A stretch of 55,030 nt of DNA from Candidatus Cloacimonadota bacterium. GTDB taxonomy: Bacteria; Cloacimonadota; Cloacimonadia; JGIOTU-2. This document shows positions 1 through 55,030 of this stretch, piece by piece; the stretch's first letter is position 1, and each line of letters starts with the position of its first letter. A program made the translations under genes and the position numbers. Below the pieces are notes generated by a model. That model worked only from the letters and a program-made list of their open reading frames with translations. It searched no databases and was not told where the DNA came from. The stretch is taken from NCBI GenBank assembly GCA_016932035.1, contig JAFGDR010000010.1, positions 1 through 55,030 on the forward strand. The letters run 5' to 3'.

Positions 1-2
1 AA

Positions 3-227
3 GAAATAATCTTTCCATTTTATAACAAATGCAGATTTAGAATTATCAAACCAATAACCAGGTTATTTTTCAAATCTGAACCATTAATTGCTAACAACAA
101 CTTCTTTTTTCGTTTAACAAATGAGATTTTCATTGCATTATCAAATATTATTGATAAACATCTTAAAGGTGATGATGGAAATACATTCTTTGTGTTTGAT
201 AAAATAGCTGATAAACAAAGGAAATAA
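3..227 (+). CDS. C-terminal fragment of an unidentified protein (5' end outside window)
   Basis: An open frame runs from the window edge to a TAA at 225-227, giving about 74 residues that end in KIADKQRK. The stop overlaps the ATG of the next gene (TAATG), the junction style used throughout this locus, which supports a real gene. The segment is rich in Phe, Asn and Ile, with a terminal GNTFFVFDKI strand-like stretch of the kind seen at the C-terminus of some class I methyltransferases. That resemblance is too weak for a functional call. It is presumably the upstream member of the polysaccharide operon. Confidence 0.55.
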   Translation, partial: EIIFPFYNKCRFRIIKPITRLFFKSEPLIANNNFFFRLTNEIFIALSNIIDKHLKGDDGNTFFVFDKIADKQRK

Positions 228-1309
228 TGAACAATATCACAGTCATTGGAGCTGGAAATTCAGGTTTAGCGACCGCTGCATATCTTTCAATTAATGGGCA
301 TTCAGTACGTTTATGGAACCGCTCAAAAAGCACAATCAAGAAATTAATCAACACTAAATTGATCCACCTGAAAGGCATTATAAATCAGGATGCAAAACTG
401 GATATAGTAACAACTGATATAGTAAAAGCAACCAGAGATACAGCTCTTATCATGGTTACAACACCTGCAACTTCTCATGTTTCAATAGCGAATCTATTGA
501 GTAAGACACTTGATCCTCATGTTCCTATTATATTGAATCCGGGGAGAACCTTTGGTGCTTTAGATTTTGGCAACACCCTTTCATCAACAAATTCAAAAAT
601 ACCAACTATTGCAGAGACACAAACCATTGTATTTACCTGCCGAAAAACCTCCGAGGATACCTCAATAATATTAGCGATGAAAAAAGGCGTTTTAATATCG
701 ACATTAAGAAAAAATGATATAACTTCGTTGATAAATTCGATCCCTGCATGTTTAAAAGATAATTTCAAACCTACAAATTCTATGTTGTTAACATCAATTG
801 GAAACGTTGGCATGATACTTCACTGTGCACCGGTTTTACTCAATGCAGGTTGGATAGAATGCGAGACCGCAAGCTTTAAGTACTATTATAGTGGTATTAC
901 CAAGACAATCTCCGAGTTTCTTCAAAAAGTTGATGATGAAAGGGTACAGGTATCCAAAGCTCTCTGTTCTCCTGTCGAATCTCTGATTGGGTGGTTAAAA
1001 AGAAGCTATAATGCCAAAGGAAAGAATCTTTACGATTGCATTCATGATGTGAAATCCTATGAAACAATTGATGCCCCGAGAACATTGCAGCACAGATATA
1101 TCTTTGAAGACATACCTACAGGTCTTGTGCCTCTCGAAGCACTGGGCTTGAAGCTTGGTTTATCTATGAAATATACTTCAATAATAATTGATCTTGCTCA
1201 TATGCTTTTAAACACGGATTTCAGGGAAAGTGGCCGCAATCTAACAAATCTAGAGCTCAATATGCTTTCGACTGATGAACTTATTGAAAAACTAAGCAAC
1301 AGAAACTAA
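227..1309 (+). CDS. NAD/NADP octopine/nopaline (opine) dehydrogenase family protein
   Basis: 360 aa, full length for the family. The N-terminus carries a Rossmann dinucleotide-binding loop GAGNSG at residues 8-13. The C-terminal half resembles the helical opine-dehydrogenase domain, with a His-containing segment MILHCAPVLLNAG near residue 197 and an acidic YIFEDIPTGLVP segment near residue 290. These enzymes reductively condense the amino group of an amino acid with a 2-oxoacid, or run the reverse reaction. The stop overlaps the ATG of the ATP-grasp gene (TAATG), so the two are probably translationally coupled. Its place at the head of a surface-glycan locus suggests, by inference, synthesis of an N-(carboxyalkyl) amino acid used to decorate the polymer. 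Substrates cannot be read from sequence. Confidence 0.8.
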   Translation: MNNITVIGAGNSGLATAAYLSINGHSVRLWNRSKSTIKKLINTKLIHLKGIINQDAKLDIVTTDIVKATRDTALIMVTTPATSHVSIANLLSKTLDPHVPIILNPGRTFGALDFGNTLSSTNSKIPTIAETQTIVFTCRKTSEDTSIILAMKKGVLISTLRKNDITSLINSIPACLKDNFKPTNSMLLTSIGNVGMILHCAPVLLNAGWIECETASFKYYYSGITKTISEFLQKVDDERVQVSKALCSPVESLIGWLKRSYNAKGKNLYDCIHDVKSYETIDAPRTLQHRYIFEDIPTGLVPLEALGLKLGLSMKYTSIIIDLAHMLLNTDFRESGRNLTNLELNMLSTDELIEKLSNRN

Positions 1310-2520
1310 TGACTCCATCTCACCAAAGAATAGTACCACTCTATAGCACACCCGTGATTCTTGGTGGTGGCATTAATGGATTGGGAATTGCTAGAAGCTT
1401 TGGGGAGGAAGGAATTAAATCCATTGTTTTGGATACACATAAGGACCACGCTTTTTATTCTAAATATACAACTGGGTTGATTTGTCCCGATCCCTTATCA
1501 GATGAGAGGAAATTTATTGAATACTTGGTTCATTTTGGATTAACACTGAAAAAAAAAGGATTTTTGATAACAACAAGCGATAAGTTTCTTATAACTACCA
1601 GTAAGCACCAGGAAATTTTAGAAAAATATTATTATTACCCAATGTCTTCATGGAACATTCTGGAGAATTTAATCAATAAGGAAAAACTATATACACTTGC
1701 AGATAAGATAGGAATCGATACACCAATTACAGTAAAGACCTCAAGCATAGAAAGGATTAAGGATGTGATAAGTAAGCTTCAATTTCCTATTATCGTAAAA
1801 CCTTCAATTACTATTGGGTTTACACAAGCCTTCGGGAAAAAGGTGCTTATCATAAATACATATAAACAATTTGATAATTTTATAATAAAATTAGCATCGA
1901 CTCCATTTGCTCATCAACCACTTATAATTCAAGAATACATTCCCGGAAGTGTAGCACGACTATATACTATTACATCTTATGCCAATAGAGATCATGAAAT
2001 TATTGCCTATTCAATCGGTCACAAAATTAGGCAGGATCCGCCATTTGCTGGCACAATTACTTCCGGCAAAATACAGAATGTGTCTGAAATTTTACGCATA
2101 AGTCAAATGCTGATTAGAAAAGCAAAATTCTGGGGGATATCAAATATCGAATATAAAAAAGATGAGCGCAATGAAAGCTACAAGCTTATGGAAATCAATC
2201 CAAGAAGTGGCGTTTGGAATTATTCTGCAAAAGCTTCAGGAGTAAATATTCCACTTATATCTTATGAGGACTATTTTCATTTTACCTCTGGAAGACAAGC
2301 AGATAATGGAAAAAAAATCACGTGGATTTCTCTTGTTGATGACCTATCTTTATCTTTATCTGGCTTTAAAAAGATGGGTTATCCTGACGAAAGTTTATCT
2401 TTTCATAAATGGCTTTATTCTATCAGGGGAAAGAAAACTTTTGGAATTTTAAATGCTAAAGATATGAAGCCATTTATTAAGAAATTGTTCTCGAGATTTT
2501 TTAAGTATTTTAAAGTATAA
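1309..2520 (+). CDS. ATP-grasp family carboxylate-amine ligase-like protein
   Basis: 403 aa. The N-terminal pre-ATP-grasp domain begins with VILGGGINGLGIARSFG (residues 17-33). The central ATP-grasp fold shows PIIVKPS (lysine contacting ATP) and the late metal-binding motif LMEINPRSGVW. The family activates a carboxylate as acyl phosphate and joins it to an amine or thiol. The closest textual resemblance is to D-aspartate ligase or carboxylate-amine ligase-like proteins found in cell-envelope loci. It overlaps the opine dehydrogenase by one base, so the simplest inference is that it attaches the opine or another amino acid through an amide bond. Family confident; substrate unknown. Confidence 0.8.
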   Translation: MTPSHQRIVPLYSTPVILGGGINGLGIARSFGEEGIKSIVLDTHKDHAFYSKYTTGLICPDPLSDERKFIEYLVHFGLTLKKKGFLITTSDKFLITTSKHQEILEKYYYYPMSSWNILENLINKEKLYTLADKIGIDTPITVKTSSIERIKDVISKLQFPIIVKPSITIGFTQAFGKKVLIINTYKQFDNFIIKLASTPFAHQPLIIQEYIPGSVARLYTITSYANRDHEIIAYSIGHKIRQDPPFAGTITSGKIQNVSEILRISQMLIRKAKFWGISNIEYKKDERNESYKLMEINPRSGVWNYSAKASGVNIPLISYEDYFHFTSGRQADNGKKITWISLVDDLSLSLSGFKKMGYPDESLSFHKWLYSIRGKKTFGILNAKDMKPFIKKLFSRFFKYFKV

Positions 2521-2548
2521 AGGAAATACATAATTTTCATAATGTAAC

Positions 2549-4057
2549 ATGGATATATCAGTTAGGAATCGTGGTGTGAAGCTATTTCGTGGATCGATTC
2601 TGATAACGATCTCAGTTATCATTCAGATCGCTATTGGTTTCTTCATGCTCCCATTCCTCGTTCACAATCTTGGTGATAAGACATATGGTCTTTGGGTCCT
2701 GGTAATGACTTTTTTAGATTATTATGTATTGTTACGAATGGGATTCAGCACAGCTGTTGTACGCTTCCTCGCCAAAGCAATTGGAGAGAAGGATGAAAAG
2801 GGATTGTCTAAAATCACCAGCACCTCTTTCTTTATCTATTTAGGTGTTTCGGTTGCCATGCTTATTTTTACAATAGTACTGATATTTGGCGCAGAAATCA
2901 TAATTAAGAATCCTTCAAACCTAAAATTATTTCAGGTACTGATTTTAATATTAGGAATAAATACTGCTTTGTCACCACCCTTGAGTGTATATGGCGCTAT
3001 TTTGAACGCTTATATGAACTACAGCGTCTCAAAAATAGCCAACATAGTCACACTATTAATAAAAAATGGCTTAATCTTATTTGCTGTTAAGAACGGGAGC
3101 GGCTTATTATCCATTGCCTGGATTTATTTGATATGCAATATTACCGTTTCTGCATTCCATGTCATCTATGTTAGTTCACGATATCCCTTTATAAAAATCA
3201 AAATCAAATATTTTGATAAAACCAAATTTAAAACACTTTTCTCATTCTCTTTCTTCACATTTATTGCACAGCTGGCAGATACCCTAAGATTTAAAGTTGA
3301 TACCATAGTAATAACAACATTTATTGGTCTGGCTGCCGTGACCCACTATAATGTTGGCTTCCGTTTAATCGTATACTTTATCATGTTCTTTACAAATGCA
3401 ACAGGTATATTCCAAACATATATAAGCCAGGAAGAGGGTGCTGGCAACTATCAATCAATCAGAGATAAGTTTATGTTCATGACTAAGCTTTCCTCCTATA
3501 TTGCAGTTTTTATTGGATTGTCATTTATTTTTTATGGTAAAGCATTTATCATAAGATGGATGGGAGAAAGTTATTCAGATGCTTATATGGTTCTTCTTAT
3601 AATATCAATTGCGACGATCATCTTTTTAGCTCAGTTTCCAACAAAAACAGTGCTGTATGGAATTTCAAAAAATAAATTCTGGGCTTATTCTAATATTATA
3701 GAGGGCATTCTCAACATTATCCTGAGCCTTATCTTCGTGCAAAGGATGGGAATTAGTGGAGTTGCACTTGGAACTGCAATTCCGATGATTATTATGAAAT
3801 TAATCATTCAACCTATATATATTTCCAGAATTTTACATTTAGATATCAAATACTACTATTCTCAATTTATGATGGACACCTTAAAACCAGCAATATTTAT
3901 GTTCTTGTTCTTTTTAATTGCCAGGCAATTTCTTGTTCCATCGTATATGAGCATTTTTATAATCGGATTAATACAAACCGCTTTATTTGTTGCAATCTGC
4001 TATTTGTTTTTTTTCAACAAGGAGGAAAGACTGCTTATTAGGGGTGTTATTAGATAA
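2549..4057 (+). CDS. Oligosaccharide flippase (Wzx-like, MOP superfamily)
   Basis: 502 aa integral membrane protein with about 12-14 hydrophobic helices along its whole length. The first helix starts near residue 13 (FRGSILITISVIIQIAIGFF), and LPFLVHNLGDKTYGLWVL is the typical N-terminal pattern of polysaccharide-biosynthesis flippases. It would move undecaprenyl-PP-linked repeat units across the inner membrane for the periplasmic polymerase encoded downstream. It sits 28 bp after the ATP-grasp gene, and its stop overlaps the ATG of the pyruvyl transferase gene. Wzx proteins diverge too far to predict the glycan. Confidence 0.85.
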   Translation: MDISVRNRGVKLFRGSILITISVIIQIAIGFFMLPFLVHNLGDKTYGLWVLVMTFLDYYVLLRMGFSTAVVRFLAKAIGEKDEKGLSKITSTSFFIYLGVSVAMLIFTIVLIFGAEIIIKNPSNLKLFQVLILILGINTALSPPLSVYGAILNAYMNYSVSKIANIVTLLIKNGLILFAVKNGSGLLSIAWIYLICNITVSAFHVIYVSSRYPFIKIKIKYFDKTKFKTLFSFSFFTFIAQLADTLRFKVDTIVITTFIGLAAVTHYNVGFRLIVYFIMFFTNATGIFQTYISQEEGAGNYQSIRDKFMFMTKLSSYIAVFIGLSFIFYGKAFIIRWMGESYSDAYMVLLIISIATIIFLAQFPTKTVLYGISKNKFWAYSNIIEGILNIILSLIFVQRMGISGVALGTAIPMIIMKLIIQPIYISRILHLDIKYYYSQFMMDTLKPAIFMFLFFLIARQFLVPSYMSIFIIGLIQTALFVAICYLFFFNKEERLLIRGVIR

Positions 4058-5145
4058 TGATTATTTCTGATCGGATACAATTGATGCGCTTTGCCATGTC
4101 TCATTGGAAGACAATTTCAGGTCTTAATAAAAGAGCAATCGGCTATATAGGGTGGGTAGGACATAAAAATCTGGGTGATGAGGCTATGCTCATTGCATTC
4201 AAGAGCTTATTCAAGGCGCACACGATCTTCCCATATAGTAAAATTAAGAGTTATCCCCGTATGGAAAGCAAGCTGCGCCCAAAAGAATTATCGGCAATCG
4301 TGCTTGGTGGCGGAACACTGATCAATAGTCAAGGATCATTCGATATTTTTAAAAACACATTCAAAAATTACACTAATGGTATTAAATTCTCATTTGGGAG
4401 TGGCGTGAAAAATCCAGTATTCTGGAAAAATGTTAAGGGATGGAGTAACACTATATCTGAGTGGGCACAATATCTTAAAAAATGCGAATATGTAAGTGTT
4501 CGTGGTCCTTTATCCAAAGAAATTCTAAATGATGCTGGCTTGGATAAAGTTGAGTTAATCGGAGATATTGCACTAACCCTTGCTGGGGAAAATATGATGA
4601 AAAAGCAAAAAAGGAAATCGGTCGCTATCAATATCGGTGCATGCAGTGGTAGATTATGGGGTACTGAGGAATTGCTATTACAAAAGATGACGGAACTTAT
4701 TTATAAACTAATAGAGAAGGATTGGAATATTACTCTCTTCTCTGTATGGGATAAGGATGTGGATCTTATTAATATCTTAATAGAAAAAGTGGGGAAACCA
4801 ATACCAAAATTTGAAGGATTTCGTTCAATAGCAAAAACATTAAAATTCCTTGAGAAATGTGACGTCGTAATCGGGATGAAACTTCATTCAGTCATTTTAG
4901 CCCATTGTGCTTACACTCCGGCAATTATGCTCGAATACAGGCCTAAATGCCTTGATTATATGCTTTCTATGAATCTGGACAAGTATAATGTGAAAACAGA
5001 TCAGATCGAACCGAACCATGTCATGTCATTACTCAACGAAATTTATCAAACTTCAGAACAATACCAGTTTTTTCTATCAGGAAAAATCAAATATTATAAA
5101 AATCTCCAGAAGCAGGCAGCGATTAATTTAAATAAGCTTATATAG
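4057..5145 (+). CDS. Polysaccharide pyruvyl transferase family protein (WcaK/CsaB-like)
   Basis: 362 aa. The N-terminal motif GWVGHKNLGDEAMLIA matches the G-x-N-x-GDEA signature of the family, and the C-terminal half has VIGMKLHSVILAHCAYTP, corresponding to its GxRLH-type donor-binding motif. These enzymes transfer pyruvate from phosphoenolpyruvate to a sugar, forming a ketal that adds negative charge to exopolysaccharides; some relatives have other roles. It overlaps the flippase gene by one base and ends the first + block before the convergent sulfotransferase. With the opine dehydrogenase and ATP-grasp genes it suggests an acidic, amino-acid- or pyruvate-decorated glycan (inference). Confidence 0.82.
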   Translation: MIISDRIQLMRFAMSHWKTISGLNKRAIGYIGWVGHKNLGDEAMLIAFKSLFKAHTIFPYSKIKSYPRMESKLRPKELSAIVLGGGTLINSQGSFDIFKNTFKNYTNGIKFSFGSGVKNPVFWKNVKGWSNTISEWAQYLKKCEYVSVRGPLSKEILNDAGLDKVELIGDIALTLAGENMMKKQKRKSVAINIGACSGRLWGTEELLLQKMTELIYKLIEKDWNITLFSVWDKDVDLINILIEKVGKPIPKFEGFRSIAKTLKFLEKCDVVIGMKLHSVILAHCAYTPAIMLEYRPKCLDYMLSMNLDKYNVKTDQIEPNHVMSLLNEIYQTSEQYQFFLSGKIKYYKNLQKQAAINLNKLI

Positions 5146-5207
5146 TATAGAGTATCAAATTTTATTCCCGAAAAACTTTCTACAAATAATTAATAATTTT
5201 CGAAATT

Positions 5208-6053
5208 TCAACTCAAATTTGCTAAATATTCTTTCTCCATCTTTTCATATAGGTCTTTACAGAGTTTATCAATTTCCGGTAACAATGCAAGTTTTGTTCC
5301 CTTACCTGTTGCTCTGGCATGCACTTCATCAACGATTTTATCCCCAGGATATTTAATCCTTAAAAAGGAATATAATCTTCTAATATTTTCAATTGGCTTA
5401 TTAACAAAACCTTCATATTTACACATCGTCACATCGTCTCTTTTATCTAATCCAAGCTCAAAGAATAAAGCATTTCTCGCATACCAGAAAAGGGCTGCTG
5501 CATCATAAGAACTCATTTGATCATAATAGTGTTCAAGCACAACTTTCCTGATGTTATCAGGCAGATTTTCTGACCTCCAATTATTTTTGTCAGCATATAA
5601 TATTGGGCGAAGATTTTTATGACCGTTATCCTTGCCGAAATGCGTTATATTCGAATATGCAACATCTTTATAATGTCTATAAATCCAGATTGCCTTTGAT
5701 CCGGGAAAATAGTCAAAATAACTGAGAATGTTTTGAAGTTCAACTAACGGTTTTGTAATGATAACTTTTGCATGCACCCTGCTGAAAATTTTTATTAGAC
5801 TCTCGAACGTATTGAAACGTATGTACGACTTTTTATCCTCAGAGGTTATAGCACTATGTTCATCCTCATATATCTTTGTTTGGAAATCTCTTTGAAAAAC
5901 TTTGACCATGATGCTTGTACCAGATCTTTGGCATGCAATAACATATACGATCTGTTTGAGTCCATTTTTGGAATATACTATAGGTTGAAGAATTGCTTTC
6001 AAAACAAGAAATACCCGAAATCTTGCTTTTTTAAAAACTCGGTTTATTTTCAT
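5208..6053 (-). CDS. Sulfotransferase family protein
   Basis: 281 aa from the chosen start. The PAPS 5'-phosphosulfate loop is visible as ACQRSGTSIMVK (residues about 40-51), and a 3'-phosphate-binding element as IYRHYKDVAYSNIT (Arg126, Ser134). It would transfer sulfate from PAPS to a carbohydrate hydroxyl or amine, fitting a cytoplasmic role in modifying the glycan precursor. I chose the ATG at 6053 over an upstream ATG at 6212. The 53-residue extension is Tyr/Ile-rich, would overlap the next gene head-to-head, and is not sulfotransferase-like. A TTGACA box on this strand also lies 36 nt before 6053. It is the only reverse-strand gene in this locus, so it is separately transcribed. Confidence 0.8.
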   Translation of the reverse strand: MKINRVFKKARFRVFLVLKAILQPIVYSKNGLKQIVYVIACQRSGTSIMVKVFQRDFQTKIYEDEHSAITSEDKKSYIRFNTFESLIKIFSRVHAKVIITKPLVELQNILSYFDYFPGSKAIWIYRHYKDVAYSNITHFGKDNGHKNLRPILYADKNNWRSENLPDNIRKVVLEHYYDQMSSYDAAALFWYARNALFFELGLDKRDDVTMCKYEGFVNKPIENIRRLYSFLRIKYPGDKIVDEVHARATGKGTKLALLPEIDKLCKDLYEKMEKEYLANLS

Positions 6054-6089
6054 AAACAACTGAAAAGTATTAATGTTTAAATCTGTCAA
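6054..6089 (-). promoter_or_regulatory. Putative promoter of the sulfotransferase gene
   Basis: A perfect TTGACA (minus strand, 6089-6084) begins 36 nt before the ATG. No Shine-Dalgarno-like sequence lies between them. This is one of the short-distance cases discussed as possible leaderless starts. Confidence 0.35.
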
Positions 6090-6159
6090 GAAAGAATAAT
6101 GTTCACTCTTGTAATCCTTTATGTATATGTATATTAATAGGATTTTATTTATCAATAAG

Positions 6160-6205
6160 TTGACAAACATTTTATGTTCCAAGAAATAAATGTGGAGTTC
6201 TGTAG
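6160..6205 (+). promoter_or_regulatory. Putative promoter of the export/kinase/Wzz block
   Basis: A perfect TTGACA at 6160-6165 starts 46 nt before the ATG at 6206. A GTGGAG Shine-Dalgarno-like element lies about 8 nt before that ATG. It faces away from the sulfotransferase promoter, so 6054-6205 is a divergent control region for the two transcription units. Confidence 0.35.
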
Positions 6206-7369
6206 ATGCCAAAAAAATATCTATTTTTTTTCTTGATTTTATCTATACTTTCCTGCATTCTTGATGCTGGAGGTGTTGAAGCACCTCTTGCAAAAGATGG
6301 GATAGATATAATTGAAGAAGAAAAAGATATTATAAGCGCCAACTTAAACAGGCTTAACCCACCCATAAGCGCTGAAGAATACAAATCGTTACAATTCCAG
6401 GAAGGCAACCTTGATTTTCTGTCTGCAGAGGAGCGAACATATTATATAACCGGCGGTGATATCCTCATTATTAAATTGCCAGACGAAGAGGAGTTTAGCA
6501 CCTTTGAAGTAAACTTTGAAGGATACATAACACTTCCCAAACTTGGCAATTTCAAGGCGGAAGGACTAACAATTGGCGAATTGGAAAAATCAATTTTTTT
6601 CAGTTTACCCCTCTATCTCAGAAGGCAGGCAGAAGTACAGGTGCAAATCAAAGAAAAGAGAAAATATATTCAGGTTCTAGGTTATGTTGTAACTCCTGGC
6701 TGGTACCTTCTCCCGGAGAATGCTGGCATTCAGGGAGCTTTCGTCGCAGCCGGGGGTATGATTGACGGCTCTATTCTTAATGAAATCAATTTATATAGAA
6801 CAATGTATAGTCTAAAGTCGGCTGAACAAAAGACTATCCTGGTCGACATGTTCACTTTCCTTACCTCTACAGATTATAATACTTTACCTCAAATCAAATC
6901 AAAAGATATAATTGTTGTTCCTATGACCCCACGGTTGGGTTCAATAAAAAGAACGCTTGGAGCCTATACACCTCCTCAAGAAAAATTAGAAACCGACACT
7001 GAGGAAAAAGTGAGAATTGCTGGAATGGTAAGAAATCCTAGCATGATTGAGCCGGTAAAGGGGAGTAATGTTCTTGATCTTCTTATCTCTGCCGGCGGCA
7101 CTACTAACGATGCAGATCTCAAACATATTTTCCTCGTAAAAAAATTGAAAGATGGAAACTATCGAACAAAAGTAGTAGACCTTGAAAAATACATTGAAGA
7201 TAAAAATTTCCAAGATATTCCATTTGTTGGTTCGGGTGAAACGATTTATGTACCCGAACAGAGAAAAACTTGGCTTTATAAAGCATGGAAAGGTTCCATC
7301 GATTTCTTAAAAGACTTCATGTATCTTATTTCTGCGTTTACAACACTCTATCTGCTTTCCAAACAATAA
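6206..7369 (+). CDS. Outer-membrane polysaccharide export protein with SLBB domains (Wza-like)
   Basis: 387 aa. Residues 1-20 form a signal sequence with a lipobox-like ILSC (Cys17), as in Wza lipoproteins. A Poly_export domain begins near GDILIIKLPDEEEFSTFEVN, followed by two SLBB-like beta-grasp repeats, VQVLGYVVTPGWYLLPENAG and a second around VRIAGMVRNPSMIEPVKGSN. A hydrophobic segment near the C-terminus (FMYLISAFTTLYLL) could be the outer-membrane helix. The protein would form the exit channel for the assembled polysaccharide. It leads the block ATPase, Wzz, ligase and glycosyltransferases; the next gene starts 3 bp after its stop. Confidence 0.85.
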   Translation: MPKKYLFFFLILSILSCILDAGGVEAPLAKDGIDIIEEEKDIISANLNRLNPPISAEEYKSLQFQEGNLDFLSAEERTYYITGGDILIIKLPDEEEFSTFEVNFEGYITLPKLGNFKAEGLTIGELEKSIFFSLPLYLRRQAEVQVQIKEKRKYIQVLGYVVTPGWYLLPENAGIQGAFVAAGGMIDGSILNEINLYRTMYSLKSAEQKTILVDMFTFLTSTDYNTLPQIKSKDIIVVPMTPRLGSIKRTLGAYTPPQEKLETDTEEKVRIAGMVRNPSMIEPVKGSNVLDLLISAGGTTNDADLKHIFLVKKLKDGNYRTKVVDLEKYIEDKNFQDIPFVGSGETIYVPEQRKTWLYKAWKGSIDFLKDFMYLISAFTTLYLLSKQ

Positions 7370-7372
7370 AAT

Positions 7373-8038
7373 ATGAATCCTACAAAAGATCTTAAAACCT
7401 ATAATTTCGTTGAATTCAACCGAATGAACAAAATTATCTCAAAAGAAACCCAGCGCCTTAATGGTAAGACAATTCTATTCACAAGTGGTGGAGAAGCAGA
7501 AGGAAAAACATTCATGGCAGTTAATCTCGCATTGAACTTTATCAAAAATACGCCACAAAGAATTCTGCTGGTGGATATGAATTTACGTAATCCCGAAATA
7601 CATAAAGTTTTCGGACTACCAAAAGAAAACGGTGTCACTGATATTATCAATGATAAAATTCACTTTGAAGAAGCAATTAAAGCGACTGACTTCCCAAATC
7701 TAAAAATAATTACTAGTGGAACTTACAGCGGTATTGTTGCACAATCATTCAATGATCTCAGGTTTGTTGTAGAAGAGTTCAGGCAATCAGTTGATCTTGT
7801 AATATTTGAATCATCGCCAATCCTTGTATCAAATAGAGGAAATATTGATCCTGCTATATTAAGTTCTCTTATGGATACGGTGATTCTTGTTGTTCTTGCT
7901 AGAAGAACTCGTAAGATTTCGGTATTGAAATCAAATGAGCTTATTAACCTTGCTGGGGGAGAAATATTCGGTGTTGTAATGAACAACAAATATATTCCCA
8001 AAGAGAAAACTAAGAAAGGTATGTTACAGGTAAAATAA
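7373..8038 (+). CDS. BY-kinase-like (CpsD/CapB family) ATPase lacking a tyrosine tail
   Basis: 221 aa. The Walker A variant SGGEAEGKTF (Gly39-Thr46), the Walker A' strand ILLVDMNLRNP (Asp68) and a Walker B strand DLVIFESSPI mark the CpsD/Wzc-C/MinD-like fold that controls polysaccharide chain length. The protein ends in KEKTKKGMLQVK with no tyrosine cluster, so tail autophosphorylation as in classic BY-kinases looks impossible. The separate Wzz gene begins 3 bp downstream, giving a split arrangement (cytoplasmic ATPase plus membrane activator) as in Gram-positive CpsC/CpsD. Confidence 0.75.
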   Translation: MNPTKDLKTYNFVEFNRMNKIISKETQRLNGKTILFTSGGEAEGKTFMAVNLALNFIKNTPQRILLVDMNLRNPEIHKVFGLPKENGVTDIINDKIHFEEAIKATDFPNLKIITSGTYSGIVAQSFNDLRFVVEEFRQSVDLVIFESSPILVSNRGNIDPAILSSLMDTVILVVLARRTRKISVLKSNELINLAGGEIFGVVMNNKYIPKEKTKKGMLQVK

Positions 8039-8041
8039 GAT

Positions 8042-9112
8042 ATGCAACAAATTGATTTAACTGAATATACTCAGGTTCTTAAAGAACATAAAAAACAAAT
8101 AATCATTGTTTTTTTATGTATTTTTATTCCTATCTTCTTTATCAGCTTTGAAATCGTTTCTACATATAAAAGTGAAGCAACATTGTTTGTTGAAAAAGTT
8201 CCTCTGAAAACTGAAGAGATTATATTCAGGCGTGGTTCATCACGTATAGATATTACAAAAGAAATGATACGGCTGCGATCAATGGATTTCACAGAAGCTG
8301 TTATGAGAGCACTTCCCGAGAAAACGTTTTTCGAATTATATAATACACTCAGCTTGCAAGAACGTGTTTTTCAGAGAATAAAAAAAATTATTGGCACGAA
8401 GGCATACAACTCATTGAAGAGATTCCTAGGCAGACCTTCAGCAGATAGCTATAATGAGCGGGAAATGGAAAAAACAGTTATTGATAAAATTGTTCAAAGC
8501 TGTTCTATCAGATATAGGGGAGACGGTGTCTGTACTATTACTGCTATAACAGAGGATCCCGAAATATCTTATCAATTAGTAAATGCATATATAACACTAT
8601 GGCAGGGTATGAACCTACAGGAAAACAAGGAAGATGCTATATCTGCAAGGAAATTCATCGAAGAGGAATTAGAGACTGCATCACAAAAATTAAATGCTGC
8701 TGAAGATAACTATCTTAAATATAAAGAGTATATTGGAATTCCTCTTCACTATGATTATCGAGAAGAATGGGAAATTGAACAAGTCGATCCCGAACTCGCG
8801 CGATTGTCCTCAGAAGTTAAATCCAGCAGAGCGAACTACAACGCATGGTATAATAAGCTTAGAGAAATTCTCGTATGGGAAAGGCTTGTGAAAAGTGATA
8901 TTCAGGTTGTCGATGTTCCCCAAGTTCCAGATCGACCAACAGGTTCAAGTACAATGAGGACAAGGCTCATTGGATTCATCTTTGCACTTTTTATTGCAAT
9001 TGGCTTACCAATCATGGTTGATTATCTGAAAGATTATGTCAAAAAACCTATTGATATCGAAAGACTCCTCAGTGTCCCTGTCGTTGGTGTTATTCCTAAC
9101 ATGGAAAGATAA
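8042..9112 (+). CDS. Wzz-type chain-length determinant protein
   Basis: 356 aa with transmembrane helices at about residues 19-40 (IIIVFLCIFIPIFFISFEIV) and 307-325 flanking a large periplasmic region with predicted coiled-coil stretches (around residues 200-240). Before the second helix is a proline-rich VPQVPDRPTGSS segment, typical of Wzz/PCP proteins. After it a short cytoplasmic tail ends SVPVVGVIPNMER, as in PCP-2a proteins whose kinase domain has been separated. It would cooperate with the upstream ATPase and SLBB channel to set polymer length. There is no fused kinase domain. Confidence 0.85.
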   Translation: MQQIDLTEYTQVLKEHKKQIIIVFLCIFIPIFFISFEIVSTYKSEATLFVEKVPLKTEEIIFRRGSSRIDITKEMIRLRSMDFTEAVMRALPEKTFFELYNTLSLQERVFQRIKKIIGTKAYNSLKRFLGRPSADSYNEREMEKTVIDKIVQSCSIRYRGDGVCTITAITEDPEISYQLVNAYITLWQGMNLQENKEDAISARKFIEEELETASQKLNAAEDNYLKYKEYIGIPLHYDYREEWEIEQVDPELARLSSEVKSSRANYNAWYNKLREILVWERLVKSDIQVVDVPQVPDRPTGSSTMRTRLIGFIFALFIAIGLPIMVDYLKDYVKKPIDIERLLSVPVVGVIPNMER

Positions 9113-9151
9113 TATTTTTACGATAAAAAGATTAGTAATAATATTATCTTT

Positions 9152-9186
9152 TTGAAAACATCATAAATTCTTTAATTAATTATATT
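9152..9186 (+). promoter_or_regulatory. Possible promoter before the O-antigen ligase gene
   Basis: In the 74-bp gap after the Wzz gene, TTGAAA (9152-9157, one mismatch to TTGACA) begins exactly 35 nt before the ATG at 9187. A/T-rich TTAATTAATTATATT follows it, and no Shine-Dalgarno sequence is visible. The distance matches the other candidate leaderless starts. Confidence 0.25.
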
Positions 9187-10677
9187 ATGGCAAGTCAAGG
9201 AACATTAACATATCCGGCAAGATATCAGATTAACCCCTATTATCAGCCAGTTTCGAACACGAGACTATTTTATTTCGTTGTATCTTTTTTTATAGTTCTC
9301 CAGGCAGTGGTTGTTTATCTTGATATTGAATCAAGAATGTTCATTGGATTTTGCTATCTAACACTGGTCCTTTTGTTTTTTTTCTCTTTAAATAAACCTG
9401 AACTTCCCATTTTTGCAATTACATTATATGTTCCTTTTAGCAAGATTATAATCGGTGACCTTTCTACAGCAATAAATTTCACAAACGTTCTACTTCTCAT
9501 CACCTTCTTCTCCTGGTTTATCAGCCATGAGTCGACTGAAGAACGATTTTTTGCTCGTACTCCCCTTAATTTTCCCTTATTGTTGTTTGCATTAATGGGT
9601 CTGATTTCTCTTGTTCAAGGTAGTTTTCTTCTTGAACAAGTCGGAGGTGGAAATGTAATATTCTCATTCTGGCGCTGGTATGTTCCAATGTTCTTGTATG
9701 TTATTGTCGTAAACAATATTCGTGATAAAGAATCTGTTAAGAAGTGTTTGGTTATTATAATGATTGCTGCTGTTGTTGTTGCACTGATTACTATTCGAGA
9801 ACATGCTAACATCGGTAATGTATCAACATGGACAAAGGCAAGAATAGGAGGTATCGCTGGAAATCCGAATACTCTTGGAACATTTTTCGTAAATTATGGA
9901 CCCTTACTTCTAGGTGTTTTTATTTATAATGCTCATAGAATTCGCAGTTGGTTCTTCATGTTTCTTTACTTATTATGTGCAAGGGGAGCTCATGTAACAT
10001 ACTCAAGAGGTACATGGTTAGCTTTTGCTACGGGCACATTGTTTATTACAATATTATCAAAAAGCAAAAAGTTAATCATTCCTGGAATTCTGCTTGTTGG
10101 TTTGATAATAATTAATCCGTCTGTACTTCCTGAAAGTATTGAAGGAAGATTCAGATCAACTTTTACCCGCGAGCAATCCTATCTTGAGCAATCGGTTGAA
10201 GAAAAAGTTGAAAAAAGTGCTTCAGATAGAATCATTATCTGGAAAGGTGCTTTGAACATGATAAAGCAAAACCCGATCCTAGGTTTTGGTTTCGGCACAT
10301 TCAACTATTATATAATGGATTATTCTGAAATTGAAATACCTCGTGATGCCCACAATACATATCTCCGAATTGCTTCTGAAATGGGGCTATTCGCCTTGTT
10401 GGTTTTTCTATCACTCCTTGTAATTGTTTTTCTAACTACTTTATGGGTCTTCCGACACACAAAGGATCCTTTCTTCAAAGGATGTTCAATAGGATATTTA
10501 GGCGGAATTGTGGGGCTTGCAGTTGCTTGTATGTTTGGCTCTAGAATGAATTCTCTCGAAATAGCTGGTCAATTCTGGATTATCGCAGCACTTATGCAAC
10601 GACTGAAAATGATCATTACACAGGAAATGATAGACAAAAACAAAGAGAGAGCTCAAACCAATGCACAAACCGCATAA
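9187..10677 (+). CDS. O-antigen ligase/polymerase family membrane protein (Wzy_C/WaaL-like)
   Basis: 496 aa with about 10-12 transmembrane helices and one large periplasmic loop. The loop shows the family hallmarks: an Arg-rich YSRGTWLAF segment before it, and IIWKGALNMIKQNPILGFGFGTF followed by a conserved His in IPRDAHNTYLRIASEMG. Such proteins either polymerise repeat units (Wzy) or ligate polymer to an acceptor (WaaL), and sequence alone does not separate the two. As the only such gene in this locus, next to Wzz, a polymerase role is the better guess. Its 3' end overlaps the next gene by 17 bp. Confidence 0.82.
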   Translation: MASQGTLTYPARYQINPYYQPVSNTRLFYFVVSFFIVLQAVVVYLDIESRMFIGFCYLTLVLLFFFSLNKPELPIFAITLYVPFSKIIIGDLSTAINFTNVLLLITFFSWFISHESTEERFFARTPLNFPLLLFALMGLISLVQGSFLLEQVGGGNVIFSFWRWYVPMFLYVIVVNNIRDKESVKKCLVIIMIAAVVVALITIREHANIGNVSTWTKARIGGIAGNPNTLGTFFVNYGPLLLGVFIYNAHRIRSWFFMFLYLLCARGAHVTYSRGTWLAFATGTLFITILSKSKKLIIPGILLVGLIIINPSVLPESIEGRFRSTFTREQSYLEQSVEEKVEKSASDRIIIWKGALNMIKQNPILGFGFGTFNYYIMDYSEIEIPRDAHNTYLRIASEMGLFALLVFLSLLVIVFLTTLWVFRHTKDPFFKGCSIGYLGGIVGLAVACMFGSRMNSLEIAGQFWIIAALMQRLKMIITQEMIDKNKERAQTNAQTA

Positions 10678-11887
10678 GAAAATAGCTTATATCCTATCAC
10701 AATTCCCGGAAACTCACGAAACCTTCATACTGAGAGAAGTTATAGAACTAAAAAAAAACAATATCATTTTAGAAATATTTTCTCTTAAAAAATGTAAAGA
10801 CAAAGTCATACACCCCCTTGCTCAGCAATTCCTGAGCAATACACATTACTCTTCTCTAATTTCAATTCCAATCATAAAATCACTTATTTTCTTTCTATGG
10901 AAAAAACCCTTTACATGCTTTAATCTTCTAGCCTATTTAGTTAAAAAAAACATCTCATCTTTTGAATTCCTGAAAAAATCTCTTGGAATACTCCCCATTT
11001 CGCTATATTATGCAAAACAGATATCCTCGAAAGGTATCTCGCATATCCATGCACATTGGGCAACAATCCCGACCACAAGTGCTATTATAATCTCCACTAT
11101 CCTGAACATTCCCTTTAGCTTTACTGCCCATGCATGGGACATTTTTCTGCCGAATCCTATGCTTAAAGAAAAAGTGCGTCGTGCTGAATTCGTAGCAACA
11201 TGCACTGGATACAACAAGCGATATCTGGATTCACTACTCGATCAAAGAGTGAATGATAATATATTCCTTAACTATCACGGCATCGATTTTGAGACATTAC
11301 CTAAAGTAAATAAGAATATCGAAGAGAATCTGATATTCTCTATAGGGCGTTTATGTGAACAGAAGGGATTTCCTTTCCTTCTTGAAGCATGTGCATTGTT
11401 GCGAGATCGTGGAATTGATATCAAATGCCTTATTGTTGGCGAAGGCCCGAACAGAAAATCACTAAGCAATACAATTGAACAATTAAATCTAACCGACCGC
11501 GTTTCTCTGATGGGCATGCAACCCCAATCATATATCTTTGAAATGTTCAATAAAGCGCGAATGTTCGTACTTCCATGCGTTATATCTAAAAATGGGGATC
11601 GTGATGGTATTCCAAATGTTATGATCGAAGCACTTGCAATGCGAACACCTGTCATTTCTACAACAGTTTCTGGTGTACCTGAGATTATTATTGATCATGT
11701 TACAGGTTTGACTGTTGAACCAAGAAACTCAGCTCAACTAGCTGATGCAATAATCGAAATGCTACGTAATCCAGAACAATCTTTTATGTATACTGAAAAT
11801 GGACGCAAGTTAGTAGAAGAGAAATTTGATATCAAAAAGAATATTCGGGAATTGGTTTCGATCTTTATTAATCAAGCTCAACTGTGA
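10661..11887 (+). CDS. Glycosyltransferase family 4 (WcaL/AmsK-like)
   Basis: 408 aa, GT-B fold. The N-terminal acceptor domain includes HIHAHWATIPTTSA and FSFTAHAWDIF. The C-terminal donor domain includes IFSIGRLCEQKGFPFLLEA and the E-x7-E region in its Asp-starting form, GDRDGIPNVMIEALAM, a pattern typical of colanic-acid WcaL/AmsK-type enzymes. It would add a sugar from a nucleotide donor to the growing lipid-linked repeat unit at the inner membrane face. It overlaps the polymerase gene by 17 bp and the GT4-GT4 gene by 4 bp. Confidence 0.85.
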   Translation: MHKPHKKIAYILSQFPETHETFILREVIELKKNNIILEIFSLKKCKDKVIHPLAQQFLSNTHYSSLISIPIIKSLIFFLWKKPFTCFNLLAYLVKKNISSFEFLKKSLGILPISLYYAKQISSKGISHIHAHWATIPTTSAIIISTILNIPFSFTAHAWDIFLPNPMLKEKVRRAEFVATCTGYNKRYLDSLLDQRVNDNIFLNYHGIDFETLPKVNKNIEENLIFSIGRLCEQKGFPFLLEACALLRDRGIDIKCLIVGEGPNRKSLSNTIEQLNLTDRVSLMGMQPQSYIFEMFNKARMFVLPCVISKNGDRDGIPNVMIEALAMRTPVISTTVSGVPEIIIDHVTGLTVEPRNSAQLADAIIEMLRNPEQSFMYTENGRKLVEEKFDIKKNIRELVSIFINQAQL

Positions 11888-14136
11888 TGAACAAGCTGAA
11901 CGTCCTATATATCATTTGGTCACTCGATCAGGGAGGAGCTGAACGGGTTGTTATAGATCTGGCAAAAAATACAGACAAAATACAATTCAACGTAACCATC
12001 TGCTGCCTGAATGAAAAGGGCACCTATGCACATGAAGCAGAAAAAGCAGGTATAAAGGTTATACCCCTACACAAGCTACCAAAACTCGATCCGTTCATCA
12101 TATTTAAAATTAGCAGACTGATCAAAAAAAAACATATTGATATTGTCATTACTCATCTATGGACATCTAATTTTTGGGGAAGGATTGCAGCTTTCATCTC
12201 CGGAGTAAAAGTAATTATTGCAACAGAACATACAACAGATGAAAATCGTCCCTGGTATTATCACCTCATTGACCAGATTCTTGCCAAGATCTCAACTAAG
12301 ATCATCGCTGTATCCACAAGTGTAAAAGCATTCCATCAAAACAGATCTCATATTCCACCATGTAAATTCGAAGTAATCAATAACGGTATCGACATAAAGA
12401 AATTTAATGTTGAAATCAATAAAGAAGACAAAAGGAAGGAATTTGGTTTTATCCCAACTGATTTTGTGATTGGACTCTTCGGGCGTTTTGTTCCAGCAAA
12501 AGCACATGAAGTTCTTCTTCAATCACTACAGAAATTAATAACAAAATATCCAAACATAAAAGTGCTTTTTGTTGGCAGTGGTCCAACTGAAGATCAGATA
12601 AAAGAAATTGTCCGTGAGTTTGGTCTGGAAAATCATGTTATTTTTGCTGGATTCCGGAACGATATACCTGAATTATACCAGATCCTCGATCTCTTTATTC
12701 TTCCCTCTGAGCGTGAAGGTTTTCCTATTACACTTCTCGAAGCTATGACTTCTGGAATTCCAGTTATTGCAACAGATGTGGGAGGCAATTCAGACATAAT
12801 TAAAGATGGAAGAAATGGATTTATCATTGAACCAAATAATGTTGAAGCATTAACTCAAAGGATCGAATATTATATTGAGCATCCCGATGAAGCAGATATT
12901 TTTGCTAACAAAGCTCAGTCATCTGTCCAAAAGCATTTCACTTCTCAGATTATGACGAGAAATACAGAACAGATGCTCATCAGGCTTTATGGTAAACAAG
13001 TCATAAAGAAACAAAAAATAAAACTCCTTCTTGTAATCGACCACCTTGATCCCGGGGGGGCACAACGACAGATAATCGAGCTTATAAAGCGTCTTCCAAG
13101 ATCGTCATTTGACATTTCATTGTGCAGTCTAGATGGCGCACGATCTTCACTTGCTAATGAAATCGAAGAGTTGGGAATTCCGCTATATTCGATAAATCAG
13201 CATGGATTTTTCGATACTAAAGCATTACTATCATTATATAAAATTATAAAAGGTCATGCTTTTGATATAGTTCATACTTATCTTTTTACTTCCGATGTTT
13301 ACGGTAGAATCGCAGCTTTTTGTGCACATACTCCGGGTATAATTTGTTCTTTGAGGAGTGTTGATACCTGGAAAAATCCATTCCACATATTAGTCGACAG
13401 AATACTCGCACAGATCACAGATATAATAATCGTTAATGTAAAATCTATCATTCCATTTCTAGCGGATGGAGAACACATCGCATCTCAGAAGATTCATACA
13501 ATCTACAATGGCATCGACCTTGAACACATTCTGTCCCATATATCCGACATCCCTGTAAGACAAATGCTCCATTTACATGAAAATGAAAGGCTCGTTGGAA
13601 TCTTCGCACGAAATGACCCAATAAAAGACCATATGACGTTTTTCAGAGCAGCAAAAATCATCCTATCTAAGCACAAGAAGGTTAAATTTCTTGCGATGGG
13701 AGATGGAATGAGTGATGAAGCTATGCAGTCGCAAGTCGATATACTTGGCATACAAGATAAGGTCATCCTTCTCGATCATTCAAATAATTATCTTGATAAC
13801 GTTGCTTCTGTGGATGTTAGTGTTCTGACATCTTTAATTGAGGGTTGTTCGAATGTCATTCTTGAATCAATGGCGTTAAGAAAACCAGTGGTTGCGACAT
13901 CGGTCGGGGGAAACCCAGAACTCGTTGAAGATGGAAAAACAGGTTATCTTGTTCCTCCAAAAGCACCCGAAAAGCTAGCAGAAAAGATAATGCAATTACT
14001 GAGTAATCCTGAAAGGTGTGAATTTTTCGGAAAAAATGGACAACAAAGAGTTAAAGAATTCTTTTCTATGGATAAAATGGTTGATGATACGATTGATGTA
14101 TATAAAAATACATTGAAAAATAAAAAGAGAATATGA
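11884..14136 (+). CDS. Double glycosyltransferase: two GT4 modules fused in tandem
   Basis: 750 aa, about twice a normal GT4. Module 1 (about residues 1-375) starts NVLYIIWSLDQGGAERVV and has its donor E-x7-E motif in EREGFPITLLEAM near residue 276. Module 2 (about 378-750) starts again with KLLLVIDHLDPGGAQRQI and has EGCSNVILESMAL near residue 653. Both carry the N-terminal GGAxR loop, IxNGID and a late GG-N-x(4,5)-DG segment, so both look catalytically complete. They would add two successive sugars. The linker is only a few residues (GKQVIKKQ). There is no internal stop or frameshift, so this is a true fusion. It overlaps its neighbours by 4 bp on each side. Confidence 0.87.
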   Translation: MMNKLNVLYIIWSLDQGGAERVVIDLAKNTDKIQFNVTICCLNEKGTYAHEAEKAGIKVIPLHKLPKLDPFIIFKISRLIKKKHIDIVITHLWTSNFWGRIAAFISGVKVIIATEHTTDENRPWYYHLIDQILAKISTKIIAVSTSVKAFHQNRSHIPPCKFEVINNGIDIKKFNVEINKEDKRKEFGFIPTDFVIGLFGRFVPAKAHEVLLQSLQKLITKYPNIKVLFVGSGPTEDQIKEIVREFGLENHVIFAGFRNDIPELYQILDLFILPSEREGFPITLLEAMTSGIPVIATDVGGNSDIIKDGRNGFIIEPNNVEALTQRIEYYIEHPDEADIFANKAQSSVQKHFTSQIMTRNTEQMLIRLYGKQVIKKQKIKLLLVIDHLDPGGAQRQIIELIKRLPRSSFDISLCSLDGARSSLANEIEELGIPLYSINQHGFFDTKALLSLYKIIKGHAFDIVHTYLFTSDVYGRIAAFCAHTPGIICSLRSVDTWKNPFHILVDRILAQITDIIIVNVKSIIPFLADGEHIASQKIHTIYNGIDLEHILSHISDIPVRQMLHLHENERLVGIFARNDPIKDHMTFFRAAKIILSKHKKVKFLAMGDGMSDEAMQSQVDILGIQDKVILLDHSNNYLDNVASVDVSVLTSLIEGCSNVILESMALRKPVVATSVGGNPELVEDGKTGYLVPPKAPEKLAEKIMQLLSNPERCEFFGKNGQQRVKEFFSMDKMVDDTIDVYKNTLKNKKRI

Positions 14137-15113
14137 AGTACTTTCTTATAACGGTAGACACAGAGGCTGATTGGTTTTCATTCAAAGAAAACAGAGTGAC
14201 GAACATTTTTGGTGTTCATTACCTGCAGGAACTTTGTGATAAATATGACATGAAACCTACCTACCTGGTCACGTACGAGATTGCGACTAAGAATGAATCG
14301 GTAAATATATTGAGACGATATCTTGAGAAAGATCTCTGCGAGATCGGGCATCACCTACATGTGTGGAGTGCACCCCCCTATTATAAAGCCAATGAATTTG
14401 GTGTTGAAGAATCACTTCTCGAAGCAATCCAAGCAGAATTGCCTGAAGAGTTATTTGACCAGAAAATGCAATCCCTTCATGATGCAATTGAAAAGAACTT
14501 CGGTATTACTCCAAGATCTCATCGTGCGGGTAAATGGGGTATTGACGAAAGAACCCTCCTTTGGCTGCATCGACATGACTATTTAGCCGACAGCTCTTTG
14601 GCACCAGTTGGGATTATCGGTAAAGTTAAAGGTATCAAAAAGACAATTTCTCATAATATTGATAAAATTCCTAACACTCCTTACTTCCCTTCGAAGGAGG
14701 ATATTTATGAGAAGGAAATTGATGAAAAGCTAAGATATATTCTCGAAGTTCCCGTAACTGGTATAAAGGGAGATTCGCTTCATAATATAAAAGGAGCAAC
14801 GATCATAAGAAATCTTGCGTATCCTCTTGGTTACAAGGGAGTTGGCGACATGATGTTCCGCCCGTCGGATGTAAGAATTCCTGTTAACGTTTTTGAAACT
14901 TTAGCTCGAAATTTATTTGAATCAGGACTCCAGTGGGTAAATTTTATGTTCCATTCAAATGAGCTAGGGCTTGGCACCTCCCCTTATACAAAAAATGAAA
15001 CATTACATGAACAAGTCCGGGCAAAGATCGAACTTGCATTGAGACTTGCAAGAGAATATGACTATAAGGGCATATTTTTACGAGATGCATTAAAATACTT
15101 CAAAGAAGAGTAA
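14133..15113 (+). CDS. Polysaccharide deacetylase-like protein (divergent NodB fold)
   Basis: 326 aa. The NodB motifs appear in variant form: motif 1 as ITVDTEADWFSF (instead of TFDDG), motif 2 as CEIGHHLHVW (metal-binding His pair), and a later RSHRAGKWGIDE resembling motif 3. It has no signal peptide. This variant occurs among envelope-locus deacetylase-like proteins; whether it is active on N-acetyl groups is uncertain because the first Asp of DD is replaced. It overlaps the GT4-GT4 gene by 4 bp and lies 4 bp before the RIFT-barrel protein gene. Confidence 0.7.
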   Translation: MKYFLITVDTEADWFSFKENRVTNIFGVHYLQELCDKYDMKPTYLVTYEIATKNESVNILRRYLEKDLCEIGHHLHVWSAPPYYKANEFGVEESLLEAIQAELPEELFDQKMQSLHDAIEKNFGITPRSHRAGKWGIDERTLLWLHRHDYLADSSLAPVGIIGKVKGIKKTISHNIDKIPNTPYFPSKEDIYEKEIDEKLRYILEVPVTGIKGDSLHNIKGATIIRNLAYPLGYKGVGDMMFRPSDVRIPVNVFETLARNLFESGLQWVNFMFHSNELGLGTSPYTKNETLHEQVRAKIELALRLAREYDYKGIFLRDALKYFKEE

Positions 15114-15117
15114 TATC

Positions 15118-17028
15118 ATGAAAATTTATACACGAGATTTTATTTCAATTATCATCGTTGTGATTGTCATCATCGTTTTCCACGTTTTGAATATTTTCCC
15201 TTACATCTCTCAACTATTCTCACCCATTCAAAACAAGGTATATGATACAATCGAAGATGCTGGAGATATTTTTGATGAAACAGAGCAGGCAGGTTATAAT
15301 CCTGAAGAAGGCTACTTCATGCTCAGCGATTTTGAGACGCCAGAAGAGTTGCAAAAGTGGAGATATGAAGATGTTATACTCTATCAATCGAATCAATATG
15401 TTTCCAGCGGCAACCAATCGGGAAAAGTTGAATTCCTCGCTAATAGAGGTTCAGCACCAAAACTTTTCTTGCAGTATTTCCCAAAACGGTGGTCAAACTT
15501 CGAAGCCCTGAATTTCGAAATATATAATCCATCCGAAAAGAAAGTTAGGATCATACTTCAGATAAAAGACCGCAGTGAGAACCGATTCAAATATGACCTC
15601 TATCTTGAGCCACAGAAATGGAATACGTATTCAATAGCTATTGATGATATGTCGGACAAAGTGAATGTAGATAAGATCGTTGATCTCAATTTTTTCCGAT
15701 GGAAACCATCCCAGGATGAAACAATTTATGTGGATGATGTAAAATTGATTAGTTCTCAATATGAAGATAAGCAGGTATATGTTACCCCTGCTCAAACTCA
15801 GCAGAAAGTAAAAAACATCACAACCCAGCCCGAATATGAGATATCAAAAACATTTCATTCAGAAGGAAATACAATAACATTCAGGGTAAAAAATCCGAAT
15901 AAAATTGATTTAAGGCAAACGCCTTGTACAGGCAATGTAGACTTCCCTCAGGGAAAAGTTTTCGATAAAACAACGATGCTCCTTAAAGGGCCAGATGGGC
16001 ACGACATTCCTTACCAGATAAAACCTCTAAACACCTGGCAGGATAACAGTTTTAAGCAGGCACAGCTCGATTTCCAGGCAGACTTTCAATCAAATCAGGA
16101 AAAACAGTTCTTGCTTCTCTTTGGAAAAGATCTCGCAAAAATGAATTTTAAATCGGTTATTACCGTCCGCTATAAAGAAGACGTGATACAGATAAGCACA
16201 GGAAAGTTCCGTTTCAACCTGAGTAAAAATCATTTTACACTTTTGGATAAAGTGTGGCTGGATTCAAATGACGATGGCTATTTTTCAGATAATGAACTTG
16301 TTTCAGAAAATCAAGATATTATCATGACACATAATGGAATTTTCTATCAAAGCTCATTCGACTATTCCACCTACTCAATCGAAATGATAGAAGCTGGACC
16401 CCTTCGCACAACATTTCAGGCTGACGGATATCTTCGAAGTAATAGCGGATATGATCTATGTAAGTATGAAGCTTTGATAACTGCTTTTGCAGAACAGAGT
16501 TTTGTTGAAGTCACATTAAATTTCATTTTTTCCAAGACCGCCCCTATCGAGTCCGCAGCACTCTATGTGCCTTATTCAGAGGATATTACCCAGGTTTATT
16601 CGCCAAACACTGGTGTGCAGATGAACCTACCTGTAATGATCTATCAGTCTGATGTTGAGAAGTCGGAAGTACGCAATCAGGGGCGCAAGCTGCTTTTCGA
16701 TCAGAACCTTTCACGCTGGGTCGATGCAAGTAATGTGGTCGGTGGAGTTATGGTTGCAATAAAACCATTCTGGGATCTCAGTCAGTTCGGATATTATATA
16801 CAAAAAAACGATGTAACTCTCATGCTTTGGCCTCCTTACTCTCAGGAAATCGATATTAAATATACACTTCAACATAAAATGCAGACCAATTATGACTTCT
16901 GCAGAAACCAGGATTTTGACAGAACGCATGATGTGCTTATCTATTTCCATACAAGCGATGTCGAGGAATTAAGAACAACTGAAGTGGCAGAGTCTTTTCT
17001 CAATCCGGTCGAATTTATCTCAAAATAG
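15118..17028 (+). CDS. Membrane-anchored carbohydrate-active protein: CBM-like plus PcRGLX/YetA-like RIFT barrel
   Basis: 636 aa. An N-terminal transmembrane anchor spans residues about 9-30. Residues about 65-215 look like a jelly-roll carbohydrate-binding domain (SDFETPEELQKWRYED ... IYVDDVKLISS). From about 235 onward the text resembles the PcRGLX/YetA-like RIFT-barrel proteins: a VDFPQGKVFDKTTMLLKGPD strand pattern, then GPLRTTFQADGYLRSNSGY. An EF-hand-like calcium loop DSNDDGYFSDNE lies at residues 382-393. Relatives include exo-rhamnogalacturonan lyases, so it may cleave or hold the glycan in the periplasm. This is inferred from remembered family patterns. It lacks the helical C-terminal domain expected of a full lyase, so a non-catalytic role is also possible. 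Confidence 0.55.
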   Translation: MKIYTRDFISIIIVVIVIIVFHVLNIFPYISQLFSPIQNKVYDTIEDAGDIFDETEQAGYNPEEGYFMLSDFETPEELQKWRYEDVILYQSNQYVSSGNQSGKVEFLANRGSAPKLFLQYFPKRWSNFEALNFEIYNPSEKKVRIILQIKDRSENRFKYDLYLEPQKWNTYSIAIDDMSDKVNVDKIVDLNFFRWKPSQDETIYVDDVKLISSQYEDKQVYVTPAQTQQKVKNITTQPEYEISKTFHSEGNTITFRVKNPNKIDLRQTPCTGNVDFPQGKVFDKTTMLLKGPDGHDIPYQIKPLNTWQDNSFKQAQLDFQADFQSNQEKQFLLLFGKDLAKMNFKSVITVRYKEDVIQISTGKFRFNLSKNHFTLLDKVWLDSNDDGYFSDNELVSENQDIIMTHNGIFYQSSFDYSTYSIEMIEAGPLRTTFQADGYLRSNSGYDLCKYEALITAFAEQSFVEVTLNFIFSKTAPIESAALYVPYSEDITQVYSPNTGVQMNLPVMIYQSDVEKSEVRNQGRKLLFDQNLSRWVDASNVVGGVMVAIKPFWDLSQFGYYIQKNDVTLMLWPPYSQEIDIKYTLQHKMQTNYDFCRNQDFDRTHDVLIYFHTSDVEELRTTEVAESFLNPVEFISK

Positions 17029-17032
17029 TGTC

Positions 17033-17797
17033 ATGTCTCAACCGGTCCCATTCATTATGTATCATGATATCCTTACGAACGGCGATCCTTATACAATAAC
17101 AAAAGAGCAGTTTAAACAGCAAATGGCACTCGTTAATGAGCTCAATTATCATGCAATTTCAGTTAGTGATTTCTTATCAATAAAGGATCAGAAGAATTTA
17201 CGAGAAACGAAGGAGTTCGGTTTAACATTTGATGACGGGTATGCAAATAACTATATCTATTGTTTGCCCGAACTTGAAAAATATAACTTCAGAGCGACTT
17301 TCTTTATCACAACTTCTCTAATTGATTTGGGAAGAGGATTTTCAAAAGAGCAGATTTATTCTCTATCAGAAAAAGATATGGAGATAGGATCGCATACAGT
17401 AAATCATGCCTTTTTACCCAATCTTCCGGATCATGCTTTGCGCTTTGAACTCGAAGAATCAAAAAGGCAACTCGAAGACATTATTAACAAACCTGTTTTG
17501 AGTCTTTCGTTACCTGGAGGTCGTGGCAATAAAAAAATCTTGAAATTCGCACACGAAGCCGGGTATAAAAGCATATGCACCTCCGTCTATCATCCAAATG
17601 ACGAAAACACAGATCCCTTTTCGCTTGGACGTGTTCCAATAAAACGCAACTATTCTCTGGAATTATTTGAAAAAATAGTAATACAGGACAAACGTGTATG
17701 GAAATCTATGAAGTTCAAGCAGGATATGAAATATGTCATACAGAGAATTCTGGGTAATAAACTATACGATTCTATCTGGAAATTAAGGTACGAATAA
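17033..17797 (+). CDS. Polysaccharide deacetylase (NodB domain)
   Basis: 254 aa. Canonical NodB motifs are present: LTFDDGYANN (motif 1, Asp-Asp metal and base), EIGSHTVNHAFL (motif 2, H-x4-H metal pair), and LSLPGGRGN as a variant of motif 3. It begins directly with VPFIMYHDI, the usual strand 1, and lacks a signal peptide. It would remove N-acetyl or O-acyl groups from a polysaccharide precursor. It lies 4 bp after the RIFT-barrel gene and 1 bp before the GT2 gene, in the same transcription unit. Confidence 0.85.
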   Translation: MSQPVPFIMYHDILTNGDPYTITKEQFKQQMALVNELNYHAISVSDFLSIKDQKNLRETKEFGLTFDDGYANNYIYCLPELEKYNFRATFFITTSLIDLGRGFSKEQIYSLSEKDMEIGSHTVNHAFLPNLPDHALRFELEESKRQLEDIINKPVLSLSLPGGRGNKKILKFAHEAGYKSICTSVYHPNDENTDPFSLGRVPIKRNYSLELFEKIVIQDKRVWKSMKFKQDMKYVIQRILGNKLYDSIWKLRYE

Positions 17798-17798
17798 T

Positions 17799-18956
17799 AT
17801 GGGATGGATCATTACTTTCTGGATATCGGCAATCGTACTTTTTTATGTCTATCTCGGCTACCCTCTACTCATCCTTTTCCTGTCACAGCTTGTACCAAAA
17901 CACTATGTTACATACTCAGAACAAGATCTAGCAAATCATGAAAATCTGCCTTCAATCAGCTTTTTTATACCTGCTTATAACGAAGAACATATTATAGAAA
18001 AAAAGATCCGCAATACACTGGAACTCGACTATCCGAAAGATAAGATCGAGATCGTTGTAGCTTCTGACGGCTCAGATGATCGAACAAATGAGATCGCAGA
18101 GCTCTACGCTTCACAGATCAAGCTTATTGCCTATGAAATTCGGGAAGGTAAAACCGGCGTCATCAATAAAACAATACCTCAACTCAAAGGAGAAATCGTT
18201 GTCTTTTCTGATGCCTCTGCAATGCTTGCAGCCAATGCTGTTAAAAATCTTATCTCCCCATTTAAAGATCAAAATATAGGCAGCGTCTCAGGACTTTATA
18301 TTCTCAGAGATTCCTCCTCAACATCCCGTGCAGAGGGTGAAGGATTTTATTGGCATTATGAAACGAACCTGAAAACAAATGAAAGTAAGTTTTACTCGAT
18401 CCTCGGTGCTCACGGCGCATTATATGCTATGAGAAAATCTCTTGTAAGAACACTTCCTCACAATGCAATCAATGATGATTATATACTTCCTATGTACGGA
18501 GTCGAGCAAAACAAACGTGCAGTTTATGAGCCATCTGCAATCGGAATTGAAGAAGTTACTACATCTGTTGGTGGTGAGATGAAACGTAGAATTCGTATCT
18601 CAGTTGGAAATTTCCAACAGCTCTTCCTTCTCAGAAAATTACTCAATCCTTTCCGCGGTAGGATCGCTTTTGAATTTCTCTCACACAAATTTCTTCGAAG
18701 CTTTTCTTTCCTTTTTATGCTTTCATTACTTTTATCAAATATTTTCATCCCGATTAAAGGATTTAAGGTATTTCTCCTTCTTCAAATTCTGTTTTATGCA
18801 TTAGCAATGATCGGTATATTGTTTTTCAAAAATAAAAAAATGCCAAAGATTATCACTCTTCCATTTTACCTTACAATTATCAACTACGCTGCTCTCATCG
18901 GCTTATTCAAATATATACTACATACACAGAAAATAACCTGGGAACGTCCTTCATGA
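17799..18956 (+). CDS. Membrane glycosyltransferase family 2
   Basis: 385 aa. One N-terminal transmembrane helix (residues about 4-28), then a GT-A catalytic domain: ISFFIPAYNEEHIIEKKI, IVVASDGSDDRTNE and a DxD-equivalent FSDASAML. A late RRIRISVGNFQQL occupies the QxxRW position, and about three hydrophobic helices follow at 300-380. This is the architecture of processive or undecaprenyl-linked GT2 enzymes of capsule and cellulose-like systems. The stop overlaps the permease ATG by 4 bp (ATGA). Confidence 0.84.
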   Translation: MGWIITFWISAIVLFYVYLGYPLLILFLSQLVPKHYVTYSEQDLANHENLPSISFFIPAYNEEHIIEKKIRNTLELDYPKDKIEIVVASDGSDDRTNEIAELYASQIKLIAYEIREGKTGVINKTIPQLKGEIVVFSDASAMLAANAVKNLISPFKDQNIGSVSGLYILRDSSSTSRAEGEGFYWHYETNLKTNESKFYSILGAHGALYAMRKSLVRTLPHNAINDDYILPMYGVEQNKRAVYEPSAIGIEEVTTSVGGEMKRRIRISVGNFQQLFLLRKLLNPFRGRIAFEFLSHKFLRSFSFLFMLSLLLSNIFIPIKGFKVFLLLQILFYALAMIGILFFKNKKMPKIITLPFYLTIINYAALIGLFKYILHTQKITWERPS

Positions 18957-20176
18957 GTACATACTATACACGTCTTGCCCGTACATATCTCAGGTCGGAA
19001 AATCGCAAATCGCTCTCATTCGAAAATGTTATATCAGTAATAGGGATTTTCCTCGGGGTCTTTGCACTGATCGTTGTGATGTCAGTCATGAACGGCTTGG
19101 AAGATGACATCACAGAGCGCATTATAGGACTCCATTCCGAAATAAAGATTTTCTCGCATGATTATTCACCGATATCAAATTGGCAGCAGATTGAAAATAA
19201 AATATCAGACAAATCGATAATAGGAATTAGCCCTATCGTTCAAGCTGAGCTTATGCTGCTTCATGATAAGAAAGTAAGCGGAACTATATGCCAGGGCATA
19301 GAACTCGCACGTCATGATACAATCGCGAATTTGATGAAAAGGATCTATATTGGTGCACCGAATCAGCAGGAGCTGGAGGAAGGCATTATTATCGGTTCCG
19401 ATCTCGCCTTGATACTTGGTGTGAATTGGGGTGATGAACTTACACTCTCTTCCCCGATCGCAGATCAGCCAACCCCCTTTGGATTAATGCCAAAAAGTAA
19501 AGCATTGAAAGTCGTTGGATTGTTCTATACAGGTATCCCAGAATATGACATGAAATATTCATATACAGACCTGCGTGTGCTTCAGCAATTCCAAAAAATG
19601 GATGATCGTATTTCTTACCTCGGAGTTAAAACGACTTCTCCTAAAAAATCGCTTCATGTTGCAAAACACCTTAGGTCAGAGCTTGGAAACTCATATAATG
19701 TTCTCGATTGGCGGGAATTTGAAAAACATCTTTTTACAGCTATCAGGTTCGAGAAAAAGATCATGTTCCTTGTGCTTGTACTTATCTTCCTCATTGCGGC
19801 ATTCAATATGATCGGCAACTATCTAAAACTTGTTGCACAGAAACGGCAGGACATCGGTATCTTAAAATCCTTTGGCGCAAAGAAAAAAGATGTCATGAAA
19901 ATATTCATTTATAATGGATTATATATCTATGTAATCGGTACACTTGCCGGTTTTGTCGTCTCGCTCGGTCTTCTTTTTGCTCAGATGAAGTGGCAGTTTA
20001 TACAAATTCCTCTTTCGGGAATGCCCTTTCAGTCATTACCTGTAAAGATCGAAGTTATTGATCTGGTACTTGTGGCATTTGTTTCTCTTGCTATTACACT
20101 TCTTACAACACTCATTCCAGCACGTCGAACCATGAATATCGAAGCTATAAAAGTCATACAGGAAGCTGAAGAATAA
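18953..20176 (+). CDS. LolC/LolE-like ABC transporter permease
   Basis: 407 aa. A cytoplasmic N-terminus leads to a first helix (VISVIGIFLGVFALIVVMSVMNG), then a periplasmic MacB_PCD-like domain (residues about 50-265), then three C-terminal helices with an FtsX-type DIGILKSFGAKKKDVMKIF segment. This is the layout of LolC/LolE, which release lipoproteins from the inner membrane. No cognate ATPase (LolD) gene follows: the next gene is convergent. The 4-bp overlap with the GT2 gene ties it to the polysaccharide operon, though lolC-type genes are usually housekeeping. Confidence 0.75.
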   Translation: MSTYYTRLARTYLRSENRKSLSFENVISVIGIFLGVFALIVVMSVMNGLEDDITERIIGLHSEIKIFSHDYSPISNWQQIENKISDKSIIGISPIVQAELMLLHDKKVSGTICQGIELARHDTIANLMKRIYIGAPNQQELEEGIIIGSDLALILGVNWGDELTLSSPIADQPTPFGLMPKSKALKVVGLFYTGIPEYDMKYSYTDLRVLQQFQKMDDRISYLGVKTTSPKKSLHVAKHLRSELGNSYNVLDWREFEKHLFTAIRFEKKIMFLVLVLIFLIAAFNMIGNYLKLVAQKRQDIGILKSFGAKKKDVMKIFIYNGLYIYVIGTLAGFVVSLGLLFAQMKWQFIQIPLSGMPFQSLPVKIEVIDLVLVAFVSLAITLLTTLIPARRTMNIEAIKVIQEAEE

Positions 20177-20311
20177 CTTACGTTCTTTTTCTCAGAGGAT
20201 TATTTTGAATATTCAATGTAAGTATCAAATGATAAATTCTTGAGTTTATAAAGATATGTTCATCAAAAGAATATAATATTGAAACTACAAAAAATTATGA
20301 TTAATTAGTCT
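20177..20311. other. Convergent intergenic spacer
   Basis: 135 A/T-rich bp between the stops of the permease and recX. I see a 12-bp palindrome TTGAATATTCAA (20205-20216) but no convincing GC-stem terminator and no reading frame of note. Confidence 0.5.
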
Positions 20312-20950
20312 TCAAGATTCTTCAGATCCAGACAGAACTTCCTCAACCGATGCCCTTGCGCAGGAATATGAAAATCCTTTCCTCTGCAAAAAAGCCAATG
20401 CCTTATTACGACGTTCATGATGTTCCATTTTCATATATTTTGATTTTTTTTTCGTAAGTTCCTTTACTGCCATGTCATATTCATTCTCTTGAGACAAGTA
20501 TTCCTCGCTCAATCTCTGAATGATCTCATTGGAAATTCCCTTTTGCCTTAGCTTCTGCTTTATCGAATAACTTCCCTGCGGGTGATGGGAGATGAGATCA
20601 AGTATATAGGATTCAGCAAAATTATCATCATTGATAAACCCCTTCTGTTCATACTTCTCGATCAATTGATCGATTGCGGATTGTGATATCCTTTTTTTTC
20701 TGAGTTTTTGCTGAATTTCTTTTTTCGATCGGAACCTATAGCTTAAAAATTGAAGAAGGATATTCTCTGCTTCGAAGAGTTCTATGTTTTTTTTAACCTC
20801 ATAAAACTCCTCGGGCTGGATGACCAATCCCGGTTCCAGCCCGAATTTATCTAATACCTTCTTTGATGAAACCGACATAATCGGTTCATCATCGATGAAA
20901 ATATCATATAAGCGTCTATTTTTTCTCTTGCTTATCCTTGTTATCTTCAT
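20312..20950 (-). CDS. recX: Regulatory protein RecX
   Basis: 212 aa. Three-helix repeats typical of RecX are visible ([69 protein letters not shown]). RecX binds RecA filaments and inhibits or remodels them. The start ATG at 20950 lies inside the recA reading frame, so the genes overlap by 35 bp and recX translation is probably coupled to recA. It is the last gene of a minus-strand operon. It is slightly longer than enterobacterial RecX because of an N-terminal segment (residues 1-50) seen in many Firmicute/FCB versions. Confidence 0.9.
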
Positions 20951-21959
20951 TCTTGGCAGGCGTTTCGATTCCCAGCGCCTTTTTTACTTGCTTTTCGACC
21001 TTATCTTTGACCTTGGGATTCTCGACAAGATAGTCCTTGACCTGGTCTTTTCCCTGACCGAGTTGTGTGCCATCATAGGAATACCATGATCCCTTTTTCT
21101 GAATGATCTTGGCATTTACAGCTTCGTCGATAATAATGCCGAGTGAGGAGATTCCCTTGCCGTAAATAATATCAAATTGCACTGAACGGAATGGTGGGGC
21201 GAGTTTGTTCTTAACTATCTTCACCCAAATAACATTTCCGAGAATTTCATTTGAAGAGCTCTTGATCTTTGGTCCTGATTTTACTTCTATACGAACCGAG
21301 GAATAGAATTTCAATGCCACACCACCAGTTGTTGTGGTCGGACTCATATAGGGAGTCACGCCGATTTTCATACGTGTCTGATTAATAAAGATCAGGGCAC
21401 AGTTCGATTTATTGATAATGCCCGTTAACTTACGCAGTGCTTGTGACATAAGACGTGCCTGAAGCCCAACATGGGAATCACCCATATCACCTTCGATTTC
21501 AGTTTGAGGAACCAGTGCTGCAACCGAGTCAACAACAATGAGGTCAACCGCATTGCTTCTAACCAGAGTTTCTGCGATCTCAAGTGCCTGCTCACCATTA
21601 TCCGGTTGAGAGATAAGCATCTCATCCGTGTTGATGCCAAGTTTGCGCGCATAAGATGGATCGAGTGCATGTTCCGCATCGATAAAGGCTATCACACCTC
21701 CCATTTTCTGTGCTTCTGCAGCAATATGTAGAGCCAGCGTTGTTTTACCTGATGCTTCTTCACCGTAAATTTCTGTTATCCTGCCACGTGGAATTCCTCC
21801 AACGCCAAGAGCAGCATCGAGGTTGATCGCACCGGTTGGAATTGTCTCAATATCAATACGTGCTCCATCGCCAAGACGCATGATCGAGCCTTCACCGTAT
21901 TTTTTACGGATCTGCCCCATCGCAGTATCAAGGGATTCCTTGCTTTGTTCATTTTTCAT
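20916..21959 (-). CDS. recA: Recombinase RecA
   Basis: 347 aa, normal length. Walker [10 protein letters not shown], Walker [13 protein letters not shown] and the loop L1/L2 regions ([34 protein letters not shown]) are intact. It forms ATP-dependent filaments on ssDNA for strand exchange and triggers LexA-type autocleavage. The C-terminus is a Lys/Glu-rich tail ([12 protein letters not shown]) whose DNA also encodes the start of recX. The start is preceded by GGAGGT at a proper distance. That sequence lies within the last codons of thpR, whose stop overlaps the ATG. Confidence 0.97.
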
Positions 21960-22540
21960 TATATCGTACCTCCGTTTTTTTCTGTATTATTAAATGGAAA
22001 TTTTTTTAGAATTGAATATATTGGACCTGATGGTGTGAGTGTACTCTTAAATAATGTCAACTCGTTGCAATCAACTATAGCATTGATAATTTTAAGATGA
22101 GGAAGAATCGTAGTCCACGGAATGTTTCGTGCAAACTTAATCCTTCCAAGCGTTGTATGTAAAGCAAGAGGTCGTTTTTCCTTATGAAATCCAAGGTCGT
22201 AGAGAGTCCTCTCAATATCTCCGAAAAGCTTTGAAGCTGCATGCTGATCATCGTTCATGTCATACCATATCAAACGCGGGTTTTCCGGATTGGGTATCAT
22301 CTCAGCTTGTGTAAATGAGATCGTAAAAGGCGCGTGTCTGTCAGTGACTTTTTTGACTGACTCATACATATCTTCAAGGATGCGTTCGTTTACATCGCCT
22401 AGAAATTTAAAGGTCACATGAAGATTTTTTTGGTCGACCCACTTGATCCCTTTGGGTATAAATTGTTTGAGAATTTCAATATTATCTGCCAATCGTGTTT
22501 TCAGATCATCAGGAAAATCAATAGCGAAAAACAATCTCAT
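21959..22540 (-). CDS. thpR: RNA 2',3'-cyclic phosphodiesterase (2'-5' RNA ligase family, ThpR)
   Basis: 193 aa. The two H-x-T/S-x motifs of the 2H phosphoesterase fold are [10 protein letters not shown] (near residue 46) and [10 protein letters not shown] (near residue 128). The N-terminus [13 protein letters not shown] is typical. The enzyme opens 2',3'-cyclic phosphates on RNA; ligase activity is seen only in vitro. It shares one base with both neighbours: the adenosine-specific kinase gene upstream and recA downstream. This places an RNA-end enzyme in the recA operon. Confidence 0.9.
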
Positions 22541-23022
22541 CAGCGCTTATATCCTATCATTCGAAGAAATTCTTTCCGCTTTGCCACATCTTCAACCGTT
22601 TCGACACCTTTCGGTGAAAAGCCATCGATGACTCCTAAAATACCTCTGCCCTGTTCAGATTCAGCAACGATGATCTCAACCGGATTTGCCGTAGCACAGA
22701 AGATATTCACCACCTCGAAACACTGCTTCAGGCTGTTTAATACATTAAGCGGGAAAGCATCTTTCATAACAAGAAAAAAGCAATGCCCTGATGCAATCAT
22801 TTCAAGATTCTCGACTGCGACATCTATGAGTTCTTCATCTGTGCCGTCTTTTCGTATAAGACACGGACCGGATGCTTCTGAGAAAGCCAGCCCGAATTTG
22901 ATGCCCGGCACTGCATTAACCATGATCTCATAAATATCCTCGACGGTCTTAATAAAATGTGACTGTCCCAGGATTATGTTGCAACCCTCTGGAAAGACCA
23001 ATTTCACCGTTTTTAATTCCAT
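22540..23022 (-). CDS. Adenosine-specific kinase family protein (PF04008-like)
   Basis: 160 aa from the ATG at 23022. Conserved stretches VPGIKFGLAFSEASGPCLIR, ATANPVEIIVAE and GRGILGVIDG are characteristic of the small archaeal/bacterial family known from a Pyrobaculum structure as adenosine-specific kinase. The biochemical role is poorly established. I chose 23022 because GGGAG lies about 7 nt upstream and the protein then starts MELKTVKLVFPEG as in relatives. An in-frame ATG at 23145 would add a 41-residue non-homologous stretch covering the promoter. It heads the thpR-recA-recX operon, overlapping thpR by one base. Confidence 0.82.
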   Translation of the reverse strand: MELKTVKLVFPEGCNIILGQSHFIKTVEDIYEIMVNAVPGIKFGLAFSEASGPCLIRKDGTDEELIDVAVENLEMIASGHCFFLVMKDAFPLNVLNSLKQCFEVVNIFCATANPVEIIVAESEQGRGILGVIDGFSPKGVETVEDVAKRKEFLRMIGYKR

Positions 23023-23091
23023 GATAGCTCCCTGTTTTTGCTTATTATGGCATGGTAAGAATAAAGATTTTATTCTCCATATGTTTGTCAA
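23023..23091 (-). promoter_or_regulatory. Putative promoter of the recA operon
   Basis: TTGACA on the minus strand (23091-23086) lies 69 nt before the ATG of the first gene, which has its own Shine-Dalgarno. A TAAAAT sequence follows 13 nt after the box. No convincing LexA-type palindrome is visible near it. Confidence 0.35.
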
Positions 23092-23108
23092 ATTTTGTAT
23101 GCATTTTC

Positions 23109-23143
23109 TTGACACCCCAAGCAACTCGTTCTTGTTAACTTTC
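23109..23143 (+). promoter_or_regulatory. Putative promoter of the Mth938-like gene
   Basis: TTGACA at 23109-23114 begins 35 nt before the ATG at 23144, and TAACTTTC directly precedes the ATG. There is no Shine-Dalgarno. It is back-to-back with the recA-operon box: 17 bp separate the two hexamers. Confidence 0.35.
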
Positions 23144-23488
23144 ATGAGAATCGAAATATATCAATTTGGAAAGATGGTCATAGACGGGATTTCGTACACA
23201 CATGACCTGATCTTACATAACGACAAAGTACAGTCCGAGTGGTGGAGGAAACGCTCACACCACCTCTCTCTTGAAGATATTCCTGTTCTCAAAAAAGAGA
23301 GATGTGATGTATTCATCGTTGGAACGGGCAAGTTTGGTTTGATGAAGGTTGATGATGAAGTCATTGAGCTTTGTCACCAAAACGATATAGACCTTATCAT
23401 AAAAGATACCAGGAGTGCAATAGATGTTTTTAACCATTTGCTGAATTCAGGGAAACAAATCATTGCAGCGTTTCATCTGACGTGCTAG
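23144..23488 (+). CDS. Mth938-like domain protein (DUF498 family)
   Basis: 114 aa. The sequence IEIYQFGKMVIDGISYTHDL, the central CDVFIVGTGKFGLMKVDDEV and the C-terminal NSGKQIIAAFHLTC match the Mth938/AAMDC fold, a small alpha/beta protein of unknown molecular function; eukaryotic members are AAMDC and NDUFAF3. The start at 23144 was preferred to an ATG at 22976, which lies inside the opposite-strand kinase gene and would add 56 unrelated residues. It is a single-gene unit ahead of rpoN, with 131 bp between them. Confidence 0.82.
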   Translation: MRIEIYQFGKMVIDGISYTHDLILHNDKVQSEWWRKRSHHLSLEDIPVLKKERCDVFIVGTGKFGLMKVDDEVIELCHQNDIDLIIKDTRSAIDVFNHLLNSGKQIIAAFHLTC

Positions 23489-23584
23489 AAATTAATTTAT
23501 TTACTTGCTTTAGAAATAAACGATAATAGTTCAGCAAATAAAAAACCATGAAATATTGAGAAAATACATTCCAAAATATAATTA

Positions 23585-23619
23585 TTGACAACCACACATT
23601 TATTTTTCAAATAAGAATT
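23585..23619 (+). promoter_or_regulatory. Putative promoter of rpoN
   Basis: TTGACA at 23585-23590 begins exactly 35 nt before the ATG at 23620. The interval is A/T-rich (TATTTTTCAAATAAG) and has no Shine-Dalgarno. This suggests a leaderless or near-leaderless mRNA. Confidence 0.4.
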
Positions 23620-25053
23620 ATGAACAGGATGAAAGTCGGCGTTAGAACATCTCAGCAGATGCAACAAAAGCTCAAGCTCTCCCCACAGATGCTTATCACT
23701 GCGGAGCTTATTCAGAAGCCCATTCAAGAACTGGAAATGGTACTGAAAAAAGAACTCCGCCTTAATCCTTTCCTACAGGATCTGAGTTCCGAAGATGGGG
23801 GCAATGAGAATCCCGATATTCCAGATGAGATGGATGAGTTCCAGCAATCAGATGATGACGGCGACCTTGCGGATCAAATACAACAGCTCAATAAGATCAT
23901 AAACGACATCGATGATGTGTCGAATGAACAATTCAGTTATGAGCGCCAGGACAAATCACGCGCTTCCCGGGATAATGAAGAATTTGAAACATCAAAAGAA
24001 AATATCTGGGATCATTTTACTGAGCAGGTTCGAGAACTTCCCCTCTCCCCTGTCGAATATGATTTCGCAGATTCAATACTAAACACCCTGGACGACAACG
24101 GCTATCTCGATACCCCTTTCGAAGAATTGTATGAATCATATGGGCTTTCTGAAGCAAGGGCTGAGCAGATACATGAAATGATCATGGATATCTATCCTCG
24201 AGGGATAGGGGCACGGAATCTTGCAGAATGCCTGCTCGCACAGCTCGATAATGAAATTTCAAACCATCCGGTTATCACCTCCATTATAGAGGATGATCTG
24301 GATGTTCTTCAAAACCATAAGTTCGAAGAACTGACAAAAAAATATAACATCTCCTTTGAAGAACTCATCACAATAAAAAATATCATCAGTCACCTCGATC
24401 CAAAGCCCAGGAGCCGGGTAACAAATCATACGCTTTCCTATATAAAACCGGACATCATCATCAAAGAAATTGATGGTGATCTCGAAATCATTGTAAACGA
24501 CACATATATCCCGGAAATTGTTGTAAACAAAGACTATGCGCAGCGTATCCTCGAACAAAGCAAAGATAAAAAGCATGCACTGAGATATATCAAATCAAAA
24601 CTTATTGCAGCCGAGAATTTTGTGAAAGCACTCTGGATGAGACGCGAAACACTCCTCAGGATCACCGATGAGCTTATCGGTCAGCAGCCTGCTTTTTTCA
24701 GAGAAGGGAAAAAAATCCTTCAGCCAATGACATATGAGGATGTAGCTAAAAAGATCAAACGGGATGTCTCTACAATCTGTCGTGTTGTGAATAACTACTA
24801 CATCGAAACTCCACTCGGTGTGTATCTTATGAAATGGTTTTTTACGAGCAAGATCGGTGAACTCTCATCTCAGCTTATTAAAAAGGAAATTCAAAAGATC
24901 ATCGAGAACGAAAACAAGAAAAAGCCCCTGAGTGACCAGAAAATCATGGACTTGTTGAATGAACAGGGGATTGAGGTATCTCTCCGTGCTGTTACCAAAT
25001 ACAGAAACCAGATGGGAATTCCTGCCAGCCGATTTCGTAAAAAACATTTATGA
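23620..25053 (+). CDS. rpoN: RNA polymerase sigma-54 factor
   Basis: 477 aa. Region I is Gln/Leu-rich (SQQMQQKLKLSPQML), region II is acidic (residues about 65-110), then come the core-binding domain, an HTH (YEDVAKKIKRDVSTICRVVN) and a C-terminal RpoN box in the form SLRAVTKYRN (consensus ARRTVAKYRE). It directs polymerase to -24/-12 promoters that need AAA+ activators. No such activator or clear TGGCAC-N5-TTGC site was seen in this window, so its regulon lies elsewhere. The Nudix-like gene follows after 36 bp. Confidence 0.94.
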   Translation: MNRMKVGVRTSQQMQQKLKLSPQMLITAELIQKPIQELEMVLKKELRLNPFLQDLSSEDGGNENPDIPDEMDEFQQSDDDGDLADQIQQLNKIINDIDDVSNEQFSYERQDKSRASRDNEEFETSKENIWDHFTEQVRELPLSPVEYDFADSILNTLDDNGYLDTPFEELYESYGLSEARAEQIHEMIMDIYPRGIGARNLAECLLAQLDNEISNHPVITSIIEDDLDVLQNHKFEELTKKYNISFEELITIKNIISHLDPKPRSRVTNHTLSYIKPDIIIKEIDGDLEIIVNDTYIPEIVVNKDYAQRILEQSKDKKHALRYIKSKLIAAENFVKALWMRRETLLRITDELIGQQPAFFREGKKILQPMTYEDVAKKIKRDVSTICRVVNNYYIETPLGVYLMKWFFTSKIGELSSQLIKKEIQKIIENENKKKPLSDQKIMDLLNEQGIEVSLRAVTKYRNQMGIPASRFRKKHL

Positions 25054-25089
25054 CGTTAATACTATCCAGGGAATATATTCTCACAAACT

Positions 25090-25866
25090 ATGAAATCCTT
25101 TGAAGTCTTAGCGTCCGGTATTTTTTATCGCCACGATTTGAAAATCGTTCGTACAACCTGCACACTTTCATATGATGATAAGACTCTCGGATTAATAGAA
25201 TCTAACTGGGACAAGGAACTTCAATGTGCCCATGAAAACAATAAGCTGCTCTTTAATGGTCCCATATACCGGCTTGAAAATTACGAAAAGAGGGGTCGAC
25301 TTCTGATCGTTTATGTTTCGCACACAAATTTTAAAGAATTGATGGGAACAAACTTTGCCCATCCTGAATTGGCAGAGGTGTATGGTACATCGTACCTGTC
25401 AAATGCTATTGCATTGTGTACTTTTTTAGAAACATCAGACGGAAAATTTATTTTTGTTAAAAGAAGCCATAATGTGTATATGGGTGAAGGGTTATGGCAT
25501 CTTATCGCAGGGCAGTTCTCAATCGAAAATGATGAAGCACACCCCCTGACTGCGTTCGAGATTCTTTTCAAAGAATTATTTGAGGAAGGATCGTTAGCAG
25601 AAAGTGATATTGAACAATGCCTTTGTTTGGGATTGATACGAGATGCTGTTTATTTCAAGCCCGAACTAGTTTTTTATACAAAAACATTCCTGAATTCCAC
25701 TGAGGTCGTTAAAAAGATCGAATCGGCACACGATGGTTTTGAGCATGATGAGATAAAAGTGATACCTGAAAATGAGCTCGATTCCTTTTTCTCAAAAGAA
25801 AAGTTCACACGCATAGCACAGGGAAATTATCACCAGTACAAAACAGAATTCCTCAGCCATGAATAA
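25090..25866 (+). CDS. Nudix-superfamily hydrolase-like protein with an atypical Nudix box
   Basis: 258 aa. A Nudix-like domain occupies residues about 95-240. The box reads from GQFSIENDE through FEILFKELFEEGSL, matching G-x5-E-x7-RE-U-x-EE-x-G-U except that Lys replaces the Arg of RE and the glycine spacing is altered. Residues 1-95 form an N-terminal domain (GIFYRHDLKIVRTT) like that of the larger NUDT22-type proteins, which act on UDP-sugars; that comparison is from memory. It overlaps rarA by 8 bp. Substrate unknown. Confidence 0.6.
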   Translation: MKSFEVLASGIFYRHDLKIVRTTCTLSYDDKTLGLIESNWDKELQCAHENNKLLFNGPIYRLENYEKRGRLLIVYVSHTNFKELMGTNFAHPELAEVYGTSYLSNAIALCTFLETSDGKFIFVKRSHNVYMGEGLWHLIAGQFSIENDEAHPLTAFEILFKELFEEGSLAESDIEQCLCLGLIRDAVYFKPELVFYTKTFLNSTEVVKKIESAHDGFEHDEIKVIPENELDSFFSKEKFTRIAQGNYHQYKTEFLSHE

Positions 25867-27199
25867 CGGATTATTTCAGAACGAGAAAGAAATCGATTAC
25901 AAGGACATGCCCCTTGCAGAGAGAGTTCGTCCCCAAACATTGGATGAATTTGTGGGTCAGCACAAAATCCTTGAAAAAGACACAATCCTGCGAAATATTA
26001 TTGAAAACAATGAATTAACATCGCTGATCTTCTGGGGACCTCCGGGAACGGGTAAAACCACACTTGCACGGATTATCGCAAACAAGACACAAGCCCGGTT
26101 CATCTTTTTTAGTGCAGTGATGTCCAAAATACTGGAAGTACGCAATGCGATGAAGGAAGCTGAGTACAATCTGCGTGAATATCATAAAAAGACCGTTCTT
26201 TTTGTGGATGAGATCCACCGTTTCAATAAAGCCCAGCAGGATGCATTTCTTCCCTATGTGGAAAAAGGAGTGATCGTTCTTATTGGTGCAACAACTGAAA
26301 ATCCATCTTTCGAAGTTATCGCTCCTCTGCTTTCGCGATGTAAAGTCATCGTTCTTCAGATGCTCGAGGAACAGGACATCTACACCATCATCAAGAGAAG
26401 TTTTTCACACCCTCACAGCGAGATCAAGGAATACGAGTTCATGTTTGATGATACGATCCTGCATTTCCTTGCAGATTATTCATGCGGTGATGCTCGGGTC
26501 GCACTGAACTCGATCGAGCTGATCATTAAAGCATACGGAAAGCAGAAAGAGAAACTGACCATAACCTCGATCAAGAAATTGCTTGAGCGGAACAATCTTT
26601 TTTATGATAAGGATAGGGAAGAGCATTATAATATCATTTCTGCATTGCATAAATCTCTTCGCGGTAGCGATCCCCAGGCAGGGCTTTACTGGCTCGCTCG
26701 TATGCTGGAAGCTGGTGAGAATCCATTATACATTGCTCGACGATTGGTTCGTTTTGCATCCGAGGACGTTGGGCTCGCTGATCCACAGGCATTGGTTCAG
26801 GCACTAGCAGTTAAGGATGCGGTTCATTTTCTTGGTATGCCGGAATGTAATACTGCTTTGGCTCAGCTTGTCGTGTATCTTGCAACTGCTCCGAAAAGCA
26901 ACAAGCTCTATACTGCATATAAATCTGCTGCAGAAGACGCTCAAAAAACCAGTCATCTCAGTGTTCCTTATCATATACGCAATGCACCAACCGGACTCAT
27001 GAAAGAGCTCGGGTATGGGAAGGATTACAAATATTCTCATGAATTTGATGAGGGCTACTCATACCAGAAATACTTCCCTGATAAAATGAACGAGAAAGAA
27101 TATTATAAACCCTCGCAATTTGGATTTGAAAAAGAGATAAAGAAGCGGTTGGATTGGTGGAAGAAACTGAAAGAACGGGACACAGACAAAAACAAATAA
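25859..27199 (+). CDS. rarA: Replication-associated recombination protein A (RarA/MgsA AAA+ ATPase)
   Basis: 446 aa. The N-terminal MPLAERVRPQTLDEFVGQ motif, Walker [15 protein letters not shown], Walker B VLFVDEIHRFNKAQQDA, sensor 1 LIGATTENPSFE and an Arg finger (LLSRCKV) are intact. The C-terminal tetramerisation region starts around HYNIISALHKSLRGSDPQAG. RarA acts at stalled forks with SSB and the clamp-loader family. Its first codons overlap the Nudix-like gene by 8 bp. Confidence 0.95.
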   Translation: MNNGLFQNEKEIDYKDMPLAERVRPQTLDEFVGQHKILEKDTILRNIIENNELTSLIFWGPPGTGKTTLARIIANKTQARFIFFSAVMSKILEVRNAMKEAEYNLREYHKKTVLFVDEIHRFNKAQQDAFLPYVEKGVIVLIGATTENPSFEVIAPLLSRCKVIVLQMLEEQDIYTIIKRSFSHPHSEIKEYEFMFDDTILHFLADYSCGDARVALNSIELIIKAYGKQKEKLTITSIKKLLERNNLFYDKDREEHYNIISALHKSLRGSDPQAGLYWLARMLEAGENPLYIARRLVRFASEDVGLADPQALVQALAVKDAVHFLGMPECNTALAQLVVYLATAPKSNKLYTAYKSAAEDAQKTSHLSVPYHIRNAPTGLMKELGYGKDYKYSHEFDEGYSYQKYFPDKMNEKEYYKPSQFGFEKEIKKRLDWWKKLKERDTDKNK

Positions 27200-27279
27200 A
27201 TTAATATTTTTAAACCTTTTTCATCTCCTCTCATCATAACATGCAAATAAGTGAAATCAAAAACCACATGGAGGTACAG

Positions 27280-27798
27280 ATGAAAAAATATCTTGTACTC
27301 ACAATAATCTTAGGACTTTTGGCCACCCCATTGCTCGCACAAAATGCATACATGCCAGAGTCTCGCGAAAACATGAACATGATGCATCATAAGCAGTTCC
27401 CCCAAGGTCATTGTATGAAAAATCAGGGAACAGAAGGCAGGGATCAACACATGGGATTTCCTCTCTGGCTGGCTGAAGAACTCGAACTCACCGAGTCACA
27501 AATCGATAAGGTCGATGATTATCAGGATGACTCACACAAGGTTTCGATCGATTTGAAAGCCGATATCGACAAGCTTCAGATCGATGAGAAAAATGCAATA
27601 CAGGACGGTAACTACAAAGAAGCGCGTAAGATCATTGACCAGATATATCTGAAAAGGGCAAATCTTGCGAAAGAAAAGATCACCTTAAAAGAGAAGATAG
27701 ACTCGGTTCTTGCCGAGGACCAAATCGCAAAACTCAAGACATTACATAAACCACAAACTCACGTTCCTCCCGCAAAGCATCCTACGTGGGATAAATAA
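27280..27798 (+). CDS. Spy/CpxP-like periplasmic protein
   Basis: 172 aa from the ATG at 27280. A clear signal peptide MKKYLVLTIILGLLATPLLAQ is followed by a Met/His-rich stretch (ENMNMMHHKQFPQGHCMKN) that could bind metal. A helical domain comes next with ELTESQIDKVDDYQDD, an LTxxQ-type motif, and long charged helices. Spy/CpxP/ZraP relatives are periplasmic chaperones or metal/stress sensors. I chose 27280 because GGAGG stands 6-7 nt upstream and the signal peptide starts there; an ATG at 27241 would add 13 residues. A strong terminator follows. Confidence 0.75.
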   Translation: MKKYLVLTIILGLLATPLLAQNAYMPESRENMNMMHHKQFPQGHCMKNQGTEGRDQHMGFPLWLAEELELTESQIDKVDDYQDDSHKVSIDLKADIDKLQIDEKNAIQDGNYKEARKIIDQIYLKRANLAKEKITLKEKIDSVLAEDQIAKLKTLHKPQTHVPPAKHPTWDK

Positions 27799-27818
27799 AC
27801 ATTCTCCCTCAAACAAGG

Positions 27819-27848
27819 AAGGGACATCTCTACGGTGTCCCTTTTTTA
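27819..27848 (+). terminator. Rho-independent terminator after the Spy/CpxP-like gene
   Basis: Stem AAGGGACA (27819-27826) pairs with TGTCCCTT (27836-27843) across a 9-nt loop and runs into a T tract (CTTTTTTATT). It separates the rpoN-rarA side from the uppS operon. Confidence 0.85.
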
Positions 27849-27890
27849 TTTGTCTCATATAAATAGATATAGCAACCAATCATACTTTTA

Positions 27891-27930
27891 TTGACAGGCA
27901 CATCGGGCTTTTACAACAATTATCTTTGCT
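27891..27930 (+). promoter_or_regulatory. Putative promoter of the uppS-cdsA-dxr-comEC operon
   Basis: TTGACA at 27891-27896 begins 40 nt before the uppS ATG. TATCTTTG (27921-27928), which fits the Bacteroidetes-type TAnnTTTG -7 element, lies just before the ATG. There is no Shine-Dalgarno. The TTGACA-to-TATCTTTG spacing (24 nt) is longer than usual, so only one of the two elements may be real. Confidence 0.35.
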
Positions 27931-28650
27931 ATGAAATTAAAATCAGAACTTATTCGCGAGATCAAAAAACATCCCCTTCCACAGCATATTGCGATCATCA
28001 TGGATGGGAACGGTCGCTGGGCGCGATCAAAGAACCTGCCACGCATAAAAGGACACTACGAAGGCACTCGGGCAGTGAAAAGAATCGTCAAAGTATCCGG
28101 AGAAATCGGGCTGAATTACCTGACGATCTATGCCTTTTCAACAGAAAACTGGAAGCGTCCAAACAACGAACCAAAGGCAGTTCTTACACTTATTGAAAAC
28201 ACACTCATGAAAGAGATCAAGGAATTGTACGAAAGCAATGTAGTTATTAAATTCATCGGCTCAAGAGATGGTGTATCTGACTCTCTTGCACAAAAAATGT
28301 CTGATGCATATGAGATGACGAAAAACAACACGGGACTTCATCTGCTCGTTGCAGTGAATTATGGAGGACGTCTCGAGATCATAGACGGCATCAATCAACT
28401 TCTCAAAGAAAATGCAACGTCAATTTCGCTGGAAGATTTTCCTCATTATTTATATACAAAAGACGTACCTGATCCCGATCTGCTTATTCGAACCAGCGGA
28501 GAAATGAGGATCAGCAATTATCTGATATGGCAGACTGCATATTCTGAGATGTACTTCACAAAAACCTTATGGCCTGACTTTTCTCAGGAAGAGTTCTTGC
28601 AGGCAATCCTTGATTATCAAACGCGCTCACGCAGGTTTGGAGGTGTATAG
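27931..28650 (+). CDS. uppS: Undecaprenyl diphosphate synthase (cis-prenyltransferase)
   Basis: 239 aa. The signature HIAIIMDGNGRWAR (catalytic Asp, P-loop-like) and the C-terminal DPDLLIRTSGEMRISNYLIW (Arg contacts to IPP) are intact. It condenses isopentenyl diphosphates onto farnesyl diphosphate to make the C55 lipid carrier used by the peptidoglycan and polysaccharide pathways, including the glycan locus in this window. cdsA starts 3 bp after its stop. The order uppS-cdsA-dxr is conserved in many bacteria. Confidence 0.96.
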   Translation: MKLKSELIREIKKHPLPQHIAIIMDGNGRWARSKNLPRIKGHYEGTRAVKRIVKVSGEIGLNYLTIYAFSTENWKRPNNEPKAVLTLIENTLMKEIKELYESNVVIKFIGSRDGVSDSLAQKMSDAYEMTKNNTGLHLLVAVNYGGRLEIIDGINQLLKENATSISLEDFPHYLYTKDVPDPDLLIRTSGEMRISNYLIWQTAYSEMYFTKTLWPDFSQEEFLQAILDYQTRSRRFGGV

Positions 28651-28653
28651 GTT

Positions 28654-29472
28654 ATGAAAAAGGCATTTGTTCGTGTTCTGAGTTCATTAGTTTATGGTCC
28701 GATTATGCTGGTATGTGCATGGTTCGGCGGTTATCTGCTTCAAATACTCCTTTCGGTTGTCACGATCCTCGGCATTCGGGAGTTTTATCTTCTTTCAAAA
28801 GAGAAAAAGAATGTTACGCTCCATTTACCTCTTTTGATCGTGTGCGGATTATGCCTTACCTGGTCGATATTCTTCTTCCAACTTATGTATGTGATCTCGC
28901 TTCTTATACTCTTTTTCTTTATCATTTTTGCATGGGATGTCTTTGCTAATAAGGATCATTATGCTATTGATAAGATATCATATAGCGTTTTTTCGCTGAT
29001 CTATATTCCCTTGTTGCTCTCATTCATATTCCTGATTCGCGCGCTCGAGCATGGCAGATTTCTTCTTATCATTCTCTATGGATGCATCTGGTTGACCGAT
29101 TCCATGGCATACTTTATCGGCGCACGATTGGGAAAGCATCGGAATATTTTTAAATCAAGCAAAAATAAATCGATCGAAGGTTTTATTACGGGAATCATTA
29201 CTGCTTTTCTGAGTGCATATATTCTTAACCAGCTCGTTTTTATTATTTTCGGCTACTTTGTGCTCTACTCGTGGTTAGACATCATTGCGTTCGGCATTAT
29301 CGTAGGCTTGCTTGGACAACTTGGCGATCTTCTCGAATCAAATATCAAACGTGATTTTGGAGTGAAGGATTCATCAAACCTTATGCCCGGGCATGGCGGC
29401 ATACTCGATCGTTTTGACAGTCTTCTGATCAGCGCTCCTTTCCTCTACTTTTATTTTACGTTGTTAGGATAA
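28654..29472 (+). CDS. cdsA: Phosphatidate cytidylyltransferase
   Basis: 272 aa with about seven to eight transmembrane helices. The family signature is complete near the C-terminus: SNIKRDFGVKDSSNLMPGHG followed by GILDRFDSLL. It makes CDP-diacylglycerol from phosphatidate and CTP, the branch point for phospholipid synthesis. It lies 3 bp from both uppS and dxr. Confidence 0.95.
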   Translation: MKKAFVRVLSSLVYGPIMLVCAWFGGYLLQILLSVVTILGIREFYLLSKEKKNVTLHLPLLIVCGLCLTWSIFFFQLMYVISLLILFFFIIFAWDVFANKDHYAIDKISYSVFSLIYIPLLLSFIFLIRALEHGRFLLIILYGCIWLTDSMAYFIGARLGKHRNIFKSSKNKSIEGFITGIITAFLSAYILNQLVFIIFGYFVLYSWLDIIAFGIIVGLLGQLGDLLESNIKRDFGVKDSSNLMPGHGGILDRFDSLLISAPFLYFYFTLLG

Positions 29473-29475
29473 CTT

Positions 29476-30606
29476 ATGAAAAAAATAGCGTTAATAGGTG
29501 CAACCGGCTCCATCGGACAGTCAACGATCGACGTTGTAAAAAATCATCCCGACGAATTCAAGATCGTACTCGCATCAGCACATAGCCGGATCGAACAGCT
29601 GATTCAATACGGAGATATTGTTCCTATCGATCATTTTGTTATTACAGGTGAGAATGGCTATAGTGAATCGAACAAATCAAACAAAATACATCATGGTGAA
29701 GATGAGTTACTTGCCCTTTTAAAAGATATAGATTATGATATTTTGCTCAATGCAGTCGTTGGCTCAGCGGGTTTGAAATATACGATTGCGGGTATTGAGG
29801 CCGGGCACACGATCGCGCTTGCAAATAAAGAATCTCTTGTTATGGCTGGGGATATCATTTCTGAAATGGCACAGCAAAAGCACTGCAAGATCATTCCGGT
29901 TGACAGCGAACATAGTGCCATTATGCAGTGTCTGGAAGGTGCGCAGGACAGATCACAAGTGCGGAGAATCATCCTGACGGCTTCGGGCGGACCATTTTCT
30001 AATCTCAAGATCGAGGCATTTAAAAACATCACGCTCAAAGACGCACTCCAGCATCCAACGTGGGCTATGGGAGATAAGATCACGATCGATTCTGCGACCA
30101 TGGCAAACAAGGGATTGGAAGTGATAGAAGCTCATCACCTTTTTAATGTACCTTTCGATGAAATCGATGTGGTGATTCACCCACAGTCTGTTATCCATTC
30201 CATGGTAGAGTACATCGATGGCTCAATCATTTCTCAGCTGAGTTTTCCTGATATGAAAATCCCGATACAATATGCGCTGAGCTATCCGGACCGGCTCAAT
30301 GCAACAGCTCGTTACACGGACATGGCTGAAATTCATGAATTGACGTTTTATAAGCCTAATTTTGAGAAATTTCCTCTTCTTTGTATCGCTTCTGATGTCG
30401 GGAAGCAGGGCGGCATCCTTCCCACCGTTTTCAACGCAGCGAACGAAGCAGCGGTTAATCTATTCTTAAAAGAAAAAATTCAGTTCATAGAAATACCGAA
30501 AATTATTGAAAAAGAACTTTCCATCCAAAACATTCCTCATCCCGATATTGAGACGATCCTTGAAAAAGATAACGAGATAAAAGAAAAGATATATACGTCA
30601 TATTAA
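29476..30606 (+). CDS. dxr: 1-deoxy-D-xylulose-5-phosphate reductoisomerase
   Basis: 376 aa. The NADPH-binding GATGSIGQSTIDVV (residues 8-21), the metal/substrate motif VDSEHSAIMQCLEG, the LTASGGPF loop and NKGLEVIEAHHLF are all present. It catalyses the committed step of the MEP isoprenoid pathway, feeding the UppS reaction encoded just upstream. The gene is also called ispC. comEC follows 19 bp downstream. Confidence 0.96.
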   Translation: MKKIALIGATGSIGQSTIDVVKNHPDEFKIVLASAHSRIEQLIQYGDIVPIDHFVITGENGYSESNKSNKIHHGEDELLALLKDIDYDILLNAVVGSAGLKYTIAGIEAGHTIALANKESLVMAGDIISEMAQQKHCKIIPVDSEHSAIMQCLEGAQDRSQVRRIILTASGGPFSNLKIEAFKNITLKDALQHPTWAMGDKITIDSATMANKGLEVIEAHHLFNVPFDEIDVVIHPQSVIHSMVEYIDGSIISQLSFPDMKIPIQYALSYPDRLNATARYTDMAEIHELTFYKPNFEKFPLLCIASDVGKQGGILPTVFNAANEAAVNLFLKEKIQFIEIPKIIEKELSIQNIPHPDIETILEKDNEIKEKIYTSY

Positions 30607-30625
30607 GAGAATTCATGGGTTCTTT

Positions 30626-33007
30626 ATGAGGAAGATATTCTCTCATCCTTTTGTTCCAATCACTTCTTGCTTTATTGCCGGATTGCTTGTTGGTTCATTT
30701 CTGAGGATTCCGGTCTGGATAACGATACTTTCACTGCTTGTCGTCACATCAACACTTCTAATAATCCATAAGCGACCGCTCATTTTTGTTATCATACTCT
30801 TGATTCTTTTCGGAATATTCAGATATACAATTACCGAACTGCGTCCCGCAAATCATATTTCATATTTTATCGAGGATCTTGGTGGTGAAAACATACAGAT
30901 CGAGGGAACGATTGCTGAAGAACCGCTTAAATATTCAGATAAAATTACCTTTATGACTCAACTAACAAATCTCGAGGGTGTACCAGCGACCGGCAACATA
31001 CTCCTAACAATAAAGAGTCAAAATTTGGGAGCGCTTCCATCCTATGGTGATCATATTTCATATTCTGGAACAATCTTCCGTCCACTTAAAAACAACAATC
31101 CTTACAGCTTCAACTACAGGGAATATCTACAGAATAAAAATATTCATGGTCTATCCTACCTTTACACATCGCGTTACGAAATAACAAAAGAGACTAAGAA
31201 TTTATATTATTACGCTGTTATTATACCGAGAGAGTGGATCAGGCATAGGATCGATAGATTTTATTCTATACAATATTCTGGATTTCTCAAAGCAATTTTA
31301 CTTGGTGAGAAAAATTCTCTTCCCGCCCAATTAAAACAGGAATTTGCCTATTCCGGACTTTCACACATTCTTGCAGTCAGTGGATTGCATACTGGCGTAA
31401 TAGCGCTAATTTTTCTAACAATCTTTCAGATCATATTTCGAAACAAAAATCTCGCTCGTTGGTTTACAATAATTCTCCTCGTTTATTATATGCTTTTAGC
31501 TCATGCTGTGCCTTCGGTACAACGTGCGGTCATCATGATCAGTCTTGTCCTACTCGCAAAAATTTTTCAACGACGTGCCAACACGATCAATATTCTCTTT
31601 GCTGCAGCATTCATAATCCTCTGCATTAATCCGTTCCAGCTTTTCAGTGTTGGATTCCAACTTTCTTTCATTTCTGTCTTTGTCATACTTGTTCTCTTTC
31701 AATATCTGTCCCGATTTCTCAAGCCATTGCGAGAAAATCATTCAATTTTATTTTGGCTTTTAAATCTAGTAATTCTTAGCTTGTTAGTACAGCTTGCTTT
31801 AGCACCACTCACGATCCATTACTTTCATACGCTTGCGCTTGGTGGCATTCTGGCAAATGTCATTGCAATTCCACTTATTTCACTTGTTCTCCCACTGTCA
31901 TTACTCTCTATCTTTTTCCCATTCTCCGCTATTTGTAGTATATATGCCGCAGCTAACAAACTCATGCTTTTTTTAGTCTTCGGGATTTCTCGATTTGTTG
32001 CTTCACACAAAATACTACTCTTTGACTTCCTTAATATGAGCATCTTCCAGGTTGTTGCACTCTATATTGTACTTGTTTTATTGATCCTACTGTGGAAGAA
32101 ATCAGATACTTTAACAACAAGACTCTATAAATGCATTTCATTCTCAATTGTGATTCTTATGATACTTTTCGTCCCGGGATTTTTCCAGAATAAAGATTTT
32201 GAAATTACTGTTCTGGATGTAGGTCAGGGAGATGCAATCGTACTTCGAACTCCAGATCGTAAGACCATATTGATAGACACTGGTGATAAAACGCTTCAGA
32301 AAAATTATGGCGAAATGGTTGTTGTTCCATATTTGAGATCACATGGGATAAAACATATCAATCTGCTTGTTCTGACTCATCCTCATGCCGACCACATTGG
32401 AGGTGCATGTGCAGTTCTAGAAAATGTCAATATTGAAAAAGTGCTGCTCCCGCTTTGTGAATACGAATCTGAAATGTACGGAGATGTGCTAACATCTCTT
32501 GAAAAAAATGAAATCGAGATAATTTTTGCAGATACTTCACTTGTATTCGAAGAATTTGAACCCGTACATGTTAAAGTTCTTCATCCCACCTACGAGTATA
32601 AGAATGAAACAAATGTAAATAATTACTCGGTCGTGATAAAAGCTGAGTATAAGGATTTTTCAATACTCTTAACCGGTGATGCCGAACGTGAGGTTGAGTC
32701 CATTCTTATCGACAATTGGGGCACTTCTCTTGATTCAGACCTTTTAAAAGTCGGACATCATGGTAGTAATAGTTCATCGACTGCAAAATTTCTTGAATAC
32801 GTCACACCCGACTATGCTGTTATTTCAGTTGGGGAAAAAAATCGGTATAATCATCCTGATAAAAACATTATTATGAGATTAGAAGAATGCGCACAAGGGT
32901 TGTTCAGAACTGATCAAGATGGTGCAGTTATCTTTTCTTCAGGTGGAAATACTTTGGATATAAAAACCATCACATCTGAAAGAGAAATTATTGATTGTGA
33001 TATATAA
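30626..33007 (+). CDS. comEC: ComEC/Rec2 DNA-uptake channel protein
   Basis: 793 aa, full length. Domain order: N-terminal helices and a DUF4131-like OB region (residues about 1-180), the Competence membrane domain from about 215 (ILLGEKNSLPAQLKQEFAYS and GLSHILAVSGLHTG) through many helices to about 510, and a C-terminal metallo-beta-lactamase domain with VLDVGQGDAIVLRTP and LTHPHADHIGG (metal ligands near residues 585-590). It translocates ssDNA across the inner membrane during transformation, and the MBL domain may degrade one strand. No other competence gene is nearby. A strong hairpin follows within 10 bp of the stop. Confidence 0.92.
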   Translation: MRKIFSHPFVPITSCFIAGLLVGSFLRIPVWITILSLLVVTSTLLIIHKRPLIFVIILLILFGIFRYTITELRPANHISYFIEDLGGENIQIEGTIAEEPLKYSDKITFMTQLTNLEGVPATGNILLTIKSQNLGALPSYGDHISYSGTIFRPLKNNNPYSFNYREYLQNKNIHGLSYLYTSRYEITKETKNLYYYAVIIPREWIRHRIDRFYSIQYSGFLKAILLGEKNSLPAQLKQEFAYSGLSHILAVSGLHTGVIALIFLTIFQIIFRNKNLARWFTIILLVYYMLLAHAVPSVQRAVIMISLVLLAKIFQRRANTINILFAAAFIILCINPFQLFSVGFQLSFISVFVILVLFQYLSRFLKPLRENHSILFWLLNLVILSLLVQLALAPLTIHYFHTLALGGILANVIAIPLISLVLPLSLLSIFFPFSAICSIYAAANKLMLFLVFGISRFVASHKILLFDFLNMSIFQVVALYIVLVLLILLWKKSDTLTTRLYKCISFSIVILMILFVPGFFQNKDFEITVLDVGQGDAIVLRTPDRKTILIDTGDKTLQKNYGEMVVVPYLRSHGIKHINLLVLTHPHADHIGGACAVLENVNIEKVLLPLCEYESEMYGDVLTSLEKNEIEIIFADTSLVFEEFEPVHVKVLHPTYEYKNETNVNNYSVVIKAEYKDFSILLTGDAEREVESILIDNWGTSLDSDLLKVGHHGSNSSSTAKFLEYVTPDYAVISVGEKNRYNHPDKNIIMRLEECAQGLFRTDQDGAVIFSSGGNTLDIKTITSEREIIDCDI

Positions 33008-33012
33008 AAAAA

Positions 33013-33035
33013 CGAGCCGCCGGGGAAGCGGCTCG
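33013..33035. terminator. GC-rich hairpin after comEC
   Basis: An 8-bp perfect stem CGAGCCGC (33013-33020) / GCGGCTCG (33028-33035) with loop CGGGGAA. It is preceded by seven A residues (33006-33012), so on the minus strand it reads as stem plus U tract. On the + strand there is no U tract after it; a second small hairpin ACTCT/AGAGT (33036-33049) follows instead. Confidence 0.6.
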
Positions 33036-33062
33036 ACTCTACTAAGAGTAAAGGAGGGAATT

Positions 33063-33110
33063 ATGAGGACCCTGATTGATTATCATATAAAAAAGCGTGT
33101 CAAGTTTTAA
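33063..33110 (+). CDS. Possible micro-ORF (15 codons) with a strong ribosome-binding site
   Basis: ATG at 33063, stop TAA at 33108-33110; the peptide is MRTLIDYHIKKRVKF, basic and amphipathic. AAAGGAGGG ends 4 nt before the ATG and is one of the strongest Shine-Dalgarno sequences in the window. It sits between the comEC hairpin and the bidirectional terminator at 33139. I do not recognise the peptide. It may be a leader peptide, a small protein, or part of a small RNA. Without homologues this is only a candidate. Confidence 0.3.
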   Translation: MRTLIDYHIKKRVKF

Positions 33111-33138
33111 TTAACATTTTTTTTCTTTTTTAAAAGGT

Positions 33139-33168
33139 AAGCCCCTTCGATATTTAGCAAAGGGGCTT
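33139..33168. terminator. Bidirectional terminator between comEC and the por operon
   Basis: Stem AAGCCCCTT (33139-33147) / AAGGGGCTT (33160-33168) with a 12-nt loop. On + it is followed by the T-rich TGTATCTTATTTT, and on minus by ACCTTTTAAAAAAG. It lies 23 bp beyond the porB stop. Confidence 0.75.
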
Positions 33169-33191
33169 TGTATCTTATTTTCCAGCTTATT

Positions 33192-34085
33192 TTATTCAAA
33201 TCTCACTGTAAGAAGCTCATAATTTTCATCTACACAGCCTTGCAAAAATTGCAACTCGTCTTCGGGGAGATGTTTGAATCGACCTTGATATTTCATGTAT
33301 TCTTTAAGAGGTTTACGTTCTTTGACCTTGATACTCTGCTTATACGTTATTCCATCAAAGATTTCATAGAGCGGGAAATTATTGGTTTGAACGGCGAGTT
33401 TTGCAAGCTTTATTGTATATCTCGGATCGGATTTCCAGCCTGTTGGGCATGGAGCAAGGACATGGATAAATTTGAAGCCTTTCGTGTTCTTTGCTTTTTC
33501 CAGCTTTTTACAAAAGTCTTCTGGATAGCCTACTGATGCTGTGGCAATATAAGGAACTCGGTGGGCTGCCATGATCTCAGCCATGTTTTTCTTAGGTCCC
33601 TTTTTATAGTGTTTAACTGGAGTTGTTGTCGTCCACGCACCATGGGGAGTTGCAGAACTTCGCTGGATACCAGTATTCATATATGCTTCATTATCATAAA
33701 CGATATACGTGATATCATCGTTTCTTTCTGCAGCACCTGAAATTGCCTGGATTCCAATATCGAACGTACCGCCGTCACCAGCCCATGCAACAACATTGGT
33801 CGTTTCTTTTCCCTGCACCATGAGACCAGCTTTAATACCCGATGCCATGATTGCTGCAGTTTCAAATGCAGTATGGAAAACCGGTACGTTTACAGCTGTG
33901 TATGGGAATGGTCCATCGATCACCGCCCAGCAGCACGCCGGGATGGAAAGCATGGTGTCTTCTCCAAAAACCTTCAGCGCATAGCGCATTGCAAGCGAGC
34001 CACCACAACCTTGGCAGGCAAGGTGCCCGGGAGTCATTATTTCGCGTTCCGGAATTGTTAATCTCATCGTTTGACTCCTTTCCAT
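33192..34085 (-). CDS. porB: Pyruvate (2-oxoacid):ferredoxin oxidoreductase, beta subunit
   Basis: 297 aa. The TPP-binding motif is visible from VAWAGDGGTFDIGIQAISGA to YDNEAYMNTG, and cysteines in the N-terminal HLACQGCGGSLAMRY and SIPACCWAVI match the [4Fe-4S] ligands of PorB. The beta subunit carries TPP and decarboxylates the 2-oxoacid to acyl-CoA, passing electrons to the delta subunit. Its start overlaps porA by 22 bp. Pyruvate is the usual substrate for this four-subunit order, but 2-oxoisovalerate enzymes look alike. Confidence 0.9.
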   Translation of the reverse strand: MERSQTMRLTIPEREIMTPGHLACQGCGGSLAMRYALKVFGEDTMLSIPACCWAVIDGPFPYTAVNVPVFHTAFETAAIMASGIKAGLMVQGKETTNVVAWAGDGGTFDIGIQAISGAAERNDDITYIVYDNEAYMNTGIQRSSATPHGAWTTTTPVKHYKKGPKKNMAEIMAAHRVPYIATASVGYPEDFCKKLEKAKNTKGFKFIHVLAPCPTGWKSDPRYTIKLAKLAVQTNNFPLYEIFDGITYKQSIKVKERKPLKEYMKYQGRFKHLPEDELQFLQGCVDENYELLTVRFE

Positions 34086-35212
34086 ATCAAATCATTTGGT
34101 GTGTCATTCTTAAGTGCATCGTAAGCCAATTCCTTAATATCCTCGATCTTGACATCGCGTCCGCCGAGACCTGCAATATATGAGCGGATAGGCACATCAA
34201 CTTCATTGTACAGAGCAGATTTGAGTTCCTGTGAGAATATGCCCGAATATCCCGGAGAAATATTTCTATCGATAACCGCAAGCTTCTTTGCATCTTTGAT
34301 CGTTTCAATAATATCTTTCTTTGGATAAGGACGGATCACACGTATGCGCATGTTGCCAACCTTCTTGCCTTCAGCACGAAGCTCATCAACTGCAACGTTC
34401 GCCGTCTCTCCGATCGTGCCTGATGTTACGAGGATCATATCCGCATCCTCACATCTATAAGAATGAACCAGATCATATAATCTTCCAGTCAATTTTTCAT
34501 ATTCTTTCCCTGCTTCCTTGATAACGCCAACTGCTTCATCCATGGATTGCTGCATCATATAGCGGAATTCATAGTAGTACTGCTCATCCGTCAATGCGCC
34601 AAAAGAGCGTGGATCTTTAACATCTAATTTGTAATCAGGATTATAGGGCGGGAGAAATTTATCAACAAGTTCTATTTCCGGCATGTCAACAACTTCCATT
34701 GTATGTGAAAGGAAGAAGGCATCAAAAGAAATGAGAGTTGGAAGTAACACTTTCTCGCTCACCTTATATCCCAGTAATGTTGAATCGAGAATATCCTGTG
34801 CACTTGAAGCAAAGATCTGCATCCAACCTGTGTCACGCTGAGACAGACTGTCATTTTGATCTGCCCAGATGGACCAGCCCGGTGCCATCGCTCTATTCAC
34901 ATTCGCCATAACAATCGGCAGACGAGCAAGACCAGCCCAGTGAAGCATCTCATGCATAAGAGCAAGCCCTTGGGCACTTGTTGCGGTATACGCTCGTGCG
35001 CCGGTAGCCGAAGCTCCAATACAGGCAGCCATAGCAGAATGCTCGGATTCAACCTTGATGAACTTTGCATCCAGTTCGCCGTCTGCAACGATCTCAGATA
35101 ATTTTTCAACAATGAGCGTCTGAGGTGTTATCGGATATGCTGCAATAACCTGCACGCGTGCAAGCTGCGCACCCCATGAAGCTGCAAAGTTTCCCATCAT
35201 CGTCTTTTTCAT
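34064..35212 (-). CDS. porA: Pyruvate (2-oxoacid):ferredoxin oxidoreductase, alpha subunit
   Basis: 382 aa. N-terminal pyrimidine-binding domain with VIAAYPITPQTLIVEKLSE and the Glu-bearing VESEHSAMAACIGASATGAR, then TSAQGLALMHEMLHWAG. The C-terminal domain has MRIRVIRPYPKKDIIE and VIDRNISPGYSGIF. It forms the TPP active site with PorB. It overlaps porD by 4 bp and porB by 22 bp. Confidence 0.93.
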   Translation of the reverse strand: MKKTMMGNFAASWGAQLARVQVIAAYPITPQTLIVEKLSEIVADGELDAKFIKVESEHSAMAACIGASATGARAYTATSAQGLALMHEMLHWAGLARLPIVMANVNRAMAPGWSIWADQNDSLSQRDTGWMQIFASSAQDILDSTLLGYKVSEKVLLPTLISFDAFFLSHTMEVVDMPEIELVDKFLPPYNPDYKLDVKDPRSFGALTDEQYYYEFRYMMQQSMDEAVGVIKEAGKEYEKLTGRLYDLVHSYRCEDADMILVTSGTIGETANVAVDELRAEGKKVGNMRIRVIRPYPKKDIIETIKDAKKLAVIDRNISPGYSGIFSQELKSALYNEVDVPIRSYIAGLGGRDVKIEDIKELAYDALKNDTPNDLIWKGVKR

Positions 35213-35520
35213 TTGCCCTCCTTTTCATAATCAATCGCATCTTTGGGACATTCTTCAAGACACATAAGACATCCCTTGCAATAATCATAATCAATAACAG
35301 GTATTTCATCCACGATTTTGATCGCTGGTTCTGGACAGATCTTCCAGCAAATAAAACATTTGATACATTTATCATAATCGATAATCGGACGAACATTTCG
35401 CCAGCTGCCGGTCTTATTTTGAAGCATTGAGCCAAGAGCAGCAGCCATAGGCGGCATATCCTTTGCACCGGTGATCTTTACCGGCTTATCATTTTTCTGA
35501 AATTTAATAACCATATTCAC
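35209..35520 (-). CDS. porD: Pyruvate (2-oxoacid):ferredoxin oxidoreductase, delta (2[4Fe-4S]) subunit
   Basis: 103 aa. Two complete ferredoxin motifs, CIKCFICWKICPEPAI and CKGCLMCLEECPKDAI, ligate two [4Fe-4S] clusters that carry electrons from the TPP site to soluble ferredoxin. The gene lies 7 bp after porC and overlaps porA by 4 bp. Confidence 0.93.
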   Translation of the reverse strand: MNMVIKFQKNDKPVKITGAKDMPPMAAALGSMLQNKTGSWRNVRPIIDYDKCIKCFICWKICPEPAIKIVDEIPVIDYDYCKGCLMCLEECPKDAIDYEKEGK

Positions 35521-35527
35521 ATCCTTT

Positions 35528-36079
35528 CTATTCGCTCACGATCGAGTCATAGGCTTGTTTGGCTGCCTTTTTATTGGCTTCCTGTGAGCGTGGAATAGAA
35601 CTTTCAATCCCTTTGAAGACTGCATCTATCTTTACAATGCCGGTAAGTTTGGCAAACGCACCAACAATCGCTGTATTCACAATTGGCGCAGTGCGGGATC
35701 CCAGTTTATTTTGAACAGCAATGTCTGTCGCATCAACAGTATAGACCTTATATTCATCTCCAAAATCATAATAATCTGCACTCTTATCAGAATTGATAAG
35801 AATCCACCCTCCCTTTTTTAATCCCTTTGTGACGTCAACCACCTCAGTTAAGGTGGGATCGAGTACGATCACGCCATCGGGATAATAGATCTGTGATCTG
35901 ATCTGTACCGGCTTGTCGTCGATCCTGGTAAATGCTTCCACGGGCGCACCACGCCGCTCCACACCGAATCGAGGAAATGCCTGAACATACTTTCCACCCT
36001 GAAAAGCTGCTTCAGCCAGCACAAAAGAAGCCTTCACCGCTCCCTGACCGCCACGGCCATGCATACGGATCTCTATCAT
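35528..36079 (-). CDS. porC: Pyruvate (2-oxoacid):ferredoxin oxidoreductase, gamma subunit
   Basis: 183 aa. The N-terminus [20 protein letters not shown] is the family hallmark, followed by [20 protein letters not shown]; the subunit binds CoA. It is the first gene of the por operon, with a strong AGGAGGA Shine-Dalgarno 5 nt before the ATG. The gamma-delta-alpha-beta order matches the heterotetrameric enzymes of Thermotoga and archaea rather than the single-chain enzyme common in Bacteroidetes. Confidence 0.93.
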
Positions 36080-36297
36080 GCTTCCTCCTGATATATTTTA
36101 TTTTCAAAAAATGAATCATTCATGCAATTTGTCTTATATTGGGATTTTGCCTTATGAAACATCTTGATATGAACTACTCACCATATTTTTCATGAATGAA
36201 TCAGTTCTATTCTGATTTTGATAAACAGACTTCAAAGCCTCTCAAATCTTTGTCAATTATTTTGACAAAGAATGGGCACTGAACATTTTCAGTCTAT
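36080..36297. promoter_or_regulatory. Divergent control region between porC and the deacetylase operon
   Basis: 218 bp. TTGACA at 36262-36267 (+) begins 36 nt before the ATG at 36298. It lies in the right arm of a perfect 10-bp inverted repeat TCTTTGTCAA (36247-36256) / TTGACAAAGA (36262-36271) with spacer TTATT, an operator- or stem-loop-like arrangement. The + gene has no Shine-Dalgarno; porC on the other strand has a strong one. No reading frame was seen here. Confidence 0.45.
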
Positions 36298-37479
36298 ATG
36301 GCAAATAATCAACGTAAAAGATACAAGAAAAAAACCTCCAAAAAGAAAGAGGATAATGCCCTTCAGAAATTTAAGGGATTACTTGCAATTGCTGCTTTTA
36401 TAATTATTGTCTTTATTGTCTGGCAGGTGATCGTCGCACTGCAAAAACCTCAAAAAGATGGCACCCTTATCGTACCTGAGGATACAACAGAGGTTGAGGG
36501 TGTGGGTAACATTATCGACTATGCGCTGAACCGTCTTGAGATTCCTGAGCAATTCATCAAAACATATGAAATCGATGGTAAAACCTATAAAGAGATCACG
36601 ATCAATTCGAACCAGCTCAGCTTGACGATAAGTAATATTTTCATAACAGATAAAATTGAGGAAAAAGGGGGACAGATTCTCAATGTGAATGAATCTGATG
36701 ATGGAAACAAGGTCGAGATGGAGATCTTCGATCCTGCTGAGAAGAAGTACTATATTCTCATTCTGAAAAATGATGTGTCCGGTCTTTATGACAAGATCAC
36801 AGAACTTTCTATTATTATCGATGATTTCGGCTATTTTAACGGTCCCCTTCTCGACGAATTCCTGGCTCTTGATAAATCTATAACATTTGCCATACTTCCC
36901 GATCTCCCGTTCAGCGAAGAGGTCATGCACAAAGCATATAACCAGGGAAGAGCAAGTATTATTCATGTGCCTATGGAACCGGAAACCTATCCTAAGGATG
37001 ATCCGGGAAAAGATGCGATCTATGTTAATCTGACCGAGAACGAGATCAAAAAACAGATGAAAAAATTTATCAAACAGCTTCCCCTTTGCATCGGTGCAAA
37101 CAACCATATGGGCTCGCTTGCCACACAGCATGAGTATGTGATGAAGCCGGTTCTCGAAGTTCTTAAAGATAATGATATGTATTTTATCGACAGCAGAACA
37201 TCTGCAAAAACGGTCGGATATTCCCTGGCAGAAGATATGAATATCCCAACCTGTCAAAGGGACATCTTTCTGGACGCAGGAGAATATGAGGACAGATCCG
37301 CAGCAAAAGCACATGATATTTTTAACCTTGCAGCAAAAAAGGATAAAATCGTAGTTATCTCTCATGCAAAGAAAGAAAGCCTCGAAGAGTTGAAAAAGAT
37401 ACTGATCGATCTGCAGGATAGCAATATTAAACTTGTTCCGATTTCGGAAATAGTACTTCCCGAGGAATATGTTCTATGA
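36298..37479 (+). CDS. Divergent polysaccharide deacetylase family protein (DUF610/YibQ-like)
   Basis: 393 aa. A Lys-rich N-terminus is followed by one transmembrane helix (residues about 28-48), a spacer domain (about 75-160), then the divergent polysaccharide deacetylase domain: LSIIIDDFGYFN (Asp-Asp), IIHVPMEPETYP, NNHMGSLATQ, DSRTSAKTVG and IVVISHAKKES. The family has a NodB-like fold, is usually periplasmic, and its substrate is not established. It leads the operon with uppP, scpB, holA and era, overlapping uppP by 4 bp. Confidence 0.85.
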   Translation: MANNQRKRYKKKTSKKKEDNALQKFKGLLAIAAFIIIVFIVWQVIVALQKPQKDGTLIVPEDTTEVEGVGNIIDYALNRLEIPEQFIKTYEIDGKTYKEITINSNQLSLTISNIFITDKIEEKGGQILNVNESDDGNKVEMEIFDPAEKKYYILILKNDVSGLYDKITELSIIIDDFGYFNGPLLDEFLALDKSITFAILPDLPFSEEVMHKAYNQGRASIIHVPMEPETYPKDDPGKDAIYVNLTENEIKKQMKKFIKQLPLCIGANNHMGSLATQHEYVMKPVLEVLKDNDMYFIDSRTSAKTVGYSLAEDMNIPTCQRDIFLDAGEYEDRSAAKAHDIFNLAAKKDKIVVISHAKKESLEELKKILIDLQDSNIKLVPISEIVLPEEYVL

Positions 37480-38273
37480 CATGGCTGAAATCCTTGATCC
37501 TTGGTATTGTTCAGGGACTGACAGAATTCCTCCCGGTAAGCAGCTCTGGGCATCTTGTCATTTTTCAGAAGATTCTGAAATTTAATGATCCGGGTGTTCT
37601 CTTTGAGATTGCCGTACATCTCGGAACTCTTGTCGCTGTTATTATCTATTTCAGAAAAGATATCTGGGCAATTATTCAATCGATATTTATCTGGGAAAAG
37701 GATGCTTCCGACAAAATAAAAAACGCCCATCATCTTCTTCTTCATTTGATCATTGCCTCGGCTGTGACTGCATTTATAGGATTCACTTTCAAGGAAAAGC
37801 TGGAATCTCTATTTGAGAATACACTCCTTGTTGGTTTTATGCTGATCGTCACTGGGGGGGTACTCTTTGTTTCCGATAAGATAAAGAATACAACAAAGAA
37901 TAAAATGAGCGTACCCTCATCCCTTCTTGTTGGTTTTGCACAAAGTGTGGCTATTATTCCGGGAATTTCTCGTTCCGGGGCGACAATTACAACCGGTATC
38001 TTTACTGGCAGAACCCGTGACCTTGCCACAAGGTTTTCATTCCTTCTTTCTATACCTGCGATCCTTGGTGCAACGCTTCTGAAATTCAAAGACCTCAGCT
38101 CTGCTATCTCAAGCGGAACAATGGGAATCAACTTTATACTCGGCGGCATCGCTGCAGCGATCGTTGGTTACTTCGCCATTGCGGTACTCATAAAAATGAT
38201 CAAAAGATCAAAGTTGTACTACTTCTCTATCTACTGCTGGATTATCGGCATCATTACTATTTTCTTTATATAA
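37476..38273 (+). CDS. uppP: Undecaprenyl-diphosphatase (BacA/UppP)
   Basis: 265 aa, about eight membrane segments. The signature motifs GIVQGLTEFLPVSSSGHLVI (Glu/Ser/His, catalytic) and IIPGISRSGATITTG are intact. It dephosphorylates C55-PP to C55-P, recycling the lipid carrier made by UppS. It sits 3 bp before scpB. Confidence 0.96.
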   Translation: MTWLKSLILGIVQGLTEFLPVSSSGHLVIFQKILKFNDPGVLFEIAVHLGTLVAVIIYFRKDIWAIIQSIFIWEKDASDKIKNAHHLLLHLIIASAVTAFIGFTFKEKLESLFENTLLVGFMLIVTGGVLFVSDKIKNTTKNKMSVPSSLLVGFAQSVAIIPGISRSGATITTGIFTGRTRDLATRFSFLLSIPAILGATLLKFKDLSSAISSGTMGINFILGGIAAAIVGYFAIAVLIKMIKRSKLYYFSIYCWIIGIITIFFI

Positions 38274-38276
38274 ATT

Positions 38277-38876
38277 ATGACACAGAATATTAAAAAATCT
38301 ATCGAAGTTCTAGTTTTTGCATCAGAAAAGCCCATCTCTGCAGAACAAATAGCAGGATTTCTCAGCATTGAAAACAGCAAAGAGATAGAAAGCCTTATCG
38401 AAAAACTCAATCTTGAATACAGCGACCAGGGACGCACATTCTGCATCAGGAAAGTTGCCGGTGGCTATAAATTTGCAACAGATAAGCAATACTATCACCT
38501 GATCGAGCGCCTCTATGAAGAAAAGAAGGACGTCAGCTTGACCTCTTCCGCACTCGAAGTCCTCGCAATTGTCGCTTATCATCAACCTATTACTCGTCCA
38601 AAAGTTGATGCCATCAGAGGAGTGAATTCTCAATATCATATCAAGAACCTGCTGGAAGTTAAATTCATTAAAATTGCCGGAAGGATGAAAACCTTTGGGC
38701 GACCTCTCCTTTATGCCACGACCGATAGATTTCTCGAATTCTTCGGGCTCAACTCTATAGAAGATCTTCCCAATCTCCACCAGATACGTGAACTCATGGC
38801 GACGGATATTGCAGAACCACAAAATATGAAAGAAAAAGAACAGCTCGAACTTCTAACCGAAGAATCTGATGAATAA
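38277..38876 (+). CDS. scpB: Segregation and condensation protein B
   Basis: 199 aa. Two winged-helix domains typical of ScpB are visible, with KSIEVLVFASEKPISAEQIA, CIRKVAGGYKFATDKQY, SSALEVLAIVAYHQPITRPK and GRPLLYATTDRFLEFFGLNS. It partners ScpA and SMC in chromosome condensation. No scpA lies next to it, which is unusual because the two are often adjacent. It overlaps holA by 8 bp. Confidence 0.94.
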   Translation: MTQNIKKSIEVLVFASEKPISAEQIAGFLSIENSKEIESLIEKLNLEYSDQGRTFCIRKVAGGYKFATDKQYYHLIERLYEEKKDVSLTSSALEVLAIVAYHQPITRPKVDAIRGVNSQYHIKNLLEVKFIKIAGRMKTFGRPLLYATTDRFLEFFGLNSIEDLPNLHQIRELMATDIAEPQNMKEKEQLELLTEESDE

Positions 38877-39879
38877 AAAACTCAAATACTGGGACTTAAA
38901 GGCAGAAGTTCAAAAGGGAATATTTCATAATAACTACTTTTTTACCGACGATGAGAGCTACCTTAAGGATAAAGCATTTGCACTCCTCAAGGATGCCCTC
39001 GTTCCTTTAAATGTTATCGATTTCAATTATGAGATCTTCTATGGTGAGGAAACAAAAGCCAATGAAGTGATGGAAGCTCTGCAAAGTCCCCCCATGCTTT
39101 CGGACACGAAACTTGTTATCCTCAGAAATTTCCAGACAATGCATATTACCTATAAGAAAAAAATAGTCGACTATCTTCAAAAACCCATTAAAGAAGCAGT
39201 TCTGGTAATCGAAGCGGATAAGGTAAACACCTACTCCGGACTCTACGCAAAGATAGCAAAGCTGGCTGATACATATTATTTTTATCACCCATATAATGAA
39301 AGCGAAGCGATCAGGTTCCTCAGAGAGGAATCCGTCGCCCTTAATAAATCAATCGATAATGATGCAGCACGGATCATGGTTGATTATATCGGGCTGGATT
39401 GCCAGGAACTTCACAGCGAACTCGAAAAAGTCGCCCTTTATTCAGGCGGGAGAAATCACATCACTCCTGAGGATGTTCAAGCATGCATAGGAGCGTCAAA
39501 AGGGAATACGATTTACGAACTTCAGGGAGCCCTTACGCAGCGAAATTTCCAACAGGCAATGAAAGTCCTGGAAAACTTGATGGCGAATAATATGTCGCCT
39601 GTACTTATTGTGATCATGCTGACGCGATTCTATACAACGCTTTGGGATATCCTCATACAACGATTCCAGCAGAACAGATCAAAGACGGAGATCGAACGGA
39701 CACTTGGAAATTGGAATACAAAATCCTTTATGAATGCTGCTGAATTCTACTCACTTGAAAATTTCGATGAAATATTCGCCCTCTTGCTCGAAGCAGACAG
39801 AAAACTCAAATCAGTCGATACCAAATTAAACAAAACGATCCTCGAGATGATGATCTATAAAATGTGTAAAGATGTCTGA
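38869..39879 (+). CDS. holA: DNA polymerase III delta subunit
   Basis: 336 aa. The three-domain clamp-loader delta layout is visible: NNYFFTDDESYLKDKAFALL, LSDTKLVILRNFQT, AVLVIEADKVNTYSGLYAKI, IMVDYIGLDCQELHSELEKV and a C-terminal helical collar (LEADRKLKSVDTKLNKTILE). Delta opens the beta clamp. It overlaps scpB and era by 8 bp each. Confidence 0.92.
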   Translation: MNKKLKYWDLKAEVQKGIFHNNYFFTDDESYLKDKAFALLKDALVPLNVIDFNYEIFYGEETKANEVMEALQSPPMLSDTKLVILRNFQTMHITYKKKIVDYLQKPIKEAVLVIEADKVNTYSGLYAKIAKLADTYYFYHPYNESEAIRFLREESVALNKSIDNDAARIMVDYIGLDCQELHSELEKVALYSGGRNHITPEDVQACIGASKGNTIYELQGALTQRNFQQAMKVLENLMANNMSPVLIVIMLTRFYTTLWDILIQRFQQNRSKTEIERTLGNWNTKSFMNAAEFYSLENFDEIFALLLEADRKLKSVDTKLNKTILEMMIYKMCKDV

Positions 39880-40765
39880 ACAGCTGAATTTTAAAGCGGG
39901 ATTCGTCTCGATAATCGGCAAACCGAATGTTGGTAAATCCACCCTGATGAATGCTTTTCTTGGTGAAAAACTTTCCATTACAACGCCCAAACCTCAGACC
40001 ACACGTCAGAATCTACTTGGTATTCTCTCCCACGATGAGTACCAAATCGTTTTTATTGATACTCCCGGCTTTCTGAAACCCCGATACCTCTTGCAGGAGA
40101 AAATGCAGACCTCGATATCGGAAGCGCTCAAGGATGCGGAAGTCCTTCTTTTTATCATCGATATCGAGACATTTCCTACGGAATATGACACACAGGTGAG
40201 TGGTATTATCCTGAAATCGAAAATTCCTAAACTGGCAGTCATTAACAAGATCGATCATGAAAAAAACCAGGAAGTCCTTGCTGAAGCAAATACCACACTC
40301 ACCGATTGGGGTTTTGAAAATATCTTTCTTATTTCAGCAAAAAAGGGCATCGGGATAAGTGAATTGCTGGAAAAAATTCTCGTACTTCTCCCGATTCATC
40401 CGCCATATTATCCTATTGATAATATTTCAGACCGCAACATGCGTTTCTTCGCGCAGGAGATCATTCGCGAGAAAATCTTCCTTCATCTTCACCAGGAAAT
40501 TCCCTATTCCACTGCAGTTACGGTGGACATGTACGAAGAAGAAGAGGATAGGGCAGAAGTGTGGGCAAATATTTTTGTGGAATCACATTCGCAGAAAAAG
40601 ATCATTATCGGCAAAAACGGAGAAATGATAAAAGAGATACGCCTCGCTGCACAGCGCGATATTCATTACCTTACTCAAAAGAAAATACGGCTTAATCTCT
40701 GGATTAAAATTCGTAAAAACTGGCGAAAAAAAGAACGAGTCCTCAAAGAGTTCGGATATAAGTAA
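39872..40765 (+). CDS. era: GTPase Era
   Basis: 297 aa. GTPase motifs G1 GKPNVGKST, G3 DTPG and G4 NKID, with SAKKGIGI as G5, are followed by the KH domain (IIIGKNGEMIKEIRLAAQRD). Era binds 16S rRNA near its 3' end and checks 30S maturation. It is the last gene of the deacetylase-uppP-scpB-holA-era unit; no terminator hairpin with a T tract is obvious directly after it. Confidence 0.95.
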   Translation: MSEQLNFKAGFVSIIGKPNVGKSTLMNAFLGEKLSITTPKPQTTRQNLLGILSHDEYQIVFIDTPGFLKPRYLLQEKMQTSISEALKDAEVLLFIIDIETFPTEYDTQVSGIILKSKIPKLAVINKIDHEKNQEVLAEANTTLTDWGFENIFLISAKKGIGISELLEKILVLLPIHPPYYPIDNISDRNMRFFAQEIIREKIFLHLHQEIPYSTAVTVDMYEEEEDRAEVWANIFVESHSQKKIIIGKNGEMIKEIRLAAQRDIHYLTQKKIRLNLWIKIRKNWRKKERVLKEFGYK

Positions 40766-40838
40766 AAGAACCTTCGGTAATTTCTAAATCCTAATTTCTA
40801 ATGACAAATAAAATGTCAAATGACAAATTTCAAAATAA

Positions 40839-40869
40839 ATGTCACACAGAGCCTGTCGAAGTGCGACAT
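40839..40869 (-). repeat. Short palindromic element, copy 1
   Basis: Stem ATGTC-a-CAC (40839-40847) / GTG-c-GACAT (40861-40869). On the minus strand the core reads CACTTCGACAGGCTCTGTG. It resembles the CTTCGACA-GCTCAG core I remember from intergenic DNA of many unrelated genomes. Confidence 0.5.
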
Positions 40870-40884
40870 GAAAAGCTTCATATC

Positions 40885-40913
40885 TCTCAGTCTTCGAAAT
40901 GCTCAGACTGAGA
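40885..40913 (+). repeat. Short palindromic element, copy 2 (inverted relative to copy 1)
   Basis: Perfect 8-bp stem TCTCAGTC (40885-40892) / GACTGAGA (40906-40913). The loop TTCGAAATGCTCA matches the copy 1 core TTCGACAGGCTCT at 10 of 13 positions when copy 1 is read on the minus strand. Confidence 0.5.
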
Positions 40914-40936
40914 TTAATACTAAACATCCATAAATT

Positions 40937-40963
40937 TTGACAAAATATTCTCAATATACAATT
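40937..40963 (+). promoter_or_regulatory. Possible promoter of the deoxynucleoside kinase gene
   Basis: TTGACA (40937-40942) is followed by TACAAT (40957-40962) with a 14-nt spacer, shorter than the usual 17. The ATG lies 85 nt after the box start and has an AGAGGA ribosome-binding site. Confidence 0.35.
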
Positions 40964-41021
40964 CTGCTTGTGAATTCCAGAAATTAATCATCACGTAAGA
41001 ATAGATCGCAGAGGATCGCAC

Positions 41022-41708
41022 ATGATCAGAGCAAAAGATTTCCACCGTATTAATGACCCAGACGGCTCAACCGAAGATCACTATTTCGTTGCAATCGCCG
41101 GCAATATCGGTGTGGGCAAAACCACCATGACCGAACTTATCAGCAAAAAACTGGAGTGGGAAGCATACTACGAACCGGTCATTACCAATCCCTACCTCGA
41201 CGACTTCTACAAAGACATGAAACGATGGAGCTTCCACCTGCAGGTGTACTTCCTCTCAAAGCGATTTGAGATGCAGAAAAAGATTGTCGAAAACAACATC
41301 TCGTGCATCCAGGACAGAACCATCTACGAAGATGCAGAAATCTTTGCGCGCACCCTGTTCAAAAACGGCTCCATGACCGAACGGGATTTCGAGAATTACC
41401 AGGACCTTTTCAAGAATATGACCTACTACCTGCAGGATCCAGACCTGATCGTGTACCTGCGTGCCGATGTGGATGAACTGGTCGAGCGCATACGGCAGCG
41501 TGGACGTGAAAGCGAAAAAACCATTGCCAAAAGCTACCTGCAGGAATTGAACGACGCCTACGAAAGCTGGATCCCCCGTGCGAAAAAAATGACACAAGTG
41601 CTGGAAATTAATACAAACAATTGTACTGAAGAGGAAATTATTGCCCAGGCAGAACGGATTATTGAAAGAATCGAGGAATTCTGCCCACCGTCGATTTTTG
41701 ATAGGTAG
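41022..41708 (+). CDS. Deoxynucleoside kinase family protein (dAdo/dGuo kinase-like)
   Basis: 228 aa. P-loop GNIGVGKTT (residues 27-35), the dNK motif QDRTIYEDAEIFA (the DRS-type sugar-binding site, here DRT), and a LID/Arg-rich LRADVDELVERIRQRGRESE. It phosphorylates deoxynucleosides for salvage. Codons here end in C or G far more often than in the neighbours; one sampled 60-nt stretch (41461-41520) is about 55% GC. This suggests high expression or a different origin. It is a single-gene unit convergent with the DUF998 gene. Confidence 0.88.
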   Translation: MIRAKDFHRINDPDGSTEDHYFVAIAGNIGVGKTTMTELISKKLEWEAYYEPVITNPYLDDFYKDMKRWSFHLQVYFLSKRFEMQKKIVENNISCIQDRTIYEDAEIFARTLFKNGSMTERDFENYQDLFKNMTYYLQDPDLIVYLRADVDELVERIRQRGRESEKTIAKSYLQELNDAYESWIPRAKKMTQVLEINTNNCTEEEIIAQAERIIERIEEFCPPSIFDR

Positions 41709-41913
41709 TATCTTTACCACAAAAAACACGAAAAGGCACAATAAATATTAAATATGTATTACGACTATTCTATCCACATTTCTTTCCGCTCAATCTCAGA
41801 GGTACATCCAAATTCCACTCAAGTGTTTACTTTTTGTTAACTCATACCTTTTTTGTCAAATGTTTTTTAATCCTCACCCATTCATGTCCTCCTAACGCTA
41901 GTCAGGAAAAGAA
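41709..41913. other. Convergent intergenic spacer
   Basis: 205 bp between the stops of the kinase and DUF998 genes. It begins with an ACCACAAAAAACACGAAAAG stretch, a low-complexity word common in intergenic DNA of some phyla (from memory). On minus, AGGAGG just after the DUF998 stop precedes an ATG (41885) that meets a stop after three codons. I see no convincing terminator or gene. Confidence 0.5.
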
Positions 41914-42576
41914 TTAAGTGGTATTTTTCTTCTTCATCAAATACACCGACAATGAGATTATCCAGCAGATCACCGTCAGGAAAACCAGCCACTCGAGAAA
42001 GGGATTCAACCAGAACGCAGGGCGTACATCCGGAACAGAAAGTGACCTGCCTGTTGCATACCCCAGCAATTTCGGAATGGTCAAAAAAGCGGCAAAAGCC
42101 AGCACAGTAATCCCGCCGGGAATGACCATCCATTTGGAGATCTTTTTCTGTGTATCAAAAAGGAAAATCAACGAAAAAAACAAAATCGTGATCAACCCGC
42201 CACGGAAAAAGACCATGGCGACCGGTACGTGAATGTGCATATTATTCATGGGGAACATGCCCACCAAACCGCATGCAATGCCTGTTATAACACCGAGTCC
42301 GGCAGCAATATACGCATAGAGTTTCTTTATGTACATGCCGAGCCCAAGCATAAACAACGCAAAGAGCATTCCGCCGATCATGAGCCCGATATTGAAAAGA
42401 GGTGCCAGCTGCGATACTCCTCTCTGCCCGAGCTCAGAAATGAAATGATTGAAGGGAGAATACAACTCCCCTTTTGTTCCATGATAAACAAGCGCTGTAA
42501 TTACTGAAACACATACGATCAATCCTCCACCAGCAAGACCGGTCATATACGTAACCTTTTTTATATCCACTTTCAT
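41914..42576 (-). CDS. DUF998 family integral membrane protein
   Basis: 220 aa with six predicted helices. The N-terminal LAGGGLIVCVSVITALVYHG, then YSPFNHFISELGQRGVSQLA and NIGLMIGGMLFALFMLGLGM match the DUF998 pattern (conserved S-x-L-G after the first helix). Function unknown. AGGAG precedes the ATG at a proper distance. Its codons are more C/G-ending than those of the polysaccharide locus, like the nearby kinase gene. It is divergent from the 82-aa membrane protein gene. Confidence 0.8.
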   Translation of the reverse strand: MKVDIKKVTYMTGLAGGGLIVCVSVITALVYHGTKGELYSPFNHFISELGQRGVSQLAPLFNIGLMIGGMLFALFMLGLGMYIKKLYAYIAAGLGVITGIACGLVGMFPMNNMHIHVPVAMVFFRGGLITILFFSLIFLFDTQKKISKWMVIPGGITVLAFAAFLTIPKLLGYATGRSLSVPDVRPAFWLNPFLEWLVFLTVICWIISLSVYLMKKKNTT

Positions 42577-42692
42577 TTTATCTCCTTCTTCTGAACTGAT
42601 TCTCGTGGACTATTTCTTCCCATATCAACTAATTTTGTGTAGTCCTCAAGCTCTAAATTGCATGAGTAGATGTAAGAGATATAACCATATTC

Positions 42693-42739
42693 TTGACACT
42701 AATTAGTTAAATAGCACCCTTTTTCGAAGAGAGGACATC
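42693..42739 (+). promoter_or_regulatory. Promoter region of the 82-aa membrane protein gene
   Basis: TTGACA (42693-42698) runs directly into a 10-bp palindrome ACTAATTAGT (42698-42707), a possible operator. GAGAGG lies 6 nt before the ATG at 42740. Confidence 0.35.
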
Positions 42740-42988
42740 ATGACAGATAAAGGCGCATTGCGATCGAATATGTACCAGGAGAATTCGCCGAAAAGGGAAC
42801 TCCTGAACACCAGTTCTGTAATCCTCGTGATCGGGCTTATGCTGGCTATCATTTCACTCCTTGCAGATGTTCTTGGTTTTGGTACATGGGGAGAATTCGG
42901 TACGCTTCAAACACTTGGGACTATTGTGGGAGTGATGTTAGTCATGATCGGATTGATCATCAAAATATTAGTGAATATCTTCTCCTGA
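42740..42988 (+). CDS. Small two-helix membrane protein of unknown function
   Basis: 82 aa. A polar N-terminus (residues 1-24) is followed by two hydrophobic helices, about 26-46 (SSVILVIGLMLAIISLLADV) and 56-81 (LQTLGTIVGVMLVMIGLIIK). It has its own TTGACA box and Shine-Dalgarno, and it stands alone between divergent DUF998 and convergent YcaQ-like genes. Helix content and translation signals make it a likely real gene. I recognise no family. Confidence 0.65.
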   Translation: MTDKGALRSNMYQENSPKRELLNTSSVILVIGLMLAIISLLADVLGFGTWGEFGTLQTLGTIVGVMLVMIGLIIKILVNIFS

Positions 42989-43006
42989 AAATCCAAAACC
43001 CATTAC

Positions 43007-44188
43007 CTAATACCCCATACCCTCAACCTCCTCACATTCATTAAAAATCATAAACTCTGTCAGCATCTTTTTGAATGAAGACAAAAATTCATCATACTCG
43101 TCAAACCCATCTTCAAAGACAATATTTTTAAGAATTAGCTTATTTGTTTTCCTGTCTGCTTTCGGATCGAGACGCCCGACTAGTTTATTCTTCCACAGGA
43201 TAGGGCACACAAAATAGCCGTATACACGTTTAGACGGCGTTACATAACATTCCAATGCATACTCAAAATCAAACAATCGGCGCATTCTATCGCGGAGAAT
43301 TATCAAATTATCAAAGGGAGAAAGGATGATTGTTCGTTTTGGTTCGGGAATCCTCTTAAGGTTTTCTATTGTTGATGGTAATGCATAGTAGGTGCTCTTC
43401 TCATCACCTTGGACAGAAATTTTAATGATCTCACCATTGCCGACCATTTCTTTGATCGTTTCGTGTATCAAAGCTGTGCTTGCAAGAAAAATATGATCTT
43501 TTACATCTTTTGCGGTTGCGATCCCGTAACTTTGCAGCGCTCTCTTCACAAGGAACCTGCCAAGTTCTGTACGTGACGGTAAGGTTGTATCGACATGAGG
43601 AGGCAAAACTCTTTCGGTTAAGTCGTAATACTTTTGGAATTTCCTGCGCTCAGCGATCATGAGCTTTCCCATGAACACGAGCATATTCAGCGCAAACCGC
43701 ACCTGTGTTGATTCCCATGGGAGATTCTTAGCTTTTTTGAATGAGATTCCGGGCAGTTCGAGATCCTTTGCCTGGCATGGTCCTTTTTCTCGAACCTCAG
43801 TCATGATGGGTTCGAAGAGGTAGCCGTACTTTTCCAGCCGATCCTTTTCCCATTTCGAATTCGGGTCATCGGCATTGTTCATTCTGTGCTGGTAGAAGCG
43901 GTAATTCCTCATGGGAAGGTATGATGCAGCATGTCCCCAGTATTCAAAAGTACGCTTGTCATCACGTTGAAGTTCGAGTAGCATTTCCGGATCATATTCC
44001 GGGTGCCTGTTCCATAGCGTATGATGATGGGCACGTTTAACAACTGAGAGTGTATCGAGTTGTACATAACCGAGATGGTCGATAATGTCATAAAGCCCAT
44101 TTTTGTCGGGTGTTATATTCGACACATCATTGAGAAGTTGCGTATGAAGCGCGAGATTTCGTGCTTCATCTTTTGAGAGTGTAATCAT
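43007..44188 (-). CDS. YcaQ-like winged-helix DNA glycosylase (HTH_42 family)
   Basis: 393 aa. It starts with a LSKDEARNLALHTQLL helix and contains GYVQLDTLSVVKRAHHHTLW, where Q43-L44-D45 matches the Q-Phi-D catalytic motif of E. coli YcaQ (AlkZ-type enzymes have Q-Phi-Q). The C-terminal half has IILSPFDNLIILRDRMRRLF and YGYFVCPILWKNKLVGRLDP, as in the family. YcaQ unhooks DNA interstrand crosslinks. The last residues (EVEGMGY) are encoded by GGTATGGGGTATTAGG, a low-complexity intergenic-type word, so the tail may be acquired sequence. It is 3 bp downstream of the NTF2-like gene. Confidence 0.85.
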   Translation of the reverse strand: MITLSKDEARNLALHTQLLNDVSNITPDKNGLYDIIDHLGYVQLDTLSVVKRAHHHTLWNRHPEYDPEMLLELQRDDKRTFEYWGHAASYLPMRNYRFYQHRMNNADDPNSKWEKDRLEKYGYLFEPIMTEVREKGPCQAKDLELPGISFKKAKNLPWESTQVRFALNMLVFMGKLMIAERRKFQKYYDLTERVLPPHVDTTLPSRTELGRFLVKRALQSYGIATAKDVKDHIFLASTALIHETIKEMVGNGEIIKISVQGDEKSTYYALPSTIENLKRIPEPKRTIILSPFDNLIILRDRMRRLFDFEYALECYVTPSKRVYGYFVCPILWKNKLVGRLDPKADRKTNKLILKNIVFEDGFDEYDEFLSSFKKMLTEFMIFNECEEVEGMGY

Positions 44189-44191
44189 CGA

Positions 44192-44626
44192 TTATTGTAC
44201 GGGAAAGGACTCACCTTCTTGCTGTTCTGATGAAGGAAAAGAGAGGTGCATCTGCCGGAAGAGCCATGAGCCGCTGATGCGTTCCAACACTGCGGTAAAT
44301 CGCACAAAAAGTGGAAGAACTTCTCCCCTAACGGTAACCTTTGCATCAAGATCGACAGCAGTCCATGCTACACTGCCTGCAGAATCCGCATTGAAGTTCT
44401 TAAGTTCAACCTCCATCTTTTCTGATTGTTCAAAATCACGCTTGACCGCCTTAATAAACTCATCGATCGATTCTACCTTCTCATCACGACCTGTTCCGAT
44501 AAAAAGAATATTCCCTTCATCAGGCAAAAATTTCATTATCTTCTCGATATCTTTTTGCTCGTAGGCAAGCCAGTAGCCCTCGAGGATATCTTCCAATCCT
44601 CTGTGCAATGCATGCTGTTCTTTCAT
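44192..44626 (-). CDS. SnoaL/NTF2-like protein
   Basis: 144 aa from the ATG at 44626, chosen because GGAGGA lies about 5 nt upstream; an ATG at 44659 would add 11 residues. The cone-shaped NTF2 fold pattern is visible: HRGLEDILEGYWLAYEQKDI, NILFIGTGRDEKVESIDEFI, SAGSVAWTAVDLDAKVTVRG and VRFTAVLERISGSWLFRQMH. Such proteins are ketosteroid-isomerase-like or ligand-binding, and no substrate can be inferred. It is probably co-transcribed with the YcaQ-like gene. Confidence 0.72.
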   Translation of the reverse strand: MKEQHALHRGLEDILEGYWLAYEQKDIEKIMKFLPDEGNILFIGTGRDEKVESIDEFIKAVKRDFEQSEKMEVELKNFNADSAGSVAWTAVDLDAKVTVRGEVLPLFVRFTAVLERISGSWLFRQMHLSFPSSEQQEGESFPVQ

Positions 44627-44791
44627 GGAATCCTCCGCATTTTGATATTGATTGCACATCGTTTATGGATATTTGGGCGTCAAGAAATTAATGGATATGA
44701 CCAAGAAGATGAATAATTTCTATGAATAGTCTTCGTTTTGTTGAGAAAAGATATACCTCTTATGATTTTATCAATTTCCCGAAGTGAATAG

Positions 44792-44811
44792 CCCGGAGAT
44801 TCATCTCGGGG
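44792..44811. repeat. Inverted repeat, 9-bp arms with one mismatch
   Basis: CCCGGAGAT (44792-44800) / ATCTCGGGG (44803-44811) with a 2-nt loop TC. Confidence 0.55.
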
Positions 44812-45081
44812 TTGATGGTGTAAAAAATTAATCGGGGTTTTAACCCAAAATATAAATTCTTGGACTGAAGTCCTGATTATTTTTGTATCTTTACGATCCA
44901 TGACTGAAAATTCTTGGCTATGCATTCCCTACTGTAGAGAGATGTCCCGACTCGTAGGGACGAGGTGTTAAAAAATTACTTTGAAATCCTCGTTACCAAG
45001 CCCCTGCTTGTTAGCGCATCTTGAGAATTCCTTCCATTCCAAAAGAGGTCTTAGAGAAAGAGAAATCATATTTTAACGACC

Positions 45082-45099
45082 TCATGAAAATTTTCATGA
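45082..45099. repeat. 18-bp perfect palindrome
   Basis: TCATGAAAATTTTCATGA. Both halves are exact; symmetric protein binding or a dispersed repeat core are both possible. Confidence 0.6.
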
Positions 45100-45127
45100 A
45101 GAAATATCGAAATCAAATCGTAAATGA

Positions 45128-45170
45128 GATACCATGTCCGAATCCCTCTTTTCGGGATGAGTTTGGTATC
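45128..45170. repeat. Nested hairpin
   Basis: Outer stem GATACCA (45128-45134) / TGGTATC (45164-45170) encloses inner stem ATCCC (45142-45146) / GGGAT (45154-45158). The internal loops are asymmetric (7 and 5 nt). Confidence 0.5.
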
Positions 45171-45230
45171 GAATAGTTTTGATAAGATATTTTAGATAAT
45201 TTTCATGCAATCTTGATCTTTTCTTTCGTT

Positions 45231-45258
45231 CTTTCTTTTGCATCAAGGTAAAAGAAAG
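45231..45258. repeat. Inverted repeat with 9-bp pyrimidine/purine arms
   Basis: CTTTCTTTT (45231-45239) / AAAAGAAAG (45250-45258), loop GCATCAAGGT. This resembles a dispersed element type seen in Bacteroidetes-like genomes (from memory). Confidence 0.5.
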
Positions 45259-45339
45259 GACATATATTATCAAATATAATACATTCCCAAATCAGTCTTC
45301 ACTTAATTCCATCCTGGTAAAATTTATTATTTTTGTTGC

Positions 45340-45360
45340 GGTCAATTCGGGGAATTGACC
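45340..45360. repeat. Inverted repeat with 9-bp perfect arms
   Basis: GGTCAATTC (45340-45348) / GAATTGACC (45352-45360) with loop GGG. Confidence 0.55.
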
Positions 45361-45434
45361 CTACATCGATAACTCCAAAGCAAACATTGCGAAGGTAACA
45401 AACAGTTCGCATTGTTATTGCTTCCTAAATTTTT

Positions 45435-45461
45435 CTCTGTGACCTCTGTGTCCTCTGTGGT
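45435..45461. repeat. Three tandem 9-mers
   Basis: CTCTGTGAC, CTCTGTGTC and CTCTGTGGT follow each other without spacers. Too short and degenerate for CRISPR. Confidence 0.6.
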
Positions 45462-45485
45462 TATTATTTTCTTTAAAAATTATCC

Positions 45486-46307
45486 CTACTTTTGGCACTT
45501 CTCGCAATAATATGAATTCGAGCCGAGGATATTTTTCTGAATTATCGGTGAATCGCATCGTGGGCACGGCTGGTTCTTCATATGGTTTCCCATTACTCGC
45601 TTGTATTTTCCGGGTTCTCCATAAATATCCATCTCGTCACTACTGCCATTCTCTGCAATTGCTTTCTTTGTGATGTCTAACAAACAATTGTACAAATTCT
45701 CTCGATCTTTAGGCATAAGATCTTCAATCTTCCTGAGCGGTGAAATCTTAGCACAAAACAGGATATCCTGGAAATAGCCGTTCTGAAATCCGATCATGTA
45801 ATCATACAAACTCTGTATTTTCTTTGATTTCTGTGTCTCGTTTGCAGCAAGCATTCGTTCGAAATATTCAAAAGTAAATTTCTTATCGAGTGGAGAAATC
45901 CCGCTATGTCCGATGTATTTGTGCTCTTCGATCTCCTCAGCACTCAACGCAATTGCATAGCCATATAAGCTCGTGTGGAATGTCAGCACTGAATTGTCTG
46001 AAAGAATAAATGCAATCGTATATTTAGCAGGCAGGTCGTCCTTTGATGAATGATACAATATCTTCCCGACAAGATCACCAAATACAAGACTGAATCCACT
46101 CTCCATATCGATAAAAATATAGTGTCCTCTCGAGTGCACATCGGTTATCTTTGATCTGGTTATATCGCGCTGCTTCAGATTTATAAACCCCCATTCTGTT
46201 AGTTTGTTCACCTTGTCCGTAAAGATCAATTCTTTAAAGCTTTTGCCGAAAAGTTCTTTCTTGAGCTGTCCGGCAATTCTGGTCATCTCAGGTAATTCCA
46301 TTGCCAT
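45486..46307 (-). CDS. Divergent Fpg/Nei-family protein lacking the N-terminal catalytic proline
   Basis: 273 aa. The overall Fpg architecture is visible: N-terminal beta-sandwich, H2TH region (ILFCAKISPLRKIEDLMPKD) and a C4 zinc finger (C248-x2-C251-x16-C268-x2-C271). However, the N-terminus is MAMELPEM, so the position of the Schiff-base Pro (M-PELPE) is not proline. The usual Lys of the RGK motif is His62 (SRGHYIF), and the zinc-finger loop has GSNSYY instead of GRSTFY. Such MxELPE proteins exist as a subfamily (from memory) whose activity is unclear. The start has GGAGGT about 8 nt upstream. Probably binds DNA; glycosylase activity doubtful. Confidence 0.75.
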   Translation of the reverse strand: MAMELPEMTRIAGQLKKELFGKSFKELIFTDKVNKLTEWGFINLKQRDITRSKITDVHSRGHYIFIDMESGFSLVFGDLVGKILYHSSKDDLPAKYTIAFILSDNSVLTFHTSLYGYAIALSAEEIEEHKYIGHSGISPLDKKFTFEYFERMLAANETQKSKKIQSLYDYMIGFQNGYFQDILFCAKISPLRKIEDLMPKDRENLYNCLLDITKKAIAENGSSDEMDIYGEPGKYKRVMGNHMKNQPCPRCDSPIIQKNILGSNSYYCEKCQK

Positions 46308-46357
46308 AAAGATACCTCCGTTTGATGATAAAAAAAGAATAAAATGATCGAATTTTC

Positions 46358-46798
46358 TTACAAGTTTTTTCTCAATATCATTTTCCCATCCTCATCAATT
46401 CCGGTTTCCTCATATTTCATTGCAGCAAGCAGATGTCTCATTGCAGGAAAATTTTCCATGGTTTTGACTTTTACTTCTCTATATCCTTTCTGCATTGCAA
46501 TGGACTCAAACAACTCGATAAGCTGCCTGCCGTATCCCTTGTCTCTGAATTCGGGCAGCACTCCCATGATCCAATTATAATATGTTTTTTCATCCAATGC
46601 ATACGCAATGAGAAATCCTGTCGGCTGCCCTTTATCTTCTGCTATTAAAAATTCGTGATCTCTGCCTTCAATCCTTTTTTGGATTTCCTCGGCATTTGTT
46701 TTGTGGGAGAATTCGGGAATGAGAGTAATTAATCTACATATTTCTGAAATAATTGTTTTATCTTTTGTTTCGTTCATGGGACTAATACACATCCTCAT
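46358..46798 (-). CDS. GNAT family N-acetyltransferase
   Basis: 146 aa. The acetyl-CoA-binding signature is NWIMGVLPEFRDKGYGRQLI (R-x-x-G-x-G), followed by AMQKGYREVKVKTMENFPAM and a late beta-strand KMILRKNL. It transfers an acetyl group from acetyl-CoA to an amine; the substrate is unknown. The start may instead be the ATG at 46777; neither has a strong Shine-Dalgarno. It lies 50 bp upstream of the Fpg-like gene on the same strand. Confidence 0.78.
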   Translation of the reverse strand: MRMCISPMNETKDKTIISEICRLITLIPEFSHKTNAEEIQKRIEGRDHEFLIAEDKGQPTGFLIAYALDEKTYYNWIMGVLPEFRDKGYGRQLIELFESIAMQKGYREVKVKTMENFPAMRHLLAAMKYEETGIDEDGKMILRKNL

Positions 46799-46856
46799 TA
46801 TTTTCTTTCAAGTTTTGCATAAAATATCAACAGGAAAAGGCAAGAGCAAGATTTCA

Positions 46857-46913
46857 TTGACACAAACTCCCTGCCTTTTCTTTCTTTGAAAAAAATCTTG
46901 TGGAGAAGGATTA
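46857..46913 (+). promoter_or_regulatory. Putative promoter of iorA-iorB
   Basis: TTGACA (46857-46862) is followed by a TTTCTTTG element (about 20 nt on) resembling the -7 element TAnnTTTG. The ATG at 46914 has GGAGAAGGA upstream as ribosome-binding site. Confidence 0.35.
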
Positions 46914-48503
46914 ATGGACAAATTATTGCTCCTGGGTGATGAAGCTCTGGCTCAAGGCGCACTTGATGCCGGTCTGTCCGGCGCCTACGGCTATCCCGGC
47001 ACACCCTCAACCGAAATTTTCGAATATGTTCAACACAACAAAGAAGCTGCACAGCGAGGTGTACACCGCACCTGGTCTGCAAACGAGAAAACCGCAATGG
47101 AAGAAGCGCTTGGTATGTCCTATACGGGCAAACGCGCAATCGTCACCATGAAGCATGTTGGTCTTAACGTTGCTGCCGATCCTTTTGTAAATTCAGGCAT
47201 TACCGGCACGAACGGCGGTCTCATCGTTGCAGTGGCAGACGATCCTTCTATGCATTCATCCCAGAATGAACAGGACTCACGCCATTACGGGAGATTCGCT
47301 CTTATTCCAGTATTCGAACCCTCGAACCAGCAGGAAGCATATGACATGACCTTTGATGCTTTTGAACTTTCAGAGCACCTCAAAACTCCAGTCATCATGC
47401 GGCTGGTTACCCGTCTTTCTCATTCGAGAGCTGGTATCCATAGAACGAAACGGGTGAATGAGAACAAGATCAAACTTCCTGAGAATCCGAACCAGTTCGT
47501 CCTTCTTCCTGCTTTTGCACGGCAAAATTACAAAAAACTGGTTGAAAAGAATAAACTACTCGAAGAAGAGTCTGAAAATTCTAAATATAATGTGTATCAT
47601 GACGGTAAAGACAAATCACTCGGCATCATTGCATGCGGACTTGGTTACAATTATGTTAAAGAGAATCATGTGGAAGCAGAATGTGAATTTCCCATTCTGA
47701 AGATATGCCAGTACCCGCTTCCGAGAAAACTCATTGTTAAGATGGTTGAGGAATGCGATGAGATCCTTATTGTCGAAGATGGTATGCCGGTGGTCGAAGA
47801 ATGGCTGCGCGGTTATCTCGATAATAGTCTCAATATCAAGGGCAGAATGGACGGCACACTTCCCCGCGTGGGAGAGCTCGATCCTGCAAAACTTCGCACT
47901 GCACTGAAACTCACACCTCATCCAACCAAAGAAATTCCTGAAGTGGTTAAAGGACGTCCACCCGAACTATGTAAGGGATGTCCTCATAGAGATACATATC
48001 TTGCACTGAATGAAGCAATGAAAGAATACGGACCCGGTCATGTGTTTGCAGACATCGGATGTTATACCCTCGGTTTCCTTTCTCCTTTCAATGCGATCAA
48101 TAGCTGTGTTGATATGGGTGCTTCAATATCCATGGCAGTTGGTGCGGCTGATGCCGGACTTTTCCCGTCTATTGCTGTGATCGGTGACTCCACTTTTGGA
48201 CACTCCGGCATGACACCACTTCTCGATGCGGTCAACTCGAAAGCAAATGTAGTCGTGTTCATTCTTGATAACAGCATCGTTGCGATGACGGGTATGCAGG
48301 CTTCTGCAGTAACAGGCAAGATCGAGGATATTTGTCTCGGACTCGGCGTTGAAAAAGAGCACATCCGCGTAATCAATCCACTCAAAAACCATCATGATGA
48401 AAACGTGGCAATCATAAAAGAAGAGATAGACTATAATGGTGTTTCTGTAGTTATTCCCCGTCGTCCCTGTATTCATATTGTAAAAAAGATCAGGAAAAAG
48501 TAG
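46914..48503 (+). CDS. iorA: Indolepyruvate ferredoxin oxidoreductase, alpha subunit, without ferredoxin domain
   Basis: 529 aa. The N-terminal pyrimidine-binding domain contains SGAYGYPGTPSTEIFEYVQ and ANEKTAMEEALGMSYTGKRA. The C-terminal TPP domain has CKGCPHRDTYLAL, ADIGCYTLG and GDSTFGHSGMTPLLDAV (near residue 423). It oxidises aryl pyruvates from Trp/Phe/Tyr to aryl-acetyl-CoA and reduces ferredoxin. IorA normally ends with a 2[4Fe-4S] domain; here the chain stops at RRPCIHIVKKIRKK with no CxxCxxC motif. iorB starts 12 bp later, so a frameshifted remnant is unlikely. Confidence 0.9.
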   Translation: MDKLLLLGDEALAQGALDAGLSGAYGYPGTPSTEIFEYVQHNKEAAQRGVHRTWSANEKTAMEEALGMSYTGKRAIVTMKHVGLNVAADPFVNSGITGTNGGLIVAVADDPSMHSSQNEQDSRHYGRFALIPVFEPSNQQEAYDMTFDAFELSEHLKTPVIMRLVTRLSHSRAGIHRTKRVNENKIKLPENPNQFVLLPAFARQNYKKLVEKNKLLEEESENSKYNVYHDGKDKSLGIIACGLGYNYVKENHVEAECEFPILKICQYPLPRKLIVKMVEECDEILIVEDGMPVVEEWLRGYLDNSLNIKGRMDGTLPRVGELDPAKLRTALKLTPHPTKEIPEVVKGRPPELCKGCPHRDTYLALNEAMKEYGPGHVFADIGCYTLGFLSPFNAINSCVDMGASISMAVGAADAGLFPSIAVIGDSTFGHSGMTPLLDAVNSKANVVVFILDNSIVAMTGMQASAVTGKIEDICLGLGVEKEHIRVINPLKNHHDENVAIIKEEIDYNGVSVVIPRRPCIHIVKKIRKK

Positions 48504-48515
48504 CAGGAGGTCATC

Positions 48516-49100
48516 ATGAAAAAAGATATCATACTTGCAGGCGTCGGCGGACAGGGTATTCTGTCCATTGCAACGATCATCGGATATGCAGCAGTGAAAT
48601 CGAATTTATATTTGAAGCAGGCGGAAGTTCACGGTATGTCGCAGCGTGGCGGTGCAGTAGAATCACATCTGCGTATTTCAGACAAAGAAATCCATTCCGA
48701 TCTCGTTCCCCATGGGCGGTCGGACATGATCGTATCCATGGAACCTATGGAATCTCTACGCTATTTTCCCTATCTCAAACACGATGGCTGGCTCATTACA
48801 AATATCACTCCTTTTGTGAATATTCCTGATTATCCAAAAGTCGAGCACCTCCTTAAAGAGATACATGGGCATAAACATAGTATTGCTATCGATGGAGATG
48901 CAATTGCAAGAGAGATCGGTTCTCCTCGTTCAATGAATATGGTCATGCTCGGTGCATCTGCACCATTCCTCGATATTCCTATTGAAATGCTCGAGGAAGG
49001 TATTAAGGCCGTTTTTGGTCGCAAAGGTGAAGACATCGTACAAAAAAATCTCGATGCATTGCATCGGGGAAGAGATTACGCAGAACAGCATAGAACATAA
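48516..49100 (+). CDS. iorB: Indolepyruvate ferredoxin oxidoreductase, beta subunit
   Basis: 194 aa. The N-terminus DIILAGVGGQGILSIATIIG and AEVHGMSQRGGAVESHLRIS are hallmarks of IorB, the gamma-type CoA-interacting subunit. AGGAGG precedes the ATG. It pairs with IorA, and tilS starts 3 bp after the stop. Confidence 0.92.
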   Translation: MKKDIILAGVGGQGILSIATIIGYAAVKSNLYLKQAEVHGMSQRGGAVESHLRISDKEIHSDLVPHGRSDMIVSMEPMESLRYFPYLKHDGWLITNITPFVNIPDYPKVEHLLKEIHGHKHSIAIDGDAIAREIGSPRSMNMVMLGASAPFLDIPIEMLEEGIKAVFGRKGEDIVQKNLDALHRGRDYAEQHRT

Positions 49101-49103
49101 CTC

Positions 49104-50516
49104 ATGAATAACAGAAAAAATCTTGTCATACGCCTGAAACAGTTCATCCACCATGAAGATCTTATCGAACAGGGAGACAAGCTGCTTATCGGAGTATCCG
49201 GCGGTATTGACTCAACAGTGCTGCTCTATCTGCTTAAGAAGATCACTGCCGAATTTAAACTCACCACGCTTGCCGCTCATATCAATTACAATCTCCGTGG
49301 TGATGAATCAAAAGAGAATGAACGATTCGTAAAAGATCTCTGCTATAAATGGGGTATTCCACTCATTGTTCATAATGTAACAATCGCTGATAATGTAAAT
49401 GTCGAGAATACTGCGCGCAAGATTCGATACGGTATATTCCGTGACCTTCTGAAGAAATACAATTTTCACAAGATCGTGGTTGGGCATAATATGAACGACC
49501 AGGCAGAGACTTTTCTGATGCACCTTTTCCGCGGGAGTGGTTTTACAGGATTAAAAGGAATGCTTCCCAAAGGTCGTGACATCATACGTCCCCTGCTTGG
49601 TTTCAAGCGTGATGAGATCGAGGCATATGCAGAGAAGCATAAGATACAATTTTCTCCGGATTCCTCAAATGACGAGCTTGATTACGACCGCAATAAAATA
49701 AGACATCTCATCCTGCCGGTGATTCAGGAGCAGTTCAACCCGACTGTCATCAATAAGATCTATGACAGCTCCCACATCTTCCAGAAAACAGACACATTTC
49801 TACAGACCTACAGCAAAGATATTTTCAGGGATGTTGTCTTACAGCATGACGATGAATACGTCGTACTCCTCGACAAGCTCAGACAAAGCGAAGTTCTCTA
49901 TTTTTATGTGTTCAGAAGAGTTTTCGGGCTCTTGACCGGTTCTGAGTCAGATTTCTACTCATCACATCTGTCGGAAATCTATGAACTCCTGCGAAGATCG
50001 GGCGGAAAATTCATACACCTACCTCACAATGTATATGTGATCAAAAATGCCAATACATTGATCTTCAAAACATCCCCTCCTGACTATACAGCTTCCGCTT
50101 ATTCCAGGGAAATCAATCATTATACGCGCCAGATCCTTTTCGATGACTATTATATCACACAATCAGAAATAAAGGTCATGCCGATCCACGGCTTTAATTA
50201 TAATGAGAAAGATACCTGCTACATCGATTTTGATAAAGTAACATTCCCGCTTATTGCACGATATCGAAGACCGGGTGACAGCTTCTTCCCGCTTGGTATG
50301 CAGAATCCTAAAACGTTGAAAAAGTTCTTCATCGATAAAAAAGTGCCCCGTCTCGAGCGCAAGAAAAAGATCATTATCCAGGATCAAAAGAAAATCATCT
50401 GGATTGCAGGAATGCGGATCAGCGAATCGGTTAAGATCACATCTCGAACAACCCACGTGCTTAGGATCAAGATCATGAAAAAACTCGAGGACTATCGCAG
50501 AGCGCGCCGCTTGTGA
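49104..50516 (+). CDS. tilS: tRNA(Ile)-lysidine synthetase
   Basis: 470 aa. PP-loop GVSGGIDSTVLLYLL (near residue 32), HINYNLRGDESKENERF, VGHNMNDQAETFLMHLFRGS and the C-terminal TilS domain (ARYRRPGDSFFPLGM, KKFFIDKKVPRLER). It converts C34 of the AUA-reading tRNA-Ile to lysidine using ATP. The order tilS-hpt-ftsH is conserved across many bacteria and confirms the identity. Confidence 0.95.
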   Translation: MNNRKNLVIRLKQFIHHEDLIEQGDKLLIGVSGGIDSTVLLYLLKKITAEFKLTTLAAHINYNLRGDESKENERFVKDLCYKWGIPLIVHNVTIADNVNVENTARKIRYGIFRDLLKKYNFHKIVVGHNMNDQAETFLMHLFRGSGFTGLKGMLPKGRDIIRPLLGFKRDEIEAYAEKHKIQFSPDSSNDELDYDRNKIRHLILPVIQEQFNPTVINKIYDSSHIFQKTDTFLQTYSKDIFRDVVLQHDDEYVVLLDKLRQSEVLYFYVFRRVFGLLTGSESDFYSSHLSEIYELLRRSGGKFIHLPHNVYVIKNANTLIFKTSPPDYTASAYSREINHYTRQILFDDYYITQSEIKVMPIHGFNYNEKDTCYIDFDKVTFPLIARYRRPGDSFFPLGMQNPKTLKKFFIDKKVPRLERKKKIIIQDQKKIIWIAGMRISESVKITSRTTHVLRIKIMKKLEDYRRARRL

Positions 50517-50541
50517 AATAATGTTTTACCAAACAACGCTT

Positions 50542-50595
50542 TTGAATATATTATACCTATATGAATTTTAACCAAATTTACCAAAAGGAAATCGT
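50542..50595 (+). promoter_or_regulatory. Possible promoter of hpt-ftsH-hslVU
   Basis: TTGAAT (50542-50547) with TATACC/TATAT-rich sequence just after it (50552-50562), and AAAGGA about 7 nt before the ATG at 50596. Weak and A/T-rich, so tentative. Confidence 0.25.
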
Positions 50596-51132
50596 ATGCA
50601 TAAAGATGTAGAAAAAATCCTCTATTCTGAGCAAGATATCAAGGAGAAGGTAAAAGAACTTGGTGAGCAGATCTCACGGGATTATAAAGGCAAGAATCCT
50701 ATCCTTATCAGCATCCTCAAGGGCGGAGTCGTCTTTATGGCGGATATCATGCGCGCACTCACTATTCCTATTGAGATCGAGTTCATGGGTGTGGCAAGTT
50801 ACGGCAATTCGACCAAAAGTTCCGGAGTCGTGCAGATCACGAAAGACTGTAATATAGACATATACGGACGTCATGTTCTCATTATAGAAGACATTGTCGA
50901 TACGGGTTTATCGCTCAATTACATCACCAGATATCTGCAGGGAAAAAGTCCCAAATCCCTTAAGATGTGCGTGCTTCTGGATAAGGTCGATTCCCATGAG
51001 CCGGATATCGAGATGGCATACAAAGCTTTTGATGTACCGAACGAATTCATCGTAGGATACGGATTGGACTATGACGAAAAATATAGGAATCTTCCCTATA
51101 TTGGAATTTTGAAAAAGGAGATCTATCAATAA
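50596..51132 (+). CDS. hpt: Hypoxanthine phosphoribosyltransferase
   Basis: 178 aa. The PRPP-binding motif VLIIEDIVDTGLSLNYI and the flexible-loop GVASYGNSTKSSG are intact, as is the C-terminal base-binding FIVGYGLDYDEKYRNLPYIG. It salvages hypoxanthine and guanine. It is directly adjacent to ftsH: the stop ends at 51132 and the ATG begins at 51133. Confidence 0.95.
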   Translation: MHKDVEKILYSEQDIKEKVKELGEQISRDYKGKNPILISILKGGVVFMADIMRALTIPIEIEFMGVASYGNSTKSSGVVQITKDCNIDIYGRHVLIIEDIVDTGLSLNYITRYLQGKSPKSLKMCVLLDKVDSHEPDIEMAYKAFDVPNEFIVGYGLDYDEKYRNLPYIGILKKEIYQ

Positions 51133-53064
51133 ATGGCAAATCAAACACCTCCGGGAGATAAAAATCAACCTCCCAAAAATAAATTACCTGTAAAAACCCC
51201 AAAAGGAAGCTCTCTCCTCGTCTGGCTCATCGTGATCCTCGCAGTGGTCGCTTTCTTCCAACTCTTTTCTGGTGGAGGAGGTGGATCGACTGAGCCATCG
51301 TATACACAGTTCGTTCGTGATCTGGATTCAGGTCAGATAACAAAGATCGTTTTCAGCGGAAAAGATATAACCTATTTTCTTGGCAACACAAAAAAAGAAA
51401 CAAATATTCCTTTTGATGATCCCGACCTTGTTCAGCGCATTGCAAATGAACATAAGGATATAGAAATCATATCCAAAAAACCCTCGATCTTTACAACGCT
51501 TCTTTCTTACTGGCTACCCTTCATCGTTTTCATCGTATTCTGGATATTCATTATGCGGTCAATGCAAGGTGGTGCAGGCAAGGCATTTAGCTTTGGCAAA
51601 AGCAGGGCTAAGATGTTCACCGGCAGCCGCTCGAACAAGACCTTTAAAGATGTAGCTGGCGTTGATGAAGCAAAGGAAGAACTCGAAGAGATCATCCAGT
51701 TCCTGAAAGATCCGAAGAAATTTCAGAGATTGGGCGGCAGGATCCCAAAGGGAGTTATCCTTCTTGGACCTCCCGGAACAGGAAAAACCTTGCTTGCAAA
51801 AGCAGTAGCTGGTGAAGCAAAAGTCCCGTTCTTCAGCATCAGCGGATCTGATTTTGTAGAGATGTTCGTTGGTGTGGGTGCTTCTCGTGTACGTGACCTG
51901 TTTGAACAGGGTAAGAAAAATTCTCCATGTATTATCTTTATCGATGAGCTCGATGCAGTTGGTCGCCATAGAGGTGCAGGGCTTGGCGGTGGTCATGACG
52001 AGCGCGAGCAGACACTCAACCAGCTTCTCGTGGAAATGGACGGATTTGAGGATAATGAAAGCGTGATCATCATTGCAGCTACGAATAGACCCGATATTCT
52101 CGACCCGGCATTGCTTCGACCTGGACGTTTCGACAGACAGGTTGTCGTGGACAGACCTGATGTGAAAGGTCGTGAAGGCATCCTGAAAGTGCATGTTAAG
52201 AAAGTCCCACTTGCAAAAGATGTTGATCTATCCGTCATAGCAAAAAGCACTCCTGGTTTTTCCGGTGCAGATCTTGAAAACCTTGTGAACGAAGCTGCAC
52301 TCTGGGGAGCACGTGTTGGTCATAAATCCGTTAAAATGGAAGATTTCGAAACTGCAAAGGACAAAGTGCTCATGGGTAAAGAGCGCAGAAGCATGGTCCT
52401 CACAGACGAGCAGAAGCGAAATACTGCTTACCACGAAACCGGACATGTCATGGTTGCCAAATTTATCCCTGGCAGCGATCCTATCCATAAAGCAACAATC
52501 ATTCCGCGTGGACGTTCACTCGGCTCCACACATTTCCTCCCACTCGATGATCGACTCACCTACTCAAAGAGCTACTGCGAGGCAACGATAGCCCATCTTC
52601 TTGGTGGACGTGCAGCAGATAAAGTGGCAAGTGGAGAACCCACAACAGGTGCCGGTGATGACATCAAGCGTGCAACAGAACTAGCGAAGAAAATGGTTTG
52701 CGAATGGGGTATGAGCGAGAAGATCGGTCCCATGACGATCGGTGAAAAAGATGAAAATGTCTTCCTGGGCAAGGAACTCGGCAGACCGAATAATCACAGT
52801 GAAGAACTGACCAAACTCGTGGATTCAGAAATCCGGGAAATCATCGAAGGACAATTCCAGCGATGTATGAAAATTCTCACGGATAACGAACCACTCCTTC
52901 ACACACTTGCAAATGAACTGCTCGATAAAGAAACACTGACCGGCGAAGAGATCGATTTGATCTATCAAGATTATCTCAATGGCAAGCAGGTTAATGAAGA
53001 AAAAATTCAGAAAAAGAAACGTGCAAAATCACAGGATACAGACAATGGAAAAGATAACACTTAA
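51133..53064 (+). CDS. ftsH: ATP-dependent zinc metalloprotease FtsH
   Basis: 643 aa. Two transmembrane helices (about 27-46 and 117-140) flank a periplasmic domain. The AAA+ module has Walker [15 protein letters not shown] (near residue 213), Walker [17 protein letters not shown] and the SRH ([20 protein letters not shown]). The peptidase motif YHETGH (near residue 435) supplies the zinc ligands. It degrades membrane and regulatory proteins. Its last 20 bp overlap the hslV start. Confidence 0.97.
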
Positions 53065-53584
53065 AGGCACAACGATTCTTGGCGTGAAGATCGGTAAAAA
53101 GGTTGCAATCGGCGGCGACGGACAGGTTACCTTTGGCGATACGATCTTCAAGGCAACTGCCCATAAAGTGCGCAAACTGTATGATGGAAAAGTCATTGTA
53201 GGTTTTGCAGGTGCAACTGCCGACGCCTTTACGCTTTTTGAAAAATTTGAAGAAAAACTCAATGAATATAAAGGGAATCTCATGAGGGCAGCTGTCGAAC
53301 TCGCAAAGGAATGGCGAACCGATAAAATACTACGTCGACTCGAAGCAATGATCATTGCGGGTAATGAGCAGCATTTACTTATACTTTCCGGTACTGGTGA
53401 TGTGATCGAACCTGATCACAACATTGCAGCGATCGGTTCCGGTGGTCCCTATGCAAAAGCTGCAGCCATGGTTCTCATCAAAGATAAGAAAAAAAATCCA
53501 AAAGACATCGTCACAGAAGCACTGAAAATTGCAGCTGATATCTGTATTTATACCAACGATCAGATGGTCATAGAGGAAATGTAA
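53045..53584 (+). CDS. hslV: ATP-dependent protease subunit HslV (ClpQ)
   Basis: 179 aa from the ATG at 53045; an ATG at 52979 would extend it 22 residues back into ftsH with non-homologous sequence. The propeptide MEKITLKG precedes the catalytic N-terminal threonine of [39 protein letters not shown] is also typical. HslV forms the proteolytic double hexamer. It overlaps hslU by one base (TAATG). Confidence 0.94.
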
Positions 53585-54975
53585 TGGATATGCACGAACT
53601 CACCCCAAAGGAAACAGTAAAAGAACTCGATAAATATGTGATAAGCCAGGACAGAGCAAAGCGCGCAGTTGCAATTGCTCTCAGAAATCGCTGGAGACGC
53701 CAGAACGTACCGGAAGATCTACGCGATGAGATCCTTCCCAACAACATCATCCTGATTGGTCCTACCGGTGTCGGAAAAACTGAAATTTCTCGCCGTCTTG
53801 CTAATCTGGTTAATGCTCCTTTTATCAAAATTGAAGCGTCTAAATTCACTGAAGTCGGGTATGTGGGGCGTGATGTGGAATCGATCGTTCGTGAACTGGT
53901 AAGTCTTTCGATCAACCAGGTTCGCGATGAGCTGACCATGGAAGTTGAAGATGAGGCGCGTGAACGTGCCGAAGAAAAGGTCCTCGATCTCCTCCTTCCT
54001 CCCCTAAAACGGCAGAGAAGAACAAACCTCTCCATCGAAGAACAAAAGCTCGAGCGTCAAAAATTCGAAGAGGAACAGGAAAAACATAAGCGTAACAGGG
54101 ATAAGTTCAGAAAAATGCTTCAAAGCGGTTCATTGGATAACAGAGAAGTTGAGATGAAACTCGATGACATGCCTGAGCCGAGGATCGAAGTTTTTTCCGG
54201 TATGGGAATGGATAGTTTCGATATCAATATGGGTGAGATCCTTGCTGGTTTCATGCCCGGTCACGGTTCTGGAAATAAACGTAAAAAAATGAAGGTCAGC
54301 GAAGCGCTGGATTATCTTTTTTACAATGAATCCAAAAAACTCGTGGATATGAATGATGTCAAAGAGATCGCGATCACCCGTGTCGAGGAGAACGGTATTG
54401 TATTTTTGGATGAAATAGACAAAATAGCAGGTGAGAAATCCCAGCATGGTCCGGATGTTTCACGCGAAGGAGTTCAGAGAGATTTACTTCCGATCATCGA
54501 AGGAACAAATGTTCCAACAAAATACGGCATGGTCGATACAACACACATTCTCTTTATTGCATCTGGTGCATTTCACGTTTCCAAACCTTCTGACCTCATA
54601 CCTGAACTGCAGGGGCGTTTCCCGATTCGCGTTGAGTTGAAAAGTCTGACTGAAGAAGATTTTGCAAAGATACTCACACTCCCCAAAAATGCATTGATCA
54701 AACAATATACTGAAATGTTGAAAACCGAAGGTGTGGATGTGAGGTTTACGGCAGGAGCGATCAAAGAGATATCTCATTTTGCTGCACAGGCAAATACAAA
54801 GATGGAAGATATCGGCGCACGACGCCTGCATACTGTCCTTTCCATTCTTCTTGAAGATTATCTCTATGAACTGCCGGACAGCAAAACAGAAAAGATCAAG
54901 GTTACAAAGGAACTGGTTACTCAGAAACTCGAAAAGATCATCACAGACGAAGATCTTACCAAATATATTTTATAG
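53584..54975 (+). CDS. hslU: HslU ATPase (ClpY)
   Basis: 463 aa. Walker A GPTGVGKTEISRRLA (near residue 59), FIKIEASKFTEVGYVGRDVE, the inserted I domain (about 110-240, charged and coiled-coil-like), Walker B NGIVFLDEIDKIAG and the C-terminal TKYIL tail that docks on HslV. It unfolds substrates for HslV. It is the last gene visible; the remaining 55 bp of the window show nothing I can name. Confidence 0.97.
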   Translation: MDMHELTPKETVKELDKYVISQDRAKRAVAIALRNRWRRQNVPEDLRDEILPNNIILIGPTGVGKTEISRRLANLVNAPFIKIEASKFTEVGYVGRDVESIVRELVSLSINQVRDELTMEVEDEARERAEEKVLDLLLPPLKRQRRTNLSIEEQKLERQKFEEEQEKHKRNRDKFRKMLQSGSLDNREVEMKLDDMPEPRIEVFSGMGMDSFDINMGEILAGFMPGHGSGNKRKKMKVSEALDYLFYNESKKLVDMNDVKEIAITRVEENGIVFLDEIDKIAGEKSQHGPDVSREGVQRDLLPIIEGTNVPTKYGMVDTTHILFIASGAFHVSKPSDLIPELQGRFPIRVELKSLTEEDFAKILTLPKNALIKQYTEMLKTEGVDVRFTAGAIKEISHFAAQANTKMEDIGARRLHTVLSILLEDYLYELPDSKTEKIKVTKELVTQKLEKIITDEDLTKYIL

Positions 54976-55030
54976 ATAAAACTTCGGTTCAGTATCCCAA
55001 CTATCGTTTAGTAATAAACCATTATTGAAT

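Follow-up and report, generated by a model that had tools for sequence, protein, structure and literature searches.

The window, a stretch of 55,030 nucleotides running from the first base of contig C10 of genome G000 (position 1 being a contig end), carries an opine dehydrogenase (ODH) and an ATP-grasp ligase, which we tentatively read, with somewhat less than even confidence, as belonging to a module for decorating glycans, of which they form the downstream part. The full module would comprise a B12 protein, a methyltransferase, the ODH and the ATP-grasp, and would produce an acidic opine and attach it by an amide bond to the amine of a sugar. A glutamate-mutase-like B12 protein would deliver an acidic amino acid formed by rearrangement, most plausibly of the 3-methylaspartate type; using NAD(P)H, the ODH would condense this compound, or else aspartate or glutamate, with pyruvate to give an N-(1-carboxyethyl) amino acid, perhaps a methylaspartate derivative. 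The methyltransferase would then methylate either the opine or the sugar, the ATP-grasp would activate a carboxylate of the product and link it as an amide to the amine of a repeat-unit sugar, and Wzx and Wzy, judging from their families, would export and polymerise the decorated unit. An earlier note had already proposed that the pair makes an opine and amide-links it to a sugar; recurrence of the pair in glycan loci, the catalytic dyad of the ODH and the RizA-like fold of the ligase agree with this, whereas the B12 and methyltransferase partners had been missed.

As described in that note, the two genes overlap by one base and are followed by a flippase and a pyruvyl transferase, with coordinates confirmed by ORFs and Pfam. 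All of these lie on the forward strand: the ODH at 227..1309 (360 aa; Octopine_DH PF02317, 132.1 bits versus a cut-off of 30), the ATP-grasp ligase at 1309..2520 (403 aa), the Wzx-type flippase at 2549..4057 (502 aa; Polysacc_synt PF01943, 57.4 versus 28.2 bits) and the polysaccharide pyruvyl transferase at 4057..5145 (362 aa; PS_pyruv_trans PF04230, 109 versus 25.3 bits). The placing of the module at the head of the locus did not hold, as the window opens at a contig end with the upstream ORF cut: the forward-strand ORF at 3..227, open at its 5' end, encodes a C-terminal tail of 74 aa, and its stop codon TAA overlaps the ATG of the ODH by one base. A third one-base overlap joins the flippase and the pyruvyl transferase. 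The glycan context continues on the forward strand with a Wza-type polysaccharide export protein (6206..7369; PF02563 and SLBB), a Wzy/O-antigen-ligase family protein (9187..10677; PF04932, 82 bits), a GT4 glycosyltransferase (10661..11887; PF00534) and a protein with two GT4 domains (11884..14136; PF00534), while a sulfotransferase-like protein (5208..6212; PF13469, 34 bits) lies inside the locus on the opposite strand.

The locus probably extends onto contig C40 of the same genome, the end of which carries two GT2s and a polysaccharide deacetylase, then the B12 protein, and directly after it on the same strand a methyltransferase (L156:7214-7789) that runs off the contig. We infer that the ORF at 3..227 is the tail of this methyltransferase and that C40 and C10 join here; no homologue spanning both pieces was found. 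Comparison of the ORF with B12 proteins, as a possible piece of one, gave no match. Neither the window nor the end of C40 showed a DegT aminotransferase gene; the DegT genes of this genome are on other contigs, and a sugar amine would therefore have to come from elsewhere, for example through the nearby polysaccharide deacetylases.

The ODH is most like the Arthrobacter N-(1-D-carboxyethyl)-L-norvaline dehydrogenase (CENDH, 1bg6; E = 6.6e-57), with which it shares the PF02317 fold, the Rossmann GxGxxG (G8/G10/G13) and the His-Asp catalytic dyad, H199/D295 aligning with CENDH H202/D297. The same features are shared with the hot-spring mODHs (PMC10787698), together with an Arg/Gly pair. By alignment, Arg107 (codon 545..547, forward strand) corresponds to ArODH position 111, which is Ala in ArODH and Arg in acid-preferring mODHs, and Gly195 (codon 809..811, forward strand) to position 198, which is Asn in ArODH and Gly in mODHs. 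Arg and Gly at these positions accompany a preference for L-Asp/L-Glu in the mODHs, and exchanging residues 111 and 198 by mutagenesis switched the substrate of an ODH to L-aspartate (PMC10787698). The window ODH thus carries the residues of the acid-preferring mODHs at these two positions. In contrast to 1bg6 and the mODHs, this predicted enzyme has an ATP-grasp as its neighbour and forms part of a glycan locus.

It could be argued that the ODH makes no opine and acts as a reductase or amino-acid dehydrogenase on the mutase product, the ATP-grasp then attaching a simple modified amino acid. In its favour, annotation within PF02317 goes by similarity, and no other partner of the ODH is as common as the B12 protein, so that the product of the mutase could be what the enzyme really acts on. 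However, the dyad is kept in essentially all members, and the opine-specificity residues for L-Asp, the Arg107/Gly195 pair, are conserved in 85 of 86 members of the ODH clade, which makes this account distinctly unlikely.

The ATP-grasp is predicted to be a carboxylate-amine ligase of the L-amino-acid type from its Pfam matches, residues and structural model. Its Pfam scores are just above the cut-offs (ATPgrasp_Ter, 32.6 versus 29.1; CPSase_L_D2, 28.2 versus 19.8), and the metal and ATP residues E295, N297, R299, K124 and K164 are conserved or nearly so. The best structural match of the model, in which residues 341-403 are poorly modelled, is the L-amino-acid ligase RizA (E = 7.8e-18). RizA and YwfE/BacD are the nearest solved folds, although identity to them is low (14–17%) and these enzymes make free dipeptides. 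Neisseria PglB2, a phosphoglycosyl transferase (PGT)/ATP-grasp protein that makes a glyceramido sugar (PMC11130364), resembles the proposed arrangement in that its ATP-grasp acylates an amino sugar during glycan synthesis, and its domain architecture is that of a Christensenellaceae homologue (L072:11084-12946). Unlike PglB2, the window ATP-grasp is unfused, with no PGT domain by Pfam, and belongs to another subfamily; the PglB2 product is a glyceramido group, not an opine.

Amide-linked opines on glycans are documented, as the earlier note had pointed out for N-(1-carboxyethyl) amino acids on O-antigens: alanopine is carried on Qui4N in Providencia alcalifaciens O35 and carboxyethyl-lysine on GalA in P. 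rustigianii O14 (PMC10609480). This is the type of product predicted for the window module, with the difference that the Providencia amino acids are Ala and Lys and the predicted one is acidic, and that the Providencia decoration is known from chemistry. In the literature searched, we found no genes that make and attach glycan opines and no papers joining an ODH with an ATP-grasp; the module would supply named genes for decorations hitherto known chemically. The P. rustigianii structure also provides a precedent for a reversed linkage, in which the ATP-grasp activates a uronic-acid carboxylate of the sugar for coupling to an amine of the opine (PMC10609480). We consider such an arrangement very unlikely here: in an opine of the Asp/Glu type the only amine is secondary and hindered, whereas in the Providencia structure lysine contributes its free alpha-amine, and the genes near related ATP-grasps, encoding DegT proteins and deacetylases, favour sugar amines.

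Adjacency of ODH and ATP-grasp in glycan loci, the check that the earlier note had suggested, was found repeatedly (L069/L172, L070, L072/L173, L170 and L102). Relatives of the ODH were collected by an alignment-based scan. All 10 matches to the ATP-grasp profile lay within two genes of an ODH, whereas the 614 other ORFs gave no match (Fisher p = 8e-6), and this remained 8/8 without the two seed loci. In two Lachnospiraceae genomes (L069/L172 and L170), the B12 protein, methyltransferase, ODH and ATP-grasp are adjacent and stand beside DegT sugar aminotransferases, and in the Christensenellaceae homologue (L072/L173) the ATP-grasp is fused to a phosphoglycosyl transferase, a fusion seen only there. 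A Bathyarchaeota genome (L102) has the ODH and ATP-grasp in a glycan locus and no B12 homologue anywhere in the genome, which indicates that the mutase step is not obligatory; a matching ATP-grasp near the ODH was present in 0 of 16 other L102-class genomes with a related ODH. A single-protein scan of genome contigs yielded no relatives of the ATP-grasp. Plasmid matches to the ODH were mostly rhizobial, below 30% identity, the best of them without an adjoining ATP-grasp, and viral contigs gave no match to the ODH alignment and only distant matches to the ATP-grasp.

The same survey gives a mixed answer on whether the pair occurs mainly outside envelope loci, which the earlier note had taken as speaking against its proposal. 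The ODH itself is found mainly outside them; ODH with any of three ATP-grasp types occurs in 10 of 79 loci, four of them glycan loci (L069, L070, L072 and L102), and the remaining six have a Ddl-like ATP-grasp in other contexts. In L040-L042, the ODH, the B12 protein, a Ddl-like ATP-grasp and an alanine-racemase-like protein are clustered with no recognised glycan gene. This clustering, the location of most ODH-B12 pairs outside glycan loci, and the proximity of the ATP-grasp model to a free L-amino-acid ligase would all fit an ODH-B12 pair whose product, a soluble metabolite or small peptide, has nothing to do with the glycan; the ATP-grasp would then act on this product as a dipeptide-type ligase, and the module would lie among glycan genes only incidentally. 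We regard this as unlikely: glycan loci with the arrangement are found in Lachnospiraceae, Christensenellaceae and a Bathyarchaeota genome, and the PGT fusion and the DegT neighbours also speak against it. We retain the glycan-decoration module as the preferred reading, while the general role of ODH-B12 pairs may be metabolic.

The association of the ODH with the B12 protein extends well beyond the window. Of 79 related ODH loci, 69 have a B12 protein no more than two genes away from the ODH, and in none is it farther off. Among 125 genomes of the phylum, strong matches (>100 bits) to the ODH and to the B12 protein fall in the same five (G000, G009, G086, G088 and G092), an overlap with one chance in 2.3e8 if the two were independent and kinship is ignored. 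No paper joining 'glutamate mutase' and 'opine dehydrogenase' was found in the literature searched, and the pairing, apparently undescribed, looks like a widespread pathway. It is possible, though somewhat doubtful, that a glutamate-mutase-like B12 enzyme and an acid-preferring ODH form an undescribed two-step pathway from a C-branched acidic amino acid to an opine in many bacterial and archaeal groups, recruited in a few lineages, with a methyltransferase and different ATP-grasp ligases, for surface-glycan decoration.

Comparison with Pfam and NCBIfam at E ≤ 0.01 placed the B12 protein of the window genome in no family, the GlmE and GlmS profiles included, and hhalign against one glutamate mutase sequence gave a weak alignment (probability 1%) covering the C-terminal part. 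Nearly all genomes of the phylum (122/125) have GlmL homologues, which leaves co-occurrence of GlmL uninformative. The B12 family shares with glutamate (methylaspartate) mutase GlmS/GlmE the cobalamin-ligand motif and a predicted TIM-barrel fold, and differs from it in having the B12 domain and barrel in a single chain. The ligand His and motif Gly are present in 76/76 B12 proteins, the Asp two residues before the His being replaced by Cys in 46. The AF2 model of the L069 homologue (pLDDT 83.8) has a GlmE-type barrel, with glutamate mutase 1cb7_B as best match (E = 8.3e-10, TM 0.60 by target). GlmL accessory genes, a further likeness to glutamate mutase, are present in four loci (L105, L201, L202 and L206), either next to the B12 gene or between the B12 and ODH genes, and the B12 domain of the L206 homologue has methylaspartate mutase subunit S as its best match.

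ORF and Pfam analysis of the window bore out the four genes described in the earlier note, namely an opine dehydrogenase (ODH, PF02317; 227–1309), an ATP-grasp ligase (1309–2520), a Wzx-type flippase (2549–4057) and a polysaccharide pyruvyl transferase (4057–5145), together with the one-base overlap between the first two. The glycan setting is sound, since an export protein, a Wzy/ligase-family protein, GT4 glycosyltransferases and, on the opposite strand, a sulfotransferase-like gene (families assigned by Pfam) lie 3' of this set. Among the glycan genes, a single ORF (11884–14136) carries two tandem GT4 domains, and a 636-aa protein (15118–17028) has a weak PcRGLX-like match. The proposal that the four genes form the head of the locus did not hold: the window starts at base 1 of contig C10 in a 2.44 Mb assembly, i.e. 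at a contig end, and an ORF with an open 5' end (3–227) overlaps the ODH start. Another contig of this genome, C40, encodes in its last 5.3 kb two GT2 proteins, a polysaccharide deacetylase, a B12 protein of 621 aa and, running past the contig end, a methyltransferase (L156:7214–7789). We infer that C40 adjoins C10, with the ORF tail 3–227 forming the end of this methyltransferase; across 125 genomes of the phylum, no homologue spanning both pieces was found.

Scanning GTDB genomes with an ODH alignment yielded 80 loci with a related ODH. The closest fourteen, mostly from Bacillota and Bacteroidales, were 45–56% identical to the window ODH, which belongs in the tree to a fully supported (100/100) clade of 17 members. 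In 69 of 79 loci (which, as with the other locus counts, does not mean 69 independent events), a B12 protein was encoded at most two genes from the ODH, with no B12 matches beyond that distance. Across the phylum (125 genomes), the same five genomes contained the strong ODH matches and the strong B12 matches.

Several features point to the type of B12 protein involved. The AlphaFold model of the homologue in L069, a Lachnospiraceae locus (mean pLDDT 83.8), best matched glutamate mutase (1cb7_B, E = 8.3e-10), the predicted structures being single chains built from alignments of 11–13 sequences. A GlmL-type accessory gene adjoined the B12 gene, or lay between it and the ODH, in four loci; three of these genes scored above the cut-off of the GlmL equivalog, and the remaining one was assigned through Pfam MutL. 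For the L206 homologue, the best match of the B12 domain was methylaspartate mutase subunit S, with a score short of the cut-off for that model. The cobalamin-ligand His was kept in 76/76 B12 proteins. As sequence profiles placed the window genome's own B12 protein in no family, we describe it as working like glutamate mutase, not as being one.

H199 and D295 of the window ODH aligned with the catalytic pair of N-(1-D-carboxyethyl)-L-norvaline dehydrogenase (CENDH, 1bg6). In hot-spring ODHs described in 2024, L-Asp preference was traced to Arg at position 111 and Gly at position 198 of ArODH, and exchange of both residues switched the substrate (PMC10787698). The window ODH carries Arg107 and Gly195 at the equivalent positions, and the same pair occurs in 85 of 86 clade members; the sole exception, L130, also lacks a B12 match on its short contig. 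This residue pair suggests that the partner amino acid is acidic, in keeping with the product of a methylaspartate-type mutase.

The methyltransferases best matching that at the C40 end belong to Lachnospiraceae loci, ordered ATP-grasp, ODH, B12, methyltransferase and DegT aminotransferase in L069/L172, and DegT, ATP-grasp, ODH, B12 and methyltransferase in L170. The Christensenellaceae locus L072/L173 encodes DegT, B12 and ODH together with a phosphoglycosyl transferase fused to an ATP-grasp, the same architecture as in Neisseria PglB2 (PMC11130364). The Bathyarchaeota locus L102 comprises a racemase-like gene, an ATP-grasp of the window type, an ODH, a methyltransferase, a PIG-L deacetylase and glycosyltransferases; no B12 homologue was found in that genome, and a similar ATP-grasp neighbour was absent from 16 other genomes of its class having a related ODH.

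Three ATP-grasp types occur beside ODHs: the window type (also L102), that of L069/L070/L072/L170, and a Ddl-like type. All ten ATP-grasp profile matches among the ODH loci lay within two genes of the ODH, eight of them independent, as two profile seeds were drawn from these loci. The window ATP-grasp conserves residues typical of the fold, and its model, confident to about residue 340, was closest to the L-amino-acid ligase RizA. Its same-phylum relatives sit in glycan loci, 4/8 directly beside a DegT-family gene. On a Priestia megaterium plasmid (L058), a relative adjoins a PIG-L deacetylase and a GT4 gene.

Given the genes, neighbourhoods, conserved residues and model matches observed, the most economical reading is acidic opine synthesis followed by attachment to a sugar, every substrate, the sugar acceptor and the order of steps being predicted. 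The mutase and methyltransferase would shape the amino acid part of the opine, which would then be amide-linked to a sugar amine. The predicted type of product exists, as opines are documented on Providencia polysaccharides (PMC10609480).

Other ODH loci showed different surroundings. Same-phylum clusters L040, L041 and L042 combine ODH, B12 protein, Ddl-like ATP-grasp and an alanine-racemase-like protein, with no glycan genes recognised within the stretches examined. In Heimdallarchaeota (L081, L091, L097, L113), the ODH–B12 pair precedes two genes, one of the biotin-carboxylase type (checked by Pfam in L081 only) and one encoding ~159 aa. Loci L115, L118, L119 and L137 (Pfam-checked) and L123 (by sequence start) have asparagine-synthase-like genes next to the ODH or in its vicinity. 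Histidine-biosynthesis genes adjoin the ODH–B12 pair in L127 (ODH near base 4043) and L106 (near 9968), the latter also with a Ddl-like ATP-grasp, and gene sizes suggest similar neighbours in L076, L079, L085, L098 and L103.
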